A stretch of DNA of 64,000 nt from Microlunatus capsulatus (GTDB taxonomy: Bacteria > Actinomycetota > Actinomycetes > Propionibacteriales > Propionibacteriaceae). The stretch spans positions 3,782,001 to 3,846,000 of the forward strand of contig NZ_JAGIOB010000001.1 in assembly GCF_017876495.1 (NCBI RefSeq), written 5' to 3'. The notes beneath the pieces are model-generated. The model was given only the letters and a program-made list of their open reading frames with translations, searched no databases and was not told the origin of the DNA. Shown here one piece after another: positions 1 through 64,000 of the stretch (position 1 is its first letter; every line of letters starts with the position of its first letter). Position numbers and translations under genes: made by a program.

Positions 1-1789
1 GGAAGCCCCGCCGGCCCTCGGCGGCGTGGAAGGTCGCCCCGCCGTCGACCGAGACCTCCACGGCGGCGACGGTGCCGCCGACGTCGCTGGCCGTGCCGGT
101 GACGGTCACGAGGTCTCCAGCGCCGACGCTCGAGCCCGACGCGGGCGAGGTGATGGTGCTGGTCGGCGCCGTCGTGTCGGTGGTCTGCACCGCCGGGGCC
201 AGGTCGCCGGCCCGGGTGGTCGCCTGCGCGCCCATGTCGGCGAGCAGGTTCAGCGTGGCCTGGCGGATCCGCGGGTCGGGTGGCTGGATGTCGAGGCCGT
301 CGTGGTTGCTGTCGAGGCCCCACGCCCACTGCACGCTGCCGCTGGAGAACACGAGGGCCCCGCTCGGAGCCCGGTACTGGGTCAGGTGGTGGGTCGTGGT
401 CCCCGCGACGACGGTGTTGCCGAAGTCGGTGAGCAGCTCTGCGGTCGGACCGGTGGTGGTGGACAGACGCATCAGCCCGGCCGGTCGGAAGCCGTTGTCG
501 ACGTCCTCGTCCGACTCGTAGCCGACGGTGTGGGCGGCCAGGGTGGCGGTATCACCCGCCGGCAGCGAGGCGAGGCTGGTGCTCCGCCACAGCCGGAGCT
601 TCCCCTCCTCGGCGCTGACCTTGATGGCGAGGTCGACGGAGTTGGCCTGGTACTGCGTGCCGAGCAGGCTGTTCTCCGGGCCGCCGCCCAGGTCGCCGAA
701 GCGCGGGTCCCGCCAGGTGGCGGTCGGTGTCACCGGGTCCAGTGCGGTGACCGGACCGTTGTCCTTGTTGGCCCAGGTGTCCTTGTAGCAGACGAGCGTG
801 CGGTTCGGCGTGGCGCTCCCGTCCTGCGACGGCTCCCAGCGGGTCTTCCAGTAGACGTTGTTGCCGCCGAAGAAGGCGAGGTTCACCTTGGCGTCACGGG
901 CGTTCTCGACGTTCTTGCGCTGGTCCGCTGACCAGTACTCGTCGTGCCCGACTGAGAGGAACACCTTGTGCTTGGGGATCAGGGCCGGGTCGACGGAGGT
1001 GTCCTGGCCGGAGACGTAGGAGACGTCGAAACCGTTCTGCTCCAGGTAGCGGATCGTCGGGTACTCGTTGGAGAAGAGGAAGTCCCGGCCGGCGCCGACG
1101 TCCCGCGTGCTGAACGGACGGTTGTAGCTCGCCTTGAACGACCGGCCGTTGGGGCCGCCGTAGTAGAAGTTCGAGCCGCCGTAGGTGTTGTAGGCCTGCC
1201 AGGTCGGGTCGGAGGTCTGGAAGAGCACCTGCGAGGTGTTCCCGTCCTTGCGCACGATGAAGGGGATGTGCGAGCTGCCCCGGCTGCCGTCGGCCCGGAC
1301 GAGGTGGGCGATGTACACCCCGGACACAGCGCTGGTCGGCACGTTCCAGGTGGCCGACACGGCCCACGTGCCGCAGTCGTAGACCTGCGTGGCGTCGTTC
1401 GTGGCGCAGGCGACCTGGTTCTGGGGCAGCGGTGCCGAGGGCCGGATGGTGTCGACGAGTCGGGCGCCCTTGCCCTGGTAGTAGCCCAACCGGTAGATCG
1501 AGATGGAGTAGTCGCGGGAGTCGGTGTCGATCTTGAACTGGACGGGGGAGCCGACGTTGACGCTGATCCTCGTCGCGAAGCCCTGGATCGAGTCGTCGCC
1601 GCGGCCGTCGACGTCCCAGATCTCGCGGTCGGTGCCCAGCTGCTCGTTCTCGCACACGACGACGTTGCCGGTGCAGGCGGCCTGCGCCGTCGACGGCACG
1701 GCGACCAGGGCGGCGGCGAGCAGCGCGAGCCCGATCATCGCGACCAGGAAACGGCGCGATGCGGCCTGCAGGTGCAGCTGTGCGGTCAT
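1..1789 (-). CDS. Secreted N,N-dimethylformamidase beta-subunit-like protein, C-terminus cut by window edge
   Basis: About 596 codons are visible; the gene runs off the left edge, so no stop is present. The ATG at 1789 follows a GGGGGAAG ribosome site. Residues 1-38 form a Sec signal peptide ending STAQA. The body matches the large beta subunit of N,N-dimethylformamidase: SIYRLGYYQGKGAR near residue 95, and the conserved GHDEYWS at 281-287 followed by FFGGNNVYWKTRW. From about residue 545 a threonine/serine linker leads into a bacterial Ig-like domain (TSTITSPASGSSV) that continues past the edge. Dimethylformamidase hydrolyses DMF to dimethylamine and formate, but most actinobacterial secreted members are uncharacterised and the substrate here is unknown. 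No small alpha subunit is seen nearby. Confidence 0.85.
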   Translation of the reverse strand, partial: MTAQLHLQAASRRFLVAMIGLALLAAALVAVPSTAQAACTGNVVVCENEQLGTDREIWDVDGRGDDSIQGFATRISVNVGSPVQFKIDTDSRDYSISIYRLGYYQGKGARLVDTIRPSAPLPQNQVACATNDATQVYDCGTWAVSATWNVPTSAVSGVYIAHLVRADGSRGSSHIPFIVRKDGNTSQVLFQTSDPTWQAYNTYGGSNFYYGGPNGRSFKASYNRPFSTRDVGAGRDFLFSNEYPTIRYLEQNGFDVSYVSGQDTSVDPALIPKHKVFLSVGHDEYWSADQRKNVENARDAKVNLAFFGGNNVYWKTRWEPSQDGSATPNRTLVCYKDTWANKDNGPVTALDPVTPTATWRDPRFGDLGGGPENSLLGTQYQANSVDLAIKVSAEEGKLRLWRSTSLASLPAGDTATLAAHTVGYESDEDVDNGFRPAGLMRLSTTTGPTAELLTDFGNTVVAGTTTHHLTQYRAPSGALVFSSGSVQWAWGLDSNHDGLDIQPPDPRIRQATLNLLADMGAQATTRAGDLAPAVQTTDTTAPTSTITSPASGSSVGAGDLVTVTGTASDVGGTVAAVEVSVDGGATFHAAEGRRGF

Positions 1790-1950
1790 GCTTCCCCCGA
1801 ACTGGTTCCCCGAGGCGGGGAGTGCGGTGGTCCGGACCGACCGGACCGCCGTCGAACCTGGCGTTGCCGCCGGCACCCGGGGGTGCCGTCAGCGGTGAGC
1901 ACGGACGCGTCGTGGAGGCGGTCCGGCCCCTGTGGAGCCGTCGAGCGAGG

Positions 1951-2553
1951 TCAGGCAGCCAAGGTGATCTGGACCGCGTCCGAGGTGGTCTGCTTCGTGT
2001 AGTCCTTGGCCTTCGGGTCGACGAGCGTCACGAACTCGTACTTGAAACCCAGCGTGATGCGGGCGGCGGAGGCGTCGACGGGCGGCACGGCGAAGGTCTG
2101 CTGGTAGCTGTAGGGGAAGGTGACGAGGTAACCCGGCACGAGGTTGGCGGTGTCCACCACGGCGTCCGGGCCGGGCAGGTCGCCGTCGGCGCCGCGCACG
2201 CCGGGTCGCAGGCTGACCCTGGTCAGGTAGATCTTCTGGCCCGGGTCGGCGTTGTTGTTGACCGTGACGGTCACCTCGACCGCCTTCGGCCCCTCGGCCG
2301 TCCACCCCGTCACAGCCGAGGTCGGGGCGTAGGTCACGCTGAAGGTGAGGCGTCCGGACTTGAAGCTCCGCTCGACCGGGCGGTCCTCGAGCTGCACCCC
2401 GAGCTCGGCTGCGGCCGGGGTCGGCCTGGCGGTCGGGGTGGTCGCCGACGAGGCCTCCGCCGCCCCGGACACCGTCACGGGGTCGGGGCTGCAGGCGGCC
2501 AGCACGGCGACGGCCGGCAGCAGCACGGCACAGACAACCTTGCGCATGGCCAT
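1951..2553 (-). CDS. Secreted lipoprotein, DUF4352-like beta-sandwich
   Basis: This 200-residue protein starts MAMRKVV; an alternative start is the ATG two codons later. A hydrophobic stretch ends in the lipobox LAAC at about residues 18-21, so the mature protein should be lipid-anchored outside the membrane. A Thr/Pro/Ala linker follows, then a beta-rich domain with VTVTVNNN and YLTRV near the middle. That pattern resembles the Telomeric-repeat-factor-like DUF4352 domain of actinobacterial lipoproteins. Its role is unknown. It is transcribed away from the LOG-like gene and toward the dimethylformamidase-like gene, 161 nt away, a gap in which I see nothing clear. Confidence 0.7.
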   Translation of the reverse strand: MAMRKVVCAVLLPAVAVLAACSPDPVTVSGAAEASSATTPTARPTPAAAELGVQLEDRPVERSFKSGRLTFSVTYAPTSAVTGWTAEGPKAVEVTVTVNNNADPGQKIYLTRVSLRPGVRGADGDLPGPDAVVDTANLVPGYLVTFPYSYQQTFAVPPVDASAARITLGFKYEFVTLVDPKAKDYTKQTTSDAVQITLAA

Positions 2554-2592
2554 TCCCCCCCGAGAACCGGTCGCATCCCTCGACCGCGACAG

Positions 2593-2598
2593 ACTCTA
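2593..2598 (-). promoter_or_regulatory. -10 box for the lipoprotein gene
   Basis: On the minus strand this reads TAGAGT, about 40 nt before the lipoprotein start codon, which itself follows a G-rich ribosome site. I see no clear -35 box. Confidence 0.35.
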
Positions 2599-2705
2599 GG
2601 ACCTGCGTCGGGGCCCCGTCGGAACTACGGGAAACTCGTGCGCAGGGGTGGAAAGCGACTCTCGACCCGTGTGATCGGGCCGATTTTCACCCCGTGACGG
2701 TGACC

Positions 2706-3797
2706 TCACCCCACCAGTGCCGCCGCCTCCTCGACGGTGTCGACGCAGTGCACGACCGCACCCATCGTCCGTCCCTCGCCGAGCGCCCGCAGCAGGGGCC
2801 AGGCGGGGTAGGTGCGCGTCCAGTACTCGACGCCCACCAGCACCATCGGCGCGACGAGCGAGGCGTCGGCGGCGTAGAAGTTCTCGGTGACGGCCTGGAA
2901 GATCTCCTGGACGGTGCCGGCCTGGCCGGGCAGGTAGACGATGCCGCCCCGGCAGCGGTGCAAGAGGGTGTCCTCGCGCAGCGCGTTGGCGAAGTACTTG
3001 GCGATGCCCGTGGCGAAGACGTTCGTCGGCTCGTGGCCGTAGAACCAGGTGGGCACCGACAGGCTGCGGCCGGCCTCCTCGACCGGCCAGCGCGCGCGGA
3101 CCGCGAGGGCCGCGGACAGCCAGGGGTCCATCGCCGCCCGGTAGGTGGGCGCCGCGGCCAGCAGGTCCAGCGCCGCCGGCAGCGCGTCGGGCCAGGGGCT
3201 GAGGTAGGCGCCGAGGTTGGCCGCCTCCATCGCGCCCGGCCCGCCGCCGGTCAGCACGGTGAGCCCGGCCCGGGCCAGCTCCGCGCCCAGGGCGGCGGCG
3301 GCCGCGTAGCCCGGCTCGCCGCGCTGCAGGGCGTGGCCGCCCATCACCCCGACCAGGCGCCGCGGGTCGGTGCCCGCCGTCGCCTCGTCGAGGGCGTCGG
3401 TCACGGCGTGGTCGTGCAGGGCGGCGGCCAGCGTGTGGTCCAGCGGGGCGGGCGCCGGCACCTTCGACCAGGCGTAGACGGCGGCATCCGGGCTGGCGGC
3501 GTAGGGCCCGTCCCCGAAGAGGGCAGCCGCGTCGTAGAGCGCCGGCCGGTACGGGTCGAAGGGGAGGTCCGGCAGCCGGGGGAACAGCAGGGCGCCGCGC
3601 CGGCGGAGCTCCTCCTCGACGCCGGGGGCGAAGGCGCAGCCCAGCAGGACGGCGCCGCGGGGGTCGTGCGCCAGCAGCTCCGCCGAGCGTCCGGTGAGGT
3701 CGAGGGACTGCACCACCCAGCCGCTCATCCGGGCGGCGGCGCGGCTGCGGGCGTCGAAGTCGGTCAGCGAGTCGATCTCGACGAGGCGGCGCGTCAT
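2706..3797 (-). CDS. LOG-family-like Rossmann-fold nucleotide-binding protein
   Basis: 363 residues, well above the roughly 190 of a plain LOG (cytokinin riboside monophosphate phosphoribohydrolase). The extra length is an N-terminal extension of about 140 residues. The Rossmann core begins near residue 150 (VGVMGGHA), followed by TVLTGGGPGAMEAAN and, near residue 290, YLPGQAGTVQEIFQ. Classical LOG enzymes carry PGGxGTxxE here; this protein has PGQAGTxxE, so the second glycine is replaced by glutamine. The fold call is firm, the enzymatic activity is not. It diverges from the aldo/keto reductase gene across 61 nt, and a CAGGAT box lies 8 nt before the ATG, so its mRNA may be leaderless. Confidence 0.75.
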   Translation of the reverse strand: MTRRLVEIDSLTDFDARSRAAARMSGWVVQSLDLTGRSAELLAHDPRGAVLLGCAFAPGVEEELRRRGALLFPRLPDLPFDPYRPALYDAAALFGDGPYAASPDAAVYAWSKVPAPAPLDHTLAAALHDHAVTDALDEATAGTDPRRLVGVMGGHALQRGEPGYAAAAALGAELARAGLTVLTGGGPGAMEAANLGAYLSPWPDALPAALDLLAAAPTYRAAMDPWLSAALAVRARWPVEEAGRSLSVPTWFYGHEPTNVFATGIAKYFANALREDTLLHRCRGGIVYLPGQAGTVQEIFQAVTENFYAADASLVAPMVLVGVEYWTRTYPAWPLLRALGEGRTMGAVVHCVDTVEEAAALVG

Positions 3798-3846
3798 GGT
3801 GCGCCGATCCTGCCAGCCGCTGTGGCCCGTCGCGGCGCGCGGGACC

Positions 3847-3852
3847 TACGCT
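3847..3852 (+). promoter_or_regulatory. Leaderless-type -10 box of the aldo/keto reductase gene
   Basis: TACGCT stands 6 nt before the GTG start at 3859, with no Shine-Dalgarno sequence between. The transcript should begin at or next to the start codon. Confidence 0.5.
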
Positions 3853-3858
3853 CACCGG

Positions 3859-4851
3859 GTGGAGACGAACATCTTGGGCAAGACGGAACGGCCGGTCTCG
3901 GTCATCGGCCTCGGCACCTGGCAGCTGGGCGGGGACTGGGGCGAGGTGAGCGAGTCCGACGCCCTCGCTCTGCTGGAGGCGTCGGTGGAGGCGGGCGTCA
4001 CCGTGCTCGACACCGCCGACGTCTACGGCGACGGGCGCAGCGAGCAGCTGATCGGGCGGTTCCTGGGCGACCACGCCGACCTCGACCTCACCGTGATGAC
4101 GAAGATGGGCCGCCGCGTCGACCAGGTGCCAGAGAACTACACCCTGGAGAACTTCCGGGCCTGGACCGACCGCTCGCGGCGCAACCTCGGGGTCGACCAG
4201 CTGGACCTCGTCCAGCTGCACTGCCCGCCCACCTCGGTCTACTCCCACGACGCCGTCTACGACGCGCTCGACACCCTGGTCGCCGACGGCGCCATCGCGC
4301 ACTACGGCGTCAGCGTCGAGACCTGCGACGAGGCGCTCACCGCGATCTCGCGCCGGGGCACCGCGACCGTCCAGATCATCCTCAACGCCTTCCGGCTCAA
4401 GCCGCTGGAGTACGTGCTGCCCGCGGCGCAGGAGGCCGGCGTCGGGATCATCGCCCGGGTGCCGCTGGCCAGCGGCCTGCTCAGCGGGAAGTACACGGCG
4501 GACACGCAGTTCGACGCGAGCGACCACCGCAGCTACAACCGCGACGGCTCGGCCTTCGACATCGGCGAGACCTTCTCCGGCGTCGACTACGAGACCGGGG
4601 TGGCCGCCGCCGTCGAGTTCTCCGAGCTCGTCGCGGCGCTGCCGTTCGAGGTCTCCCCGGCGCAGGCCGCGCTGGCCTGGGTGGCCCAGCAGCCGGGCGT
4701 CAGCACCGTCATCCCCGGTGCCCGCACCGTCGAGCAGGCCCGCGGCAACGCGGCCGCGGGCTCGTTCGCGAAGCTGCCCGAGGAGTTCCTGGGCGCGGTC
4801 GCCGACCTGTACGACCGGCGGATCCGCGCCCAGGTGCACGCCCGCTGGTGA
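3859..4851 (+). CDS. Aldo/keto reductase
   Basis: 330 residues, the usual size for an NADP(H)-dependent (beta/alpha)8 aldo/keto reductase. The GTG at 3859 begins VETNILGKTERPVSVIGLG; the reading frame is open further upstream but those residues are not family-like, and the -10 box at 3847-3852 fits this start. Catalytic tetrad residues are visible: Asp and Tyr in DTADVYGDGRSE, Lys in VMTKMGR, and His in LVQLHCPP. The C-terminal cofactor-binding segment is STVIPGARTVEQARGN. The relatives are broad-range aldehyde/ketone reductases, and the substrate cannot be told. It converges with the HtrA-like gene, 21 nt away. Confidence 0.9.
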   Translation: METNILGKTERPVSVIGLGTWQLGGDWGEVSESDALALLEASVEAGVTVLDTADVYGDGRSEQLIGRFLGDHADLDLTVMTKMGRRVDQVPENYTLENFRAWTDRSRRNLGVDQLDLVQLHCPPTSVYSHDAVYDALDTLVADGAIAHYGVSVETCDEALTAISRRGTATVQIILNAFRLKPLEYVLPAAQEAGVGIIARVPLASGLLSGKYTADTQFDASDHRSYNRDGSAFDIGETFSGVDYETGVAAAVEFSELVAALPFEVSPAQAALAWVAQQPGVSTVIPGARTVEQARGNAAAGSFAKLPEEFLGAVADLYDRRIRAQVHARW

Positions 4852-4872
4852 GCTCCGGCGGACCCGGCCGCC

Positions 4873-6078
4873 TCAGGCGGTCGGGCTCGCCGCCAGTGTG
4901 ACCTCCGCGGTGCGGGTGGTGCCGTCGGCCCCGGTCCAGGTCACCGCGACCCGGTCACCGACGGCGCGGCCCTCGAGTGCGCTGCTCAGGTCCGCGGCCG
5001 AGGCGACGGCGTCGCCGTCGACAGCGGTGATGGTGTCCCCGGCCGCAAGCCCGGCAGCCTCGGCGGGGGAGCCCGCGACCACGCCCACGACGGACGCCCC
5101 GCCGGCGGTCGCGGCCAGGGTGCCCCGGCCCCAGCCCCAGGCCGCGCCCGGGTAGCCGGTCGCGGTGTCGGTGACCTGGACGCCGAGGAAGGGCGAGGCC
5201 CCGACCTGCACGGTCGCGCTCGCGCGGCCGCTGGTGATCTGCTCGACGACGGCCAGCGCGTCCTCGACGGGCACCGCGTAGCCGTCGATCTCGCCGCCGC
5301 TGGAGGCGGCCGTGTCGAGGCCGACGACCTCGCCCTCGGCGTCGAGCAGGGGGCCGCCCGAGTCCCCGGGCACGACGTCGGCGTCGGTCTCGACGAGGCC
5401 GGTGAGCTCCTCCGAGGCCACGGAGCCCTCGGCGGCGGTGGTGATCGAGGCGTCGAGGGCGGTGACCGTGCCGTCGGCGGCGGTCAGGGTGCCGGTGCCG
5501 CCGGCGTTGCCCACGGCGGTGACGGCGTCGCCGACCGCGAGCGCGTCGTCGTCCAACGCGGCGGTCGTCAGGCCGCTGGCGCGGTCCAGCCGGAGCAGGG
5601 CGACGTCAGCCACGGCGCTGTGGCCCACCACCTCGGCGGGATAGCTGCGGCCGGTGCTGGCGACGGTGACCCGGATGGCGGTCGCGCCCTCGACCACGTG
5701 GTAGTTCGTGAGGACCTCGCCGTCGGCGGTCAGCACGATGCCCGTGCCCGCCCCGGCCGCGCCCTCGTCGCCGAGCTCGGTGTCGACCAGCACGACCCCG
5801 GTGGACTCGGCGTCGGTCGCCGGGTCGGAGTCGACCGCGGTGCTGGTGGTCCCCGCAGCCGTCCCGGAGCCGTCCGCGGAGCCGGGGCCGGTCCAGCTGC
5901 CGCCGCCGCCCGGTCCGCGGCCCCACGCCACCGGGACGACGACACCGGCCGGCGCCACCACGGCAGCGGCGGCGGCCCCCGACGCCGACGCGGCGACCGG
6001 GAGGCCTCCCAGCCCCACGGTCGCCGTCAGGGCGGTCGCCGCCGCCACCCGTCGTACCCATCCGTACCTGCGCCCCAT
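4873..6078 (-). CDS. HtrA-like trypsin-fold serine protease with PDZ domain, secreted
   Basis: 401 residues from the ATG at 6078, chosen because GGGAGGA lies 5 nt upstream; an earlier in-frame ATG at 6117 lacks this. A basic n-region and hydrophobic stretch (residues 1-35) form a signal peptide or anchor, followed by a Gly/Ser/Thr-rich linker of about 70 residues. The protease domain shows the full triad: His in LTNYHVVEG, Asp in ADVALLRLD and Ser in PGDSGGPLLD. A PDZ domain follows, with GVVAGSPAEAAGLAAGDTIT near the C-terminus. Such S1C proteases usually act in envelope protein quality control. It converges with the aldo/keto reductase gene, and an 18-bp palindrome sits just upstream of its ribosome site. 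Confidence 0.88.
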   Translation of the reverse strand: MGRRYGWVRRVAAATALTATVGLGGLPVAASASGAAAAAVVAPAGVVVPVAWGRGPGGGGSWTGPGSADGSGTAAGTTSTAVDSDPATDAESTGVVLVDTELGDEGAAGAGTGIVLTADGEVLTNYHVVEGATAIRVTVASTGRSYPAEVVGHSAVADVALLRLDRASGLTTAALDDDALAVGDAVTAVGNAGGTGTLTAADGTVTALDASITTAAEGSVASEELTGLVETDADVVPGDSGGPLLDAEGEVVGLDTAASSGGEIDGYAVPVEDALAVVEQITSGRASATVQVGASPFLGVQVTDTATGYPGAAWGWGRGTLAATAGGASVVGVVAGSPAEAAGLAAGDTITAVDGDAVASAADLSSALEGRAVGDRVAVTWTGADGTTRTAEVTLAASPTA

Positions 6079-6097
6079 GGTGTTCCTCCCGCTGATC

Positions 6098-6115
6098 GGC
6101 TCGAGGTCTCGAGCC
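6098..6115 (-). promoter_or_regulatory. Perfect palindrome upstream of the HtrA-like gene
   Basis: GGCTCGAG, a 2-nt centre and CTCGAGCC form an 18-bp palindrome ending 20 nt before the start codon. It could be an operator for a dimeric repressor or a 5'-UTR hairpin. Confidence 0.4.
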
Positions 6116-6153
6116 AACCGCGGGCGCCGGTGAGAGGGATGGGCGTCGCCTGT

Positions 6154-6174
6154 GCGCCGGCCATGAGCCGGCGC
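6154..6174 (-). terminator. Hairpin terminator after the DUF805 gene
   Basis: GCGCCGGC, the loop CATGA and GCCGGCGC form a perfect 8-bp stem just past the DUF805 stop codon on the minus strand. There is no U-run, which is common in high-GC actinobacteria. Confidence 0.45.
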
Positions 6175-6180
6175 GCGTCC

Positions 6181-7101
6181 TCAGCCCTGGTAGTAGCCCC
6201 CGCCGACCGGCTGCCGGTCGTAGCGGGCGCCCTCGGGCTTCGACGGCAGGACCATGAGCACGAGGACCACGATGCCGCCAACGGAGGGGACGAGGCTCAG
6301 CAGGTAGAGCCAGCCGCTGAAGCCGCCGTCGTGCAGCCGGCGCACGGCCACCGCGATGCTGGGGACGATCGTCGCCAGGAACACCAGGATCCCGATCACC
6401 AGGATGACGGCCGCCCCGGCCGGGAAGTCGGAGCTCCCGTTCTCGCTGGCCACGCCGACCGACACCAGGAACGGCACGTAGAGCAGGAGCCCCACGATGG
6501 TGTACGCCAGGGTGAACCACCAGTACTCGCTGCGGCTGGCGCGGCCGTCGAAGCGCGCGTACTTCTGGAAGGCCCGCTTGACCGCGTCAACCGGTCCGAT
6601 GCCGTACCAGGGCTGGTCGAGGGTGGGCGTGCCGCCCTGCTGCGCGGGCCAGGCGGAGCCGTAGTCGGGCTGGCCGTAGGCGTTCTGCTGGTAGGGGTTC
6701 TGGCCGTAGGGGTCCTGCCCGTGGCCCTGCGGCTGCCCGTACGCCTGCTGCCCGTACCCCTGCTGGCCGTACCCCTGCTGACCGGAGGCCTGCTGCTCGT
6801 AGCCCTGCTGCGGGTAGCCGCCCTGCTCGCCCTGCGCCGGGTACGGCTGCTGCCCGTAGCCCTGCGGGGACTGGCCCCAGGCCTGCGGGTCGGACGCCGA
6901 CGACGCCGAGCCCGGCTGCCCGTAGGGGGTCGCGCCCGACGACGGCTGCGCGTACCCACCCTGGCCGGCGCCCGGCGCCCCGTACCCGCCCTGGTCGTAC
7001 GCCCCGTGCGGCTGCTGGTCGCCCGGCTGCTGGGGCTGCTGCGGCTGCGGCGACCCGTCGCCCGTCGAACCGTCGTGCGTCTCGTGCCCTGGGTGGCTCA
7101 C
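6181..7101 (-). CDS. DUF805 membrane protein with Q/G/Y-rich N-terminus
   Basis: 306 residues in two parts. The first 165 are dominated by Gln, Gly, Tyr, Pro and Ser in loose repeats of the type [12 protein letters not shown]. The second part is a DUF805 domain: the hallmark [14 protein letters not shown] near residue 195, then three or four hydrophobic segments and the conserved [16 protein letters not shown]805 proteins are inner-membrane proteins of unknown function. Disordered Q/G-rich cytoplasmic heads occur on several actinobacterial membrane proteins. A minus-strand TACGGT box at 7159-7164 may be its promoter, giving a 5' leader of about 50 nt. Confidence 0.88.
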
Positions 7102-7216
7102 GTCCGTCGTCCTGTCCCTCGTCGTCGGCCCGGGCGCCTGCCGCCCGGTCGGCCACCCACCGTAGTGCTCCGCGGGGGCGCGCAGGGCTGATCCGCGCGC
7201 GACTCCCGCTCCGCGG

Positions 7217-8614
7217 TCAGGCCCAGGTGCCCGTGGACAGCCCGGCGAAGCCCGGCCGGTGCAGGGGCACCGTGAGCCAGCGGCCCTCCGCGCGCAGGCT
7301 CGCCCGGTCGACCTCGACCACGAGCCGGTGCGGGGTCTGCAGGAGGACCAGCTGCACCACCAGCCGGTCGCCGGCGAGCGATCCGCTGGCGGCCACGACC
7401 AGCCGGCGCTCGCCCAGGGCGACCTCGGACCGGACCCACCGGCCGTCGCCGCAGCGCACGGGCAGCCGGGCGCCGTCCTCCACCAGCGTCAGCGTCCAGC
7501 CGCCGTCGGCTTCGTCCTCGACCGCGGCGACCTCCACCTCGGCCGCCGCCTCGGGTGCGGCCGTGCCCAGCAGACCGCCCCCGTCGGCCGGCAGGGCCAG
7601 CCCGGCGAGGCGGTCGGCGAGGGCAGCGTCCTCGTCGGGGGTGGGGGCGTCGACGCCGGGCAGCAGGTGGTCCCAGACGGTGTCGATGAGGCCCTGCATG
7701 TTCTCGGTCTGCGCGGTGGTGACGACGACGAGGTCCTGCTCCGGCAGCACCAGGCAGAACTGGCCGTAGGCGCCGTCGCCCCGGTACCCGTGCCGGGAGC
7801 GCCACAGCTGGTAGCCGTAGCCCTGCTGCCAGTCCGGGTTCGGCTCGGCCGGGTTGGGGGTGTGCACGGCGCTGGCGTCGGCGACCCAGCCTTCCGGCAG
7901 CAGCCGCTCGCCCCGCCAGACGCCGTCGTCGAGGTACAGCTGGCCGAAGCGGGCGAGGTCCTCGGTCCGCAGGTGGAGCCCGCTGAACCCCAGCTCGCGG
8001 CCCTGGGGGCGCTGGTGCCAGTAGCCGGGGCCGATGCCCAGCGGGTCGAGCAGCCGCGGCCGCAGGTAGCCGAGCAGCGTCTGCCCGGTGACCCGCTGCA
8101 CGATCGCGCCCAGCACGTAGGTGGCGCCGTTGTTGTAGCAGAACACCGACCCCGGGTCCTGCTCCGGCGCGAGCCCGAGGAACGCGCGGACCGGCTCCTC
8201 CGGGTCGAGGGTGACGACCCGGTCCAGGGTGTCCTCGACGTGGCCCGAGGCCATCGCGGCGACGTGCCGGACCAGCATCGCGCGGCTCCGCTCGTCGACG
8301 GCGGCGTCGGCCAGCTCGGGGAAGTAGGACACGACCGGCTCGTCGAAGGACAGCAGGCCCTCGGCCGCGGCGAGGCCGGCGGCGGTGGCGGTGAAGCTCT
8401 TGCTCAACGAGTAGAGCAGGTGCGCCTCGTCGGGGCCGTAGGGCGCCCACCAGCCCTCGGCCACGACGTGCCCGTGCCGCAGCACCATGAGGCTGTGCAG
8501 CTCGAGGTCGGGCGCAGCCTCGACGGCGTCGAGCAGGGCGCCGATGCCGGCGCTGGACACCCCCTGCGCGCTCGGGGTGCTGCGGGGGAGGGCCGGGGCG
8601 TCGTCGACGGGCAT
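7217..8614 (-). CDS. Beta-lactamase-fold serine hydrolase (class C / esterase type)
   Basis: 465 residues. The catalytic SxxK is S69-L-S-K72 ([11 protein letters not shown]), and the second element YxN is in FCYNNGATY near residue 160. A His-containing third element lies further on. The absence of a signal peptide and the wording of the motifs (family beta-lactamase PF00144) favour a cytoplasmic esterase, D-aminopeptidase-like or amidase-like enzyme over a drug-resistance enzyme. The last 120 residues form a separate beta-rich C-terminal part. It diverges from dxr across 95 nt and has a leaderless-type -10 box, so it is regulated apart from the dxr operon. Confidence 0.85.
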
Positions 8615-8620
8615 GGCGCG

Positions 8621-8626
8621 ACCCTA
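8621..8626 (-). promoter_or_regulatory. Leaderless-type -10 box of the beta-lactamase-fold gene
   Basis: On the minus strand TAGGGT is followed by 6 nt and then the ATG at 8614. No ribosome site is present. Confidence 0.5.
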
Positions 8627-8709
8627 GCCGCGGCCGCTGACAGCGCCGGGGCCCGGGTGCGGCGCCGCGGGCACCGGGCGGGCCGGCCCCGGTAGGGCAC
8701 ACTGACCCC

Positions 8710-9966
8710 GTGCGCGACGTGGTCATCCTGGGCAGTACCGGCAGCATCGGCACGCAGGCGCTGGAGGTCATCGCCGCCCGGCCGGAGGAGTTCCGCGTCG
8801 TGGGGCTCGCCGCGGGCGGGAGCCAGGTGCAGCTGCTGGCCCGGCAGGCGCTGGAGACCGGCGCCGACGTCGTCGCCGTCCACCAGGCGACGGCCGTCCA
8901 GGACCTGCAGCTCGCGTTCTACGCCGAGGCCAGCCGCCGCGGCTGGGCCACCGGCGACACCCGGCTGCCCAAGATCCTCGCCGGCCCCGACGCCGCCACC
9001 CTGCTGGCCGCGCACCCCTGCGACGTCGTCCTCAACGGCATCACCGGCTCCGCCGGCCTGGCCCCGACGCTCGCCACCCTGGCCACCGGCCGGACCCTCG
9101 CCCTGGCCAACAAGGAGTCCCTCGTCATCGGCGGCGCCCTGGTCACCGGTGCCGCCGCGCCCGGCCAGGTCGTCGCCGTCGACTCCGAGCACTCCGCCAT
9201 CGCCCAGTGCCTGCGCGGCGGCACCGCCGCCGAGGTCGACCGGCTGGTGCTCACCGCCAGCGGCGGGCCCTTCCGCGGCCGCACCCGGGCCCAGATGGCC
9301 GACGTCACCCCGGCGGAGGCGCTCGCCCACCCCACCTGGGACATGGGCCGGGTCATCACCACCAACTCCGCGACCCTGGTCAACAAGGGCCTCGAGCTGC
9401 TGGAGGCGCACCTGCTCTACGGCGTCGACCTCGACCGGATCGACGTCGTCGTGCACCCGCAGTCAGTGGTGCACTCGATGGTGCAGTTCGTCGACGGCTC
9501 GACGCTGGCCCAGGTGTCCCCGCCCGACATGCGGCTGCCCATCGCCCTGGGCCTCAGCTGGCCCGACCGGACGCCGGGGGCGGCCGCCTCCTGCGACTGG
9601 ACCCAGGCGGCCAACTGGACCTTCGAGCCCCTGGACGACGAGGCCTTCCCCGCGGTCGAGCTCGCGCGGCGGGCCGGTCGGCTCGCGGGCACTGCGCCGG
9701 CGGTGTTCAACGCCGCCAACGAGGAGTGCGTCGACGCCTTCCACGACGGGCGGATCGGCTTCCTGCGCATCCTCGAGATCGTCGAGGCCGTCCTCGAGGA
9801 GCACGTCGCCCCGGCGCCCGGGTCACGGCCCGGCGCTGCTCCCACCGCCGACGTAGGCTCGTCGCTGGTCCCGTCGTCCGACCTCAGCCTCGAGCTGGTG
9901 CTGGCCGCGGACCGCTGGGCGCGCGGCCGCGCCCGGGCCCTGACCGCGCAGCACCCCGACGAGTAA
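8710..9966 (+). CDS. dxr: 1-deoxy-D-xylulose 5-phosphate reductoisomerase
   Basis: This enzyme converts DXP to 2-C-methyl-D-erythritol 4-phosphate with NADPH, the committed step of the MEP isoprenoid pathway. The 418 residues match the family size. NADPH-binding GSTGSIGTQ is at residues 7-15, [11 protein letters not shown] near 130, metal and substrate residues in [17 protein letters not shown] and [12 protein letters not shown]. The GTG at 8710 is the natural start; a poor -10 candidate CACACT stands 6 nt upstream. It heads the conserved actinobacterial unit dxr-rip1-ispG, with 11 nt to the next gene. Confidence 0.97.
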
Positions 9967-9977
9967 GAGGCTCCCCG

Positions 9978-11276
9978 ATGGACCTGGTCATCTACCTCGG
10001 CGGCGCCGTCCTCTTCTTCGCCCTGGTGATGGCCTCGATCGGCCTGCACGAGATCGGCCACCTAGTGCCGGGCAAGCTCTTCGGCGTCAAGACCACCCAG
10101 TACTTCGTCGGCTTCGGCAGGACGCTGTGGTCGCGCCGGCGCGGGGAGACCGAGTACGGGGTCAAGGCCATCCCGCTCGGCGGCTACGTCCGCTTCGTCG
10201 GCATGTTCCCGCCCTCGAAGGAGCGGCCTGGCCAGGTCCGGGCCGGTCGCACCGGGCTCTTCCAGAGCATGGCCGACAACGCCCGCGCCGCCGAGTACGT
10301 CGACATCCTGCCCGAGGACGAGGGCCGGCTGTTCTACCAGAAGGCGTGGTGGAAGAAGCTGGTGATCATGGCCGGCGGCCCGCTGATGAACGTCCTGCTG
10401 GCCTTCCTCATCCTGCTGGGCGTCACCGCCACCTACGGCGTCAACCGCTCGACGCTGACCGTCGCCGGCGTGCCGGAGTGCATCGTGGCCGCCGACGCCA
10501 CCGACCGCAGCTGCACCGGCCAGCCGGCCAGCCCGGCGGCCCGCTCGGGCATCCGGCCCGGGGACACCATCGTCGCCTTCAACGGCCGCGTCGTGAGCAG
10601 CTGGGACGACGTCTCCACCGCCATCCGCGCGAACCTCGACCGCACCGCCGCCATCACCGTGCTGCGCGACGGCCAGCGGGTGGACCTGACGCCCGTCCCC
10701 ACCGTCATCACCGGGGTGCCGGACCGCTACGACCCGAGCAAGCGGGTCGCCGCCGGGTTCTTCGGCGTGCAGCCGGTGGTCGAGCGCCAGCGCGGCGGCC
10801 CCGTCGCCGTCGTGCAGGACATGTGGGGGATGACGAAGCAGACCGCGGTCGCGCTCGTCGCCTTCCCGGCCAAGGTCTACTTCACCGCCTACAACCTGGT
10901 GACCGGCAAGCCGCGCGACGTCTACGGGCCGATGAGCATCCTCGGCGCCAGCCGGGCGGCCGGCGAGATCGCCAGCACCGACCAGATCGGGGCGTCGGCG
11001 AAGGTGGCCAGCCTGTTCACGGTGCTGGGCTCGGTCAACCTGTTCGTGGCCCTGTTCAACTTCGTCCCGCTGCTGCCCCTGGACGGCGGCCACATCGTCG
11101 GCGCGCTCTACGAGGGGCTGCGCCGCGGCCTCGCCCGGCTGTTCCGCCGGCCCGACCCCGGGCACGTGGACACGGCCAAGATGTTGCCCGTCGCCTATCT
11201 TGTAGGGAGCGTCATCGCGGTCTCCGGCGTCGTGCTGATCCTGGCTGACATCATCGACCCGATCCGCCTCTTCTGA
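9978..11276 (+). CDS. rip1: Site-2 (M50) intramembrane metalloprotease, Rip1/RseP type
   Basis: 432 residues from the ATG at 9978. The zinc site HEIGH (residues 24-28) lies in the first membrane helix, and the third ligand is in the [12 protein letters not shown] motif near residue 365. A PDZ domain sits between ([19 protein letters not shown], around residue 190). At least four hydrophobic helices are visible. Rip1/RseP cleaves anti-sigma factors and other single-pass membrane proteins after a first cut. The gene follows dxr by 11 nt and precedes ispG by 40 nt, which is the standard actinobacterial order. Confidence 0.95.
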
Positions 11277-11316
11277 CCGCCGTACGCCCGCACGCCACCC
11301 CAACCCGGAAGAACGC

Positions 11317-12486
11317 ATGAGCATCGACCTGGGCCTGCCCGCCCTGCCCCCGCCCGTCCTCGCCCCGCGCCGCAAGACGCGCAAGATCAAGGTCGGCAAG
11401 GTCGACGTCGGCGGCGACGCCCCCGTCAGCGTGCAGTCCATGACCACCACGCTGACCTCCGACATCAACGCGACGCTGCAGCAGATCGCCGAGCTCACCG
11501 CCACCGGCTGCGACATCGTCCGCGTCGCGGTCCCCAGCCAGGACGACGCCGACGCGCTCCCGGCCATCGCCGCCAAGTCGCAGATCCCGGTGATCGCCGA
11601 CATCCACTTCCAGCCCAAGTACGTCTTCGCCGCCATCGAGGCGGGCTGCGCGGCCGTCCGGGTCAACCCGGGCAACATCCGCGCGTTCGACGACCAGGTC
11701 AAGGAGATCGCCCGCGCGGCGGCCGACCACGGCACCTCGATCCGGATCGGCGTCAACGCCGGCTCCCTCGACAAGCGGCTGCTGGCCAAGTACGGCAAGG
11801 CGACGCCCGAGGCGCTGGCGGAGTCGGCGCTGTGGGAGGCCAGCCTGTTCGAGGAGCACGGCTTCCGCGACTTCAAGATCAGCGTCAAGCACAACGACCC
11901 GGTGATCATGGTCCGCGCCTACGAGCTGCTGAGCGAGGCCTGCGACTACCCGCTGCACCTCGGTGTCACCGAGGCGGGCCCGGCGTTCCAGGGGACGATC
12001 AAGTCCGCCGTCGCCTTCGGCGCCCTGCTGTCCAAGGGGATCGGCGACACGATCCGCGTCTCCCTCTCGGCCCCGCCGGTCGAAGAGGTCAAGGTGGGCA
12101 TCCAGATCCTGCAGTCGCTGAACCTGCGCCCCCGCAAGCTCGAGATCGTCTCCTGCCCCTCCTGCGGCCGCGCCCAGGTCGACGTCTACAAGCTGGCCGA
12201 GGAGGTCACGGCCGGGCTCGAGGGCCTGACCGTGCCGCTCCGCGTCGCCGTCATGGGGTGCGTCGTCAACGGCCCCGGGGAGGCCCGCGAGGCCGACCTC
12301 GGCGTCGCCTCCGGCAACGGCAAGGGCCAGATCTTCGTCCGCGGCGAGGTCGTCAAGACCGTCCGCGAGGCCGACATCGTCGAGACCCTCATCGAGGAGG
12401 CCCTGCGGCTCGCCGAGTCCATGCCTGCCGGCGAGGGCGGGCCCGAGGTCTCGGTGGCCGGCGGTCCCGTGCCGGCCCGGGTCTGA
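11317..12486 (+). CDS. ispG: 4-hydroxy-3-methylbut-2-en-1-yl diphosphate synthase (flavodoxin)
   Basis: The enzyme reduces 2-C-methyl-D-erythritol 2,4-cyclodiphosphate to HMBPP, a late step of the MEP pathway, using a 4Fe-4S cluster. The 389 residues are typical of the short bacterial form. The N-terminal TIM barrel has VSVQSMTTT near residue 35 and VRVNPGN near 110. Cluster cysteines are in [11 protein letters not shown] and in [10 protein letters not shown] near the C-terminus. The ATG at 11317 follows CCGGAAGAACGC. It shares the pathway with dxr two genes upstream. Confidence 0.97.
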
Positions 12487-12497
12487 ACGGGCCGACG

Positions 12498-13376
12498 GTG
12501 ACCGAGGCCGCGGGCAGGACCGGGACGGGGCTGCGGGACGACGGCGCGGTCCGCGTCCTCGGCCGGGCCGACCTGCCGGCGGCCATCCGGGTGCTGTCCG
12601 CCCGGCCGGTGGAGAACGTCTTCGTCGCCTCCCGGGTGCGCGCGGCCGGTCTCGACCCGGCCAGCCTCGGCTGCCCCGTCTGGGGCTACGAGCGCGACGG
12701 CGTGCTGCGGGCGCTGTGCCACGCCGGCTCGAACCTCGTCCCCGTCGGGGCGGGGCCCGAGGCTCTGGCCGCCTGGACCGAGTTCGCCGGTCCGCAGCGG
12801 ATGTGCGCGTCGATCATCGGCCCGTCCGACGTGGCCATGTCGCTGTGGCAGCGGCTGGGGGAGCGGTGGGGGCCGGCCTGGAGCCAGGCCCGCGACGTCC
12901 GCCCGCACCAGCCCGTGATGGCCATCGACCAGGAGCCGGCCGTCGCGCCGGACCCGCGCGTCCGCCGGGTGACCCTCGACCAGTGGGACGCCTACACCGA
13001 CGCCGCCGTGAAGATGTACACCGAGGAGATCGGCGTCTCCCCGGTCCAGGGCAACCCGGCCGGCTACCGCTTCTACGTCCGCCAGCTCATCACCTCCGGC
13101 CGGGCCTTCGGCATCTTCGAGGGCGGCCGGGCGGTGTTCAAGGCCGACCTCGGCTCGGTCTCGGGCACGGTCTCCCAGGTGCAGGGCGTCTGGCTCGACC
13201 CCGAGCTCCGCGGGCAGGGGCTGGCCGCGCCGGCGATGGCGGCGGTCGTGCAGATGGCGCGGTCCGTGGTGCCCACGGTCTCGCTCTACGTGAACGACTA
13301 CAACCGGCCCGCGCGGGCGACCTACGCCCGCGTCGGCTTCGCCCAGGTCGGGGAGTTCGCGACCATCCACTACTGA
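12498..13376 (+). CDS. GNAT-family N-acetyltransferase with DUF4081 head
   Basis: 292 residues from the GTG at 12498, 11 nt after ispG. The N-terminal half (VRVLGRADLPAAIRVL to about residue 130) fits the DUF4081 domain, and the C-terminal half is a GNAT fold with the acetyl-CoA loop in VWLDPELRGQGLAAPAMAA and the final strand SLYVNDYNRPARATYARVGF. This DUF4081-GNAT pair is found next to ispG in many actinobacteria. The acetyl acceptor is unknown. Confidence 0.88.
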   Translation: MTEAAGRTGTGLRDDGAVRVLGRADLPAAIRVLSARPVENVFVASRVRAAGLDPASLGCPVWGYERDGVLRALCHAGSNLVPVGAGPEALAAWTEFAGPQRMCASIIGPSDVAMSLWQRLGERWGPAWSQARDVRPHQPVMAIDQEPAVAPDPRVRRVTLDQWDAYTDAAVKMYTEEIGVSPVQGNPAGYRFYVRQLITSGRAFGIFEGGRAVFKADLGSVSGTVSQVQGVWLDPELRGQGLAAPAMAAVVQMARSVVPTVSLYVNDYNRPARATYARVGFAQVGEFATIHY

Positions 13377-13444
13377 GCACCCGGCCGCCCCCGCGGTCCG
13401 GGTCCGCGCCCGATTCCGGGTCGTGGGGACCGGCCCCGCGTCGG

Positions 13445-13450
13445 TAGGGT
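13445..13450 (+). promoter_or_regulatory. -10 box upstream of proS
   Basis: TAGGGT, with the proS start 56 nt further on, would give a leader of about 49 nt that contains the GAAGAGG ribosome site. Confidence 0.4.
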
Positions 13451-13505
13451 GAGCGGCGGCTCCCGCCCGTCGCGGGCGCCGTCGTCGTCGGAAGAGGCCT
13501 GCTCA

Positions 13506-15329
13506 GTGATCACCCGTATGTCGGAGCTGTTCGTCCGCACCCTGCGCGAGGACCCGGCCGACGCCGAGGTCCCCAGCCACCGCTGGCTCGTCCGGGCGGG
13601 CTACATCCGCCGCGTGGCCCCCGGCATCTACAGCTGGCTGCCGCTGGGCTACAAGGTGCTCCGCAACGTGGAGCGGGTCATCCGCGAGGAGATGGAGGCC
13701 ATCGGCGCGCAGGAGGTGCACCTGCCGGCGCTGCTGCCGCGGGAGCCCTACGAGGCGACCGGCCGCTGGACCGAGTACGGGCCCAACCTCTTCCGCCTGC
13801 AGGACCGCCGGGGCGGGGACTACCTGCTGGGGCCGACGCACGAGGAGATCTTCGCGCTGCTGGTCAAGGACCTGTACAGCTCGTACAAGGACCTGCCGCT
13901 CTCGCTCTACCAGATCCAGACCAAGTACCGAGACGAGGCGCGTCCGCGCGCCGGCATCCTGCGCGGCCGCGAGTTCGTCATGAAGGACTCCTACTCCTTC
14001 GACGTCAGCGACGCCGGCCTGCAGAAGTCCTACGACCTGCACCGCGACGCCTACGTCAAGGTCTTCGACCGGCTCGGCTTCTCCTACGTCATCGTCTCGG
14101 CGATGTCGGGCGCGATGGGCGGCTCGCGCAGCGAGGAGTTCCTCGCGATCTCCGACACCGGCGAGGACACGTTCGTCCGCTCCCCGGGCGGCTACGCGGC
14201 CAACGTCGAGGCAGTCCGCACGCCGGCCCCCGACCCGGTCCCCTTCGACGACCTGCCGGCCGCGCACGTCGAGGACACCCCGGGCACCCCGACCATCGAG
14301 ACCCTCGTCGCCGTGGCGAACGAGCGCGTCCCGCGCGCCGACCGGCCCTGGACCGCGGCGGACACCCTCAAGAACGTCGTCGTCGTGCTGCGCCAGCCCG
14401 ACGGCACCCGGGAGCCGCTGGTCATCGGCCTGCCCGGCGACCGCGAGGTCGACCTCAAGCGGCTGGGCGCCCAGGTGGAGCCGGCCGAGGTGGAGCCGTT
14501 CACCGAGGAGGACTTCGCCGACCACCCGGGGCTGGTCAAGGGCTACATCGGGCCCTCCCTCCTGGGCGGCGGCCCTGGCGAGCAGGCCACCGCAGCCCTC
14601 GGGACCGAGTCCGCCACCGGCATCCGCTACCTGGTCGACCCCCGCGTCAGCACCGGCACCGCCTGGGTGACCGGCGCGAACGAGCCGGGCCGGCACGTCT
14701 TCGACCTGGTCGCCGGCCGCGACTTCACCCCCGACGGCACGGTCGAGGCCGCCGAGGTGCGCGCAGGCGACCCGGCCCCGGACGGCAGCGGTCCGCTGCA
14801 GCTCGCCCGGGGCATCGAGATGGGCCACATCTTCCAGCTGGGCCGCAAGTACGCCGAGGCGCTGGGGCTCAAGGTGCTCGACGAGAACGGCAAGCTCGTC
14901 ACCGTCACCATGGGGTCTTACGGCATCGGGGTCTCCCGCGCCGTCGCCGCCGTGGCCGAGAACACCTGCGACGAGCGCGGCCTGGTCTGGCCGCGCGAGC
15001 TCGCGCCGTTCGACGTCCAGGTGCTGGCCACCGGCAAGGGCACCGAGGTGCTCGAGTTCGCCACCGACCTGGCCCGCCAGCTCGACGAGGCCGGCGTCGC
15101 CGTCCTGCTCGACGACCGCAAGGCCAGCCCCGGGGTGAAGTTCGCCGACGCCGAGATCATGGGCATGCCGACGATCGTCGTCGTCGGCCGCGGCCTGGCC
15201 GACGGCGTCGTCGAGGTCCGTGACCGGCGCACCGGGGTGCGCACCGACGTGCCCGTCGCCGACGCGCTGGGCGAGGTCGTCACCGCCGTCCGCGGCCGGC
15301 CCGAGTTCGACCGCGCGGACCAGCTCTGA
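13506..15329 (+). CDS. proS: Prolyl-tRNA synthetase
   Basis: This class II synthetase charges tRNA-Pro in the cytoplasm. 607 residues from the GTG at 13506 ([16 protein letters not shown]), chosen because it matches the family N-terminus and has GAAGAGG upstream. Motif 1 region is around [19 protein letters not shown], motif 2 in [19 protein letters not shown], and motif 3 in [13 protein letters not shown] near residue 475. The insertion between motifs 2 and 3 (residues about 220-410) is the editing domain of bacterial-type ProRS. The anticodon-binding domain fills the C-terminus ([13 protein letters not shown]). Confidence 0.97.
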
Positions 15330-15350
15330 CGCGCGCGGCCGGCTGAGCCG

Positions 15351-16142
15351 GTGGACGGCCTGGACCTGCCGGTCCTGACCCTCGCCCTGCTGGTCCTCGC
15401 CGCCTTCGCCGCCGGCTGGGTGGACGCCGTCGTCGGCGGGGGCGGGCTCGTGCAGCTGCCCGCTCTCCTGATCGGCTTGCCCAGCACCGCCGAGCCGGCC
15501 GCGGTGCTGGGCACCAACAAGGTCTCCTCGATCTTCGGCACGGCGACCAGCTCGGTCACCTACGCCCGCCGGATCCGGCCCGACTGGCGGACGCTGCTGC
15601 CCCTGGTCGTCGCGTCCGGCGCCGGCTCGGTGGGCGGCGCGCAGCTGGCGAAGTTCCTGCCCAAGGAGTACTTCACCCCGATCGTGCTGGTGGCCCTGGT
15701 GGTCGTCGGGCTCTACACCTGGCGCCGGCCCCAGCTGGGGATGGTGTCCGAGCGCAAGCACGAGGGCGGGGCGCACTACGGCCGCACCGCGCTGATCGGC
15801 CTGGCCGTCGGCGCCTACGACGGCTTCCTCGGCCCGGGCACGGGCTCCTTCTTCGTCATCCTGCTGGTCGGCGTGCTGGGCTACGGCTTCCTCGAAGCCA
15901 GCGCCAAGGCCAAGATCGCCAACCTGGTCACCAACCTGTCCGCGCTGGCGGTCTTCGCCGCGCACGGCTCGGTGCTCTGGGCACTGGGCCTGTCCATGGG
16001 GGCGGCCAACCTCGTCGGCGGCTTCATCGGCGCCCGCACCGCGATCGAGCAGGGCAACGGCTTCGTCCGCAAGGTCTTCCTCGTCGTCATCGCCGCGCTC
16101 GTCGTGAAGCTCGCCTACGACACCGTGCGCCAGCTCACCTGA
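15351..16142 (+). CDS. TauE/SafE-family membrane permease
   Basis: 263 residues with about seven or eight hydrophobic helices. The paired signatures of the family are present: AGWVDAVVGGGGLVQLPAL near the N-terminus and GAYDGFLGPGTGSFF in the middle. Family members export sulfite, sulfoacetate or related anions, but many are unassigned, and nothing nearby gives a substrate. The GTG start lies 21 nt after proS. The gene converges with the DUF4439 gene over a shared hairpin. Confidence 0.9.
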   Translation: MDGLDLPVLTLALLVLAAFAAGWVDAVVGGGGLVQLPALLIGLPSTAEPAAVLGTNKVSSIFGTATSSVTYARRIRPDWRTLLPLVVASGAGSVGGAQLAKFLPKEYFTPIVLVALVVVGLYTWRRPQLGMVSERKHEGGAHYGRTALIGLAVGAYDGFLGPGTGSFFVILLVGVLGYGFLEASAKAKIANLVTNLSALAVFAAHGSVLWALGLSMGAANLVGGFIGARTAIEQGNGFVRKVFLVVIAALVVKLAYDTVRQLT

Positions 16143-16171
16143 CGGCTGGCCGGGCTCAGTCCGGCCAGCCG
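16143..16171. terminator. Bidirectional hairpin between TauE/SafE and DUF4439 genes
   Basis: CGGCTGGCCGG, a 7-nt loop and CCGGCCAGCCG form a perfect 11-bp stem. It directly follows one stop codon and overlaps the end of the converging gene. Confidence 0.6.
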
Positions 16172-17187
16172 GGCCAGGCCCGCAGCGGGGCGCCCCAGGC
16201 CGTCGCGGTCGACGCGGTCGCCGCCAGGGTGTCGAGGGCGGCCGCCCGGTCCGCCGGACGGGCCGCCGCGGCCAGCCAGAGGCCGGCGAAGGGCAGCAGC
16301 CGGGTCTCCACCCCGCGCAGCAGCAGCCGGGCGTCGTCGGCGTCGCGCACCTCGCCGTCCGGGTCGTAGGCCGGGGCGGCGGCGGGGACGTCGGCCCCCG
16401 CGCGGCGGAGCCGGTCGACCAGCCGGTCCTGCAGCGCGCGCCGGGTCCGCAGCCCCGCGAGGGCGCGGTCGTGGGCCTCGCCGTCGGCGGGCAGCTTGCC
16501 CAGCGCCAGCTGGTAGCCCCAGACGGCGGCGTGCAGCGCCGCGACCAGCGCAGAGACGGCCGCGGTGTCGCTGACGACGGTGAGCGGGCGGTGGGCGGCC
16601 ACGGCGGCCGTGCGCGGCGGCTGATCGGCGCCCAGCCCCCGCGCGAACGCGCCGCTGGCGACCGCCATCGAGCCCCAGAGCAGCGCCTCGGGCCCGCTCG
16701 CGGCCAGCGCCGCCGTCCGGTAGCGCGTGGCCAGGGCCCGCTCCTGTGCCACCAGCCGGGCGGTGCCGGGTGCCGCGCCAGAGGAGGGGCTGGGGCTCGG
16801 GCTGGGGCTCGGGCCGGTCGTGGGTCCGGTGGTCGGCCGCCGCGCCGGGTCGGGGGCGGCCAGCGCCGTCGCCCGCTCGGCGTGGGTCCGCTCCAGCAGC
16901 TCCAGCAGGTCGCGGCGCCGGTCGTCGTCGGCGGCCGTGCGACGGCGCTGGGCGCGGGCGCCGGCCACCAGCGCGGTCTCGGCGGCCACGTCGCGGACCA
17001 GCCCGGGGGGCAGCGGCGTCGGGGTCGGCGTGGGCCGCGGGGACCCGCCGGCGGCGGGCACCGGGCCGCGGACGGCCGGGTCGCTGAGGCTGCAGCCCGC
17101 CCCGCCGAGGGCCAGACCGGCCAGCAGGACGGCCCGGCGCGACCAGCGCCACGGCCCCGCCGCGGGGGCGGTGGTCGGGTCGGGCAC
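16156..17187 (-). CDS. DUF4439 ferritin-like lipoprotein
   Basis: 343 residues. After a short basic head ([16 protein letters not shown]) comes a lipobox ending AGCS, so the protein is probably exported and lipid-anchored; the double arginine leaves Tat export possible. A Pro/Thr/Ser linker follows, then two helical sections. The C-terminal 140 residues ([19 protein letters not shown]) fit DUF4439, a ferritin-like four-helix domain. Function is unknown. The gene commonly sits next to rimP in actinobacteria, as here, where it is divergent from it. The GTG start has a -10 box 6 nt upstream. Confidence 0.83.
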
Positions 17188-17193
17188 GGACCG

Positions 17194-17199
17194 ACGGTA
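17194..17199 (-). promoter_or_regulatory. Leaderless-type -10 box of the DUF4439 gene
   Basis: On the minus strand TACCGT is followed by 6 nt and the GTG at 17187. Confidence 0.5.
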
Positions 17200-17212
17200 T
17201 CCCAGCCGCCGG

Positions 17213-17218
17213 TATGAT
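17213..17218 (+). promoter_or_regulatory. Likely -10 box of the rimP-nusA operon
   Basis: TATGAT is the best match to the -10 consensus here. It would give a leader of about 80 nt before rimP. The -35 region is not convincing. Confidence 0.45.
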
Positions 17219-17304
17219 CACGGTGCGCGCCGGGGGTCGTCGACCTCCGTGCCGCGCCGCACCACCGACAACTGCTCCACCACAACCGGATCGAGGGACC
17301 TGCC

Positions 17305-17859
17305 ATGAGAGAGAGCCAGATCGTCGGCCTGCTGGGCCCCGTCCTGGCCCAGCACGGGCTGGACCTCGACGCCGTGGAGGTGCTGCCCGCGGGCAAGCGC
17401 CGGCTGCTCCGCGTCGTCGTCGACGGGGACGGGCCCGAGGGCAAGGGCCCCCTGCTGGACGACATCGCCGAGGCGACCCGGGCGATCTCCGTCGCCCTGG
17501 ACGAGTCGCCGGCCGTCGGCAGCGCCCCGTACACCCTCGAGGTCAGCTCCCGGGGCGTGAGCCGTCCGCTGGAGCTCCCGCGGCACTGGCGGCGCAACGT
17601 CGGCCGGCTGGTTGCGGTGACGACCACGACGGGGGAGACCTTCACCGGGCGCGTCAGCGCCGCCGGCGAGGAGGCCGTGACCCTGGACGTCGAGGGCAGC
17701 GCGCGCGAGCTGGCGCTGGCCGAGGTGGCCAAGGCCCTCGTCCAGGTCGAGCTCAACCGCCCCCGCACCATCGCTGCGGACGAGGACCTCGACGAGGACC
17801 CCGCCGACGACGACACCGAAGACGACGAGAACGACGACGAGACCGAGGACGAGAACTGA
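17305..17859 (+). CDS. rimP: Ribosome maturation factor RimP
   Basis: RimP helps assemble the 30S subunit. 184 residues start at the ATG 17305. The N-terminal domain has [23 protein letters not shown], followed by [20 protein letters not shown], the family core. The C-terminal Sm-like domain runs from about residue 95 to 155. A strongly acidic tail (Asp/Glu almost without break from residue 160) is longer than in most relatives. Its stop overlaps the nusA start by one base (TGATG), so the two are translationally coupled. Confidence 0.95.
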
Positions 17860-18842
17860 TGGACATCGACATCTCGGTGCTGCGCCTGCTGGAGCGCGAG
17901 AAGGAGCTGCCCTTCGAGGTGCTCGCCGCCGCCATCGAGGAGGCCCTGCTCGCCGCCTACGACCGCACCGACGGCGCCGTCCCCGGCGCCCGCGTGGAGC
18001 TCAACCGCAAGAGCGGGCACGTCGCGGTGATGGTGCCCGAGCGCGACGAGGAGGGCCAGCGGATCGGGGAGTACGACGCGACCCCCGAGGGCTTCGGCCG
18101 GGTCGCCGCCTCGACCGCCCGCTCGGTCGTCCTGCAGCGGCTGCGCGACGCCGAGGACGAGCAGAAGTACGGCCACTTCGCGGGCGTCGAGGGCGACATC
18201 GTCTCCGGCGTCGTCCAGCAGGGCCGGGACACCCGCACCGTGCTCGTCGACCTCGGCAAGATCGAGGCGATCATGCCGCTGGCCGAGCAGGTGCCGGGGG
18301 AGAGCTACCCGCACGGGAAGAGGATCCGGGTCTACGTCGTCGCCGTCCGCAAGGAGCTGCGCGGGCCCCAGGTCGTCGTCTCCCGCACCCACCCCGGCCT
18401 GGTCGAGAAGCTCTTCAAGCTCGAGGTGCCCGAGATCGCCGACGGCACCGTCGAGATCAAGGCGACCGCCCGCGAGGCCGGCCACCGCAGCAAGATCGCG
18501 GTCGTCAGCCACAACGGCGACGTCAGCGCGAAGGGGGCCTGCATCGGCCCGATGGGCCAGCGCGTCCGGGCGGTGATGCACGAGCTGAACGAGGAGAAGA
18601 TCGACATCATCGACTGGTACGCCGACCCCGCGCGGTTCGTCGCGCAGGCGCTGTCGCCGGCCAAGGTCAGCTCGGTCACCGTGGTGGACCTCGCCGCCCG
18701 TGCCGCCCGCGTGGTCGTCCCGGACTACCAGCTCTCGCTGGCCATCGGCCGGGAGGGCCAGAACGCCCGGCTCGCCGCCCGGCTCACCGGCTGGCGGATC
18801 GACATCCGCTCCGACACCGAGGCCGCGCCCGTCGAGGCCTGA
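17859..18842 (+). CDS. nusA: Transcription termination/antitermination protein NusA
   Basis: NusA binds RNA polymerase and nascent RNA and affects pausing, termination and antitermination. 327 residues from ATG 17859, the actinobacterial short form without C-terminal acidic repeats. The N-terminal RNAP-binding domain covers residues 1-105, the S1 domain 110-180 ([22 protein letters not shown]), and KH1 and KH2 follow ([24 protein letters not shown]; then [19 protein letters not shown]). It is coupled to rimP. Confidence 0.97.
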
Positions 18843-18888
18843 GCGGGAGGACGGGGCCGGCGCCGTCGGGCCCGCCGCGGCGAGCGGG

Positions 18889-18894
18889 TAGGCT
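18889..18894 (+). promoter_or_regulatory. Leaderless-type -10 box of ylxR
   Basis: TAGGCT is followed by 6 nt and the GTG start at 18901. This suggests that ylxR and infB can be transcribed apart from nusA. Confidence 0.5.
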
Positions 18895-18900
18895 GGCTCC

Positions 18901-19164
18901 GTGAGTCAGCCGGTGCGCACGTGCGTCGGCTGCCGCCGCAAGGCGGGGAAGTCCGAGCTCGTCCGGCTGGTCTGGCAGCAGTCCGTCGTGGTCGACCCCG
19001 CCCAGCGGGAGCACGGTCGCGGCGCCTACCTGCACCCCGGACCCGACTGCGTGGCCCTGGCCGTCAAGCGACGGGCCCTGGGCCGCGCCCTGCGGGTCAC
19101 CGGTGTCGACCCCGAGGTGCTCGCGCGCCGCTGGGACGAGGCCGGAGCGGGACAACTCGCTTAG
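18901..19164 (+). CDS. ylxR: YlxR/RnpM-family RNA-binding protein (DUF448)
   Basis: 87 residues. The family motif is clear at the N-terminus: RTCVGCRRKAGKSELVRLV, then GRGAYLHPGPDCVALAVKRRALGRALR. In Bacillus the family member RnpM binds and modulates RNase P. The two N-terminal cysteines and the later one are present. It keeps its standard place between nusA and infB. Confidence 0.93.
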   Translation: MSQPVRTCVGCRRKAGKSELVRLVWQQSVVVDPAQREHGRGAYLHPGPDCVALAVKRRALGRALRVTGVDPEVLARRWDEAGAGQLA

Positions 19165-19386
19165 GCGATCGGGCCGGACGAGGATAGAGTTCTTCATTGA
19201 CTTCACGGTCGGGGTGCGTCCGCGCGCCCGCTCCGTGGGGTCCGCAGTCAAGCGCCTCCGACCAGGGGCGCCGAACCAGAAAGTGGGCTCACGCTCATGA
19301 CCACTCGATGAGAACCCCTCAATGAGCATGCAAGACAACTAACTGGTCCGGCGCACACAAGACCCGGACCGCCAACAAGGAGAGCA

Positions 19387-22300
19387 GTGGCCAAGGTCCG
19401 CGTCTATGAGCTCGCGAAAGAGCTCGGAGTCGAGAGCAAGACCGTCCTCACGATGTTGAAGGACATGGGCGAGTTCGTCCGCTCCGCCAGCTCCACGGTG
19501 GAACCCCCCGTGGAGCGGCGGCTCAAGGAGAAGCTGAGCAACGGCTCCTCCGCCGGCAAGGAGCCTGCCCGTCAGGCCCCCGCCGCCACCCGCAACCCGG
19601 CCCCGGCCGGCACCCGGCGTCCGCCGGTGCCCAGCCCGGGCCCCGTCCGGCCGAACCCGGCCTCGACAGCACCTGCTGCCCAGGCCCGGCCGAGCACCCC
19701 GGCCCCGGCCGCCCCGACCGCGTCGACCCCCGCTCCGGCGGCTCCCGCGACCCCGGCGCCGACCGCCTCCACCCCGGCCCCGACCGAGGCGCCGCGCACG
19801 ACGCCCCGTCCGGGCACCGGCACGCCCGCCCCCGGTCCGGCCAGCCGCACCCCGGCCCCGGGTCCGCGTCCGAGCACGCCGCGGGCACCCGGCCAGCCGC
19901 CGGCCCGCCCGCAGTCCGGCGCACCCGGCGCGGGTCAGACCGGTGGCACGAGCACCGGCCAGCCCGGTGCCCCGCGCACCGGTCAGCCCTCCGCCCCGCG
20001 CACCGACGGCCAGGCCGGCACCCCCGGCCCCCGTCCCCGCCCGGGTTCCACGGGTGGCCTCCCCGGTGCGGGCGCTCCCGGCGCCCGGCGTCCCGGTGGT
20101 GCCCCCCGTCCGGGCAACAACCCCTTCTCGCCCTCCCAGGGCATGGGGCAGGCCCGTCCGCCGCGTCAGGCCCCGGGTGCTCCCGGTGCTCCTGAGGCCG
20201 CTCGTCCGGGTGGTCCCCGGCCCCCGGCCGGCCGTGGCGCCCCCACCCCGGGCGCGCGTCCCGGTGTGCCGGGCATGCCCCGGCCCAACCCGGCGATGAT
20301 GCCCCGGCAGAGCTCCGGCCAGCTGAGCGCTCCCGGTGCGGCCGGCCCCCGTGGCCGCGGCGCACCCGCGGGTGGTCGTGGCCGTCCCGGTGGCGGTGGT
20401 CCTCCTGGTCGTACCGGTGGTCCCGGTGGCGGTCCGCCGCCCGCGGGTCGCGGTGGCCGTGGCGGTCGCGGCGGCACCCAGGGTGCCTTCGGGCGCGCCG
20501 GTGGGCCCGTCCGTCGTGGTCGCAAGTCGAAGCGTCAGCGTCGGCAAGAGTTCGACCAGATGCAGGCGCCGGAGATCGGTGGCGTGCGTGTCCGCCAGGG
20601 CGACGGGTCGACCGTCCGCCTGGCCCGTGGCGCGTCGCTGACCGACCTGTCGGAGAAGATCAACGTCGACGTGTCGAACCTCGTCCAGGTGCTGTTCAAC
20701 CTGGGCGAGATGGTCACCGCCACCCAGACCGTGTCCGAGGACACGCTCCAGGTGCTGGCGACCGAGCTCAACTACAAGATCGAGGTCGTCTCCCCCGAGG
20801 ACGAGGACCGCGAGCTGCTGGAGAGCTTCGACATCGAGTTCGGCGAGAACGAGGGCGGCGAGGACGAGCTGGCCGCGCGCCCGCCGGTCGTCACCGTCAT
20901 GGGTCACGTCGACCACGGAAAGACCAAGCTGCTCGACGCGATCCGCAAGACCAACGTGGTCGCCGGCGAGGCCGGTGGCATCACCCAGGCGATCGGCGCC
21001 TACCAGGTGGCCACGGAGGTGGACGGCGAGGAGCGCAAGATCACCTTCATCGACACCCCGGGCCACGAGGCGTTCACCGCCATGCGTGCCCGTGGTGCGA
21101 AGTCGACCGACATCGCGGTCCTGGTGGTCGCGGCCGACGACGGCGTGATGCCCCAGACCATCGAGGCCCTGAACCACGCGCTGGCGGCGGAGGTGCCGAT
21201 CGTCGTGGCGGTCAACAAGATCGACCGCGAGGGCGCCGACCCGACCAAGGTCCGCGGCCAGCTGACCGAGTACGGCCTGGTGCCCGAGGAGTACGGCGGC
21301 GACACGATGTTCGTCGACGTCTCCGCGATCACCGGCGTCGGCCTCGACGCGCTGCTCGAGGCGGTCATCCTGACCGCCGACGCGGCGCTCGACCTGCGGG
21401 CGAACCCGGACATGGACGGCCAGGGTGTGGCCATCGAGGCCCACCTCGACAAGGGCCGCGGCCCGGTCGCCACCGTCCTGGTCCAGCGCGGGACGCTGCA
21501 CGTCGGCGACTCGATCGTGGCCGGCACCGGGTACGGACGTGTCCGCGCCCTGCTCGACGACCACGGCCAGAACGTGGACGAGGCCCCGCCGTCGTTCCCG
21601 GTCCAGGTGCTCGGCCTGACCGCCGTCCCCGGCGCCGGCGACAGCTTCATCGTCGTCGACGACGACCGGATGGCCCGGCAGATCGCCGAGCGCCGGGCGT
21701 CCCGGCTCCGGATGGCGGCCCAGGCGGCCGGCACCCGGCGCAAGACGCTCGACCAGCTGTTCGACCAGCTCGAGAAGGGCGAGGACTCCGAGCTCCGCCT
21801 CATCCTCAAGGGCGACGGCGCTGGTTCGGTCGAGGCCCTGGAGGACGCGCTGGCGAAGATCGACGTCGGCGACGAGGTCAGCCTGCGGGTCATCGACCGC
21901 GGTGTCGGTGCGATCACCGAGACCAACGTCAGCCTGGCGGCGGCGTCGAACGCGGTCATCGTCGGCTTCAACGTCCGCCCGCAGGGCAAGGCGACGGAGA
22001 TGGCGGACCGCGAGGGCGTCGACATCCGGTACTACTCGGTGATCTACTCCGCGATCGACGAGATCGAGGCCGCGCTCAAGGGCCTGCTCAAGCCGATCTA
22101 CGAGGAGGCCGCGCTGGGCCAGGCGGAGATCCGCGAGATCTTCCGCAGCTCCCGCGCCGGCATCATCGCGGGCTGCATGGTCACCGGTGGCACCCTGCGC
22201 CGGAACTCGAAGGCCCGGCTGCTGCGGGAGGGCGTCGTCATCAACGAGACGACGATCGCCTCGCTGCGGCGGGAGAAGGACGACGCCACCGAGGTGCGGG

Positions 22301-22398
22301 AAGGGTTCGAGTGCGGTCTCACGCTCGCGAACTACTCCGACATCCGCGTGGGCGACGTCATCGAGACCTTCGAGATGCGCGAGAAGGCTCGCAGCTGA
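19387..22398 (+). CDS. infB: Translation initiation factor IF-2
   Basis: IF-2 is the GTPase that brings initiator tRNA to the 30S subunit. 1003 residues from the GTG at 19387, behind AAGGAGAGCA. The IF2-N domain is at residues 1-55 ([21 protein letters not shown]). Residues about 60-375 are a disordered stretch of Pro, Ala, Thr, Gly and Arg that becomes Arg-Gly rich toward its end. The GTPase domain starts near residue 500 with [22 protein letters not shown] and NKID; domains II, III and IV follow. The 222-nt leader (19165-19386) contains no gene I can support. The disordered part uses CGT and GGT codons far more than its neighbours. Confidence 0.97.
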
Positions 22399-22421
22399 CC
22401 CGGTAGGGAGCACAGTGCGCA

Positions 22422-22453
22422 GGAGGGCGGGGTCCACACGGACCCCGCCCTCC
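22422..22453 (+). terminator. Strong hairpin terminator after infB
   Basis: GGAGGGCGGGGTCC, the loop ACAC and GGACCCCGCCCTCC form a perfect 14-bp stem 24 nt after the infB stop. No U-run follows. Confidence 0.7.
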
Positions 22454-22487
22454 GGCGTCTCCCCGGGAGGCGACGTCCACCATCACG

Positions 22488-22502
22488 TCACCTCCGAGGT
22501 GA
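22488..22502. promoter_or_regulatory. Palindrome before the Fic remnant
   Basis: TCACCTC-C-GAGGTGA is a perfect 15-bp palindrome 14 nt before the ATG of the dead Fic gene. It may be the old operator of that gene. Confidence 0.3.
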
Positions 22503-22515
22503 TGATCATCGGCGG

Positions 22516-23054
22516 ATGACAGCGTCGGGTGCGGCGGGCTGGCCGGCGGTCGGCTGGGAGCGGCTGACCCGGGACAGCGGCTCCGGCGCCCCGACCCGGC
22601 GACCCGGCCGGACCAACGCCGGCCTCGTGGTCGCCGACGTGCACGCCCTGCGCTCGGCGCTCGACCTGGCGCAGGACCTCTCGGCGGGCACGGTGCTGGC
22701 CCTGCACCGCGCCCTGCTGGCCGACGGCGACGCCTGGGCCAGCACGGGGAGGTCCGGGCGCGCAGCCCAGGCCATCAGGTCCTCCACAGCCCGGGGACCA
22801 GGGCGGCCCGCGGCGCCATGTGGTCGGCGCCCACGGGGCTGGTGGCCGAACGGCCGATCCACACCGGACCGGTCCGCCAGCTGCCCACCGGGGTCGGCGT
22901 CACCAACGTGCACCGCCACCTCGAGCGGCTGAGCGAGGCGGGGGTGCTGACGCCGTTCCCGCTCCACCGGCGGGGGGCGGGCCTGGCGGGCCGACGAGGT
23001 GCTCGGGGCGCTCGACGCGTTCGCGGCCCGGCCGGGCGCCGCACGCGGTCCTGA
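22516..23054 (+). pseudogene. Fic-family protein remnant, active site lost and middle inverted
   Basis: The plus strand from ATG 22516 encodes a typical Fic N-terminal part: [21 protein letters not shown] and [15 protein letters not shown]. It then loses meaning until about 22896, where it resumes as a winged-helix C-terminus ([19 protein letters not shown]), then shifts frame to [18 protein letters not shown]. The segment between reads as Fic only on the minus strand (see the entry at 22735-22895). The HPFxxGNGR catalytic loop is absent from every frame, so AMPylation is impossible. Intact Fic proteins of this kind have about 370 residues, more than twice the sequence left here. It occupies the place where DUF503 often sits between infB and rbfA. 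Confidence 0.75.
22735..22895 (-). other. Inverted internal segment of the Fic remnant
   Basis: Read on the minus strand, 22891 down to about 22775 gives [19 protein letters not shown] and then [13 protein letters not shown], followed after a one-base frame change by [18 protein letters not shown]. These are the conserved Fic segments that lie between the N-terminal helices and the catalytic loop. The order of the pieces and the strand show that this segment has flipped relative to its flanks. Short inverted repeats, GACGCC at 22729-22734 and GGCGTC at 22896-22901, lie at the edges. The exact breakpoints are approximate. Confidence 0.7.
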
Positions 23055-23104
23055 CGTCCGGGGCGATGCGGCACAATGGAAGGCTGTCCGTCAGAGGAGG
23101 AACC

Positions 23105-23554
23105 ATGGCATCGCCCCGGGTGCTCAAGCTCGCCGACCAGATCAAGGTGATCGTGGCCGAGATGCTCGAGCGCAAGATCAAGGACCCCCGGCTGGGCTTC
23201 GTCACCGTGACCGACGTGCGGCTGACGGGGGACAGCCGCGAGGCGACCGTCTTCTACACCGTGCTCGGGTCCGCGGAGGACTCCGCCGGCACCGCCGCGG
23301 CCCTGACCTCGGCCACCGGGCTCATCCGCTCCCAGGTCGGCAAGCAGCTCGGGATGAAGTTCACCCCGACCGTCACCTTCGTGGCCGACGCGATCCCCGA
23401 GAACGCCCGGCAGATCGACGACCTGCTGCAGCGGGCCCGCGACGTCGACGCCCGGGTCGCCCAGACGGCGCACGGCAAGACCTACGCCGGCGACGAGGAC
23501 CCCTACAAGCACCCCGACGAGGACGACAGCGACGACGTGGACCTGGACCGCTGA
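23105..23554 (+). CDS. rbfA: Ribosome-binding factor A
   Basis: RbfA assists late 30S maturation. 149 residues from ATG 23105 with AGAGGAGG just upstream. The KH-like core shows [22 protein letters not shown] and [19 protein letters not shown]. The C-terminus is an acidic tail ([12 protein letters not shown]). The last codon and stop overlap the apparent start of truB. The nrnA-like DHH phosphoesterase gene that often separates rbfA and truB in actinobacteria is absent here. Confidence 0.96.
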
Positions 23555-24465
23555 GCGGCTCCACCCGCGCGGCCGGCGCGACGACCGGCTCCGGCCTCGT
23601 CGTCGTCGACAAGCCGGCCGGTCTCACCTCCCACCAGGTGGTGGCCCGCTGCCGGCGGCTGCTGGGCACCCGCAAGGTCGGGCACGCCGGCACCCTCGAC
23701 CCGATGGCGACCGGCGTGCTGCTGGTCGGCGTCAACCGGGCGACCCGGCTACTGGGCCACCTGATGCTGACCCGGAAGGCCTACGCGGCCACGGTGCGGC
23801 TCGGCGTCGGCACCGTGACCGACGACGCCGAGGGCGAGGTGACGTCCCGCCCCGGCCTCGGCCCGGTCGACGACGCCGCGCTGGAGGCGGCCCTGGTGCC
23901 GCTGCGGGGGGCGATCGCCCAGGTCCCGACGGCGGTGTCGGCCATCAAGGTCGACGGCGTCCGCTCCTACGCCAAGGTGCGGGCTGGTGAGGACGTCCAG
24001 CTGAGCGCGCGGCCGGTCACCGTGCACCGGCTCGAGGTGCTCGCCCGCCGCGACCTCGTCGTCGACGGCGTGCCGTGCGCCGACCTCGACGTCGTCGTCG
24101 AGTGCAGCTCGGGGACCTACGTCCGCGCGCTGGCCCGCGACCTCGGGGCCGCGCTCGGCTCCGCCGGTCACCTGACGGCGCTGCGCCGCACCGCCGTCGG
24201 GCCCTTCGGCCTCGACGAGGCGGTGCCGCTGACCGACGCCACCGCGTCGCTGCCGGTGCTGGGGATGGCCGACGTCGTCCGGCGCACCTTCGCCACCGTC
24301 GTGCTGGACGCCGAGCAGGAGGCCGCCGTCCGCGTCGGCCGGGCACTGCCGGGGCTGGCGCTGCCCGCCGAGCAGGCCGCCCTGCTGGGCGCCGACGACG
24401 AGTTCCTGGCCCTCTACCGCCGCCGCGGGGACGGCGCCGTCGCCGAGGCCGTGTTCTGCGGCTGA
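23551..24465 (+). CDS. truB: tRNA pseudouridine-55 synthase
   Basis: TruB makes pseudouridine 55 in the T-loop of tRNAs. The body is unmistakable: [17 protein letters not shown], then the catalytic Asp in [18 protein letters not shown], then [13 protein letters not shown]. The problem is the start. No in-frame ATG, GTG or TTG lies near the N-terminus; upstream candidates are about 70 residues away or missing, and the first downstream GTG would remove the KP motif. The best fit is CTG at 23551, which forms a CTGA overlap with the rbfA stop and gives 304 residues. Another non-AUG start or a sequencing error is possible. Confidence 0.9.
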
Positions 24466-24553
24466 GGGCGGCCGGACCGCCCGGGGGAGCGTGGTTGACT
24501 GGGCGGCCGGAGCCGCGACCGCGTGCTCGAGGCGGTGCAGGGAGGCGGAGCGG

Positions 24554-25450
24554 ATGACCAGCGACCCGGTGGTCGTGATCGGCAACTTCGACGGCGTCCA
24601 CCGCGGGCACGTCGCGCTGCTGCGCACCGCCCGTGCGGCCGAGCCCGACGCCCCGCTCGTCGTCGTCACGTTCTGGCCGCACCCCATGTCGGTGGTCCGG
24701 CCCGACCAGACCCCGCCGCTGCTCAGCACCCTGCCGCACCGCGTCGAGCTGCTGCGCGAGGCCGGGGCCGACGACGTCGTGGTCGTCGACTTCACCCCCG
24801 AGGTGGCCGGCTGGAGCCCCGAGCAGTTCGTCGACACGGTGCTGCGCCCGCTGCACCCCCGCCGCGTGGTGGTGGGGGAGAACTTCCGCTTCGGCTTCCG
24901 CGCCGCCGGGACCGTCGAGACCCTCGCCGCGCTCGGCGCCGGCGACTTCGTGGTCCAGCCGGTCGGGCTGGTCACCGACGGTGCGCAGCCGAGCTCGTCG
25001 ACGCTGGTCCGGCACGCCGTCGCCGAGGGCGACTTCGGCCGGGTCCGCGAGCTCAGCGACCACCCCTTCCGCTTCACCGGAGTCGTCGTCCAGGGCGACC
25101 AGCGGGGCCGGCTGCTGGGCTACCCGACCGCCAACCTGCTGGTCGCGCCCGGCATGGCCGTGCCGGCCGACGGCGTCTACGCGGGCTGGGTCACCCGGCT
25201 GGACCAGCCGGGCGCGGACCGCTGGCCGGCGGCGATCTCGGTCGGCTCCAACCCGACCTTCGACGGCGTCCAGCGCCGGATCGAGTCCTACGTGCTGGAC
25301 CGCGACGACCTCGAGCTCTACGGGGTCGAGATCGCCGTCGACTTCTACGCCCGCGTCCGCGGCCAGATCCGCTTCGCCGGCATGGACCCGCTGATCGAGC
25401 AGATGCACCACGACGTCGAGGACATCCGGCACCTGCTCGGGGTCCTCTGA
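24554..25450 (+). CDS. ribF: Bifunctional riboflavin kinase / FAD synthetase
   Basis: RibF phosphorylates riboflavin to FMN and adenylylates FMN to FAD. 298 residues from ATG 24554, behind GGAGGCGGAG. The N-terminal nucleotidyltransferase has VVVIGNFDGVHRGHVALL and later VVGENFRFGFRAAG; the C-terminal kinase has GRLLGYPTANL and SVGSNPTFDG, ending with a long helix. An in-frame GTG at 24491 would add 21 unlike residues and is less likely. The order truB-ribF is standard. Confidence 0.95.
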   Translation: MTSDPVVVIGNFDGVHRGHVALLRTARAAEPDAPLVVVTFWPHPMSVVRPDQTPPLLSTLPHRVELLREAGADDVVVVDFTPEVAGWSPEQFVDTVLRPLHPRRVVVGENFRFGFRAAGTVETLAALGAGDFVVQPVGLVTDGAQPSSSTLVRHAVAEGDFGRVRELSDHPFRFTGVVVQGDQRGRLLGYPTANLLVAPGMAVPADGVYAGWVTRLDQPGADRWPAAISVGSNPTFDGVQRRIESYVLDRDDLELYGVEIAVDFYARVRGQIRFAGMDPLIEQMHHDVEDIRHLLGVL

Positions 25451-25451
25451 C

Positions 25452-26399
25452 GTGGCCGCGCCGACCCCCGCCGACGCCGGGCCCGTGCGCCTCGACCCGG
25501 CCCCCGGCACCACCGCCGACGTCTTCTCCGCCGGTCACGCCCCGGTGCTGACCGTGGACCCGGGCACCCGGCTCGGCGTCCGCTCCCTCGACGCCTCGGG
25601 CTACCTCCACCCCCAGGAGCACCCGGGCCAGCAGCAGCCGACGCTGCACCCGGAGGGCCGCGGGCACTGCCTGACCGGCCCGGTCGCGGTGCGCGGCGCC
25701 CGGCCCGGCCAGCACCTGGCGCTCCGCCTGCACGCGCTGCGCCCCGACCCGTGGGGCTGGACGGTCGCGGCGGCCGCGGACACCCCGGTCACCCGACGGC
25801 TGGGGCTGGCGGACGGCCCGCCCTCCTGGCTGCTGTGGGAGCTCGACGCCGACGCCGGCACCGGCCGGGAGTCCCGGGGCCTCGTCCGCGACCTGGCGCC
25901 CTTCCTCGGCGTGATGGGGGTCGCCCCGGCCGAGCCCGGTGAGCACTCGACCATCCCGCCGCGGGCCGCGAGCGGGGGCAACATCGACTGCAAGGACCTC
26001 GTCGCCGGGTCGACCCTCTACCTGCCGGTCGCGGTCGACGACGCGCTGCTCTACCTGGGCGACGGGCACGCCGCCCAGGGCGACGGCGAGGTGGGCGGGA
26101 CCGCGATCGAGTGCCCGATGACCACCGAGCTGACCGTCGACGTCGTGGCGGACCGGCCGCTGGCCGGGGTGCACGCCGAGACGCCCGCCGGGCTGGTCAC
26201 GTTCGGCTTCGACGCCGACCTCAACGCCGCGACCGGCGACGCCCTCGACGCGATGGTGGTCTGGATGGCGGGGCTGCACGACGTCGACAAGGCGACGGCG
26301 CTCGCGCTGGCCAGCACTGTCGTCGACCTGCGGGTCACCCAGGTCGCCAACCAGACGTGGGGCGTGCACGCGCTGCTGCCGAGCGGCGCGCTGCGGTGA
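25452..26399 (+). CDS. Acetamidase/formamidase family protein
   Basis: 315 residues starting at GTG 25452, one base after the ribF stop. It fits the FmdA/AmdA family, zinc-dependent hydrolases of formamide and acetamide to ammonia and the acid: GVMGVAPAEPGEHSTIPPR, GGNIDCKDLVAGSTLYLPV and LYLGDGHAAQGDGE are family signatures, with the metal-site His and Asp in the last. Many actinobacterial members have no tested substrate. The stop overlaps the next start as GTGA, so the pair is one operon with ribF. Confidence 0.88.
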   Translation: MAAPTPADAGPVRLDPAPGTTADVFSAGHAPVLTVDPGTRLGVRSLDASGYLHPQEHPGQQQPTLHPEGRGHCLTGPVAVRGARPGQHLALRLHALRPDPWGWTVAAAADTPVTRRLGLADGPPSWLLWELDADAGTGRESRGLVRDLAPFLGVMGVAPAEPGEHSTIPPRAASGGNIDCKDLVAGSTLYLPVAVDDALLYLGDGHAAQGDGEVGGTAIECPMTTELTVDVVADRPLAGVHAETPAGLVTFGFDADLNAATGDALDAMVVWMAGLHDVDKATALALASTVVDLRVTQVANQTWGVHALLPSGALR

Positions 26400-27406
26400 G
26401 CTGGCCCGTCACCGGCGGCCGCTTCGCGCTCGGCGACCTGGACGTCGAGCTGGGCGGGACGATCCGGGGTGCCGAGCTGGCCTGGCAGGCCCACGGCACG
26501 CTCAACGCCGCCCGCGACAACGTCGTCGTCCACCCCTGCAGCTACGGGGCCGACCACGACGACCTCGCCTGGCAGATCGGCCCCGACGGCGTCCTGGACC
26601 CGGAGCGCTGGTTCGTCGTGGTGCCGGACATGTTCTCCAACGGCCTCTCCTCCTCCGCCGCCGACGACCCGGACTTCCCGGCCGTCGTGACGATGGCCGA
26701 CAACGTCCGCGCCCAGCACCGGCTGCTCACCGAGCACCTCGGTGTCACCGGCGTCGCGTGCGCCTACGGGTTCTCCATGGGCGCGGGCCAGGCCTACCAC
26801 TGGGCCGCCCTCTACCCGGAGCTGGTGCAGCGGGCCGTGGTGGTCTGCGGCAGCGCGCGCACCGCCGTCCACAACCGGGTGTTCCTGTCCGGCCTGCTGC
26901 GGGTCCTGGAGGCCGCGCCCGAGCACCTCGGCGGCGGACGGTTCTCGGCCCAGCCGGTGGCCGCCCTCAAGGCCTTCGCCCACGTCTACGCCGGCTGGGG
27001 CCTCAGCCAGGACTTCTACCGGGAGCGGCTGCACGAGACCGCCCTCGGCGCCCCGGACCTGGAGACCTTCCTGCGGACCGACTGGGAGGAGTCCTTCGCC
27101 ACCTCCCGGGCGGGGAACCTCTACGCGCAGGCCCGCACCTGGGCCGAGGCCGACATCAGCCGCGGCGTCGCCGGCGGCGACCTGCCGGCGGCGCTGGCCT
27201 CCCTGCAGGCCTCGGTGCTCCTGCTGCCCGGCGCGACCGACCTCTACTTCCGGGTCGCCGACAACGAGGCCGAGCTGGAGCACCTGCGCGACGGCGTCCT
27301 GCACCCGATCCCCAGCGTCTGGGGCCACCGGGCGGGCAACCCGCGGACCAACCCCGAGGACCTGGCCTTCCTGCGCCGCGAGGTCCGGGCCTGGCTGGAG
27401 CGCTGA
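26396..27406 (+). CDS. Alpha/beta-fold hydrolase, homoserine O-acetyltransferase-like
   Basis: 336 residues from GTG 26396, which overlaps the acetamidase stop by 4 nt. The catalytic Ser is in YGFSMGAGQAYHWA (GFSMG elbow near residue 125), the Asp in LLPGATDLYF and the His in WGHRAGNP near the C-terminus. The sequence resembles MetX-like proteins but lacks the full MetX landmarks and is shorter, so true homoserine acetylation is unlikely. A link to the amide substrate of the preceding gene is inference from the operon only. Confidence 0.82.
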   Translation: MSWPVTGGRFALGDLDVELGGTIRGAELAWQAHGTLNAARDNVVVHPCSYGADHDDLAWQIGPDGVLDPERWFVVVPDMFSNGLSSSAADDPDFPAVVTMADNVRAQHRLLTEHLGVTGVACAYGFSMGAGQAYHWAALYPELVQRAVVVCGSARTAVHNRVFLSGLLRVLEAAPEHLGGGRFSAQPVAALKAFAHVYAGWGLSQDFYRERLHETALGAPDLETFLRTDWEESFATSRAGNLYAQARTWAEADISRGVAGGDLPAALASLQASVLLLPGATDLYFRVADNEAELEHLRDGVLHPIPSVWGHRAGNPRTNPEDLAFLRREVRAWLER

Positions 27407-27412
27407 CCGGGC

Positions 27413-28969
27413 TCAGCGCACCAGGCCGGCCCCGAACCGCTCGGGGGCGATCAGCGGCCGGATGGTGCGCTCCACCGCGCCGCGGGTGAAGGCCCGCCGG
27501 ACGACGTCGCGGCCGGCCACGTTGCCGATCGCGCCCATCACCATCGCCTGGTCCAGCGACAGGTAGCGCCGGGCCACCGTCCCCGAGCCGACGGCGACCG
27601 CGTCGTAGAAGCCGCCGTCGCCGTAGACGCCCAGGTCGCGCTCCATCTTCCTGAGGTTCGCCAGCGCCTGCCGGGGCTCGTGCTGCAGGGCCAGGAACGA
27701 GGCGTGCGGGGTGACCACGCCGTCGCCGAACGTCGGCGACGGGTTCGTCCCCGGGCGCACGGTGCCGAAGCCGCGGTCGACGTCGGTCCGCTCGGCGTCG
27801 GAGAAGTAGCCCGCCGGGTTCATCCCGATCGCGTCGACGCCGTACTCGCGGTACCCGCCGCCCGGCTCGCTGGCGGGTGAGAAGCCCCAGTACCCGTAGC
27901 CGGCCTCCTCGAGGCCGTGCTCGCGGTGCGCCCGCACGGTGAGCGGGTGGTTGACCCCCCAGGAGCGGGGCGCCCACCGCGCCTCCGGGACGAAGACGTC
28001 GGGCATCAGCGCCTCGAACATCGAACCGCCCCAGCCGGGGACGACGCGCATCCCCCGGTAGGTGTAGGCGCCCTCGAAGACGTCGATCCCGGCGTAGCGG
28101 CGGGTCCGACCCACGGGCTGCTGCTCCTGCCAGTCGCGGTCCAGCGGCAGCACCCGCCAGGTCGCGTAGTAGTGCTCGGGCGGCACCTGGCCCCGGGCGA
28201 TGGCGATGTAGGAGGCGATGCGGGTCTCCGAGACCGTCGTGTCGTAGTAGTTCGGGGTGAACCAGACCGCGTCGTCGGTGCCCGGGACCACGCCGGGCAC
28301 GGCGGCCCCCGGCGGCTCGGCGTCCCAGAACCCCCCGCGCAGCAGGCCGGCGCCCAGGTCGCCGTGGTCGGCCGGCTCCGGGTCGTAGAAGGCGCCGAAG
28401 TCCATCCGGCGGAGCAGCCGCGCGGCCTCGTCGGCGACGGCCGGCTCGGCCGACCGGACGACCATCAGGCCGGCCGCCAGCCAGCCGTTGTCCACGCTGG
28501 ACAGGAACGGGTCAACCCGGTCCCCGCTGCCCGGCCACTGGGTGAGCACCTCCCCGGTCGCCTCGTCGTACCAGTTGTAGAACATGCCGCTGGGCCGGTG
28601 GTGGCGCAGGCCGGCGAGGCTGTCCAGCGTCTGCCGCAGGCGCCGCCGGCTCTCCCGCCGCCCGATCAGGCCCAGCTCGCGGGCGACGACGGTGCTCCAC
28701 AGGTAGCCCCCGATGTTGGTCGGAGAGGTGTAGCCGCTGCGGACGGGGTCGGTGACCGGGCCCTCGACGTTGTCGGCCGTCAGCCCGGTCGTCTCGTCGG
28801 TCATCGCGACCAGGGAGGTCCAGGTGTCCCCGGCCCAGCGGCGCAGCGGGCTGCGGTGCCGGGCTCGGGCGGCGGCGGAGGGGAGCGGGGCGACGGCGCC
28901 GCCGAGGGCGGCCGTCCCGGTGGCGGCGAGGCCGCCGGCCAGCAGGTGGCGACGTGACAGGGTGGTCAT
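27413..28969 (-). CDS. Tat-exported glucoamylase-family (GH144-like) glycoside hydrolase
   Basis: 518 residues from ATG 28969, which has GAAGGAG six bases upstream; longer in-frame extensions are not protein-like. The N-terminus carries a twin-arginine signal ([15 protein letters not shown]). The rest fits the 'glucoamylase family' domain (PF10091), related to GH144 beta-1,2-glucanases: [16 protein letters not shown] near residue 80, [12 protein letters not shown] near 165, [15 protein letters not shown] near 320, and [14 protein letters not shown] at the end, all acid- and aromatic-rich as in an (alpha/alpha)6 barrel. The substrate is not certain. It converges with the alpha/beta hydrolase gene, 6 nt away. 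Confidence 0.85.
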
Positions 28970-29091
28970 GGCGAACTCCTTCGTCCTCCGGTGCCGGCCG
29001 GCGCCGGCCTGACCCGGCCGACGGTAGCGGAGGCCCCTGACAGCGCGGCGGCCGCGCTCGTGCGGGATTCGTCCTCCTCGGGCCGCGCTGG

Positions 29092-29097
29092 TAAGTT
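29092..29097 (+). promoter_or_regulatory. Likely -10 box of rpsO
   Basis: TAAGTT with TTCGTC 18 nt upstream. The leader would be about 105 nt, and in many bacteria the rpsO leader is a target of S15 autoregulation. No specific fold is proven here. Confidence 0.4.
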
Positions 29098-29209
29098 GGG
29101 GGCTGCCGTTCGATCGGCCGCGGACCACCAAGAGCTCCCCTCACACCGAGTGAACCCCCAGAACACGGGGCCCGGGGGCGCCGCGCAACGGGAAACCGAA
29201 GGAGAGAAC

Positions 29210-29479
29210 GTGGCTTTTGACGCTGCCATCAAGAAGCAGACCATCGACGAGTTCGCCACCCACGAAGGTGACACGGGTTCTCCCGAGGTCCAGGTCGCGG
29301 TCCTGACCCGGCGCATCGCGCACCTGACCGAGCACCTCAAGGAGCACAAGCACGACCACCACAGCCGTCGTGGTCTGATGCTCCTGGTCGGCCAGCGCCG
29401 TCGCCTGCTCAACTACGTGGCGAAGACCGACATCAACCGCTACCGGTCGCTCATCGAGCGCCTCGGCCTGCGCCGCTGA
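29210..29479 (+). CDS. rpsO: 30S ribosomal protein S15
   Basis: S15 binds the central domain of 16S rRNA early in assembly. 89 residues, exactly the usual length, from GTG 29210 behind GAAGGAGAGAA. Conserved parts include [35 protein letters not shown] and [20 protein letters not shown]. It sits before pnp, the standard bacterial order. Confidence 0.98.
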
Positions 29480-29486
29480 CGTCGTC

Positions 29487-29525
29487 GGAGCGGTCCTCCC
29501 GGCCCCCGGGACGGGGGACCGCTCC
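29487..29525 (+). terminator. Hairpin after rpsO
   Basis: GGAGCGGTCC and GGACCGCTCC form a perfect 10-bp stem around a GC-rich 19-nt loop that can itself fold. It begins 7 nt after the stop and may stop or process the rpsO-pnp transcript. Confidence 0.55.
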
Positions 29526-29839
29526 TCCCCGCACCACCCGCACGGCACCACCCACAACTGAACAGTCGTCAACCACCCGCTGAACCGCATCCCGCACGCA
29601 CTCGACGCGGAGAGCTTCGGTCCTCGGTAGTGGTCTTCGGGTCCGCCGGCCTCGTGCCGGCGGCGCGCAGGTCGTCACCTGCCCGACCCGCGGACCTCGA
29701 TCGAAGACCGGCCTCCACAGCTCCGGGGGAGCAGGGCCTCGTGGCACGAGGCCGTCGAGCAGCCGCCGTCAGGCGACAGGTGTGCGGATGTGGTCCACAC
29801 CTCCGGCGAGCCGATCCGGCCGCCACAGAAAGGATTCCC
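29526..29839 (+). promoter_or_regulatory. Structured leader of pnp
   Basis: This 314-nt gap has no gene. It contains a clear hairpin GGCCTCG-TGGCA-CGAGGCC at 29735-29753 and several weaker stems. In enterobacteria the pnp leader is cut by RNase III and then read by PNPase for autoregulation; whether that holds here is unknown. The stretch before the start is AGAAAGGATTCCC. Confidence 0.45.
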
Positions 29840-32035
29840 GTGGAGGGACCTGAACTGCACTTCACCGAAGCCGTCATCGACAACGGGGCCCACGGCCGCC
29901 ACGTCGTGCGCTTCGAGTCGGGCCTGCTGGCCCGGCAGGCCGCCGGCTCGGCGACCGTCTACCTCGACGAGGACACGATGCTCCTCTCGGCCACGACGGC
30001 CCAGAGCAAGCCGCGCGACGCCATCGACTTCTTCCCGCTGACCGTCGACGTCGAGGAGCGGATGTACGCCGCCGGGCGCATCCCCGGCTCCTTCTTCCGC
30101 CGCGAGGGCCGCCCGTCGGAGAGCGCGATCCTCACCTGCCGGCTGATCGACCGCCCGCTGCGCCCCTGCTTCGTCAAGGGCCTGCGCAACGAGGTCCAGG
30201 TCGTCGTCACCGTCATGGCGCTCAACCCGAACAAGACCTACGACGTCGTCGCCATCAACGCGGCCTCGATGTCCACCCAGCTGGCGGGCCTGCCCTTCAC
30301 CGGCCCGATCGGCGGCGTCCGCGTCGCCCTGATCGGCGACCAGTGGGTCGGCTTCCCCGACGTCGACCAGCTGGGCCAGTCGACCTTCGACATGGTCGTG
30401 GCCGGCCGCGTGCTCGCCGACGGCGACGTCGCGATCATGATGGTCGAGGCCGAGTCGACCACCCAGACCTGGGACCTCGTCCGCGGCGGCGCGACCGCCC
30501 CGACCGAGCAGGTCGTGGCCTCCGGCCTCGAGGCCGCCAAGCCGTTCATCAAGGCCCTGTGCGACGCGCAGGCCGAGCTGGCCACGCACTTCCCGAAGAC
30601 GACGGCGGAGTTCAAGATCTTCGCCGACTACGCCGACGACGTGTACGCCGCCGTCTCCGACACCGTTACGGCCGAGCTGTCGCAGGTGATGTCGATCGGC
30701 GACAAGCAGGACCGCGAGGAGGCGACCGAGGCGCTCAAGGCCTCCCTCGTCGCCCGGCTGTCCGAGCAGTTCGCGGGCCGCGAGAAGGAGATCACCGGGG
30801 CCTACCGGGCGCTCACCAAGAAGCTCGTCCGGCAGAAGATCCTCACCGACAAGGTGCGCATCGACGGCCGCGGGCTGAGCGACATCCGCACCCTGTCCGC
30901 CGAGGTCGACGTGATCCCGCGCGTGCACGGCTCGGCGCTCTTCCAGCGCGGCGAGACCCAGATCCTGGGCGTCACCACGCTGAACATGCTGGGCATGGAG
31001 CAGAAGCTGGACACCCTCTCGCCCGAGACGTCCAAGCGCTACATGCACAACTACAACTTCCCGCCCTACTCCACCGGTGAGACCGGTCGGGTCGGGTCGC
31101 CGAAGCGGCGCGAGATCGGGCACGGAGCGCTCGCCGAGCGCGCCCTGCTGCCGGTGCTGCCGACGCGCGAGGAGTTCCCCTACGCGATCCGCCAGGTCTC
31201 CGAGGCGCTGGGCTCCAACGGGTCCACCTCGATGGGCTCGGTCTGCGCCTCCACCCTGGGCCTGCTGAACGCCGGTGTGCCGCTGCGCGCCCCGGTCGCC
31301 GGCATCGCCATGGGTCTGGTCTCCGACACCGTCGACGGCGAGACGCGCTACGTCGCGCTGACCGACATCCTCGGGGCCGAGGACGCCTTCGGCGACATGG
31401 ACTTCAAGGTCGCCGGCACCAAGGACTTCATCACGGCCCTGCAGCTGGACACCAAGCTCGCCGGCATCCCGGCGTCGGTCCTGGCCCAGGCGCTGGACCA
31501 GGCCAAGGACGCCCGGACCTCGATCCTCGAGGTCATGGCCGAGGCGATCGACGGCCCGGACGAGATGAGCCTGTTCGCCCCGCGGATCATCACGATCCAC
31601 ATCCCGGTGGACAAGATCGGCGAGGTCATCGGCCCGAAGGGCAAGGTGATCAACCAGATCCAGGACGACACCGGCGCGCAGATCTCCATCGAGGACGACG
31701 GCACGATCTACGTCGGCGCGGACTCCGGCGACAAGGCCGAGGCGGCGCGGGCGATGATCAACGCCATCGCCAACCCGACCATGCCGGAGAAGGGCGAGCG
31801 GTACCTCGGCACCGTCGTCAAGATCACGGCCTTCGGCGCCTTCGTGTCGCTGCTGCCCGGCAAGGACGGCCTGCTGCACATCAGCAAGCTGCGCCCGCTC
31901 GCCGGCGGTGCCCGCGTGGACAACGTCGAGGACGTCGTCAGCGTCGGCCAGAAGATCCAGGTCGAGATCAACGAGATCGACGACCGGGGCAAGCTCTCGC
32001 TGATCCCCGTCGTCGAGGAAGAGGCGTCGGTCTGA
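29840..32035 (+). CDS. pnp: Polyribonucleotide nucleotidyltransferase (PNPase)
   Basis: PNPase degrades RNA 3' to 5' by phosphorolysis. 731 residues from GTG 29840 ([16 protein letters not shown]). The first RNase PH domain carries [18 protein letters not shown], the second the catalytic core with [15 protein letters not shown] and [17 protein letters not shown] domain ([19 protein letters not shown]) and an S1 domain ([18 protein letters not shown]) close the protein. It follows rpsO and probably also makes heteropolymeric tails, as in other actinobacteria. Confidence 0.97.
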
Positions 32036-32088
32036 CCCCCACGGCCTCACCTGCCGCTCCGCGGCGAACCGCACGGCGTCACCCCATC

Positions 32089-34125
<2,037 letters not shown>

Positions 34126-34126
<1 letters not shown>

Positions 34127-34845
34127 TGGCGGCCCGCCGCCGCCGGTCCCCGCTCACCGGGTTCGTCGTCCTCGGGGTGGTCGCCGTCCTGGTGGCCCTC
34201 GGGCTGGTCCTCGGCGACCGCTACGTCGAGCAGCGCGTCGAGCGCGAGGCCGCCGCCCAGCTCCAGGCCGAGCTCGGCAGCCCCGCGCCGCCCGCCGTCG
34301 ACGTCGAGGGCTGGCCCTTCCTCACCCAGGTCGTCGCCCAGCGGCTGCCCCGGGTGCACGTCGTCGCCGACGACCTCGGCGCCGACGGCGGCACCGCGGT
34401 GCCCGTCGCGCACGCCGACCTCCTGCTCACCGACGTCACCACGCCCGACTGGTTCCGGACGCTGGAGGCCGCCCGCGTCGAGGGGACCGCCCGGCTCGAC
34501 TACGACGCCCTCGGCGCGCTGGCCGGGGTGCCGCTGGCGCCGGCGGGCGGCGGCCGGGTGCAGCTGGAGCGGACCACGTCGCTCTTCGGCGCGGAGGTCA
34601 AGGCGACGGTGACCGGCCTGCCCCGGCTCGACCCGGACGCCCAGACCCTCACCCTCACCGACCCGACGATCGACGTCGCCGGCGTCACCCTGCCGCAGAC
34701 GGCCGCCGATGCGCTGCTGCGAGCGGTGGTCCAGCCCATCCCCGTCCGCGGGCTGCCGCTCGGGCTCCGGGTCATCTCCGTCACCGCCGGCGACGACGCC
34801 GTGGACGTGGGCCTGCTGGGCGAGGACGTCGAGCTCAGCCGCTGA
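34126..34845 (+). CDS. DUF2993 (LmeA-like) anchored protein
   Basis: 239 residues from ATG 34126, coupled to dapB by TGATG. A single membrane helix spans about residues 10-27 (FVVLGVVAVLVALGLVLG), so the rest lies outside the membrane. The body fits DUF2993, seen in mycobacterial LmeA, a periplasmic protein involved in lipomannan elongation. The match is to the family fold; the function here is not known. Confidence 0.8.
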
Positions 34846-34853
34846 GCGCTTCC

Positions 34854-34946
34854 GCTCCCCGAGCCGCGCTCCCCGAGCCGGTCGAAGGGCTGCGCTCCCC
34901 GAGCCCGTCGAAGGGCGCGCCCCGCGCCCTGAGCCCGTCGAAGGGC
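34854..34946 (+). repeat. Cluster of GTCGAAGGG hairpin repeats
   Basis: Three near-identical 20-nt units, at 34871-34890, 34897-34916 and 34927-34946, share the core GAGCCSGTCGAAGGGC, with a truncated copy at 34854-34870. The third unit can fold as GAGCCC-GTCGAA-GGGCTC. A related unit occurs at 54464-54484. The cluster fills the gap between the convergent DUF2993 and GNAT genes and is a REP-like element. Confidence 0.7.
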
Positions 34947-34949
34947 TCC

Positions 34950-35501
34950 TCAGCCCAGGTCGGTGTGCAGCCGCACCTGGCGCAGCCGGACGTCGACGTC
35001 GTCGGAGCCGAGCTCGCGGCTGCTGCCGTCGGGGGCCCAGCCGGCGGAGGTGAGGAAGCGGCGCAGGGCGTCGTCGGTGGTGCCGACCCACCAGCGGGCC
35101 CGGGTGAAGCCGTCGGCGCGCAGGGTGTCGGCGCAGGCATTCAGCAGCCGGGAGCCGTGACCGCGGTGCCGGGCCGGCGGGTCGACGGCGAACTCCTGGA
35201 CCTCGCCGTCGGCGGCGGGGTCGGCGTCGGGGTCCTGGGCCGGGACGGTGGTCGCGTAGCCGACCACGCGGGACTCCTCGACGGCCACCAGCACCCGGAA
35301 GCGCGCCTGCGGCGGGCGGGCGATGGCCTGCTCCCAGGCGGCGGCCATCTCGGCGGCGCCCACCCCGGCCAGCACCTCGGCGGCGACGTCGGGGTCGAGC
35401 TCGGCCGCCCACACCCGGCGCTGGACGTCGGCGATAGCGACGGCCTCCGCGGGCCAGGCGAGCCGGACGGAGTCGGCGACCGGCGTCGAGGGGGAGCTCA
35501 C
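34950..35501 (-). CDS. GNAT-family N-acetyltransferase
   Basis: 183 residues from GTG 35501. The acetyl-CoA binding loop is VDPPARHRGHGSRLLNACADTL near residue 115, followed by the GWAPDGSSREL region at the end. The N-terminal part (LAWPAEAVAIADVQRRVWAAEL) is typical of stand-alone actinobacterial GNATs. The substrate is unknown. The stop lies 4 nt from the hairpin repeat cluster, and the gene diverges from the RNase J gene. Confidence 0.85.
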   Translation of the reverse strand: MSSPSTPVADSVRLAWPAEAVAIADVQRRVWAAELDPDVAAEVLAGVGAAEMAAAWEQAIARPPQARFRVLVAVEESRVVGYATTVPAQDPDADPAADGEVQEFAVDPPARHRGHGSRLLNACADTLRADGFTRARWWVGTTDDALRRFLTSAGWAPDGSSRELGSDDVDVRLRQVRLHTDLG

Positions 35502-35508
35502 CCGCGCG

Positions 35509-35514
35509 ATGCTA
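35509..35514 (-). promoter_or_regulatory. Leaderless-type -10 box of the GNAT gene
   Basis: On the minus strand TAGCAT is followed by 7 nt and the GTG at 35501. Confidence 0.5.
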
Positions 35515-35607
35515 GCCGAGGGCCGCACGACCCCCGACGCGTCGCGACGCGCCCCCGGAGCGCGCGCCCGCCGTCCGCACGACACCGCTCCTGTCGGCAC
35601 TCCCCTG

Positions 35608-35613
35608 TAACGT
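35608..35613 (+). promoter_or_regulatory. Leaderless-type -10 box of rnj
   Basis: TAACGT stands 8 nt before the GTG at 35622, with no ribosome site between. Confidence 0.5.
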
Positions 35614-35621
35614 GGTCCGAC

Positions 35622-37307
35622 GTGGCAGCCAGCAGCTTGAAGAACCCTCCCGCCCAGCAGGGGAACGCCCTCCGGGTGATCCCCCTCGGCGGTCTCGGCG
35701 ACATCGGCCGGAACATGACGGCCCTGGAGTACAAGGGCCAGCTCCTGCTCATCGACTGCGGCGTGCTGTTCCCCGAGGAGAACCACCCCGGCGTCGACCT
35801 GATCCTGCCGGGCTTCGGCGTGATCGAGGACCGGCTCGACGACGTGGTCGGCGTGGTGCTGACGCACGGCCACGAGGACCACATCGGCGGCGTCCCCTAC
35901 CTGCTGCGGCAGCGCACCGACATCCCGCTGATCGGCTCGAAGCTCACCCTGGCCCTGGTCAGCGAGAAGTTCCGCGAGCACCAGATCCGCGGCGTGGTGA
36001 AGCGCGAGGTCACCGACCTCGAGCGGATCACGGTCGGCCACTTCGACCTCGAGTTCATCGCCGTCAACCACTCGATCCCGGACGCGCTCGCCGTGGCCGT
36101 GCGGACGCCCGCGGGCCTGCTCCTGCACACCGGTGACTTCAAGATGGACCAGCTCCCGCTGGACGACCGGATCACCGACGTCCGCTCGCTGGCCCGGCTG
36201 GGGGAGGAGGGCGTCGACCTCTTCCTCGTCGACTCCACCAACGCCGAGGTGCCCGGCTTCACCACCCCCGAGCGCGACATCGCGCCGGCGCTGGAGCGGG
36301 TGTTCAGCCGCAGCAAGCAGCGCGTCATCGTCGCCTGCTTCGCCTCCCACGTGCACCGCGTGCAGCAGGTGATGGACGCGGCGGCCGAGCACGGCCGCAA
36401 GGTCGTCTACGTCGGCCGCTCGATGGTCCGCAACATGGGCGTCGCCCGCGACCTCGGCTACCTCAAGGTGCCCGAGAACACGCTGATCGACATGCGCGAC
36501 ATCGACAAGCACCGGCCGCAGGACGTCGTGATCATCTCCACGGGCTCCCAGGGCGAGCCGCTGTCGGCGCTGTCCCGGATGGCCAACCGCGAGCACCAGG
36601 TGATCTCGCTGAAGCCGGGCGACACCGTCGTGCTGGCCAGCTCGATGATCCCGGGCAACGAGAACGCGATCTACCGCGTCATCAACGGCCTGACCAAGCT
36701 GGGCGCGAAGGTCGTGCACAAGGGCAACGCCATGGTGCACGTCTCGGGTCACGCCAGCGCCGGCGAGCTGCTCTTCTGCTACAACATCGTGAAGCCCAGG
36801 AACGTCATGCCCGTGCACGGCGAGAGCCGCCACCTGATCGCCAACGCCGACCTGGCCGTGGCCACCGGCGTCCCGCGCGAGCGGACGATCATCGCCGAGG
36901 ACGGCTCCGTCGTCGACCTGCAGAACGGCCGCGCGCGGATCGTGGGCAAGGTCGACGCCAGCTACATCTTCGTGGACGGCTCGACGGTCGGGAACATCAC
37001 CGAGTCGGCGCTGACCGACCGGCGGATCCTCGGCGAGGAGGGCTTCATCTCCATCGTCACGGTGGTCAACACCCACACCTCGACGATCACGAGCGGACCG
37101 GACATCCACGCCCGCGGCTTCGTCGAGGGCGAGCACGTCTTCGACAGCCTGCGGCCGCTGGTCGTCGAGGCGCTGGAGAACGCCCTGCAGGAGGGCATCG
37201 ACGACCCCTACCGCCTGCAGCAGGCCGTCCGCCGCCGGACGGGCAAGTGGGTCAACGACACCCACCGCCGCCGCCCGATGATCATCCCGGTCGTCATCCA
37301 GGCCTGA
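35622..37307 (+). CDS. rnj: Ribonuclease J
   Basis: RNase J is a metallo-beta-lactamase-fold nuclease with 5'-3' exonuclease and endonuclease activity, used in rRNA maturation and mRNA decay. 561 residues from GTG 35622. The metal site is VLTHGHEDHIGGVPYLL near residue 85, followed by the HTGDFKMD and HVHR elements; the beta-CASP motif and the C-terminal oligomerisation domain follow. A dapA gene often lies just upstream in actinobacteria, but here a GNAT gene does. Confidence 0.95.
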   Translation: MAASSLKNPPAQQGNALRVIPLGGLGDIGRNMTALEYKGQLLLIDCGVLFPEENHPGVDLILPGFGVIEDRLDDVVGVVLTHGHEDHIGGVPYLLRQRTDIPLIGSKLTLALVSEKFREHQIRGVVKREVTDLERITVGHFDLEFIAVNHSIPDALAVAVRTPAGLLLHTGDFKMDQLPLDDRITDVRSLARLGEEGVDLFLVDSTNAEVPGFTTPERDIAPALERVFSRSKQRVIVACFASHVHRVQQVMDAAAEHGRKVVYVGRSMVRNMGVARDLGYLKVPENTLIDMRDIDKHRPQDVVIISTGSQGEPLSALSRMANREHQVISLKPGDTVVLASSMIPGNENAIYRVINGLTKLGAKVVHKGNAMVHVSGHASAGELLFCYNIVKPRNVMPVHGESRHLIANADLAVATGVPRERTIIAEDGSVVDLQNGRARIVGKVDASYIFVDGSTVGNITESALTDRRILGEEGFISIVTVVNTHTSTITSGPDIHARGFVEGEHVFDSLRPLVVEALENALQEGIDDPYRLQQAVRRRTGKWVNDTHRRRPMIIPVVIQA

Positions 37308-37326
37308 GGCCCCACGCACGTCGAGG

Positions 37327-37362
37327 TCCCTCCCGCACGTCCGGCTGGACGTGGGGGAGGGA
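37327..37362 (+). terminator. Long hairpin after rnj
   Basis: TCCCTCCCGCACGTCC and GGACGTGGGGGAGGGA pair through 15 of 16 positions around the loop GGCT. It starts 20 nt after the rnj stop. Confidence 0.65.
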
Positions 37363-37397
37363 GCTCGTGGTGCTGCAGGCGTCCGGGAACGCACAAA

Positions 37398-37421
37398 ACC
37401 CGCCTCCCGGAGGAGGCGGGT
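37398..37421 (-). terminator. Rho-independent terminator of rpmB
   Basis: A perfect 10-bp stem (ACCCGCCTCC and GGAGGCGGGT) with a 4-nt loop is followed on the minus strand by TTTTGTG. This is one of the few textbook terminators with a U-run in the window. Confidence 0.75.
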
Positions 37422-37435
37422 CAGGGGCGATCAGG

Positions 37436-37621
37436 TCAGCGGGTGACCTTGCCGGCCTTGATGCAGGAGGTGCAGGCGTTGACCCGCTTCGGCGCGCCCG
37501 ACACGATCGCGCGGATGCGCTGGATGTTCGGGTTCCAGCGCCGGTTCGTCTTCTTCTTCGACCAGGGCACGTTGTGGCCGAAGCCCGGTCCCTTGCCGCA
37601 CACGTCGCATACCGCTGCCAC
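37436..37621 (-). CDS. rpmB: 50S ribosomal protein L28, zinc-binding form
   Basis: 61 residues from GTG 37621 (VAAVCDVCGKGPGFGHNV), the start that matches the family; a GGGAG site lies upstream. The four cysteines of the zinc-ribbon form are present as CDVC and CTSC. The middle part KTNRRWNPNIQRIRAIV is typical of L28. It converges with rnj and diverges from the DAK2 gene. Confidence 0.95.
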   Translation of the reverse strand: MAAVCDVCGKGPGFGHNVPWSKKKTNRRWNPNIQRIRAIVSGAPKRVNACTSCIKAGKVTR

Positions 37622-37654
37622 TGGAGTTGCTCCCATTGCTGTCTGACATGAAGT

Positions 37655-37671
37655 GCCGCCCCGCGGGCGGC
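37655..37671 (-). promoter_or_regulatory. Hairpin in the rpmB leader
   Basis: GCCGCCC, a 3-nt loop and GGGCGGC form a 7-bp perfect stem 34 nt before the rpmB start codon. A minus-strand TACGCT at 37704-37709 may be the promoter. Regulatory action is inference. Confidence 0.35.
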
Positions 37672-37776
37672 GTCCTTGGGTCACCCGTACGGGCAACCGG
37701 AACAGCGTACCCGAACCGCGGGCGCGGGGACCAATCCGCCGGGAGCGGGTGCGGCAGCCCGGTCCGGCCGCGCGGA

Positions 37777-37782
37777 TAGGGT
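37777..37782 (+). promoter_or_regulatory. Leaderless-type -10 box of the DAK2-recG operon
   Basis: TAGGGT is followed by 6 nt and the GTG at 37789. Confidence 0.5.
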
Positions 37783-37788
37783 GAGCGG

Positions 37789-39414
37789 GTGCTGCCCTCC
37801 TCCCGCGCCGGCGCGCCGGCCCCGCTCGTCGCGGGGTCCAGCGTCTGGGAGACCTTCGACGCCTGGCTGCGCCGGGCCAGCACCGTGATCGGCGACTCCG
37901 CCGACGCCCTCGACGCCCTCAACGTCTTCCCGGTCTCCGACGCCGACACCGGCTCGAACCTCCAGCTCACCCTCGCCGGCATCGCCCGCGCCGTCCCCGA
38001 CGTCAACCGGGGCAACCTCGGCGCCGTCGTCCAGGCGGCCATCCTCTCCGCCCACGGCAACTCCGGGGCCATCGTCGCCGAGATGTTCTCCAGCGTCTGC
38101 CGCAGCCTGGAGCGCGGGCTGCCCGGCGCCGGCGCCGGTCCGGCGGGCACCCGCGTCGCCGTGCTGCTGGCCACCGTGGCCGACGCCGCCCGCCGCGCCG
38201 TCGCCCGGCCCGTCGCCGGGACGATCCTCACCGTCGCCGCCGACGCGGCCCGCGCCGCCCAGCAGGCTGCCGAGCAGACCCCCGACGACGCCCTGGCCGT
38301 GGCCCGCGCCGCCCAGGCCGAGGCGCGGGCGGCGCTGCTGCGGACCCCCGACCAGCTCGACGTGCTCGCCGCCGCCGGGGTGGTCGACGCGGGGGGCCAG
38401 GCCTACGCGCTGCTGGTCGACGCGCTGGTGGAGGTGCTCGGCGGGGAGCCCGCGGTCCCGCTGGCCGCCGCTGACGTCGCGCCCCGCCCGCTGCCCGCGG
38501 CGGGCGGCCCGGAGTACGAGGTGATGTACGTCGTCCACGACGCCACCGCGGCGGCCCTCGACGAGCTGCGCGACCGGTTGGCCGCCCTCGGGCACAGCGT
38601 CGTCGTCGTCGGCGAGGACGCCAGCGCCGGCGGGCTGGCCCAGGTGCACGTCCACCTCGCCGAGCCCGGGGCGGCCGTCGAGGCGGCGCTGGGGGCCGGC
38701 CGGATCTCCCAGATCCGGATCACCGCCCTCGACCCGGTCGCCGCCCCCAGCCGCACCGTCGTCTCCGTCGTCGCGGGGCCGGGGCTGGCCCGCGCCGTCA
38801 CGGCGGCGGGCGGCGTGGCGCTGGACCGGCACGGGCCGCACCCGCTGGCCGAGGAGCTGAGCGCCACCCTGCGCCGGGCCGGCGGCGACGTCGTCGTGCT
38901 GCCCAACGACATGGAGACGCTGGAGGCCGCGACCCACCTCGTCGGGCGGCTGCGCGCCGAGCGCGGCGGCCGCAGCCGGCACCTCGTCGTCATCCCCACC
39001 GTCGCGCAGGTGCAGGGCCTCGCCGCGCTCGCCGTGCACGACCCCGACACCGACCTCGACAGCGTCGTCGCGGCCATGGGCGCGGCCGCCGGGCACGCGC
39101 GGCACGGGGCCGTCACCGTCGCCGAGGGCGCCGCCATGACGATGGCCGGCCGCTGCGAGGTCGGGGACGTGCTGGGCGTCGTCGACGGCGACTTCGTCGA
39201 GATCGGCGACGACGTCACCGCGGTGGCCACCCGGGTCGCGGCCCGGCTGCTGGCCCCGGGCGGGGAGCTGCTCACCGTCGTCCTCGGGGCCGAGGCGCCC
39301 GCCGGGCTCGCCGAGGCGCTGACGGCCTGGGCCCGCCGGCTCCCCGGCGCCGTCGAGGTGCAGGTCCTCGACGGCGGACAGCCCCGCTACCCGGTCCTGC
39401 TGGGGGCGGAGTGA
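37789..39414 (+). CDS. DAK2-domain protein, fatty-acid-kinase FakA/YloV-like
   Basis: 541 residues. The N-terminal DhaL-like domain has the nucleotide/Mg site LNVFPVSDADTGSNLQLTL near residue 45 and SAHGNSGAIVAEM near 85. The C-terminal part has a second domain with VVVLPNDMETLEAA and the later GRCEVGDVLGVVDGDFVEIG. This architecture is shared with the FakA kinase, which phosphorylates fatty acids bound to a FakB (DegV) protein. A DegV gene is not seen next to it. It precedes recG and overlaps it by 4 nt (GTGA), the usual neighbour. Confidence 0.85.
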   Translation: MLPSSRAGAPAPLVAGSSVWETFDAWLRRASTVIGDSADALDALNVFPVSDADTGSNLQLTLAGIARAVPDVNRGNLGAVVQAAILSAHGNSGAIVAEMFSSVCRSLERGLPGAGAGPAGTRVAVLLATVADAARRAVARPVAGTILTVAADAARAAQQAAEQTPDDALAVARAAQAEARAALLRTPDQLDVLAAAGVVDAGGQAYALLVDALVEVLGGEPAVPLAAADVAPRPLPAAGGPEYEVMYVVHDATAAALDELRDRLAALGHSVVVVGEDASAGGLAQVHVHLAEPGAAVEAALGAGRISQIRITALDPVAAPSRTVVSVVAGPGLARAVTAAGGVALDRHGPHPLAEELSATLRRAGGDVVVLPNDMETLEAATHLVGRLRAERGGRSRHLVVIPTVAQVQGLAALAVHDPDTDLDSVVAAMGAAAGHARHGAVTVAEGAAMTMAGRCEVGDVLGVVDGDFVEIGDDVTAVATRVAARLLAPGGELLTVVLGAEAPAGLAEALTAWARRLPGAVEVQVLDGGQPRYPVLLGAE

Positions 39415-41684
39415 GCGCCGCGACCGGGCCCGTGGTCCAGGCCTGGCGGACCGACACCTTCCGCCGGCTGACCGAGCGGCTGGACCGGGTGCTGGGGGAC
39501 AAGACGGCCAAGCAGTTCGAGCCGCTCAAGGTGCGCACGGTCCGCGACCTCATGCACCACCTGCCCCGCCGCTACTTCTCCGCGGCCGAGCTCAGCGACC
39601 TGTCGGTGCTGCAGCCCGAGCAGGAGGTCGCCGTCGTCGCCGAGGTGGTGGAGAGCCGGGCGCACAACATGCCCTCCGGCAGCTACCACACGGCGAAGAA
39701 GCCCCGGCTGGAGGCGCGGATCACCGACCACCGCGGCTCGCTGACGCTCACCTTCTTCGGCCAGCCGCGGGTGATCACCTACTGGCAGAACCAGCTGACG
39801 CCCGGCGCCCGGGGGATCTTCGCCGGCAAGGTCCGCGAGTTCAACAACCAGCTGCAGCTGGCCCACCCGGACTTCGTCATCGTCGACGCCGACGGCGCCA
39901 TGATCGGCGGTGCGCAGCGCAACGCCGCCATGACCACCGCGGTGTCCTCGCCGCTGATCGGGCTCTACCCGCAGACGGCCAAGCTGCGCACCTGGACGAT
40001 CGCGGAGTGCGCGCGGCTCGCCCTGGAGACCCTCGACGGCCTCGAGGACCCGCTGCCCGCGTGGCTGCGGGAGGAGGCGGAGGTCATCGAGCTGCTGCCG
40101 GCGCTGCGTGCGCTGCACCAGCCCGCCAGCCGCGACGAGATCGACGAGGGCCGCGACCGGCTGCGCTTCGACGAGGCCTTCGCCCTGCAGCTGACGATGG
40201 CCCAGCGCCGCGCCGACGCCGCCGCCCACGGCGCCGTCCCGCGGCCGCGGCGCCCTGGCCGGCTGCTGGACGCCTTCGACGCCCGGCTGCCGTTCACCCT
40301 CACCGCCGGGCAGGTGGAGGTCGGGGCCGAGATCGAGCGGGAGCTGGCCCTGGACCGGCCCATGCAGCGGCTGCTGCAGGGCGAGGTCGGCTCGGGCAAG
40401 ACGCTCGTCGCCCTGCGCGCCATGCTCACCGTCGTCGACGCCGGCGGCCAGGCGGCCCTGCTGGCCCCCACCGAGGTGCTGGCCGCCCAGCACCACCGCA
40501 CGATCACCCGGATGCTGGGCGACCTGGCGCAGGGCGGGATGCTCGGCGGCGCCGAGCACGCCACCCGGGTCACCCTGCTGACCGGCTCGATGACCGCCGC
40601 GCAGAAGCGCGAGGCCCTGCTGCAGGCCGCCTCGGGGGAGGCCGGCGTCGTCGTCGGCACCCACGCGCTGCTCAGCACCGGGGTGCAGTTCGCCGAGCTG
40701 GGCCTGGTCGTCGTCGACGAGCAGCACAGGTTCGGCGTCGAGCAGCGGGCCGCGCTGGCCGCCAAGGCGACGGCCCGCCCGCACGTCCTGGTGATGACGG
40801 CGACGCCCATCCCGCGCTCGGTGGCGATGACCGTCTTCGGCGACCTGGAGACCTCCGTGCTGCGCGAGGTGCCGGCCGGGCGCGCCGACGTCGGCACCGT
40901 CGTCGTCGACAGCCGCCGCCACCCCGGTTGGGTGGGCCGGGCCTGGGGCCGGATCGCCGAGGAGGTGGCCGCCGGCCGGCAGGCCTACGTCGTCTGCGCC
41001 CGCATCTCCTCGACCGGGTCCGCGGCCCGGCCGGGGGAGGACGAGGTGCTGGACGACGGCACCGAGCCGCTGCCGCCCGCGGCCGCCGTCGAGGACCTGT
41101 ACGCCGAGCTGAGCGCCGGCCCGCTGGCCGGCGTCCGGGTCGAGGTGCTGCACGGCCAGCTGCCGGCCGAGGACAAGGACGCCGTCATGCGGCGCTTCGC
41201 CGCGGGCGAGACCGACGTGCTCGTGGCCACCACCGTCATCGAGGTCGGGGTCGACGTGCCCAACGCCGCCGTCATGGTCATCTGCGACGCCGACCGCTTC
41301 GGCATCTCCCAGCTGCACCAGCTGCGCGGCCGGATCGGCCGCGGCGAGCACCCCGGCGTCTGCCTGCTGCTCACCGCCGCCCCCGACGGCAGCCTGGCCC
41401 GGGAGCGGCTGGACGCCGTGGCCCGGACCCGCGACGGCTTCGCCCTCGCCGAGGTCGACCTGGAGCAGCGCCGGGAGGGCGACGTGCTGGGCGCCAGCCA
41501 GTCCGGTCACCGCTCCAGCCTGCGGCTGCTCCGCGTCCTGGACGACGCCGACGTCATCGCCCGCGCCCGCGACCTGGCCGAGCGCTGCGTCGCCGCCGAC
41601 CCGGGCCTGGCCGACGCCGGCCTCGCCGACACCGTGGCGCTGATGGAGCGCCAGGCCGCCGGGGACTGGCTGGAGCGCACGTGA
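39411..41684 (+). CDS. recG: ATP-dependent DNA helicase RecG
   Basis: RecG remodels stalled replication forks and Holliday junctions. 757 residues from GTG 39411. The N-terminal wedge/OB domain covers about residues 20-170. Helicase motifs are visible: LLQGEVGSGKT (motif I), LLAPTEVLAAQ (Ia), VVVDEQHRFGV (II, DEQH), MTATPIPRS (III), TTVIEVGVDVP and the QLRGRIGRG of motif VI. Overlaps of 4 nt with both neighbours suggest one transcript. Confidence 0.96.
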   Translation: MSAATGPVVQAWRTDTFRRLTERLDRVLGDKTAKQFEPLKVRTVRDLMHHLPRRYFSAAELSDLSVLQPEQEVAVVAEVVESRAHNMPSGSYHTAKKPRLEARITDHRGSLTLTFFGQPRVITYWQNQLTPGARGIFAGKVREFNNQLQLAHPDFVIVDADGAMIGGAQRNAAMTTAVSSPLIGLYPQTAKLRTWTIAECARLALETLDGLEDPLPAWLREEAEVIELLPALRALHQPASRDEIDEGRDRLRFDEAFALQLTMAQRRADAAAHGAVPRPRRPGRLLDAFDARLPFTLTAGQVEVGAEIERELALDRPMQRLLQGEVGSGKTLVALRAMLTVVDAGGQAALLAPTEVLAAQHHRTITRMLGDLAQGGMLGGAEHATRVTLLTGSMTAAQKREALLQAASGEAGVVVGTHALLSTGVQFAELGLVVVDEQHRFGVEQRAALAAKATARPHVLVMTATPIPRSVAMTVFGDLETSVLREVPAGRADVGTVVVDSRRHPGWVGRAWGRIAEEVAAGRQAYVVCARISSTGSAARPGEDEVLDDGTEPLPPAAAVEDLYAELSAGPLAGVRVEVLHGQLPAEDKDAVMRRFAAGETDVLVATTVIEVGVDVPNAAVMVICDADRFGISQLHQLRGRIGRGEHPGVCLLLTAAPDGSLARERLDAVARTRDGFALAEVDLEQRREGDVLGASQSGHRSSLRLLRVLDDADVIARARDLAERCVAADPGLADAGLADTVALMERQAAGDWLERT

Positions 41685-42325
41685 GCCGGATCATCGCCGG
41701 CTCCCGCGGCGGCCGACGGCTGACCACCCCGCCCGGCTCCCGGACCCGCCCGACCACCGACCGCGTCCGCGAGGCGCTGTTCTCCGCCGTCGCCGCCTGG
41801 GCCGGCACCGCCGACTCCCCGGCCGACGAGGCGCTGGCCGGGCTGGCCTTCGCCGACCTGTTCGCCGGCTCCGGCGCCGTCGGCCTGGAGGCGGCCAGCC
41901 GGGGCGCCGGGCCGGTGCTGCTGGTCGAGGCCGACAAGCGGACGGCCGCGGTCACCACCCGCAACGTCCGCGACCTGGGCCTGGCTGCCCTCGTCCGCAC
42001 CGGGCGGGTCGAGACCGTGGTCGCCGCCCCCGCCGAGCAGGCCTACGACGTCGTCTTCCTCGACCCGCCCTACGAACTCGACGGCGCGGTGCTCGCCGGG
42101 GTGATGACGTCGCTGGCCGACGGCGGCTGGCTGACCCCCGACGCCCTGCTGGTCGTCGAGCGCAGCCGGCGCACCCCGGACCTGGCCTGGCCCGCGCCGG
42201 TCGTCGACACCTGGAGCCGGGGCTACGGCGAGACCGTGCTGCACTACGCCTCCTGCGCCGGCCCGGAGGACGGGGCCGAGGACGCACCGGGGGACGCCGG
42301 GCCCGCCGCTAGCGTGGCCCCATGA
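41681..42325 (+). CDS. rsmD: 16S rRNA guanine-966 N2-methyltransferase
   Basis: RsmD methylates G966 of 16S rRNA with S-adenosylmethionine. 214 residues from GTG 41681. The N-terminus [20 protein letters not shown] and [13 protein letters not shown], the SAM loop [19 protein letters not shown] and the catalytic [10 protein letters not shown] are all present. An Ala/Asp/Glu-rich tail follows. It overlaps recG by 4 nt and coaD by 4 nt. Confidence 0.95.
42310..42315 (+). promoter_or_regulatory. Leaderless-type -10 box of coaD inside rsmD
   Basis: TAGCGT lies inside the last codons of rsmD, 6 nt before the ATG of coaD at 42322. Confidence 0.45.
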
Positions 42326-42807
42326 CGCGCGCGGTGTGCCCCGGCAGCTTCGACCCCGTGACCCTCGGCCACCTCGACGTGATCGGCCGGGCCGCGGCCC
42401 TGGTCGAGGAGGTCGTCGTCGCGGTCGGGTCCAACCAGTCCAAGCGGGCCTGGTTCACCCCGGCCGAGCGGGTGGCGATGCTCGAGGAGGCCTGCGCGGC
42501 GTGGCCCAACGTGCGCGTCGCGCTCTTCGACGGCCTGCTCGTGGACTTCTGCCGGGCCGAGGGCGCCGGGGCGGTGGTCAAGGGCCTGCGCTCGGCCGCC
42601 GACTTCGACTACGAGCTGCCGATGGCCCAGATGAACGCCCACCTCAGCGGCGTCGACACCGTCTTCGTGGCCACCGCGCCCGCCTGGTCCTTCGTCTCGT
42701 CCTCCCTGGTGCGGGAGGTGGCGGGCCTCGGCGGCGACGTCTCGGCCCTCCTCACCCCCGCTGTCGCCGCGCACGTGCGTCGCCGGGCGGAGGAGCGCGG
42801 CCGTTAG
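42322..42807 (+). CDS. coaD: Phosphopantetheine adenylyltransferase
   Basis: CoaD transfers AMP to 4'-phosphopantetheine to form dephospho-CoA, a step of CoA synthesis. 161 residues, the usual size. The HxGH-type site is in [20 protein letters not shown] (TLGH near residue 17), [11 protein letters not shown] follows, and [11 protein letters not shown] is at the C-terminal active site. The ATG overlaps the rsmD stop by 4 nt. Confidence 0.97.
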
Positions 42808-42810
42808 TCT
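42805..42810 (+). promoter_or_regulatory. Leaderless-type -10 box of the sepIVA-like gene
   Basis: TAGTCT stands 7 nt before the ATG at 42818. Confidence 0.45.
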
Positions 42811-42817
42811 GGACCGG

Positions 42818-43429
42818 ATGACCGACCGCCCCCGGACCCCCGCCGGGAGCGGACACCAGTTCCGTGCTCGAGGAGTTCCCGTGCCTGACCAGACCACCGC
42901 CGAGGAGAAGCTCTCCCGCCTGCGCGAGCTCGTCCTGAACGCCCGCGCCATGCCGATGTCGGCGTCCTGCGTGGTCAACCGTGGCGAGGTGCTGGCCGCC
43001 ATCGACGAGGTCATCGACGGCCTCCCGGACGAGATCAGCGACGCCCAGCGCGTCATCGACCGCTCCCAGGCCAAGATCGCCGAGGGCGAGGCCGAGTCGC
43101 AGCGGCTGCTCGCCCGGGCGCGCGACGAGGCCGAGGCCCTCGCCCGCGAGAGCCAGATCGTCAAGGTCGCCGAGGAGCAGGCCGCGAAGATCACCGCCGA
43201 CGCCGAGGCCGAGGCCGCCGCGCTCCGCAAGGAGACCGACCTCTTCATCGACTCCCGGATGGCCGGCTTCGAGTCCGTGCTGCACAAGACCTCGAGCCAG
43301 GTCCGCACCGCCCGCGCCCGGCTGGCCGAGCGCAGCGACCTCGACCCCGCCGACCGCGCCCGGGCCACCGCCGCCGCCGGCACGACGGCACCCGCCGCCG
43401 GCGCGAAGGGCACCGCGCCCGGCGCTTGA
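42818..43429 (+). CDS. SepIVA-like DivIVA-family coiled-coil protein
   Basis: 203 residues, rich in Ala, Glu, Arg and Gln. The pieces PMSASCVVNRGEVLAAIDEV and DLFIDSRMAGFESVLHKTS align by eye with the mycobacterial septum protein SepIVA (about 245 residues), with a shorter coiled-coil middle (residues about 75-150) here. SepIVA takes part in division and cell-wall synthesis. Position before yceD and rnc matches the mycobacterial order. The ATG at 42818 fits the -10 box; a GTG at 42881 is an alternative. Confidence 0.78.
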   Translation: MTDRPRTPAGSGHQFRARGVPVPDQTTAEEKLSRLRELVLNARAMPMSASCVVNRGEVLAAIDEVIDGLPDEISDAQRVIDRSQAKIAEGEAESQRLLARARDEAEALARESQIVKVAEEQAAKITADAEAEAAALRKETDLFIDSRMAGFESVLHKTSSQVRTARARLAERSDLDPADRARATAAAGTTAPAAGAKGTAPGA

Positions 43430-43496
43430 GCCCCGTGGCAGGATGGACGGCTGCGGGCCCGTCCCGGCCGTTTTGGCCGCGGAGGTCCGCACCCGG

Positions 43497-43502
43497 TAAC
43501 GT
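43497..43502 (+). promoter_or_regulatory. -10 box of the yceD-rpmF operon
   Basis: TAACGT, about 50 nt before the yceD-like start, would give a leader of roughly 44 nt. The preceding gap 43430-43496 shows nothing else. Confidence 0.35.
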
Positions 43503-43552
43503 AGGACGTCGGTCGTGACGCTGTCAGGACCGTTCGGCATGGAGGGATCGCG

Positions 43553-44134
43553 ATGGGCTCGCCGCATCGCCCGCTGGACCACCGCTCACCGCTGGTCCTC
43601 GACACCCACGACCTGGGTCGTCACGCGGGCGGGATGAAGCAGGTTCAGACGACCGTCGACGCGCCGGACGGCCTCGGCATCGACGTGATCGGGGTACCAC
43701 CCGGGTCACCCGTCGTCCTGGACCTCCGGCTCGAGTCGGTGGTCGAGGGGGTGCTGGTGACCGGCACCGCCACGGTCCAGGTCCGCGGGGAGTGCGTGCG
43801 GTGCCTGACGGAGGTCTCCGACACCTTGGAGGTCGACGTGCAGGAGCTGTTCGTCCACCCCGAGAGCGAGGCCACCGAGGAGGAGGCCAGCCGGCTGGAG
43901 GACGACCTCGTCGACCTCGAGCCGCTGCTCCGCGACGGCGTGGTGCTCGACCTGCCGTTCCAGCCGTTGTGCCGGGAGGACTGCCAGGGGTTGTGCGTCG
44001 AGTGCGGCGCCAACCTCAACGACGATCCCCAGCACGGCCACGACGAGCCGATCGACCCCCGGTGGGAGAAGCTGCGCCGCCTCGACGGCGGGGACAGCGG
44101 CTCCTACGATGTCCAGAGCCAGTCCCAGAGCTAG
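43553..44134 (+). CDS. yceD: YceD/DUF177 family protein
   Basis: 193 residues from ATG 43553, with GGAGGGATCGCG upstream. The core has [19 protein letters not shown] and [20 protein letters not shown], so two CxxC-type cysteine pairs are present. DUF177 proteins are linked to 23S rRNA or large-subunit assembly and are nearly always next to rpmF, as here (44 nt). A start at the later ATG 43634 ([11 protein letters not shown]) would also be possible. Confidence 0.92.
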
Positions 44135-44178
44135 TTGAAGTCCGTCCACCGCACCGGTGGAGGAGCGAGGAGAGAACC

Positions 44179-44370
44179 GTGGCCGTCCCGAAGAGGAAGA
44201 TGTCGCGCAGCAACACGCGGCACCGTCGGTCCCAGTGGAAGGCGACCGTGCCCACGCTGGTCACCTGCCAGAACCCGGCCTGCCGCGAGAAGCACCTGCC
44301 CCACGTGGCGTGCCCCTCGTGCGGCCAGTACGGGCCGCGCGCGGCCCGTCGACAGGTCCTCGCGTCCTGA
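44179..44370 (+). CDS. rpmF: 50S ribosomal protein L32
   Basis: 63 residues from GTG 44179 behind GGAGAGAA. The N-terminal [20 protein letters not shown] is diagnostic. Four cysteines (CQNPAC and CPSC) form the zinc ribbon. It lies between yceD and rnc, the common actinobacterial order. Confidence 0.97.
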
Positions 44371-44405
44371 TCACCGACGAGCGGGCGGGTTCGCCCCGCC
44401 CCTCG

Positions 44406-45155
44406 ATGGTCGAGGTGCTGACGCAGCTCGGGATGCACATCGCTCCCGAGCTGCTCGACCGCGCCCTCACGCACCGCTCGTTCGCCTACGAGCAGGGCGG
44501 TCTGCCGACCAACGAGCGGCTGGAGTTCCTCGGGGACTCCGTGCTGGGCCTGGTGGTGACCGAGCACCTGTTCACCTCCTACCCCGACCTCTCGGAGGGG
44601 CAGCTGGCGAAGCTGCGGGCGGCCGTCGTCAACTCGCGCGCGCTCGCCGACGTGGCCCGCGGGCTCGACCTCGGCGCGCTCGTCCGGCTGGGCCGTGGCG
44701 AGGAGGCGACCGGCGGTCGTGACAAGTCCTCGATCCTGGCCGACACCATGGAGGCCGTCATCGGGGCGGTGTTCACCGAGCACGGCATCGACGCCGCCCG
44801 CGTCTTCGTGCACCATCTGTTCGACCAGCTGATGGTCGACGTGGCCACGCTGGGCGCCGGCCTGGACTGGAAGACGAGCCTGCAGGAGAGCGCCTCGCTC
44901 GCCGGCCTGGGCGTCCCCGTCTACGAGGTCGTCGAGTCCGGCCCCGACCACGCCAAGACCTTCCAGGCGATGGTCGTGCTCGACCGGCACAGCTACGGCC
45001 CCGGGGCCGGCCGGAACAAGAAGGAGGCGGAGCAGAACGCCGCCGCCCTCGCGTTCGCCGCCCTCAAGGCCGAGGCGGACGCGGCCGCCGCGCACGCCCC
45101 CGCCGACGTGCCCGGTGCCGGGGGGACCGCCGAGGCGGCTCCCGCCACCCGCTGA
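44406..45155 (+). CDS. rnc: Ribonuclease III
   Basis: RNase III cuts double-stranded RNA, including rRNA precursors. 249 residues from ATG 44406, the start that matches relatives ([20 protein letters not shown]). The signature [14 protein letters not shown] carries catalytic acids, and [15 protein letters not shown] the distal pair; the dsRNA-binding domain ([20 protein letters not shown] to [14 protein letters not shown]) and an Ala-rich tail follow. No clear ribosome site precedes the ATG; an in-frame CTG at 44367, in a CTGA overlap with rpmF, is a possible alternative. Confidence 0.95.
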
Positions 45156-45165
45156 CGGCCCTCCC

Positions 45166-46026
45166 GTGCCCGAGCTGCCCGAGGTCGAGACCGTCCGGCG
45201 CGGCCTGGCCCCCGGCGTCGACGGCCGCACCATCGCGGCCGTCCAGGTGCTCCACCCGCGGCCCGTCCGCCGGCACCTCGCGGGACCGGAGTCCTTCGCC
45301 GCCGAGCTGGTCGGGCGCACGTTCACCGAGCCCCGGCGCCGGGGCAAGTACCTCTGGCTGCCCTTCGCCGACGGCGACGCCCTGCTGGCCCACCTCGGGA
45401 TGAGCGGGCAGTTCCGGCTCGACCCGGCCGACGCGCCGCTGGTCGCCAACACCCGCGTGCTCGTCACCTTCGCCGACGGCGACCCCCAGCTCCGCTTCGT
45501 CGACCAGCGGATGTTCGGCGGGCTCTCGCTGTCCCCGGGCGGCGCCGAGCTGCCCGCCGAGGTCGCCCACATCGGCCGCGACCCCTTCGACCCCGCCTTC
45601 GACCTCGAGGCCGCCGCCCGGCGGATGCGGGCCAAGCGCACCGGCGTCAAGCGGGCGCTGCTGGACCAGACCCTGGTCTCGGGCATCGGCAACATCTACG
45701 CCGACGAGGCGCTGTGGCGGGCCCGCACCCACTACGCGCGGGCGACGAGCAACCTCGGCCAGGCCCAGGCCCGGGCGGTGCTCACCGCGGCCCGCGAGGT
45801 GATGGCCACCGCCCTGGAGCAGGGCGGCACCTCCTTCGACGCGCTGTACGTCAACGTCAACGGCTCCAGCGGCTACTTCGACCGCTCGCTGGCGGTCTAC
45901 GGCCAGGAGGGCCGGCCCTGCCCGCGCTGCGGCACACCGGTGCGCCGCGAGCCCTTCATGAACCGCTCCGCGTTCCGCTGCCCGCGCTGCCAGCGGACGC
46001 CGTCCGGGGCCTCCTACGGTGGCTGA
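45166..46026 (+). CDS. mutM: Formamidopyrimidine-DNA glycosylase
   Basis: This bifunctional glycosylase/lyase removes 8-oxoguanine and formamidopyrimidines. 286 residues from GTG 45166, giving the required N-terminal Met-Pro-Glu: [13 protein letters not shown], where Pro2 and Glu3 are catalytic after Met removal. The H2TH region is at [18 protein letters not shown], and the C-terminal zinc finger is [13 protein letters not shown] and CPRCQ. Order rnc-mutM is standard for actinobacteria. Confidence 0.97.
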
Positions 46027-46067
46027 GCGCGGCCCCGGGGACGCCCGCGCGGCGCGCCCGAGCGGTG

Positions 46068-46096
46068 CTGACGAGGACGGGCGGCGCGGGTATCCT
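46068..46096 (+). promoter_or_regulatory. Promoter of the GtrA-like gene
   Basis: CTGACG (46068-46073), a 17-nt spacer and TATCCT (46091-46096) lie 9 nt before GTG 46106. This is the best two-box leaderless candidate in the window. Confidence 0.5.
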
Positions 46097-46105
46097 CATC
46101 CGATC

Positions 46106-46726
46106 GTGGAGCGACTGAGGCACTTCCTGTTCGTCCGGCACGGCCACAACTGGATCCTCCTGCTCCGGTTCGGCCTGGTGGGCGGCTCCGGCGTCCTCGT
46201 GAACCTGCTGGTGGTCGTGCTGCTCAACAAGCTCGGCCCCGACGAGGAGGGCGTGTTCGCCGGCCTCCCGCTCACCGACTTCAACATCCGCTGGTACCAC
46301 GTGTTCGCGACCGCGGCCTTCGTCGTGGCGAACCTGTGGAACTTCCAGCTGAACCGGCTGTGGACGTTCCGCAGCAACAAGCACGCCGGCTGGCTGGGCG
46401 AGTACCTGCCGTTCATGGCCGTCGGGCTGCTGGCCCACCTCGTCGGGCTCGGCATCCTCACCCTGCTGCTGCACCCCGGCTCCTGGCTGTCGCTGTCGCC
46501 GACGTTCTTCGACGACTCCTCCGGCTTCCGCACCCGGCTCTACTGGGCCCAGCTGATCCAGATCGTCGTCACCACGCCGGTCTCCTTCGTCCTCAACAAG
46601 CTCTGGACCTTCTCCTCGGTGCGCAGTCGCCCGGCGCTGCCGCCCGAGCCCGGCCCGGAGGACGCCGCCGTCGACGGCTCGCCCGAGGCCGCGGCGGCGC
46701 ACGCCCGGCACGCCCGCCGCCCCTGA
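46106..46726 (+). CDS. GtrA-family membrane protein
   Basis: 206 residues from GTG 46106. An upstream in-frame GTG at 46019 would add 29 low-complexity residues; the promoter supports the shorter form. Four hydrophobic segments are visible, with the GtrA landmarks LLRFGLVGGSGVLVNLLVV near the start and NLWNFQLNRLWTF and SFVLNKLWTF later. GtrA proteins are thought to help move undecaprenyl-linked sugars, usually with a GtrB glycosyltransferase that I do not see here. Confidence 0.87.
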   Translation: MERLRHFLFVRHGHNWILLLRFGLVGGSGVLVNLLVVVLLNKLGPDEEGVFAGLPLTDFNIRWYHVFATAAFVVANLWNFQLNRLWTFRSNKHAGWLGEYLPFMAVGLLAHLVGLGILTLLLHPGSWLSLSPTFFDDSSGFRTRLYWAQLIQIVVTTPVSFVLNKLWTFSSVRSRPALPPEPGPEDAAVDGSPEAAAAHARHARRP

Positions 46727-46786
46727 GGTCCCGCCCCGCCCGACCCGGCGCCGGAGGGTCGCTGGCGGGGCTCTGCAGAGGTGACC

Positions 46787-46792
46787 TAAGTT
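46787..46792 (+). promoter_or_regulatory. Leaderless-type -10 box of the APC permease gene
   Basis: TAAGTT lies 7 nt before the ATG at 46800. Confidence 0.4.
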
Positions 46793-46799
46793 CTTCGCC

Positions 46800-48320
46800 A
46801 TGGCAGCCAAGACCGGTCTCCTGCGCACCAAGGACGTCGACGACGTCATCGCCCAGAACTCCGACGAGGGGCCGAGCGACCGGCACCACACCCGGCTCAG
46901 CCGGCGTCTCCGGGCCCGTGACCTGATGGGGTTCGGCATCGGGATCGTCATCGGCACCGGGATCTTCACCCTGACCGGCGTGCAGGCCAAGAACAACGCC
47001 GGCCCGGGCATCGTCATCAGCTTCCTGCTCGCCGGGGTGGTCAGCCTGCTGGCCGCCCTCTGCTACGCCGAGCTGGCGGCCGCCGTCCCGACGGCGGGCA
47101 GCTCCTACACCTACGCCTACACGACCATCGGCGAGGTCTTCGCCTGGGTGATCGCCTGGGACCTGATCCTGGAGTTCAGCCTCGGCGCCGCCGTCGTCGC
47201 GCGCGGCTGGTCGGGGTACCTGCAGGAGGCGTTCGGGCTGCCGCGGGCCTTCTTCGGCGAGGAGGGCTCGGTCGTCAACCTCGGGGCGGTGGCGATCGTG
47301 CTCGTCCTGGGGGCCGTGGCCATGGTGGGCATCAAGGAGTCGAAGTGGGTGACCAACGCCCTGGTGGTGGTGAAGGTCTCGGTCTGCCTCTTCGTCATCG
47401 TCGTCGGCGCGTTCTTCGTCAAGGCCTCCAACCTGGTGCCGTTGATCCCGCCGACGGCCCCGCCGGCCGACGGCGGCGGCAGTCGGCTGACCCAGCCGCT
47501 GTGGCAGTTCGCCTCGGGCGTCGAGCCCGCGGCCTTCGGGGTGCCGGGCCTGCTGGTGGCGGCGGCCGTCGTCTTCTTCGCCTACTCCGGCTTCGAGGCC
47601 GTGGCCAACCTCGGCGAGGAGAGCCGGGACCCGGCCAAGGACATGCCGCGCGGGCTGCTGGGCACGCTGGTCATCTGCACCCTGCTCTACGTCGGCGTCT
47701 GCGTCGTCCTCACGGGGATGGTCAAGTACACCGACCTCAGCGAGGGCGCACCGCTCTCGGACGCCTTCGACCAGGTGGGCCTCGGCTGGGCCGGGCTGCT
47801 GATCGGCATCGCCGCGATCGCCGGCCTCACCTCGGTGATCCTCGTCGACATCGTCGCCGTCGGCCGGATCGGCTTCGCCGTCTGCCGGGACGGCCTGCTG
47901 CCGCCCTCGGTCGGGCGGATCCACCCGCGCTGGCGGACGCCGTACCGGTTCACCGCGATCGCCACCGTCGTCATCGCCGTGCTCGCCGCCTTCGTGCCGC
48001 TGGCCACCCTGGCCGAGATGGTGAGCATCGGGACGCTCTTCGCCTTCTTCGTCGTCTCCATCGCCGTGGCGGTGTTGCGGCGCACGAAGCCGCGGATGCC
48101 ACGGCCCTTCCGCACCCCGCAGGTGCCGCTGCTGCCGATCGTCTCCGCCCTGCTCTGCCTGGCCCTGATGACCAGCCTCGCGGTGGAGACCTGGCTGCGG
48201 TTCCTCGTCTGGCTGGCCGTCGGCCTGGCGATCTACCTCGGCTACGGGCGCCGGCACGCGGTGCTGGCGGGCGGCCGCGGGCGGGCGGGGGACCGGGCGG
48301 AGGGCGAGCCGGAGGGCTGA
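46800..48320 (+). CDS. APC-family amino acid permease (CAT-like)
   Basis: 506 residues with about 12 hydrophobic helices. The first helix and loop carry GFGIGIVIGTGIFTLTGVQA and the third region has CYAELAAAVPTAGSSYTYAY, both typical of the cationic amino acid transporter / YfnA branch. A second conserved block is FFAYSGFEAVANLGEESRDP. It probably takes up an amino acid by proton symport; the substrate is not determined. It has no close operon partner. Confidence 0.9.
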   Translation: MAAKTGLLRTKDVDDVIAQNSDEGPSDRHHTRLSRRLRARDLMGFGIGIVIGTGIFTLTGVQAKNNAGPGIVISFLLAGVVSLLAALCYAELAAAVPTAGSSYTYAYTTIGEVFAWVIAWDLILEFSLGAAVVARGWSGYLQEAFGLPRAFFGEEGSVVNLGAVAIVLVLGAVAMVGIKESKWVTNALVVVKVSVCLFVIVVGAFFVKASNLVPLIPPTAPPADGGGSRLTQPLWQFASGVEPAAFGVPGLLVAAAVVFFAYSGFEAVANLGEESRDPAKDMPRGLLGTLVICTLLYVGVCVVLTGMVKYTDLSEGAPLSDAFDQVGLGWAGLLIGIAAIAGLTSVILVDIVAVGRIGFAVCRDGLLPPSVGRIHPRWRTPYRFTAIATVVIAVLAAFVPLATLAEMVSIGTLFAFFVVSIAVAVLRRTKPRMPRPFRTPQVPLLPIVSALLCLALMTSLAVETWLRFLVWLAVGLAIYLGYGRRHAVLAGGRGRAGDRAEGEPEG

Positions 48321-48387
48321 GCGGACGTGCCGAGCCGGGGGGCGGGGCGCGCCGTCGCGGCTGCCCGGGGCTCCCGACCGCCTCGGC

Positions 48388-48393
48388 TACAGT
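48388..48393 (+). promoter_or_regulatory. -10 box upstream of smc
   Basis: TACAGT, about 80 nt before the TTG start of smc. Confidence 0.35.
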
Positions 48394-48473
48394 GATCGCG
48401 CCTTCCCGCGGCATGTCCTGACCGATCCGGTGCCACCCGCGCCCCGGCCCCGGATCTCGGCGAAAGGTCGACG

Positions 48474-52034
<3,561 letters not shown>

Positions 52035-52046
<12 letters not shown>

Positions 52047-52184
52047 GGCCTGCTCGATCGGGCCTGGGTCCGGGATCGGCTGCGGGTCCCCGGGCGGGCT
52101 GACCGGCGGACCGGGGTCGGGCGTCGGGATCGGGGCGGGCCCGGGCGGCACGGGTCCGACGGGCTCCTGCGGCGGCATCGTCAT
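52035..52184 (-). CDS. Small Pro-rich protein, convergent with smc
   Basis: 49 residues from ATG 52184 to a TGA at 52035, starting MTMPPQEPVGPVPPGPAPIP and continuing with Pro, Asp, Gly and Gln. The upstream sequence on the minus strand is GAGGAGAGGACGCCCGC, so a strong ribosome site stands at a good distance. It has no hydrophobic segment. It overlaps the end of smc by 12 nt in the opposite direction. I do not recognise it; the amino-acid bias and ribosome site make it more than a chance frame. Confidence 0.45.
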
Positions 52185-52229
52185 GCGGGCGTCCTCTCCT
52201 CGGCCGCCGGGGCGGCGTGGTCGGTGCTG

Positions 52230-52288
52230 CTCGCGAGTCTGCTCCTGAGGGCTCTCGGGACCGGCGGCGGGGGCCGGTCGCTCGCGAG
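52230..52288. repeat. Two CTCGCGAG palindromes in the smc-ftsY gap
   Basis: CTCGCGAG occurs at 52230-52237 and 52281-52288, each preceded by G and followed within a few bases by TCTG. The 275-nt gap 52185-52460 between the divergent small genes otherwise shows nothing I can assign. Confidence 0.3.
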
Positions 52289-52460
52289 GGTCTGCCGTTA
52301 CCGGACCGTGAGCGCGACGGTGCGTCGCGCCTCGCCGTCGCGCGGCCCCGGCGGTGCCACGATCGTCCTCGACGGGTGCCCCGCGCGGGCGCCCCGTCGA
52401 CTCGGGTCCCGCACGACAGCCCCTTCCCCGGACGCTGCCCGACTGTCTGAAAGGCTCCCT

Positions 52461-52652
52461 GTGGCATCGATCGTCGTCGCCATGCTCGTCATCCTCGCCG
52501 TCGTCGCCGGCACCGCCGGCGTCGTGGTCGTCGGCATCGAGGGCCGGTTCAAGGACCGCGCCCCCCGCGTCGCGGACCGGATGGCCCGCGCGGCCCAGCA
52601 CCTCAACGGCGACGGCACCCCGCCCGCCGCCTTCCTGCGCCGCTTCTCCTGA
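52461..52652 (+). CDS. Small single-span membrane protein upstream of ftsY
   Basis: 63 residues from GTG 52461, with GAAAGG upstream. A single hydrophobic helix spans residues 2-26 (ASIVVAMLVILAVVAGTAG), followed by a basic cytoplasmic part (GRFKDRAPRVADRMARAAQH). Small membrane genes in this position before ftsY are common in actinobacteria and are uncharacterised. The longer upstream frame is not protein-like. Confidence 0.65.
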   Translation: MASIVVAMLVILAVVAGTAGVVVVGIEGRFKDRAPRVADRMARAAQHLNGDGTPPAAFLRRFS

Positions 52653-52712
52653 CGCGCCCGGAGCGGGTCGTCTCCGGCGGCTGCGCGGCCCGGTGGAGGG
52701 TTGGCCCGCCCC

Positions 52713-52718
52713 TAGGAT
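52713..52718 (+). promoter_or_regulatory. Leaderless-type -10 box of ftsY
   Basis: TAGGAT is followed by 6 nt and the GTG at 52725. Confidence 0.5.
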
Positions 52719-52724
52719 GACCCG

Positions 52725-53906
52725 GTGGATCCGTTGACCCTCTGGATAGTCATCGGCGCCGTCGTCCTCGCCGCCTTCGTGGTGGTGGGCGTCGTCGCCA
52801 CCCGTCGTCGGGCGGCGCTGCAGCGCGCCCGCGACACCGCCCAGTTGCGCGGGGCCCCCGGTGACGGGGACGGCGCCGGCCGGCGCGGCAGCTCCGCCGT
52901 CGACCTCGAAGAGCGCCCCGGCGGCCTCGTCACCGACGAGGAGCCGGTCGTCGAGGCCGAGCTCGTCCCCGTCGACCGGCCCGAGAGCCGCGAGAGCCGG
53001 CTGGCCCGGCTCCGCCGCCGGCTGGCGGGCTCGGACAGCCCGCTGAGCCGCGGCCTGCTGGCGCTGATCAGCCGCGACCGGATCGACGAGGACACCTGGG
53101 AGGCGTTCGAGGAGGTCCTCATCACCTCCGACCTCGGCGTCGGCCCGACGACCGAGCTCGTCGACGCGCTGCGCAGCCGCCTGCGGGTCGACGGCGTGTC
53201 CGACCCGGCCCGCGCGCGGGAGATCCTGCGCGAGGAGCTGGTGCGGCTGGTCGACCCGACCCTGGACCGCGCCGTGCGCGCCGACCGCGGCGACACCCCC
53301 GCGGTGATCATGGTCGTCGGCGTCAACGGCACGGGGAAGACGACGACGGTCGGCAAGCTGGCCCGGGTGCTGGTGGCCGAGGACAAGGACGTCGTCCTGG
53401 GCGCGGTCGACACGTTCCGCGCCGCCGCCGCCGACCAGCTGGCCACCTGGGGCGACCGGGTGGGCGTCCCCACCGTCCGCGGTGCCGAGGGCGCCGACCC
53501 GGCCAGCGTCGCCTACCAGGCGGTCAAGGTGGGCATCGAGCAGGAGGTCGACGTCGTCCTGGTCGACACCGCCGGCCGGCTGCACACCAAGACCGGCCTG
53601 ATGGACGAGCTGGGCAAGGTCAAGCGGGTGATCGAGCGGCAGGCGCCGGTGGGCGAGGTGCTGCTGGTCCTCGACGCGACCACGGGTCAGAACGGCCTGA
53701 CCCAGGCGCGGATCTTCCGCGACGTCGTCGACGTCACGGGCATCGTCCTCACCAAGCTGGACGGCTCGGCGAAGGGCGGGATCGTGGTGCAGGTCCAGCG
53801 CGAGCTGGGCGTGCCGGTGAAGCTGGTGGGGCTGGGGGAGGGCGTCGACGACCTCGCGCCCTTCGACGCCGAGGTGTTCGTCGACGCGCTGCTCGACGCG
53901 GGCTGA
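52725..53906 (+). CDS. ftsY: Signal recognition particle receptor FtsY
   Basis: FtsY docks SRP-ribosome complexes at the membrane. 393 residues from GTG 52725. A membrane helix at residues 5-24 (LWIVIGAVVLAAFVVVGVV) anchors it, then comes an acidic linker, the N domain and the G domain: MVVGVNGTGKTTTVGKLA (G1), VDTFRAAAADQLATW (G2), VDTAGRLHTKTGLM (G3) and TKLDGSAKGG (G4). It works with Ffh, encoded 2.2 kb downstream. Confidence 0.97.
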   Translation: MDPLTLWIVIGAVVLAAFVVVGVVATRRRAALQRARDTAQLRGAPGDGDGAGRRGSSAVDLEERPGGLVTDEEPVVEAELVPVDRPESRESRLARLRRRLAGSDSPLSRGLLALISRDRIDEDTWEAFEEVLITSDLGVGPTTELVDALRSRLRVDGVSDPARAREILREELVRLVDPTLDRAVRADRGDTPAVIMVVGVNGTGKTTTVGKLARVLVAEDKDVVLGAVDTFRAAAADQLATWGDRVGVPTVRGAEGADPASVAYQAVKVGIEQEVDVVLVDTAGRLHTKTGLMDELGKVKRVIERQAPVGEVLLVLDATTGQNGLTQARIFRDVVDVTGIVLTKLDGSAKGGIVVQVQRELGVPVKLVGLGEGVDDLAPFDAEVFVDALLDAG

Positions 53907-53910
53907 TCCT

Positions 53911-53950
53911 GTGGTGACTTCCGGGTCGACATCGACCCGGAAGTCACCAC
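53911..53950. terminator. 40-bp near-perfect palindrome between ftsY and ohr
   Basis: GTGGTGACTTCCGGGTCGA pairs with its exact reverse complement at 53932-53950 around a 2-nt centre, giving a 19-bp stem. It lies between convergent genes, 5 nt past the ftsY stop, so it can end transcription from both sides. It may also be a copy of a dispersed palindromic element. Confidence 0.6.
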
Positions 53951-53960
53951 ACGGACGGGC

Positions 53961-54395
<435 letters not shown>

Positions 54396-54454
54396 GTCCG
54401 GGACAACCGCCGCCGGGGCACGGCTAGTCCGTGTGCTGCGTCACCGCTGGCCTT

Positions 54455-54507
54455 CCCCGTTCCCTGAGCCTGTCGAAGGGCGCCTCCGACGAGTCCAGGG
54501 AACGGGG
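54455..54507. repeat. Hairpin repeat with GTCGAAGGG core
   Basis: CCCCGTTCCCTG and CAGGGAACGGGG form a perfect 12-bp stem; its 29-nt loop contains GAGCCTGTCGAAGGGC, the same core as the cluster near 34.9 kb. It lies just after the DJ-1 gene on the minus strand and may serve as its terminator. Confidence 0.6.
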
Positions 54508-54530
54508 TGGGTCTCAGCCCGTGGTGGGCC

Positions 54531-55109
54531 TCAGGCCTCGCTGACCGTCTGCGCGCTGCCGACGCCGTGGTGCAGGGCCTCCAGCAGGGCGTTGGTGAAG
54601 GCGGGGATGTCGTCGGGGTTGCGGCTGGTGACGAGGTTGCCGTCGACGACGACCCGCTCGTCCACCCAGGAGGCGCCGGCGTTGCGGAGGTCGGTCTGCA
54701 GGCTGGGCCAGGAGGTCAGCTGCTTGCCCCGGACCACGTCGGCCTCGATCAGCGTCCACGGCGCGTGGCAGATGGCGGCGACGACCTTGCCCGACTCGAC
54801 GAACTCCCGGACGAACGCGACGGCGGCCGCGTCGGTGCGCAGGGCGTCGGGGTTGGCCACGCCACCGGGCAGCACGAGGGCGTCGAAGTCGCCGACGGCG
54901 ACCTCGCCGACGGTGGCGTCGACCGCCTGCGTCCCGGACTTGTCGAGGTGCTCGAACAGCTGCACCTCACCGCTGGCGGGGCTGAGCAGCACGGCCTCGT
55001 GACCGGCGTCGGTGACCGCCGCCCAGGGCTCGACGAGCTCGGCCTTCTCGATGCCCTCGGCGGCGACGAGGAAGGCGACCTTCTTGACGGACTTCGTGTC
55101 TTCGACCAT
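54531..55109 (-). CDS. DJ-1/PfpI-family protein (type 1 glutamine amidotransferase fold)
   Basis: 192 residues. The nucleophile elbow Cys is in VVAAICHAPWTLIEADVVRG, with FDALVLPGGVANPDALR before it and the SRNPDDIPAF end after it. This is the PfpI/YhbO branch, proposed as deglycase, chaperone or protease in various bacteria; the true activity is debated. It sits next to Ohr and an SDR, which would fit a stress role, but this is inference. Confidence 0.88.
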   Translation of the reverse strand: MVEDTKSVKKVAFLVAAEGIEKAELVEPWAAVTDAGHEAVLLSPASGEVQLFEHLDKSGTQAVDATVGEVAVGDFDALVLPGGVANPDALRTDAAAVAFVREFVESGKVVAAICHAPWTLIEADVVRGKQLTSWPSLQTDLRNAGASWVDERVVVDGNLVTSRNPDDIPAFTNALLEALHHGVGSAQTVSEA

Positions 55110-55115
55110 GGCGCC

Positions 55116-55121
55116 AACGTA
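55116..55121 (-). promoter_or_regulatory. Leaderless-type -10 box of the DJ-1 gene
   Basis: On the minus strand TACGTT is followed by 6 nt and the ATG at 55109. Confidence 0.5.
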
Positions 55122-55161
55122 GCCGGGGCCCCCGCGGCGGGGACCCCGGCCCGGCGGTGGG

Positions 55162-55914
55162 TCAGAGGGTGTGGCCGCCGTTGACGGTGATCTGCTGGCC
55201 GGTGACGAAGCCGGCGCCGTCGCCGGCCAGGTAGCCGACCAGGCCCGCCACGTCCTCGGGCGTGCCCATCCGGCCCATCGGCACCTCGGCCTCGTAGGCG
55301 GCGGTGTCGGCCCCCGCGTGCCGCTCGACCGGGACCCAGCCCGGCTGGACGAGGTTCACCGTCACCCCGTGCGGGCCGAGCTCGCGCGACCACGACCGGA
55401 CCAGCCCGATCTGCGCGGCCTTCGCCGCCGTGTAGGCCGAGGCCCGGGGGAGCGCGCGGCCCACCATGTCCGAGCCCACCAGCACCACCCGCCCGGTGCC
55501 CAGCCGCCTCATCGTCGGCAGCGCGGCCTGCACCAGCAGCGTCGGGCTGTGCACGAAGAAGCGCAGCTGGTCGAGGTGGTCCTCCCAGGTGAGGTCCTCG
55601 ACGGCGATCCCCGGCTGCGGGCCGGTGGCGTTGGCCACCACCACCTCGACCGGGCCCAGGTCGGCCTCGGCCGCGGCCACGAGGGCGTGCACGTCCTCGT
55701 GGTCGGTGACGTCGGCGCGGTAGGCCTGGGCGCGGCCGCCGGCCTCGCGGATGCCGGCGGCGACGGCCTCGGCCGACGCGGCGCCGGCGACGTAGTTGAC
55801 GGCCACCGCCCACCCGTCGGCGGCCAGCTGTCGGGCGATGACGGCGCCGAGGCCGCGGGAGGAACCGGTGACGACGGCGGTGCGGGCGGCGGCGGGGGAC
55901 GCGGGGGTGCTCAT
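55162..55914 (-). CDS. Short-chain dehydrogenase/reductase
   Basis: 250 residues, the classical SDR size. Cofactor loop TGSSRGLGAVIA near residue 16, NAT (in VVVANATGPQ, in place of NAG) near 93, catalytic Ser in VLVGSDMVG, and YTAAK with the catalytic Tyr and Lys near 160. The GQQITVNGGHTL end is the FabG-like pattern. The substrate is unknown. It diverges from ffh. Confidence 0.9.
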   Translation of the reverse strand: MSTPASPAAARTAVVTGSSRGLGAVIARQLAADGWAVAVNYVAGAASAEAVAAGIREAGGRAQAYRADVTDHEDVHALVAAAEADLGPVEVVVANATGPQPGIAVEDLTWEDHLDQLRFFVHSPTLLVQAALPTMRRLGTGRVVLVGSDMVGRALPRASAYTAAKAAQIGLVRSWSRELGPHGVTVNLVQPGWVPVERHAGADTAAYEAEVPMGRMGTPEDVAGLVGYLAGDGAGFVTGQQITVNGGHTL

Positions 55915-55922
55915 GGCCGGTC

Positions 55923-55928
55923 AGGCTA
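55923..55928 (-). promoter_or_regulatory. Leaderless-type -10 box of the SDR gene
   Basis: On the minus strand TAGCCT is followed by 8 nt and the ATG at 55914. Confidence 0.5.
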
Positions 55929-55964
55929 GTGGTCGCGGGTGCGGGCCGGGACGCGCCGGTTGAG

Positions 55965-55970
55965 TAGGCT
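55965..55970 (+). promoter_or_regulatory. -10 box of ffh
   Basis: TAGGCT, about 110 nt before the ffh start, would give a leader of about 100 nt in which I see no further signal except a CCGAAGGAC stretch near the start codon. Confidence 0.4.
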
Positions 55971-56080
55971 GGGCCGGACCGACTCCACGCGGTCGCAGGT
56001 GCGCCTGCGCCGCGTCCCCCGACCTCGACCCGTCCTCCCGGGACGGCCCGGGTCAGCTCCGCCCACCGAAGGACTCCGCC

Positions 56081-57640
56081 GTGTTCGACACCCTGCAGGA
56101 CCGCCTGGCCGCGACGTTCAAGAACCTCCGCGGCAAGGGCCGGCTCACCGAGGCCGACATCGACGCCACCGCCCGCGAGATCCGGGTGGCGCTGCTCGAG
56201 GCCGACGTCAACCTGGCGGTGGTCAAGGACTTCGTCGCGGCCGTCAAGCAGCGGGCGCGCGAGACCGAGCTCTCGGGCGCGCTCAACCCCGGCCAGCAGG
56301 TCATCAAGATCGTCAACGACGAGCTGGTCGAGATCCTCGGCGGCGAGACCCGGCTGCTGCGCTTCGCGAAGCGCCCGCCGACGGTGATCATGCTCGCCGG
56401 CCTCCAGGGCGCCGGCAAGACGACGCTCGCAGGCAAGCTCGCGCTGTGGCTGAAGAGCGAGGGCCGCTCCCCGCTGCTCGTGGCCTGCGACCTGCAGCGC
56501 CCCAACGCGGTCAACCAGCTCCAGGTCGTCGGGCAGCGGGCCGGCGTGCAGGTGTTCGCCCCGGAGCCCGGCAACGGGACGGGGGACCCGGTCGCGGTGG
56601 CCAAGGCCTCCATCGCCGAGGCCGAGCGCCGGCTCTTCGACGTCGTCATCGTCGACACCGCCGGCCGCCTCGGCGTCGACGCCGAGCTCATGCAACAGGC
56701 CGCGGACATCCGCGACGCCGTCAGCCCCGACGAGATCCTCTTCGTCGTCGACGCGATGATCGGCCAGGACGCGGTCAACACCGCGAACGCCTTCGCCGAG
56801 GGCGTCGGCTTCGACGGCGTGGTGCTCACCAAGCTGGACGGCGACGCCCGCGGTGGTGCGGCGCTCTCGATCGCGCGGGTCACGGGCAGCCCGATCATGT
56901 TCGCCTCCAACGGCGAGCAGCTCAAGGACTTCGACGTCTTCCACCCCGACCGGATGGCCAGCCGCATCCTCGGGATGGGCGACATGCTCACCCTGATCGA
57001 GCAGGCCGAGAAGACGTTCGACGCCGAGTCCTCAGCCAAGGCCGCGGCCAAGCTGACCGGGCAGGGCGGCGAGTTCGGCCTGGCGGACTTCCTGCAGCAG
57101 ATGCAGATGGTCCGCAAGATGGGCCCGCTCTCCAAGATCTTCGGGATGCTGCCGGGGATGGGGGAGATCAAGGACCAGATCAACAACATCGACGAGCGCG
57201 ACGTCGACCGGATCGAGGCGATCATCCACTCGATGACCCCGGCCGAGCGCGACAACCCCAAGATCATCGACGGCTCCCGCCGCGCCCGGATCGCCAAGGG
57301 CTCCGGCGTCGAGGTCTCGGAGGTCAACGGGCTGGTCAACCGGTTCTTCGAGGCGCGCAAGATGATGACGTCGATGGCCTCCGGGAAGATGCCCGGGATG
57401 CCGGGCCTGCCCGGGATGGGCGGCGGGCCGAAGAAGCAGCCGGCCAAGCAGCAGAAGAAGAAGGGCTCCCGCGGGGTCTCCGGGAACCCGGCCAAGCGCA
57501 ACGCCGTCGCCGCCCGGGCCGCCGACCCGGGCGACGCCGCGGCCGCCTTCGGCGCCGGGACGATGGACCAGGCCGCGCTGGAGAAGGCCATGGCCGACTT
57601 CCAGCTGCCGCCCGAGCTCCGCGGCCGGCTCGGGAAGTAG
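56081..57640 (+). CDS. ffh: Signal recognition particle protein Ffh (SRP54)
   Basis: Ffh binds 4.5S RNA and signal sequences and targets membrane proteins. 519 residues from GTG 56081. The N domain is at residues 1-95, the G domain follows with GLQGAGKTTLAGKLA (G1), DTAGRLGVDAELM (G3) and TKLDGDARGG (G4). The methionine-rich M domain begins near residue 325 (LQQMQMVRKMGPL) with MASGKMPGMPGLPGMGG, then a basic tail (KKQPAKQQKKKGSRG). No SRP RNA gene is recognised in the window. Confidence 0.97.
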   Translation: MFDTLQDRLAATFKNLRGKGRLTEADIDATAREIRVALLEADVNLAVVKDFVAAVKQRARETELSGALNPGQQVIKIVNDELVEILGGETRLLRFAKRPPTVIMLAGLQGAGKTTLAGKLALWLKSEGRSPLLVACDLQRPNAVNQLQVVGQRAGVQVFAPEPGNGTGDPVAVAKASIAEAERRLFDVVIVDTAGRLGVDAELMQQAADIRDAVSPDEILFVVDAMIGQDAVNTANAFAEGVGFDGVVLTKLDGDARGGAALSIARVTGSPIMFASNGEQLKDFDVFHPDRMASRILGMGDMLTLIEQAEKTFDAESSAKAAAKLTGQGGEFGLADFLQQMQMVRKMGPLSKIFGMLPGMGEIKDQINNIDERDVDRIEAIIHSMTPAERDNPKIIDGSRRARIAKGSGVEVSEVNGLVNRFFEARKMMTSMASGKMPGMPGLPGMGGGPKKQPAKQQKKKGSRGVSGNPAKRNAVAARAADPGDAAAAFGAGTMDQAALEKAMADFQLPPELRGRLGK

Positions 57641-58738
57641 GTGACCGGGCTGCAGGTGGAGGGGGCGCCGCGGCTGCACCTGCAGGGCGTGCTCCTCCCC
57701 GAGGGGGAGCCGCGCGACCTGTGGGTGGTCGACGGCGTCGTCCGCACCGAGCCCGTGCGGGACGCGACGACCCTGACGACCGGCGGCTGGGTGATGCCGG
57801 GCCTGGTCGACGCGCACTGCCACGTCGGCCTGGAGCTGCACGGCGCCGTCGAGCCCGCGGTGGCCGAGCAGCACGCCCTGGCCGACCGCGCCGCCGGCGC
57901 CCTGCTGCTGCGCGACGCCGGCTCGCCCGCCGACACCCGCTGGGTCGACGACCGCGAGGACCTGCCCCGGCTCATCCGGGCCGGCCGGCACATCGCCCGG
58001 CCCAAGCGCTACCTGCGCAACTACGCCGACGAGGTCGAGCCGGAGTCGCTCGTCGAGGCCGTCGAGCGCCAGGTGGCCCGCGGCGACGGCTGGGTCAAGC
58101 TGGTCGGGGACTGGATCGACCGGGGGGTCGGCGACCTCGCCCCGCTGTGGCCGCAGGACGTGGCCGCCGCCGCCATCGCCCGCGCGCACGCGCTCGGCGC
58201 CCGCGTCACCGCCCACGTCTTCGGCGAGCAGGCCGCCACCGAGCTGGTGGCCGCCGGCATCGACGGCATCGAGCACGGCACGGGGCTTGACGACGCGACG
58301 ATCGAGGCGATGGCCGCCCGGCAGGTGGCCCTGGTCCCGACACTGGTCCAGCTGGAGAACTTCGAGTCCATCGCCGCCAGCGCGCAGGAGAAGTTCCCGA
58401 CCTACGCGGCGCACATGCGGGCCCTGTACGCGGGCCGGCTCGGGGTGCTCCGGCGGGCCCACGAGGCCGGCGTGCCGGTCTACGCGGGCACCGACGCCGG
58501 CGGCTACCTGCCGCACGGGCTGGTCGGGCAGGAGATGGGGCTGCTCGGCGCCGTCACCTCGGCCGAGCACGCCCTCGGGGCCGGCTCCTGGCGGGCCCGC
58601 GCCTGGCTGGGCCGGCCCGCGACCCTGGCCGAGGGAGCGCCCGCCGACCTCGTCGTCTTCGACGCCGACCCGCGCGCCGACCTCGGCGTGCTCCGCCACC
58701 CCCGGCACGTCGTGCTGCGCGGACGCGTCGTTGGCTGA
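57641..58738 (+). CDS. Amidohydrolase-superfamily enzyme
   Basis: 365 residues starting with the base after the ffh stop (GTG 57641), so co-transcribed with it. Metal ligands are visible as LVDAHCHVGLE near residue 60, HVFGEQAA near 190, HGTGL near 210 and the catalytic Asp in YAGTDAGGYLPHG near 285. This resembles imidazolonepropionase- or prolidase-type amidohydrolases of actinobacteria. The substrate cannot be told. Confidence 0.88.
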   Translation: MTGLQVEGAPRLHLQGVLLPEGEPRDLWVVDGVVRTEPVRDATTLTTGGWVMPGLVDAHCHVGLELHGAVEPAVAEQHALADRAAGALLLRDAGSPADTRWVDDREDLPRLIRAGRHIARPKRYLRNYADEVEPESLVEAVERQVARGDGWVKLVGDWIDRGVGDLAPLWPQDVAAAAIARAHALGARVTAHVFGEQAATELVAAGIDGIEHGTGLDDATIEAMAARQVALVPTLVQLENFESIAASAQEKFPTYAAHMRALYAGRLGVLRRAHEAGVPVYAGTDAGGYLPHGLVGQEMGLLGAVTSAEHALGAGSWRARAWLGRPATLAEGAPADLVVFDADPRADLGVLRHPRHVVLRGRVVG

Positions 58739-61598
58739 GCCGCGCCGCCCGGCCGGTCTGCGCGGCATCCGGCGGCGGCGTCCCCCCGCCCTGGTGCTCG
58801 CCGTCCTCGCCGCGCTGGGCTGGCTGCTGCCCGCCGCGCCGGCGGCCGCGGCGGACGAGGCGCCCGTCGTCGAGACCGTGCTGTCCGTGCCCGGCACGCC
58901 CGAGCCGGACGGCCGTCCCGTCGACCTCGACGTCACCCTGATGACCACCGACCCGGCGGTGCCCCGGCCGGCCCTGGTGCTGGCCCACGGGTTCGGCGGC
59001 AGCAAGGACGACCTGGCCCCGCTCGGCCGCGACCTGGCCCGCGCCGGCTACACCGTGCTGACCGCCACCGCGCGCGGGTTCGGCGCCTCGGGCGGGCTCA
59101 TCCACCTCGACGACCCGGACTACGAGGGGGCCGACGCCGTCCGGCTGGTCGACCTGCTGGCGACCCGGCCCGAGGTGCAGCGCACCGGTGACGACCCCGT
59201 CGTCGGGTTCGCCGGCGCCTCCTACGGCGGGGCGCTGGCCCTGGTGGCCGCCGGCCTCGACCCCCGCGTCGACGCCATCGCCCCCGCCTTCACCTGGAAC
59301 AGCCTGCGGACGGCGCTCTTCCCGCAGAGCGCCGTCGCCGGGCCCGCGACCTCGCTGGCCGACGTCGCGCCGCAGGACACCGGGGTGTTCAAGCAGCGCT
59401 GGGCGGCGCTGTTCTTCCGCAGCGGCTCGGCCGCCGGGGGAGCGCCGGGCGCCGGCGACGGCCCGCGCGACGGCACCGCAGCGCTCTGCGGGCGCTTCGC
59501 CCCAGAGCTCTGCCGGGGCTACCTGGCCACCGCCGGGTCCGGCCGGCCCGACGCCGACCTCGTCGCCCGGCTGGACCGGATCGCGCCGGCGCGGCTGCTG
59601 TCCCGGGTGAGCGCGCCGACCCTGCTGGTCCAGGGGGAGCAGGACACGCTCTTCGGCCTCGACCAGGCCGACGCGACGGTCCGCGGCCTGCCGGCCGGCA
59701 CGCCCAGCCGGGTGGTCTGGGCCAGCGGCGGGCACGACGCGTCGGTCGACGTCCAGGACCAGGTGGGCGAGCTGGAGGCCTGGTTCGGCCGCTACCTGCG
59801 CGGCGACGGGACCCCCGCGGCCCCCGGCCTCTCGGCCGTCGTCCCGCAGACCGCCCTCGTGGGCCAGGCCGACGACGACGCCCCGCTCACCCTGCAGACC
59901 TCGGCCTACCCCGGCCGCGGAGCACCGCTGGCCACCGAGGACCGCGCGCTCGACGGCGGCCCGCAGCAGGTGCTGGCGCCCGCCGGCGGCGCGCCGGCCG
60001 CGCTGACCAGCCTGCCCGGCACCGGGCCCGCGCTGGCGGCCGTCACCGGGGTCGCCGGCTACGGCCTCGGCGTGCTGCCCGGTCAGGCGGCCACCTTCAC
60101 CACCGCGCCGCTCGACGCCCCGCTGCGGCTCCTCGGCAGCGGCCGGGTGGTGCTCGACGTCACCAGCACGGCCACCTCGGCCACCCTCTTCGCCGCCGTC
60201 TGGGACCTCGGCCCCGACGCGACGGACCCCGGCTCGACGAACCCCGGCGCGGCCGGCTCCGGGACGCCGGGGCGGTCGGCCGCGCCCTCGTCGGCGGTGC
60301 TGCCCGGCGCCGCCGTCGCCCCGGTCCGGCTCACCGGGCTCGTCCCGGGCCAGGCCCGGCGGGTCGAGGTCGCGCTGCCGGCCGTCGCCCACCAGGTACC
60401 GGTCGGGCACCGGCTGCAGGTGGTCGTGTCCAGCACCGACCAGGCCTACGCGCTGCCGCGGACGGCCGCCGTGCACACCGTCGCCCTGGCCGGCGACCCG
60501 GTCCTGACCCTGCCCCGGCTGGAGTCGGCGCAGACCAGCGGCGGCGGCCTCGACGTGCCGCTGCCCCTGGTCCTCGCGGTGGCCGGCGTGGTGCTCGCGG
60601 CCGGGCTGACCGCGCTGGTGCTGCGCCGCCGGGTCGCCGCCGTGCCCGACCGCGCGGACCTGGCCGACCTCCCGCTGGCCGTGGACGGCCTGGTCAAGAC
60701 CTACGGCGACGGCTTCCGGGCCGTCGACGGCGTGTCCTTCACCGCCGGTCCGGGCCAGGTCGTCGGCCTGCTCGGCCCCAACGGCGCCGGCAAGACGACG
60801 ACGATGCGGATGCTCGTCGGGCTGATCCGGCCCGACGCCGGGGCCGTCTACGTCGGGGGCTCGGCGGTGCAGCCCGGCGCCGAGGTCCTCGGCGCGGTCG
60901 GCGCCTTCATCGAGGGGCCGGGCTTCCTGCCGCACCTCACCGGCCGGCAGAACCTCGAGGCCTACTGGCAGGCCACCGGCCGGCCGGCGGCCGAGGCCCA
61001 CCTCGACGAGGCCCTCGAGGTCGCGGCCCTGGGCGGCGGCCTGGACCGCCGGGTGCGCGGCTACAGCCAGGGCATGAAGCAGCGGCTCGGCATCGCCCAG
61101 GCCATGCTGGGCCGCCCGCGGCTGCTGCTGCTCGACGAGCCGACCAACGGCCTCGACCCGCCGCAGATCCTCGCCATGCGCGGGGTGCTCGCCGACTACG
61201 CCGCCACCGGCCGCACGGTGCTGGTCTCCAGCCACCTGCTGGGCGAGGTGCAGGCGACCTGCAGCCACGTCGTCGTCATGGACCGCGGCCGCGTCGTGCT
61301 GGCCGGCTCGGTCGAGGAGCTCACGGCCAGCGACGACGTCACCCTCGTCGGGCTGTCCGCCGACGCCGACCGCGAGGCCGCTGTCGCGGTGCTGCGCGGG
61401 CTGGGCCTCGTCGTGGGCACGGCCGAGGACCGCCTGCTGCGCGTGCAGGGGGACCGGCCGCGCGCCGCGGTGGTCGCCGCCCTCGTCGGCGCGGGCGTCG
61501 GGGTCGAGCAGGTCGACGGACGCCGTCAGCTGGAGGAGGTCTTCATGGGGCTGGTCGGCGGGGGACCCGGCGAGGGCGGGGAGGGCGGCCGTGGCTGA
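58731..61598 (+). CDS. Secreted alpha/beta hydrolase fused to an ABC transporter ATPase
   Basis: 955 residues from TTG 58731, which overlaps the preceding stop by 8 nt and gives a clear signal peptide (basic RRPAGLRGIRRRR, then a hydrophobic run ending PAAAA). Residues about 45-330 form an alpha/beta hydrolase: LVLAHGFGGSKDD, catalytic Ser in GFAGASYGGAL, Asp in VQGEQDTLF, His in ASGGHDAS. A beta-rich part like the X-Pro dipeptidyl-peptidase C-terminal domain follows (to about 610). One membrane helix (about 615-640, PLVLAVAGVVLAAGL) leads to an ABC ATPase: GLLGPNGAGKTTTMRM, YSQGMKQRLG and LLLLDEPTNGLDP. The topology thus puts the hydrolase outside and the ATPase inside. The start codon is the least certain part. 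Confidence 0.85.
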   Translation: MAEPRRPAGLRGIRRRRPPALVLAVLAALGWLLPAAPAAAADEAPVVETVLSVPGTPEPDGRPVDLDVTLMTTDPAVPRPALVLAHGFGGSKDDLAPLGRDLARAGYTVLTATARGFGASGGLIHLDDPDYEGADAVRLVDLLATRPEVQRTGDDPVVGFAGASYGGALALVAAGLDPRVDAIAPAFTWNSLRTALFPQSAVAGPATSLADVAPQDTGVFKQRWAALFFRSGSAAGGAPGAGDGPRDGTAALCGRFAPELCRGYLATAGSGRPDADLVARLDRIAPARLLSRVSAPTLLVQGEQDTLFGLDQADATVRGLPAGTPSRVVWASGGHDASVDVQDQVGELEAWFGRYLRGDGTPAAPGLSAVVPQTALVGQADDDAPLTLQTSAYPGRGAPLATEDRALDGGPQQVLAPAGGAPAALTSLPGTGPALAAVTGVAGYGLGVLPGQAATFTTAPLDAPLRLLGSGRVVLDVTSTATSATLFAAVWDLGPDATDPGSTNPGAAGSGTPGRSAAPSSAVLPGAAVAPVRLTGLVPGQARRVEVALPAVAHQVPVGHRLQVVVSSTDQAYALPRTAAVHTVALAGDPVLTLPRLESAQTSGGGLDVPLPLVLAVAGVVLAAGLTALVLRRRVAAVPDRADLADLPLAVDGLVKTYGDGFRAVDGVSFTAGPGQVVGLLGPNGAGKTTTMRMLVGLIRPDAGAVYVGGSAVQPGAEVLGAVGAFIEGPGFLPHLTGRQNLEAYWQATGRPAAEAHLDEALEVAALGGGLDRRVRGYSQGMKQRLGIAQAMLGRPRLLLLDEPTNGLDPPQILAMRGVLADYAATGRTVLVSSHLLGEVQATCSHVVVMDRGRVVLAGSVEELTASDDVTLVGLSADADREAAVAVLRGLGLVVGTAEDRLLRVQGDRPRAAVVAALVGAGVGVEQVDGRRQLEEVFMGLVGGGPGEGGEGGRG

Positions 61599-62463
61599 CC
61601 CGACCACCGCGCCCGCGACGCCGACGACGCCCGCCCGTCCCCGGCGGGCGCTGCCGCTGCGCGCCGAGCTGCGCCGCCAGCTCCGCCGCCGCCGGACCCA
61701 GGCGGTCGGTTGGGTGCTCCTGCTGCTGCCGCTGGTCCTCGTCGGGGCCTTCGCCCTGGGCTCCGACGACGACGGCGGGCCGGCCACCGGCGCGCGCGGC
61801 TTCGTCGACCTGGCCCAGGAGAGCGGCGCCAACCTCACGGTGTTCACCCTCTTCGCCTCCACCGGCTTCCTGCTGGTGGTGCTGGTCGCGCTGTTCGCCG
61901 GCGACGCCGTCCCCTCGGAGGCGAGCTGGTCGACGCTGCGCTACCTGCTGGCCGCCCCCGTGCCGCGCGGCCGGCTGCTGCGCCAGAAGCTGGTCGTCGC
62001 CGCCCTGTCCAGCCTGACCGCGCTCGTGGCCCTGCCGGTCTGGACCCTGCTGGTCGGCGGGGTCGCCTACGGCTGGGGGCCCTACGTCGGCCCGACCGGG
62101 GACCAGATCGGCTGGCCCCAGCTCCTCGGCCGGTTCGCGGTCGTCGTGGTCTACCTGGCCGTCCAGCTGAGCGTGGTCGGCGCGCTCGCCTTCGCCCTCG
62201 GCGTGCTCACCGACGCCCCGCTGGCCGCCGTCGGCGGGGCGGTGCTGCTGATGATCCTCAGCGCCATCCTCGACACGATCACCGCGCTCGGCGACCTCCG
62301 GCAGGGGCTGCCCGGGCACTACGCCTTCGCCTGGGCCGACGCGCTGTCGCCCACCGTCGACTGGTCGGGGATGGCGTCCGGCGCGCTCTGGTCCGTCGGC
62401 TACGCCGTGGTCCTGGTCTCGCTGGGGGCCTGGCACTTCCGCCGCAAGGACGTCACCAGCTGA
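61591..62463 (+). CDS. ABC-2-type transporter permease
   Basis: 290 residues from GTG 61591, overlapping the ATPase gene by 8 nt, so the two are one transporter. Six hydrophobic segments are visible, the first after a basic head (ELRRQLRRRRTQAVGWVLL), with GDAVPSEASWSTLRYLLAAPVPRGRLLRQK after the second, the usual ABC-2 cytoplasmic loop. The substrate is unknown; export is the usual direction for this class. Confidence 0.88.
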   Translation: MADPTTAPATPTTPARPRRALPLRAELRRQLRRRRTQAVGWVLLLLPLVLVGAFALGSDDDGGPATGARGFVDLAQESGANLTVFTLFASTGFLLVVLVALFAGDAVPSEASWSTLRYLLAAPVPRGRLLRQKLVVAALSSLTALVALPVWTLLVGGVAYGWGPYVGPTGDQIGWPQLLGRFAVVVVYLAVQLSVVGALAFALGVLTDAPLAAVGGAVLLMILSAILDTITALGDLRQGLPGHYAFAWADALSPTVDWSGMASGALWSVGYAVVLVSLGAWHFRRKDVTS

Positions 62464-62476
62464 GCCGAGGGGCCCC

Positions 62477-62506
62477 TTGACCGTCCCGTTATCGGATCGT
62501 TATCTT
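62477..62506 (+). promoter_or_regulatory. Promoter of the S1 protease gene
   Basis: TTGACC (62477-62482), 18 nt and TATCTT (62501-62506). A GTTATC pair lies in and before the -10 box (62489-62494 and 62500-62505), perhaps an operator. Confidence 0.5.
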
Positions 62507-62532
62507 CGCTGACCCGACCTCCGGAGACCCCC

Positions 62533-63786
62533 GTGACCCCCGCACCCCGTTCTCCTGCACCTCGTTCCCCCGCACCCCGTTCCCGCGCCGCCCGTCGCCG
62601 GTCCCGCCTGGTCCTGGGCGTCGCCGCGACGACCCTCGCCCTGGCGGCCACCGCCGCCGGTCCCGCCGGCGCCGCGCCCACTCCCGCGCCCGCCCGTCCG
62701 GCGGAGGCCGCCGCGGAGGCGCTGGCCCGCGACAGCGGGATCTCCCCGTCGGTCGCCCGCGACCGCGTCGCGGCCCAGGCCGCCCTCAGCCGCACCAGCG
62801 CCGCCGTCGAGGCCGCCTTGTCGCCGTCGGTCTCGGCCGGCAGCTGGCTGGACGCGCGGACCGGCACGGTCGCGGTCGCGGTGACGACCGACGCGGCTGC
62901 CGCGGAGGCCCGCGCCCTGGGGGCGGTGCCGCACCGGGTGGCCCACAGCGGCACCCAGCTGACCCGCGTCCGCGAGGACCTCGACGGCTGGGCGCGGAGC
63001 GAGGGTGCCGGCCGGGTGGTCAGCTGGGGCGTCGACGCCGCGACCGGCACCGTCCGCGTCCGCACCACGGCCGGCGCCGACGACGCCCGGACGAGCGCCT
63101 TCCTGCGGCACGCCCGGACCCACGGCAGCAAGGTCGCGGTGACCACGACGACGGCGCGGGTGCAGCCGATGGCCGACCTGCTCGGCGGCCAGCAGATCGA
63201 GTTCGGCGGCTACGTCTGCTCCGTCGGCTTCACCGCCCGCACCGCCCAGGGGTCGCCGGTGATGCTCACCGCCGGCCACTGCGGGGCCGACTACGCGACC
63301 TTCACCAGCGGCGGCACGCCGGTGGGCACGACGACGGCCTACAGCTTCCCCGGCGACGACTACGCCCGCGCGCCGATCGCCGCCGGCTGGACGCCCCGCG
63401 GCCGCGTCAGCACGTGGGACGGCGACTCGGTGGCGGTGACCGGCTCGGCGCCGGCCGCCGTCGGCGCGGCGGTCTGCAAGAGCGGCCGGACCACCGGGTG
63501 GACCTGCGGCACCGTGCAGGCGACCGGGCAGACGGTGAGCTACAGCAACGAGGACGGCAGCACCAGCGTCGTCTCCGGGCTGACCGAGACCAGCACCTGC
63601 ACCGAGGGCGGGGACTCGGGCGGGGCGAACCTGGCCGGTACGCAGGCGCAGGGGCTGACCAGCGGGGGCGCCGGCTACGGCGCCGACGCCGTCTGCGGGG
63701 AGAAGGTCGGCCAGCCGAACATCTCCTACATCCAGCCGGTCCGCGAGGCGCTGAACGCCTACGGCCTGACGCTCATCACGGGCTAA
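62533..63786 (+). CDS. Secreted streptogrisin/alpha-lytic-like S1 serine protease
   Basis: 417 residues from GTG 62533. The first 20 residues repeat RSPAP, then a basic stretch and hydrophobic helix form a signal peptide ending PAGAA. A propeptide of about 150 residues (APTPAPARPAEAAAEALARD onward) follows. The mature protease shows the triad: His in MLTAGHCGADY, Asp in the GDDYARAPI region, and Ser in EGGDSGGANL near residue 360. Cysteines near CSVGF, GHC, VCKSGRTTGWTCG and STCTEGG suggest disulfides. It is an S1E/S1D-type exoprotease. It converges with the dienelactone hydrolase gene. Confidence 0.92.
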   Translation: MTPAPRSPAPRSPAPRSRAARRRSRLVLGVAATTLALAATAAGPAGAAPTPAPARPAEAAAEALARDSGISPSVARDRVAAQAALSRTSAAVEAALSPSVSAGSWLDARTGTVAVAVTTDAAAAEARALGAVPHRVAHSGTQLTRVREDLDGWARSEGAGRVVSWGVDAATGTVRVRTTAGADDARTSAFLRHARTHGSKVAVTTTTARVQPMADLLGGQQIEFGGYVCSVGFTARTAQGSPVMLTAGHCGADYATFTSGGTPVGTTTAYSFPGDDYARAPIAAGWTPRGRVSTWDGDSVAVTGSAPAAVGAAVCKSGRTTGWTCGTVQATGQTVSYSNEDGSTSVVSGLTETSTCTEGGDSGGANLAGTQAQGLTSGGAGYGADAVCGEKVGQPNISYIQPVREALNAYGLTLITG

Positions 63787-63794
63787 GCCGGGTC

Positions 63795-64000
63795 TCAGGT
63801 CCCGGCCGGCGTCGCGTCGGCCGGGTCGCCGGGCATGTCCGCCGCGAGGTGGGTGCCGAAGAAGGCCTCGATCCGGCGCCACGCGTCCTGCGCGGCCTCG
63901 GGCTCGGGGCCGACGTGGGCCAGCCGCAGCAGCGGCCGCAGGACCCGGGGACCGTTCGGGGCGTCGTTGAGGAAGCTGTGGCCCGCGCGGGGGTAGACCT
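63795..64000 (-). CDS. Dienelactone-hydrolase-family protein, N-terminus cut by window edge
   Basis: Only the last 68 residues are visible, ending at a TGA at 63795. They read VYPRAGHSFLND and then AQDAWRRIEAFFGTHL, the catalytic-His region and final helix of dienelactone hydrolases. The His in AGHSF is the third member of the Cys/Asp/His triad. The gene continues beyond the right edge. Confidence 0.75.
   Translation of the reverse strand, partial: VYPRAGHSFLNDAPNGPRVLRPLLRLAHVGPEPEAAQDAWRRIEAFFGTHLAADMPGDPADATPAGT

Follow-up and report, generated by a model that had tools for sequence, protein, structure and literature searches.

Remains of a fic gene between infB and rbfA of Microlunatus capsulatus, probably broken by a local inversion with deletion

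The region separating infB from rbfA in Microlunatus capsulatus contains a pseudogene of the Fic family that was most probably (roughly 0.93) produced by an inversion combined with deletion. It lies in a window of 64,000 nucleotides (the whole stretch analysed, G000:C1:3782001-3846000), taken from a genome assembled as a single contig of 4.41 Mb with an estimated completeness of 100%. The two genes are 706 bp apart, and in this interval three clear segments of a fic gene were recognised, one of them inverted, while the catalytic core was absent; the locus is a relic of a Fic/Fido family member and not a member itself. The features are listed below, G006 being a congener used for comparison.

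19387-22398, plus strand: infB, intact, 1003 codons (open reading frame list; 3' end matching infB of G006)
22417-22458, plus strand: strong hairpin, rich in GC, behind infB; candidate terminator (folding)
22483-22502, no strand assigned: palindrome remaining from the fic promoter, candidate operator, matching the consensus at 10 of 14 positions (as good a score in 2 of 300 control pieces from the window)
22516-22599, plus strand: N-terminal piece with the presumed former start codon, the weakest of the pieces (alignment to G006)
22598-22734, plus strand: Fic piece, G006 codons 116-156 and a few codons more (blastn, local alignment, profile)
22732-22889, minus strand: inverted block of ca. 150-157 bp, codons ca. 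165-215, with one frame break inside (alignments, profile)
22887-23054, plus strand: C-terminal winged-helix piece, codons ca. 347-402, with the original stop and one frame break inside (alignments)
23105-23554, plus strand: rbfA, intact (Pfam RBFA, 103.6 bits)

The sequence-only reading of this DNA had pointed to the same gap in relatives as the place where an intact copy might be found, and G006 indeed has, at the same site as the remains in the window, between infB and rbfA, a fic gene that is open over 401 codons (L041:4334-5539). Its product matched PF02661 (74.7 bits) and Fic_N (27.9 bits), together with a weak HTH_20 match (25.4 bits) falling below the cut-off of that family. The closest likeness is with class II Fic proteins having a C-terminal winged helix, represented by the solved chain 7cb8 (residues 9-400, E 4e-56) and SoFic 3eqx (E 9e-7). 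All the segments that define Fic/Fido proteins occur in order in the G006 gene, namely the alpha-helical N-terminal part, the WRTEPVWIG loop, the HPFx[D/E]GN[G/K]R motif (as HPFPDGNGR), and the winged helix. An N-terminal SSQIEN is also present, S97 and E101 being invariant in 14 sequences. In contrast to class II Fic proteins, the window copy lacks both the catalytic and the inhibitory motifs and is unable to make a protein.

Blastn comparison of window positions 22300-23200 with the infB-fic-rbfA region of G006 returned plus-strand blocks, a single reversed block (22722-22880, 72% over 160 columns), which matched in place with an E value of 3e-26, and a plus-strand block at 22890-23054 (77%). 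By local alignment, 22598-22720 on the plus strand corresponds to codons 116-156 of the G006 gene (91 of 123 positions identical, 74%), 22880-22722 on the minus strand to fic nucleotides 498-657 (115/159, the last dozen nucleotides lying beyond the break), and 22890-23054 on the plus strand to codon 348 through the stop (127/164, 77%); a weak plus-strand match joins 22540-22599 to codons 10-31. Thus aligned, the plus-strand Fic pieces follow one another in the right order, as had been read from the sequence alone, with the far N-terminal piece marginal. The accompanying claim that the middle of the gene reads only on the minus strand was upheld as well: aligned on the wrong strand, the inverted block scored 39, a background value, versus 135 as its reverse complement. 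Self-complementarity was absent, with background scores both for the inverted block (30) and for the G006 segment aligned to its own reverse complement (38).

Searches of the whole genome gave a similar result. The G006 protein retrieved three pieces at E 1e-3, corresponding to residues 118-159 (plus strand), 160-195 (minus strand), and 322-400 (plus strand). The Fic similarity expected on the minus strand was also recovered by a profile of 14 Fic proteins, which ranked this piece as the best match in the genome (E 9e-9), followed by plus-strand 22597-22731 (E 1e-7), a weak C-terminal piece (E 0.008), and a fourth weak match elsewhere, at 572246, to the winged-helix part (E 0.009). Pfam searches of five frames of the window taken singly detected no Fic match. 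The inverted block retains eight of the nine residues of WRTEPVWIG, which is invariant in 14 relatives. None of 500 Markov resamples and none of the other window pieces (0/473, 0/479, and 0/481) scored as high as the three main pieces. The N-terminal piece (22540-22599) is marginal, its DNA score being attained in 6 of 500 resamples and 12 of 475 real pieces, and its protein score in 2 of 1000 shuffles.

The pattern of mismatches with G006 bears on the age of this decay. Third codon positions differ at 20 of 53 sites in the inverted block (12 and 12 at the other two positions), and at 18/41 and 21/55 in the clear plus-strand pieces; mismatches in the N-terminal piece (5, 7, and 5 of 20 by codon position) have no such lean. 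Since mismatches favour third codon positions, the divergence from G006 probably accrued in large part before the gene ceased to code, and the collapse of the gene would be younger than the split of the two lineages.

Read by eye, the inverted block has its left break within 22732-22734, where GCC may belong to either side, and its right break within 22883-22889. Two to three codons (ca. 6-9 bp) are missing at the left junction relative to G006, in a loop whose length varies among relatives, while at the right edge ca. 390 bp containing HPFPDGNGR are missing before the C-terminal piece. Further upstream, the absence of codons 32-115 (ca. 250 bp) removes the Fic_N part and the SSQIEN inhibitory motif, and there are two frame breaks, one inside the inverted block and one inside the C-terminal piece. 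Neither the catalytic motif HPFx[D/E]GN[G/K]R nor an inhibitory motif of the class II kind, S-x-x-x-E-[G/N], is left in the fic remains. That the HPFxxGNGR core is gone, as initially claimed, follows from the lack of any PF02661 match across the genome, and the motif falls within the missing ca. 390 bp. The proposal of an inversion with at least one deletion remains the simplest history, but it has to accommodate two large losses (ca. 250 and ca. 390 bp) and two frame breaks.

Breakpoints are resolved to 3-7 bp, the sole intact gene found at the site being 72-77% identical. Microhomology is expected at template switch points; up to 3 bp (GCC) is possible on the left, and the right junction is not readable from a relative at this level of identity. 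The short GACGCC/GGCGTC repeats flanking the flipped part, to which the sequence-only reading gave weight, proved unremarkable, an inverted match of at least 6 bp occurring at 943 of 3000 random positions with the same geometry. Near the right break lies a 12-bp perfect palindrome (22865-22876); the window has 58 such palindromes, and this one is weak support at most.

To place the gene among relatives, rbfA was located in 56 of 57 genomes (own included) and 30 loci were fetched (own included), covering 18 of the 19 congeners. infB adjoins rbfA in 29 of these loci, the exception being a short G006 locus that is covered by L041, and a fic match in the gap was restricted to two of the 30, those of M. 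capsulatus and G006. Matches to PF02661 occur in 40 of the 57 genomes, with many relatives carrying other Fic genes elsewhere; the closest Fic within the genus (48% identical) belongs to G004, where it lies on a different contig from rbfA. Because the position is shared with G006, we infer an intact ancestral fic between infB and rbfA. This gene would have been gained in the common ancestor of M. capsulatus and G006 or lost elsewhere, gain being simpler. At E 1e-3, DNA of the gap found matches in 17 of 20 genomes; beyond M. capsulatus and G006, these matches were short, none better than E 1.6e-6, and were taken as background. At the edges of the fic insertion, the fic-less congeners G015 and G016 gave weak local alignments only. 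The gaps of G004, G009, and G010 (L059, L063, and L067) measure ca. 1.2-1.4 kb and contain nothing that matches the Fic protein of G006. Different genes may occupy this interval in other congeners, and the gap may be a tolerated insertion site.

The sequences bordering the fic remains were also compared. From 23062 onwards, 137 of 139 bases are the same as in G006 (blastn). The 43 bp ahead of rbfA (23062-23104) are almost identical in the two genomes, whereas about a quarter of the adjoining fic remains differ; these 43 bp are probably the rbfA promoter and leader. The hairpin behind infB had been described as a very strong terminator: its strength was confirmed by folding (-41.7 kcal/mol, z -5.95), but no T-run follows it in the window sequence. 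G006 has a comparable hairpin in the same place with TTTT after it (-65.6 for the stretch, z -6.80).

Reversed stretches were also sought more widely in the two genomes. Tiling 800 kb of the M. capsulatus genome against 800 kb of G006 left 562 kb in collinear blocks and 88 gaps. Five of these gaps, fic site included, contained a stretch that matched in reverse with an E value of 1e-8 or lower. Whereas the fic block has a self score at background (30 of 310), three of the remaining reversed stretches are partly self-complementary (self scores 76 of 138, 74 of 188, and 60 of 290); the fourth sits in a 35-kb unlike region. Among those gaps, pieces of one gene were recognised on both sides only at the fic site, and the compared part of the genomes gave no sign of a frequent inversion process. 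Outside the window, a stretch of ca. 145 bp (G000:C1:3926000-3926144) has the opposite orientation to its counterpart in G006 (C1:1435539-1435641) and is partly self-complementary; part of it also matches G006 at 1118371-1118489 (87%), and it may represent a dispersed repeat rather than an inversion.

Based on these comparisons, the ancestor shared with G006 would have possessed, in the infB-rbfA gap, a stand-alone fic gene, still intact, whose product ended in a winged-helix domain. In the window lineage, a local inversion of ca. 150 bp in place would have been joined to the ca. 390-bp loss that includes HPFxxGNGR, with roughly 6-9 bp lost at the left edge, and the further upstream loss of ca. 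250 bp together with two frame breaks would have completed the decay. An inversion in place is supported by the block being the missing middle of the same gene, with an identity to G006 (72%) near that of its neighbours (74% and 77%) and a third-position lean of its mismatches resembling theirs; moreover, no donor Fic copy exists elsewhere, since the genome contains no other Fic (PF02661).

As to how the inversion and the ca. 390-bp loss arose, the most likely route, tentatively and at somewhat under even odds, is a template switch in one step. From the arrangement, we infer a single event in which a polymerase would quit its template, copy the opposite strand backwards for ca. 150 bp, and rejoin the template ca. 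390 bp further on. Such an event has a parallel in the 1-3-2-4 template switch, described in the part of PMC7954356 available to us as the replacement of a longer stretch by its shorter reverse complement. Like that class, the window has a short block whose reverse complement now stands in its place between the two flanks, with net loss and with the replaced stretch as the template; the same structure results from end joining. In the same part of their text, the authors find it unconvincing, under their model, to explain large deletions by template switches, and disallow such cases. The microinversions of PMC8755829, as far as its available text describes them, are likewise short blocks reversed in place, but these measure 17-33 nt and have flanking inverted repeats, whereas the window combines a block of ca. 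150 bp and a loss of ca. 390 bp with no meaningful repeats. Both studies concern great apes, in contrast to the bacterial case reported here. With the flanking inverted repeat at chance level, repeat-driven switching is unsupported.

Nearly as likely as a template switch is a route through two double-strand breaks, in which fragments would be lost to resection and the middle one religated in flipped orientation by Ku and LigD; this route would leave the same dead gene and differ only in its path. The genome encodes Ku (183 bits) and a LigD_N protein (123 bits), and end joining agrees with the unequal junctions, one having lost a few bp and the other a long stretch; however, two close simultaneous breaks are required, and the junctions decide nothing. 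A sequence of independent steps, in which the gene was first killed by an inversion alone and the core and the N-terminal part were deleted afterwards, is rather unlikely, as it makes a coincidence of the 390-bp loss lying within a few bp of the inversion edge, although the gene went through several events in any case, given that neither the 250-bp loss upstream nor the frame breaks form part of the inversion. An assembly or sequencing artefact appears very improbable: the species is represented by a single genome without reads, but this genome is one contig of 100% estimated completeness, the inverted block is about as diverged from G006 as its flanks, and separate signs of decay occur in several pieces. 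Even less credit can be given to a programmed reversible inversion (phase variation), which the position of the block within a gene and its short inverted flanks might evoke, since the flanking repeats are at chance level and flipping the block back would yield no working gene, the core being missing and frame breaks lying inside and outside the block. Finally, long antisense frames do arise in GC-rich genomes, but chance antisense similarity in GC-rich coding DNA, with no inversion at all, was refuted by the E value of the reversed match (3e-26), by the resamples and real pieces (0/500 and 0/479 scoring as high), and by the self-complement control (38 for the G006 segment, 135 for the real match).

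Ahead of the remains lies a possible trace of regulation. A palindrome, TCACTTA-n4..6-TAAGTGA, scored at least 10/14 in 14 of 26 homologous loci encoding Fic proteins with a winged helix (Fic-wHTH), and in no same-locus control; its consensus was drawn by eye from L041, L100, L102, and L104, which leaves 10 of 22 loci that show it without having served to draw it, some of those 10 being close kin. L044 reaches 10/14, as do 10 of its 242 controls, and 11 loci have no palindrome. The sites are found at 22483-22502, at L041:4302-4321, and upstream of fic in L043, L085-L091, L094, L097, L100, L102, and L104. The distance to the start codon is 32 bp in G006 and 33 bp, to the presumed former start, in the window. 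A search for the perfect core in 10 genomes, picked for having a fic gene with such a site or as M. capsulatus and G006, found it at a single place in each of five, identical letter for letter to the site preceding the fic gene of that genome, and nowhere in the other five, whose sites are imperfect; a reversed-pattern control gave no match.

According to the available part of PMC9755527, CccR of Yersinia pseudotuberculosis, a class II Fic protein with a C-terminal helix-turn-helix, represses its own promoter through inverted repeats. CccR shares the Fic plus winged-helix/HTH plan with the proteins considered here, about half of which have the palindrome before the start codon, but its site is described there as two 10-nt arms 26 nt apart, whereas the present palindromes are compact, with 7-nt half-sites separated by 4-6 nt. 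Because this Fic-HTH protein represses itself through inverted repeats, self-repression is the likely role of the palindrome, which survives ahead of the dead fic gene as a candidate operator. It is doubtful that the full account holds, in which one template switch killed the gene (ca. 150 bp reversed, ca. 390 bp deleted) and the fic family acts as a self-repressing regulator with a single target, its operator outliving the gene. The label "toxin-like" given to the gene at first applies by family only.

Overall, the locus is a well-documented pseudogene. Both its family and the type of mutation that broke it were already known, and it mostly reflects ordinary gene decay. Literature searches found no work joining Fic, pseudogene, inversion, and AMPylation, and none joining intragenic inversions, invertons, and bacteria. 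The locus offers a clean bacterial example of a gene broken by a local inversion with deletion, for which a relative with the whole gene at that site serves as comparison. Pfam on single frames would have missed this gene, and its pieces were found by pairwise and custom-profile searches, so that wrecks of this kind may be under-counted. By the account in the available part of PMC9755527, nearly nothing is known of the biology of the Fic-HTH class, and the palindrome preceding about half of the Fic-wHTH genes provides a testable regulatory site for this class of Fic proteins.
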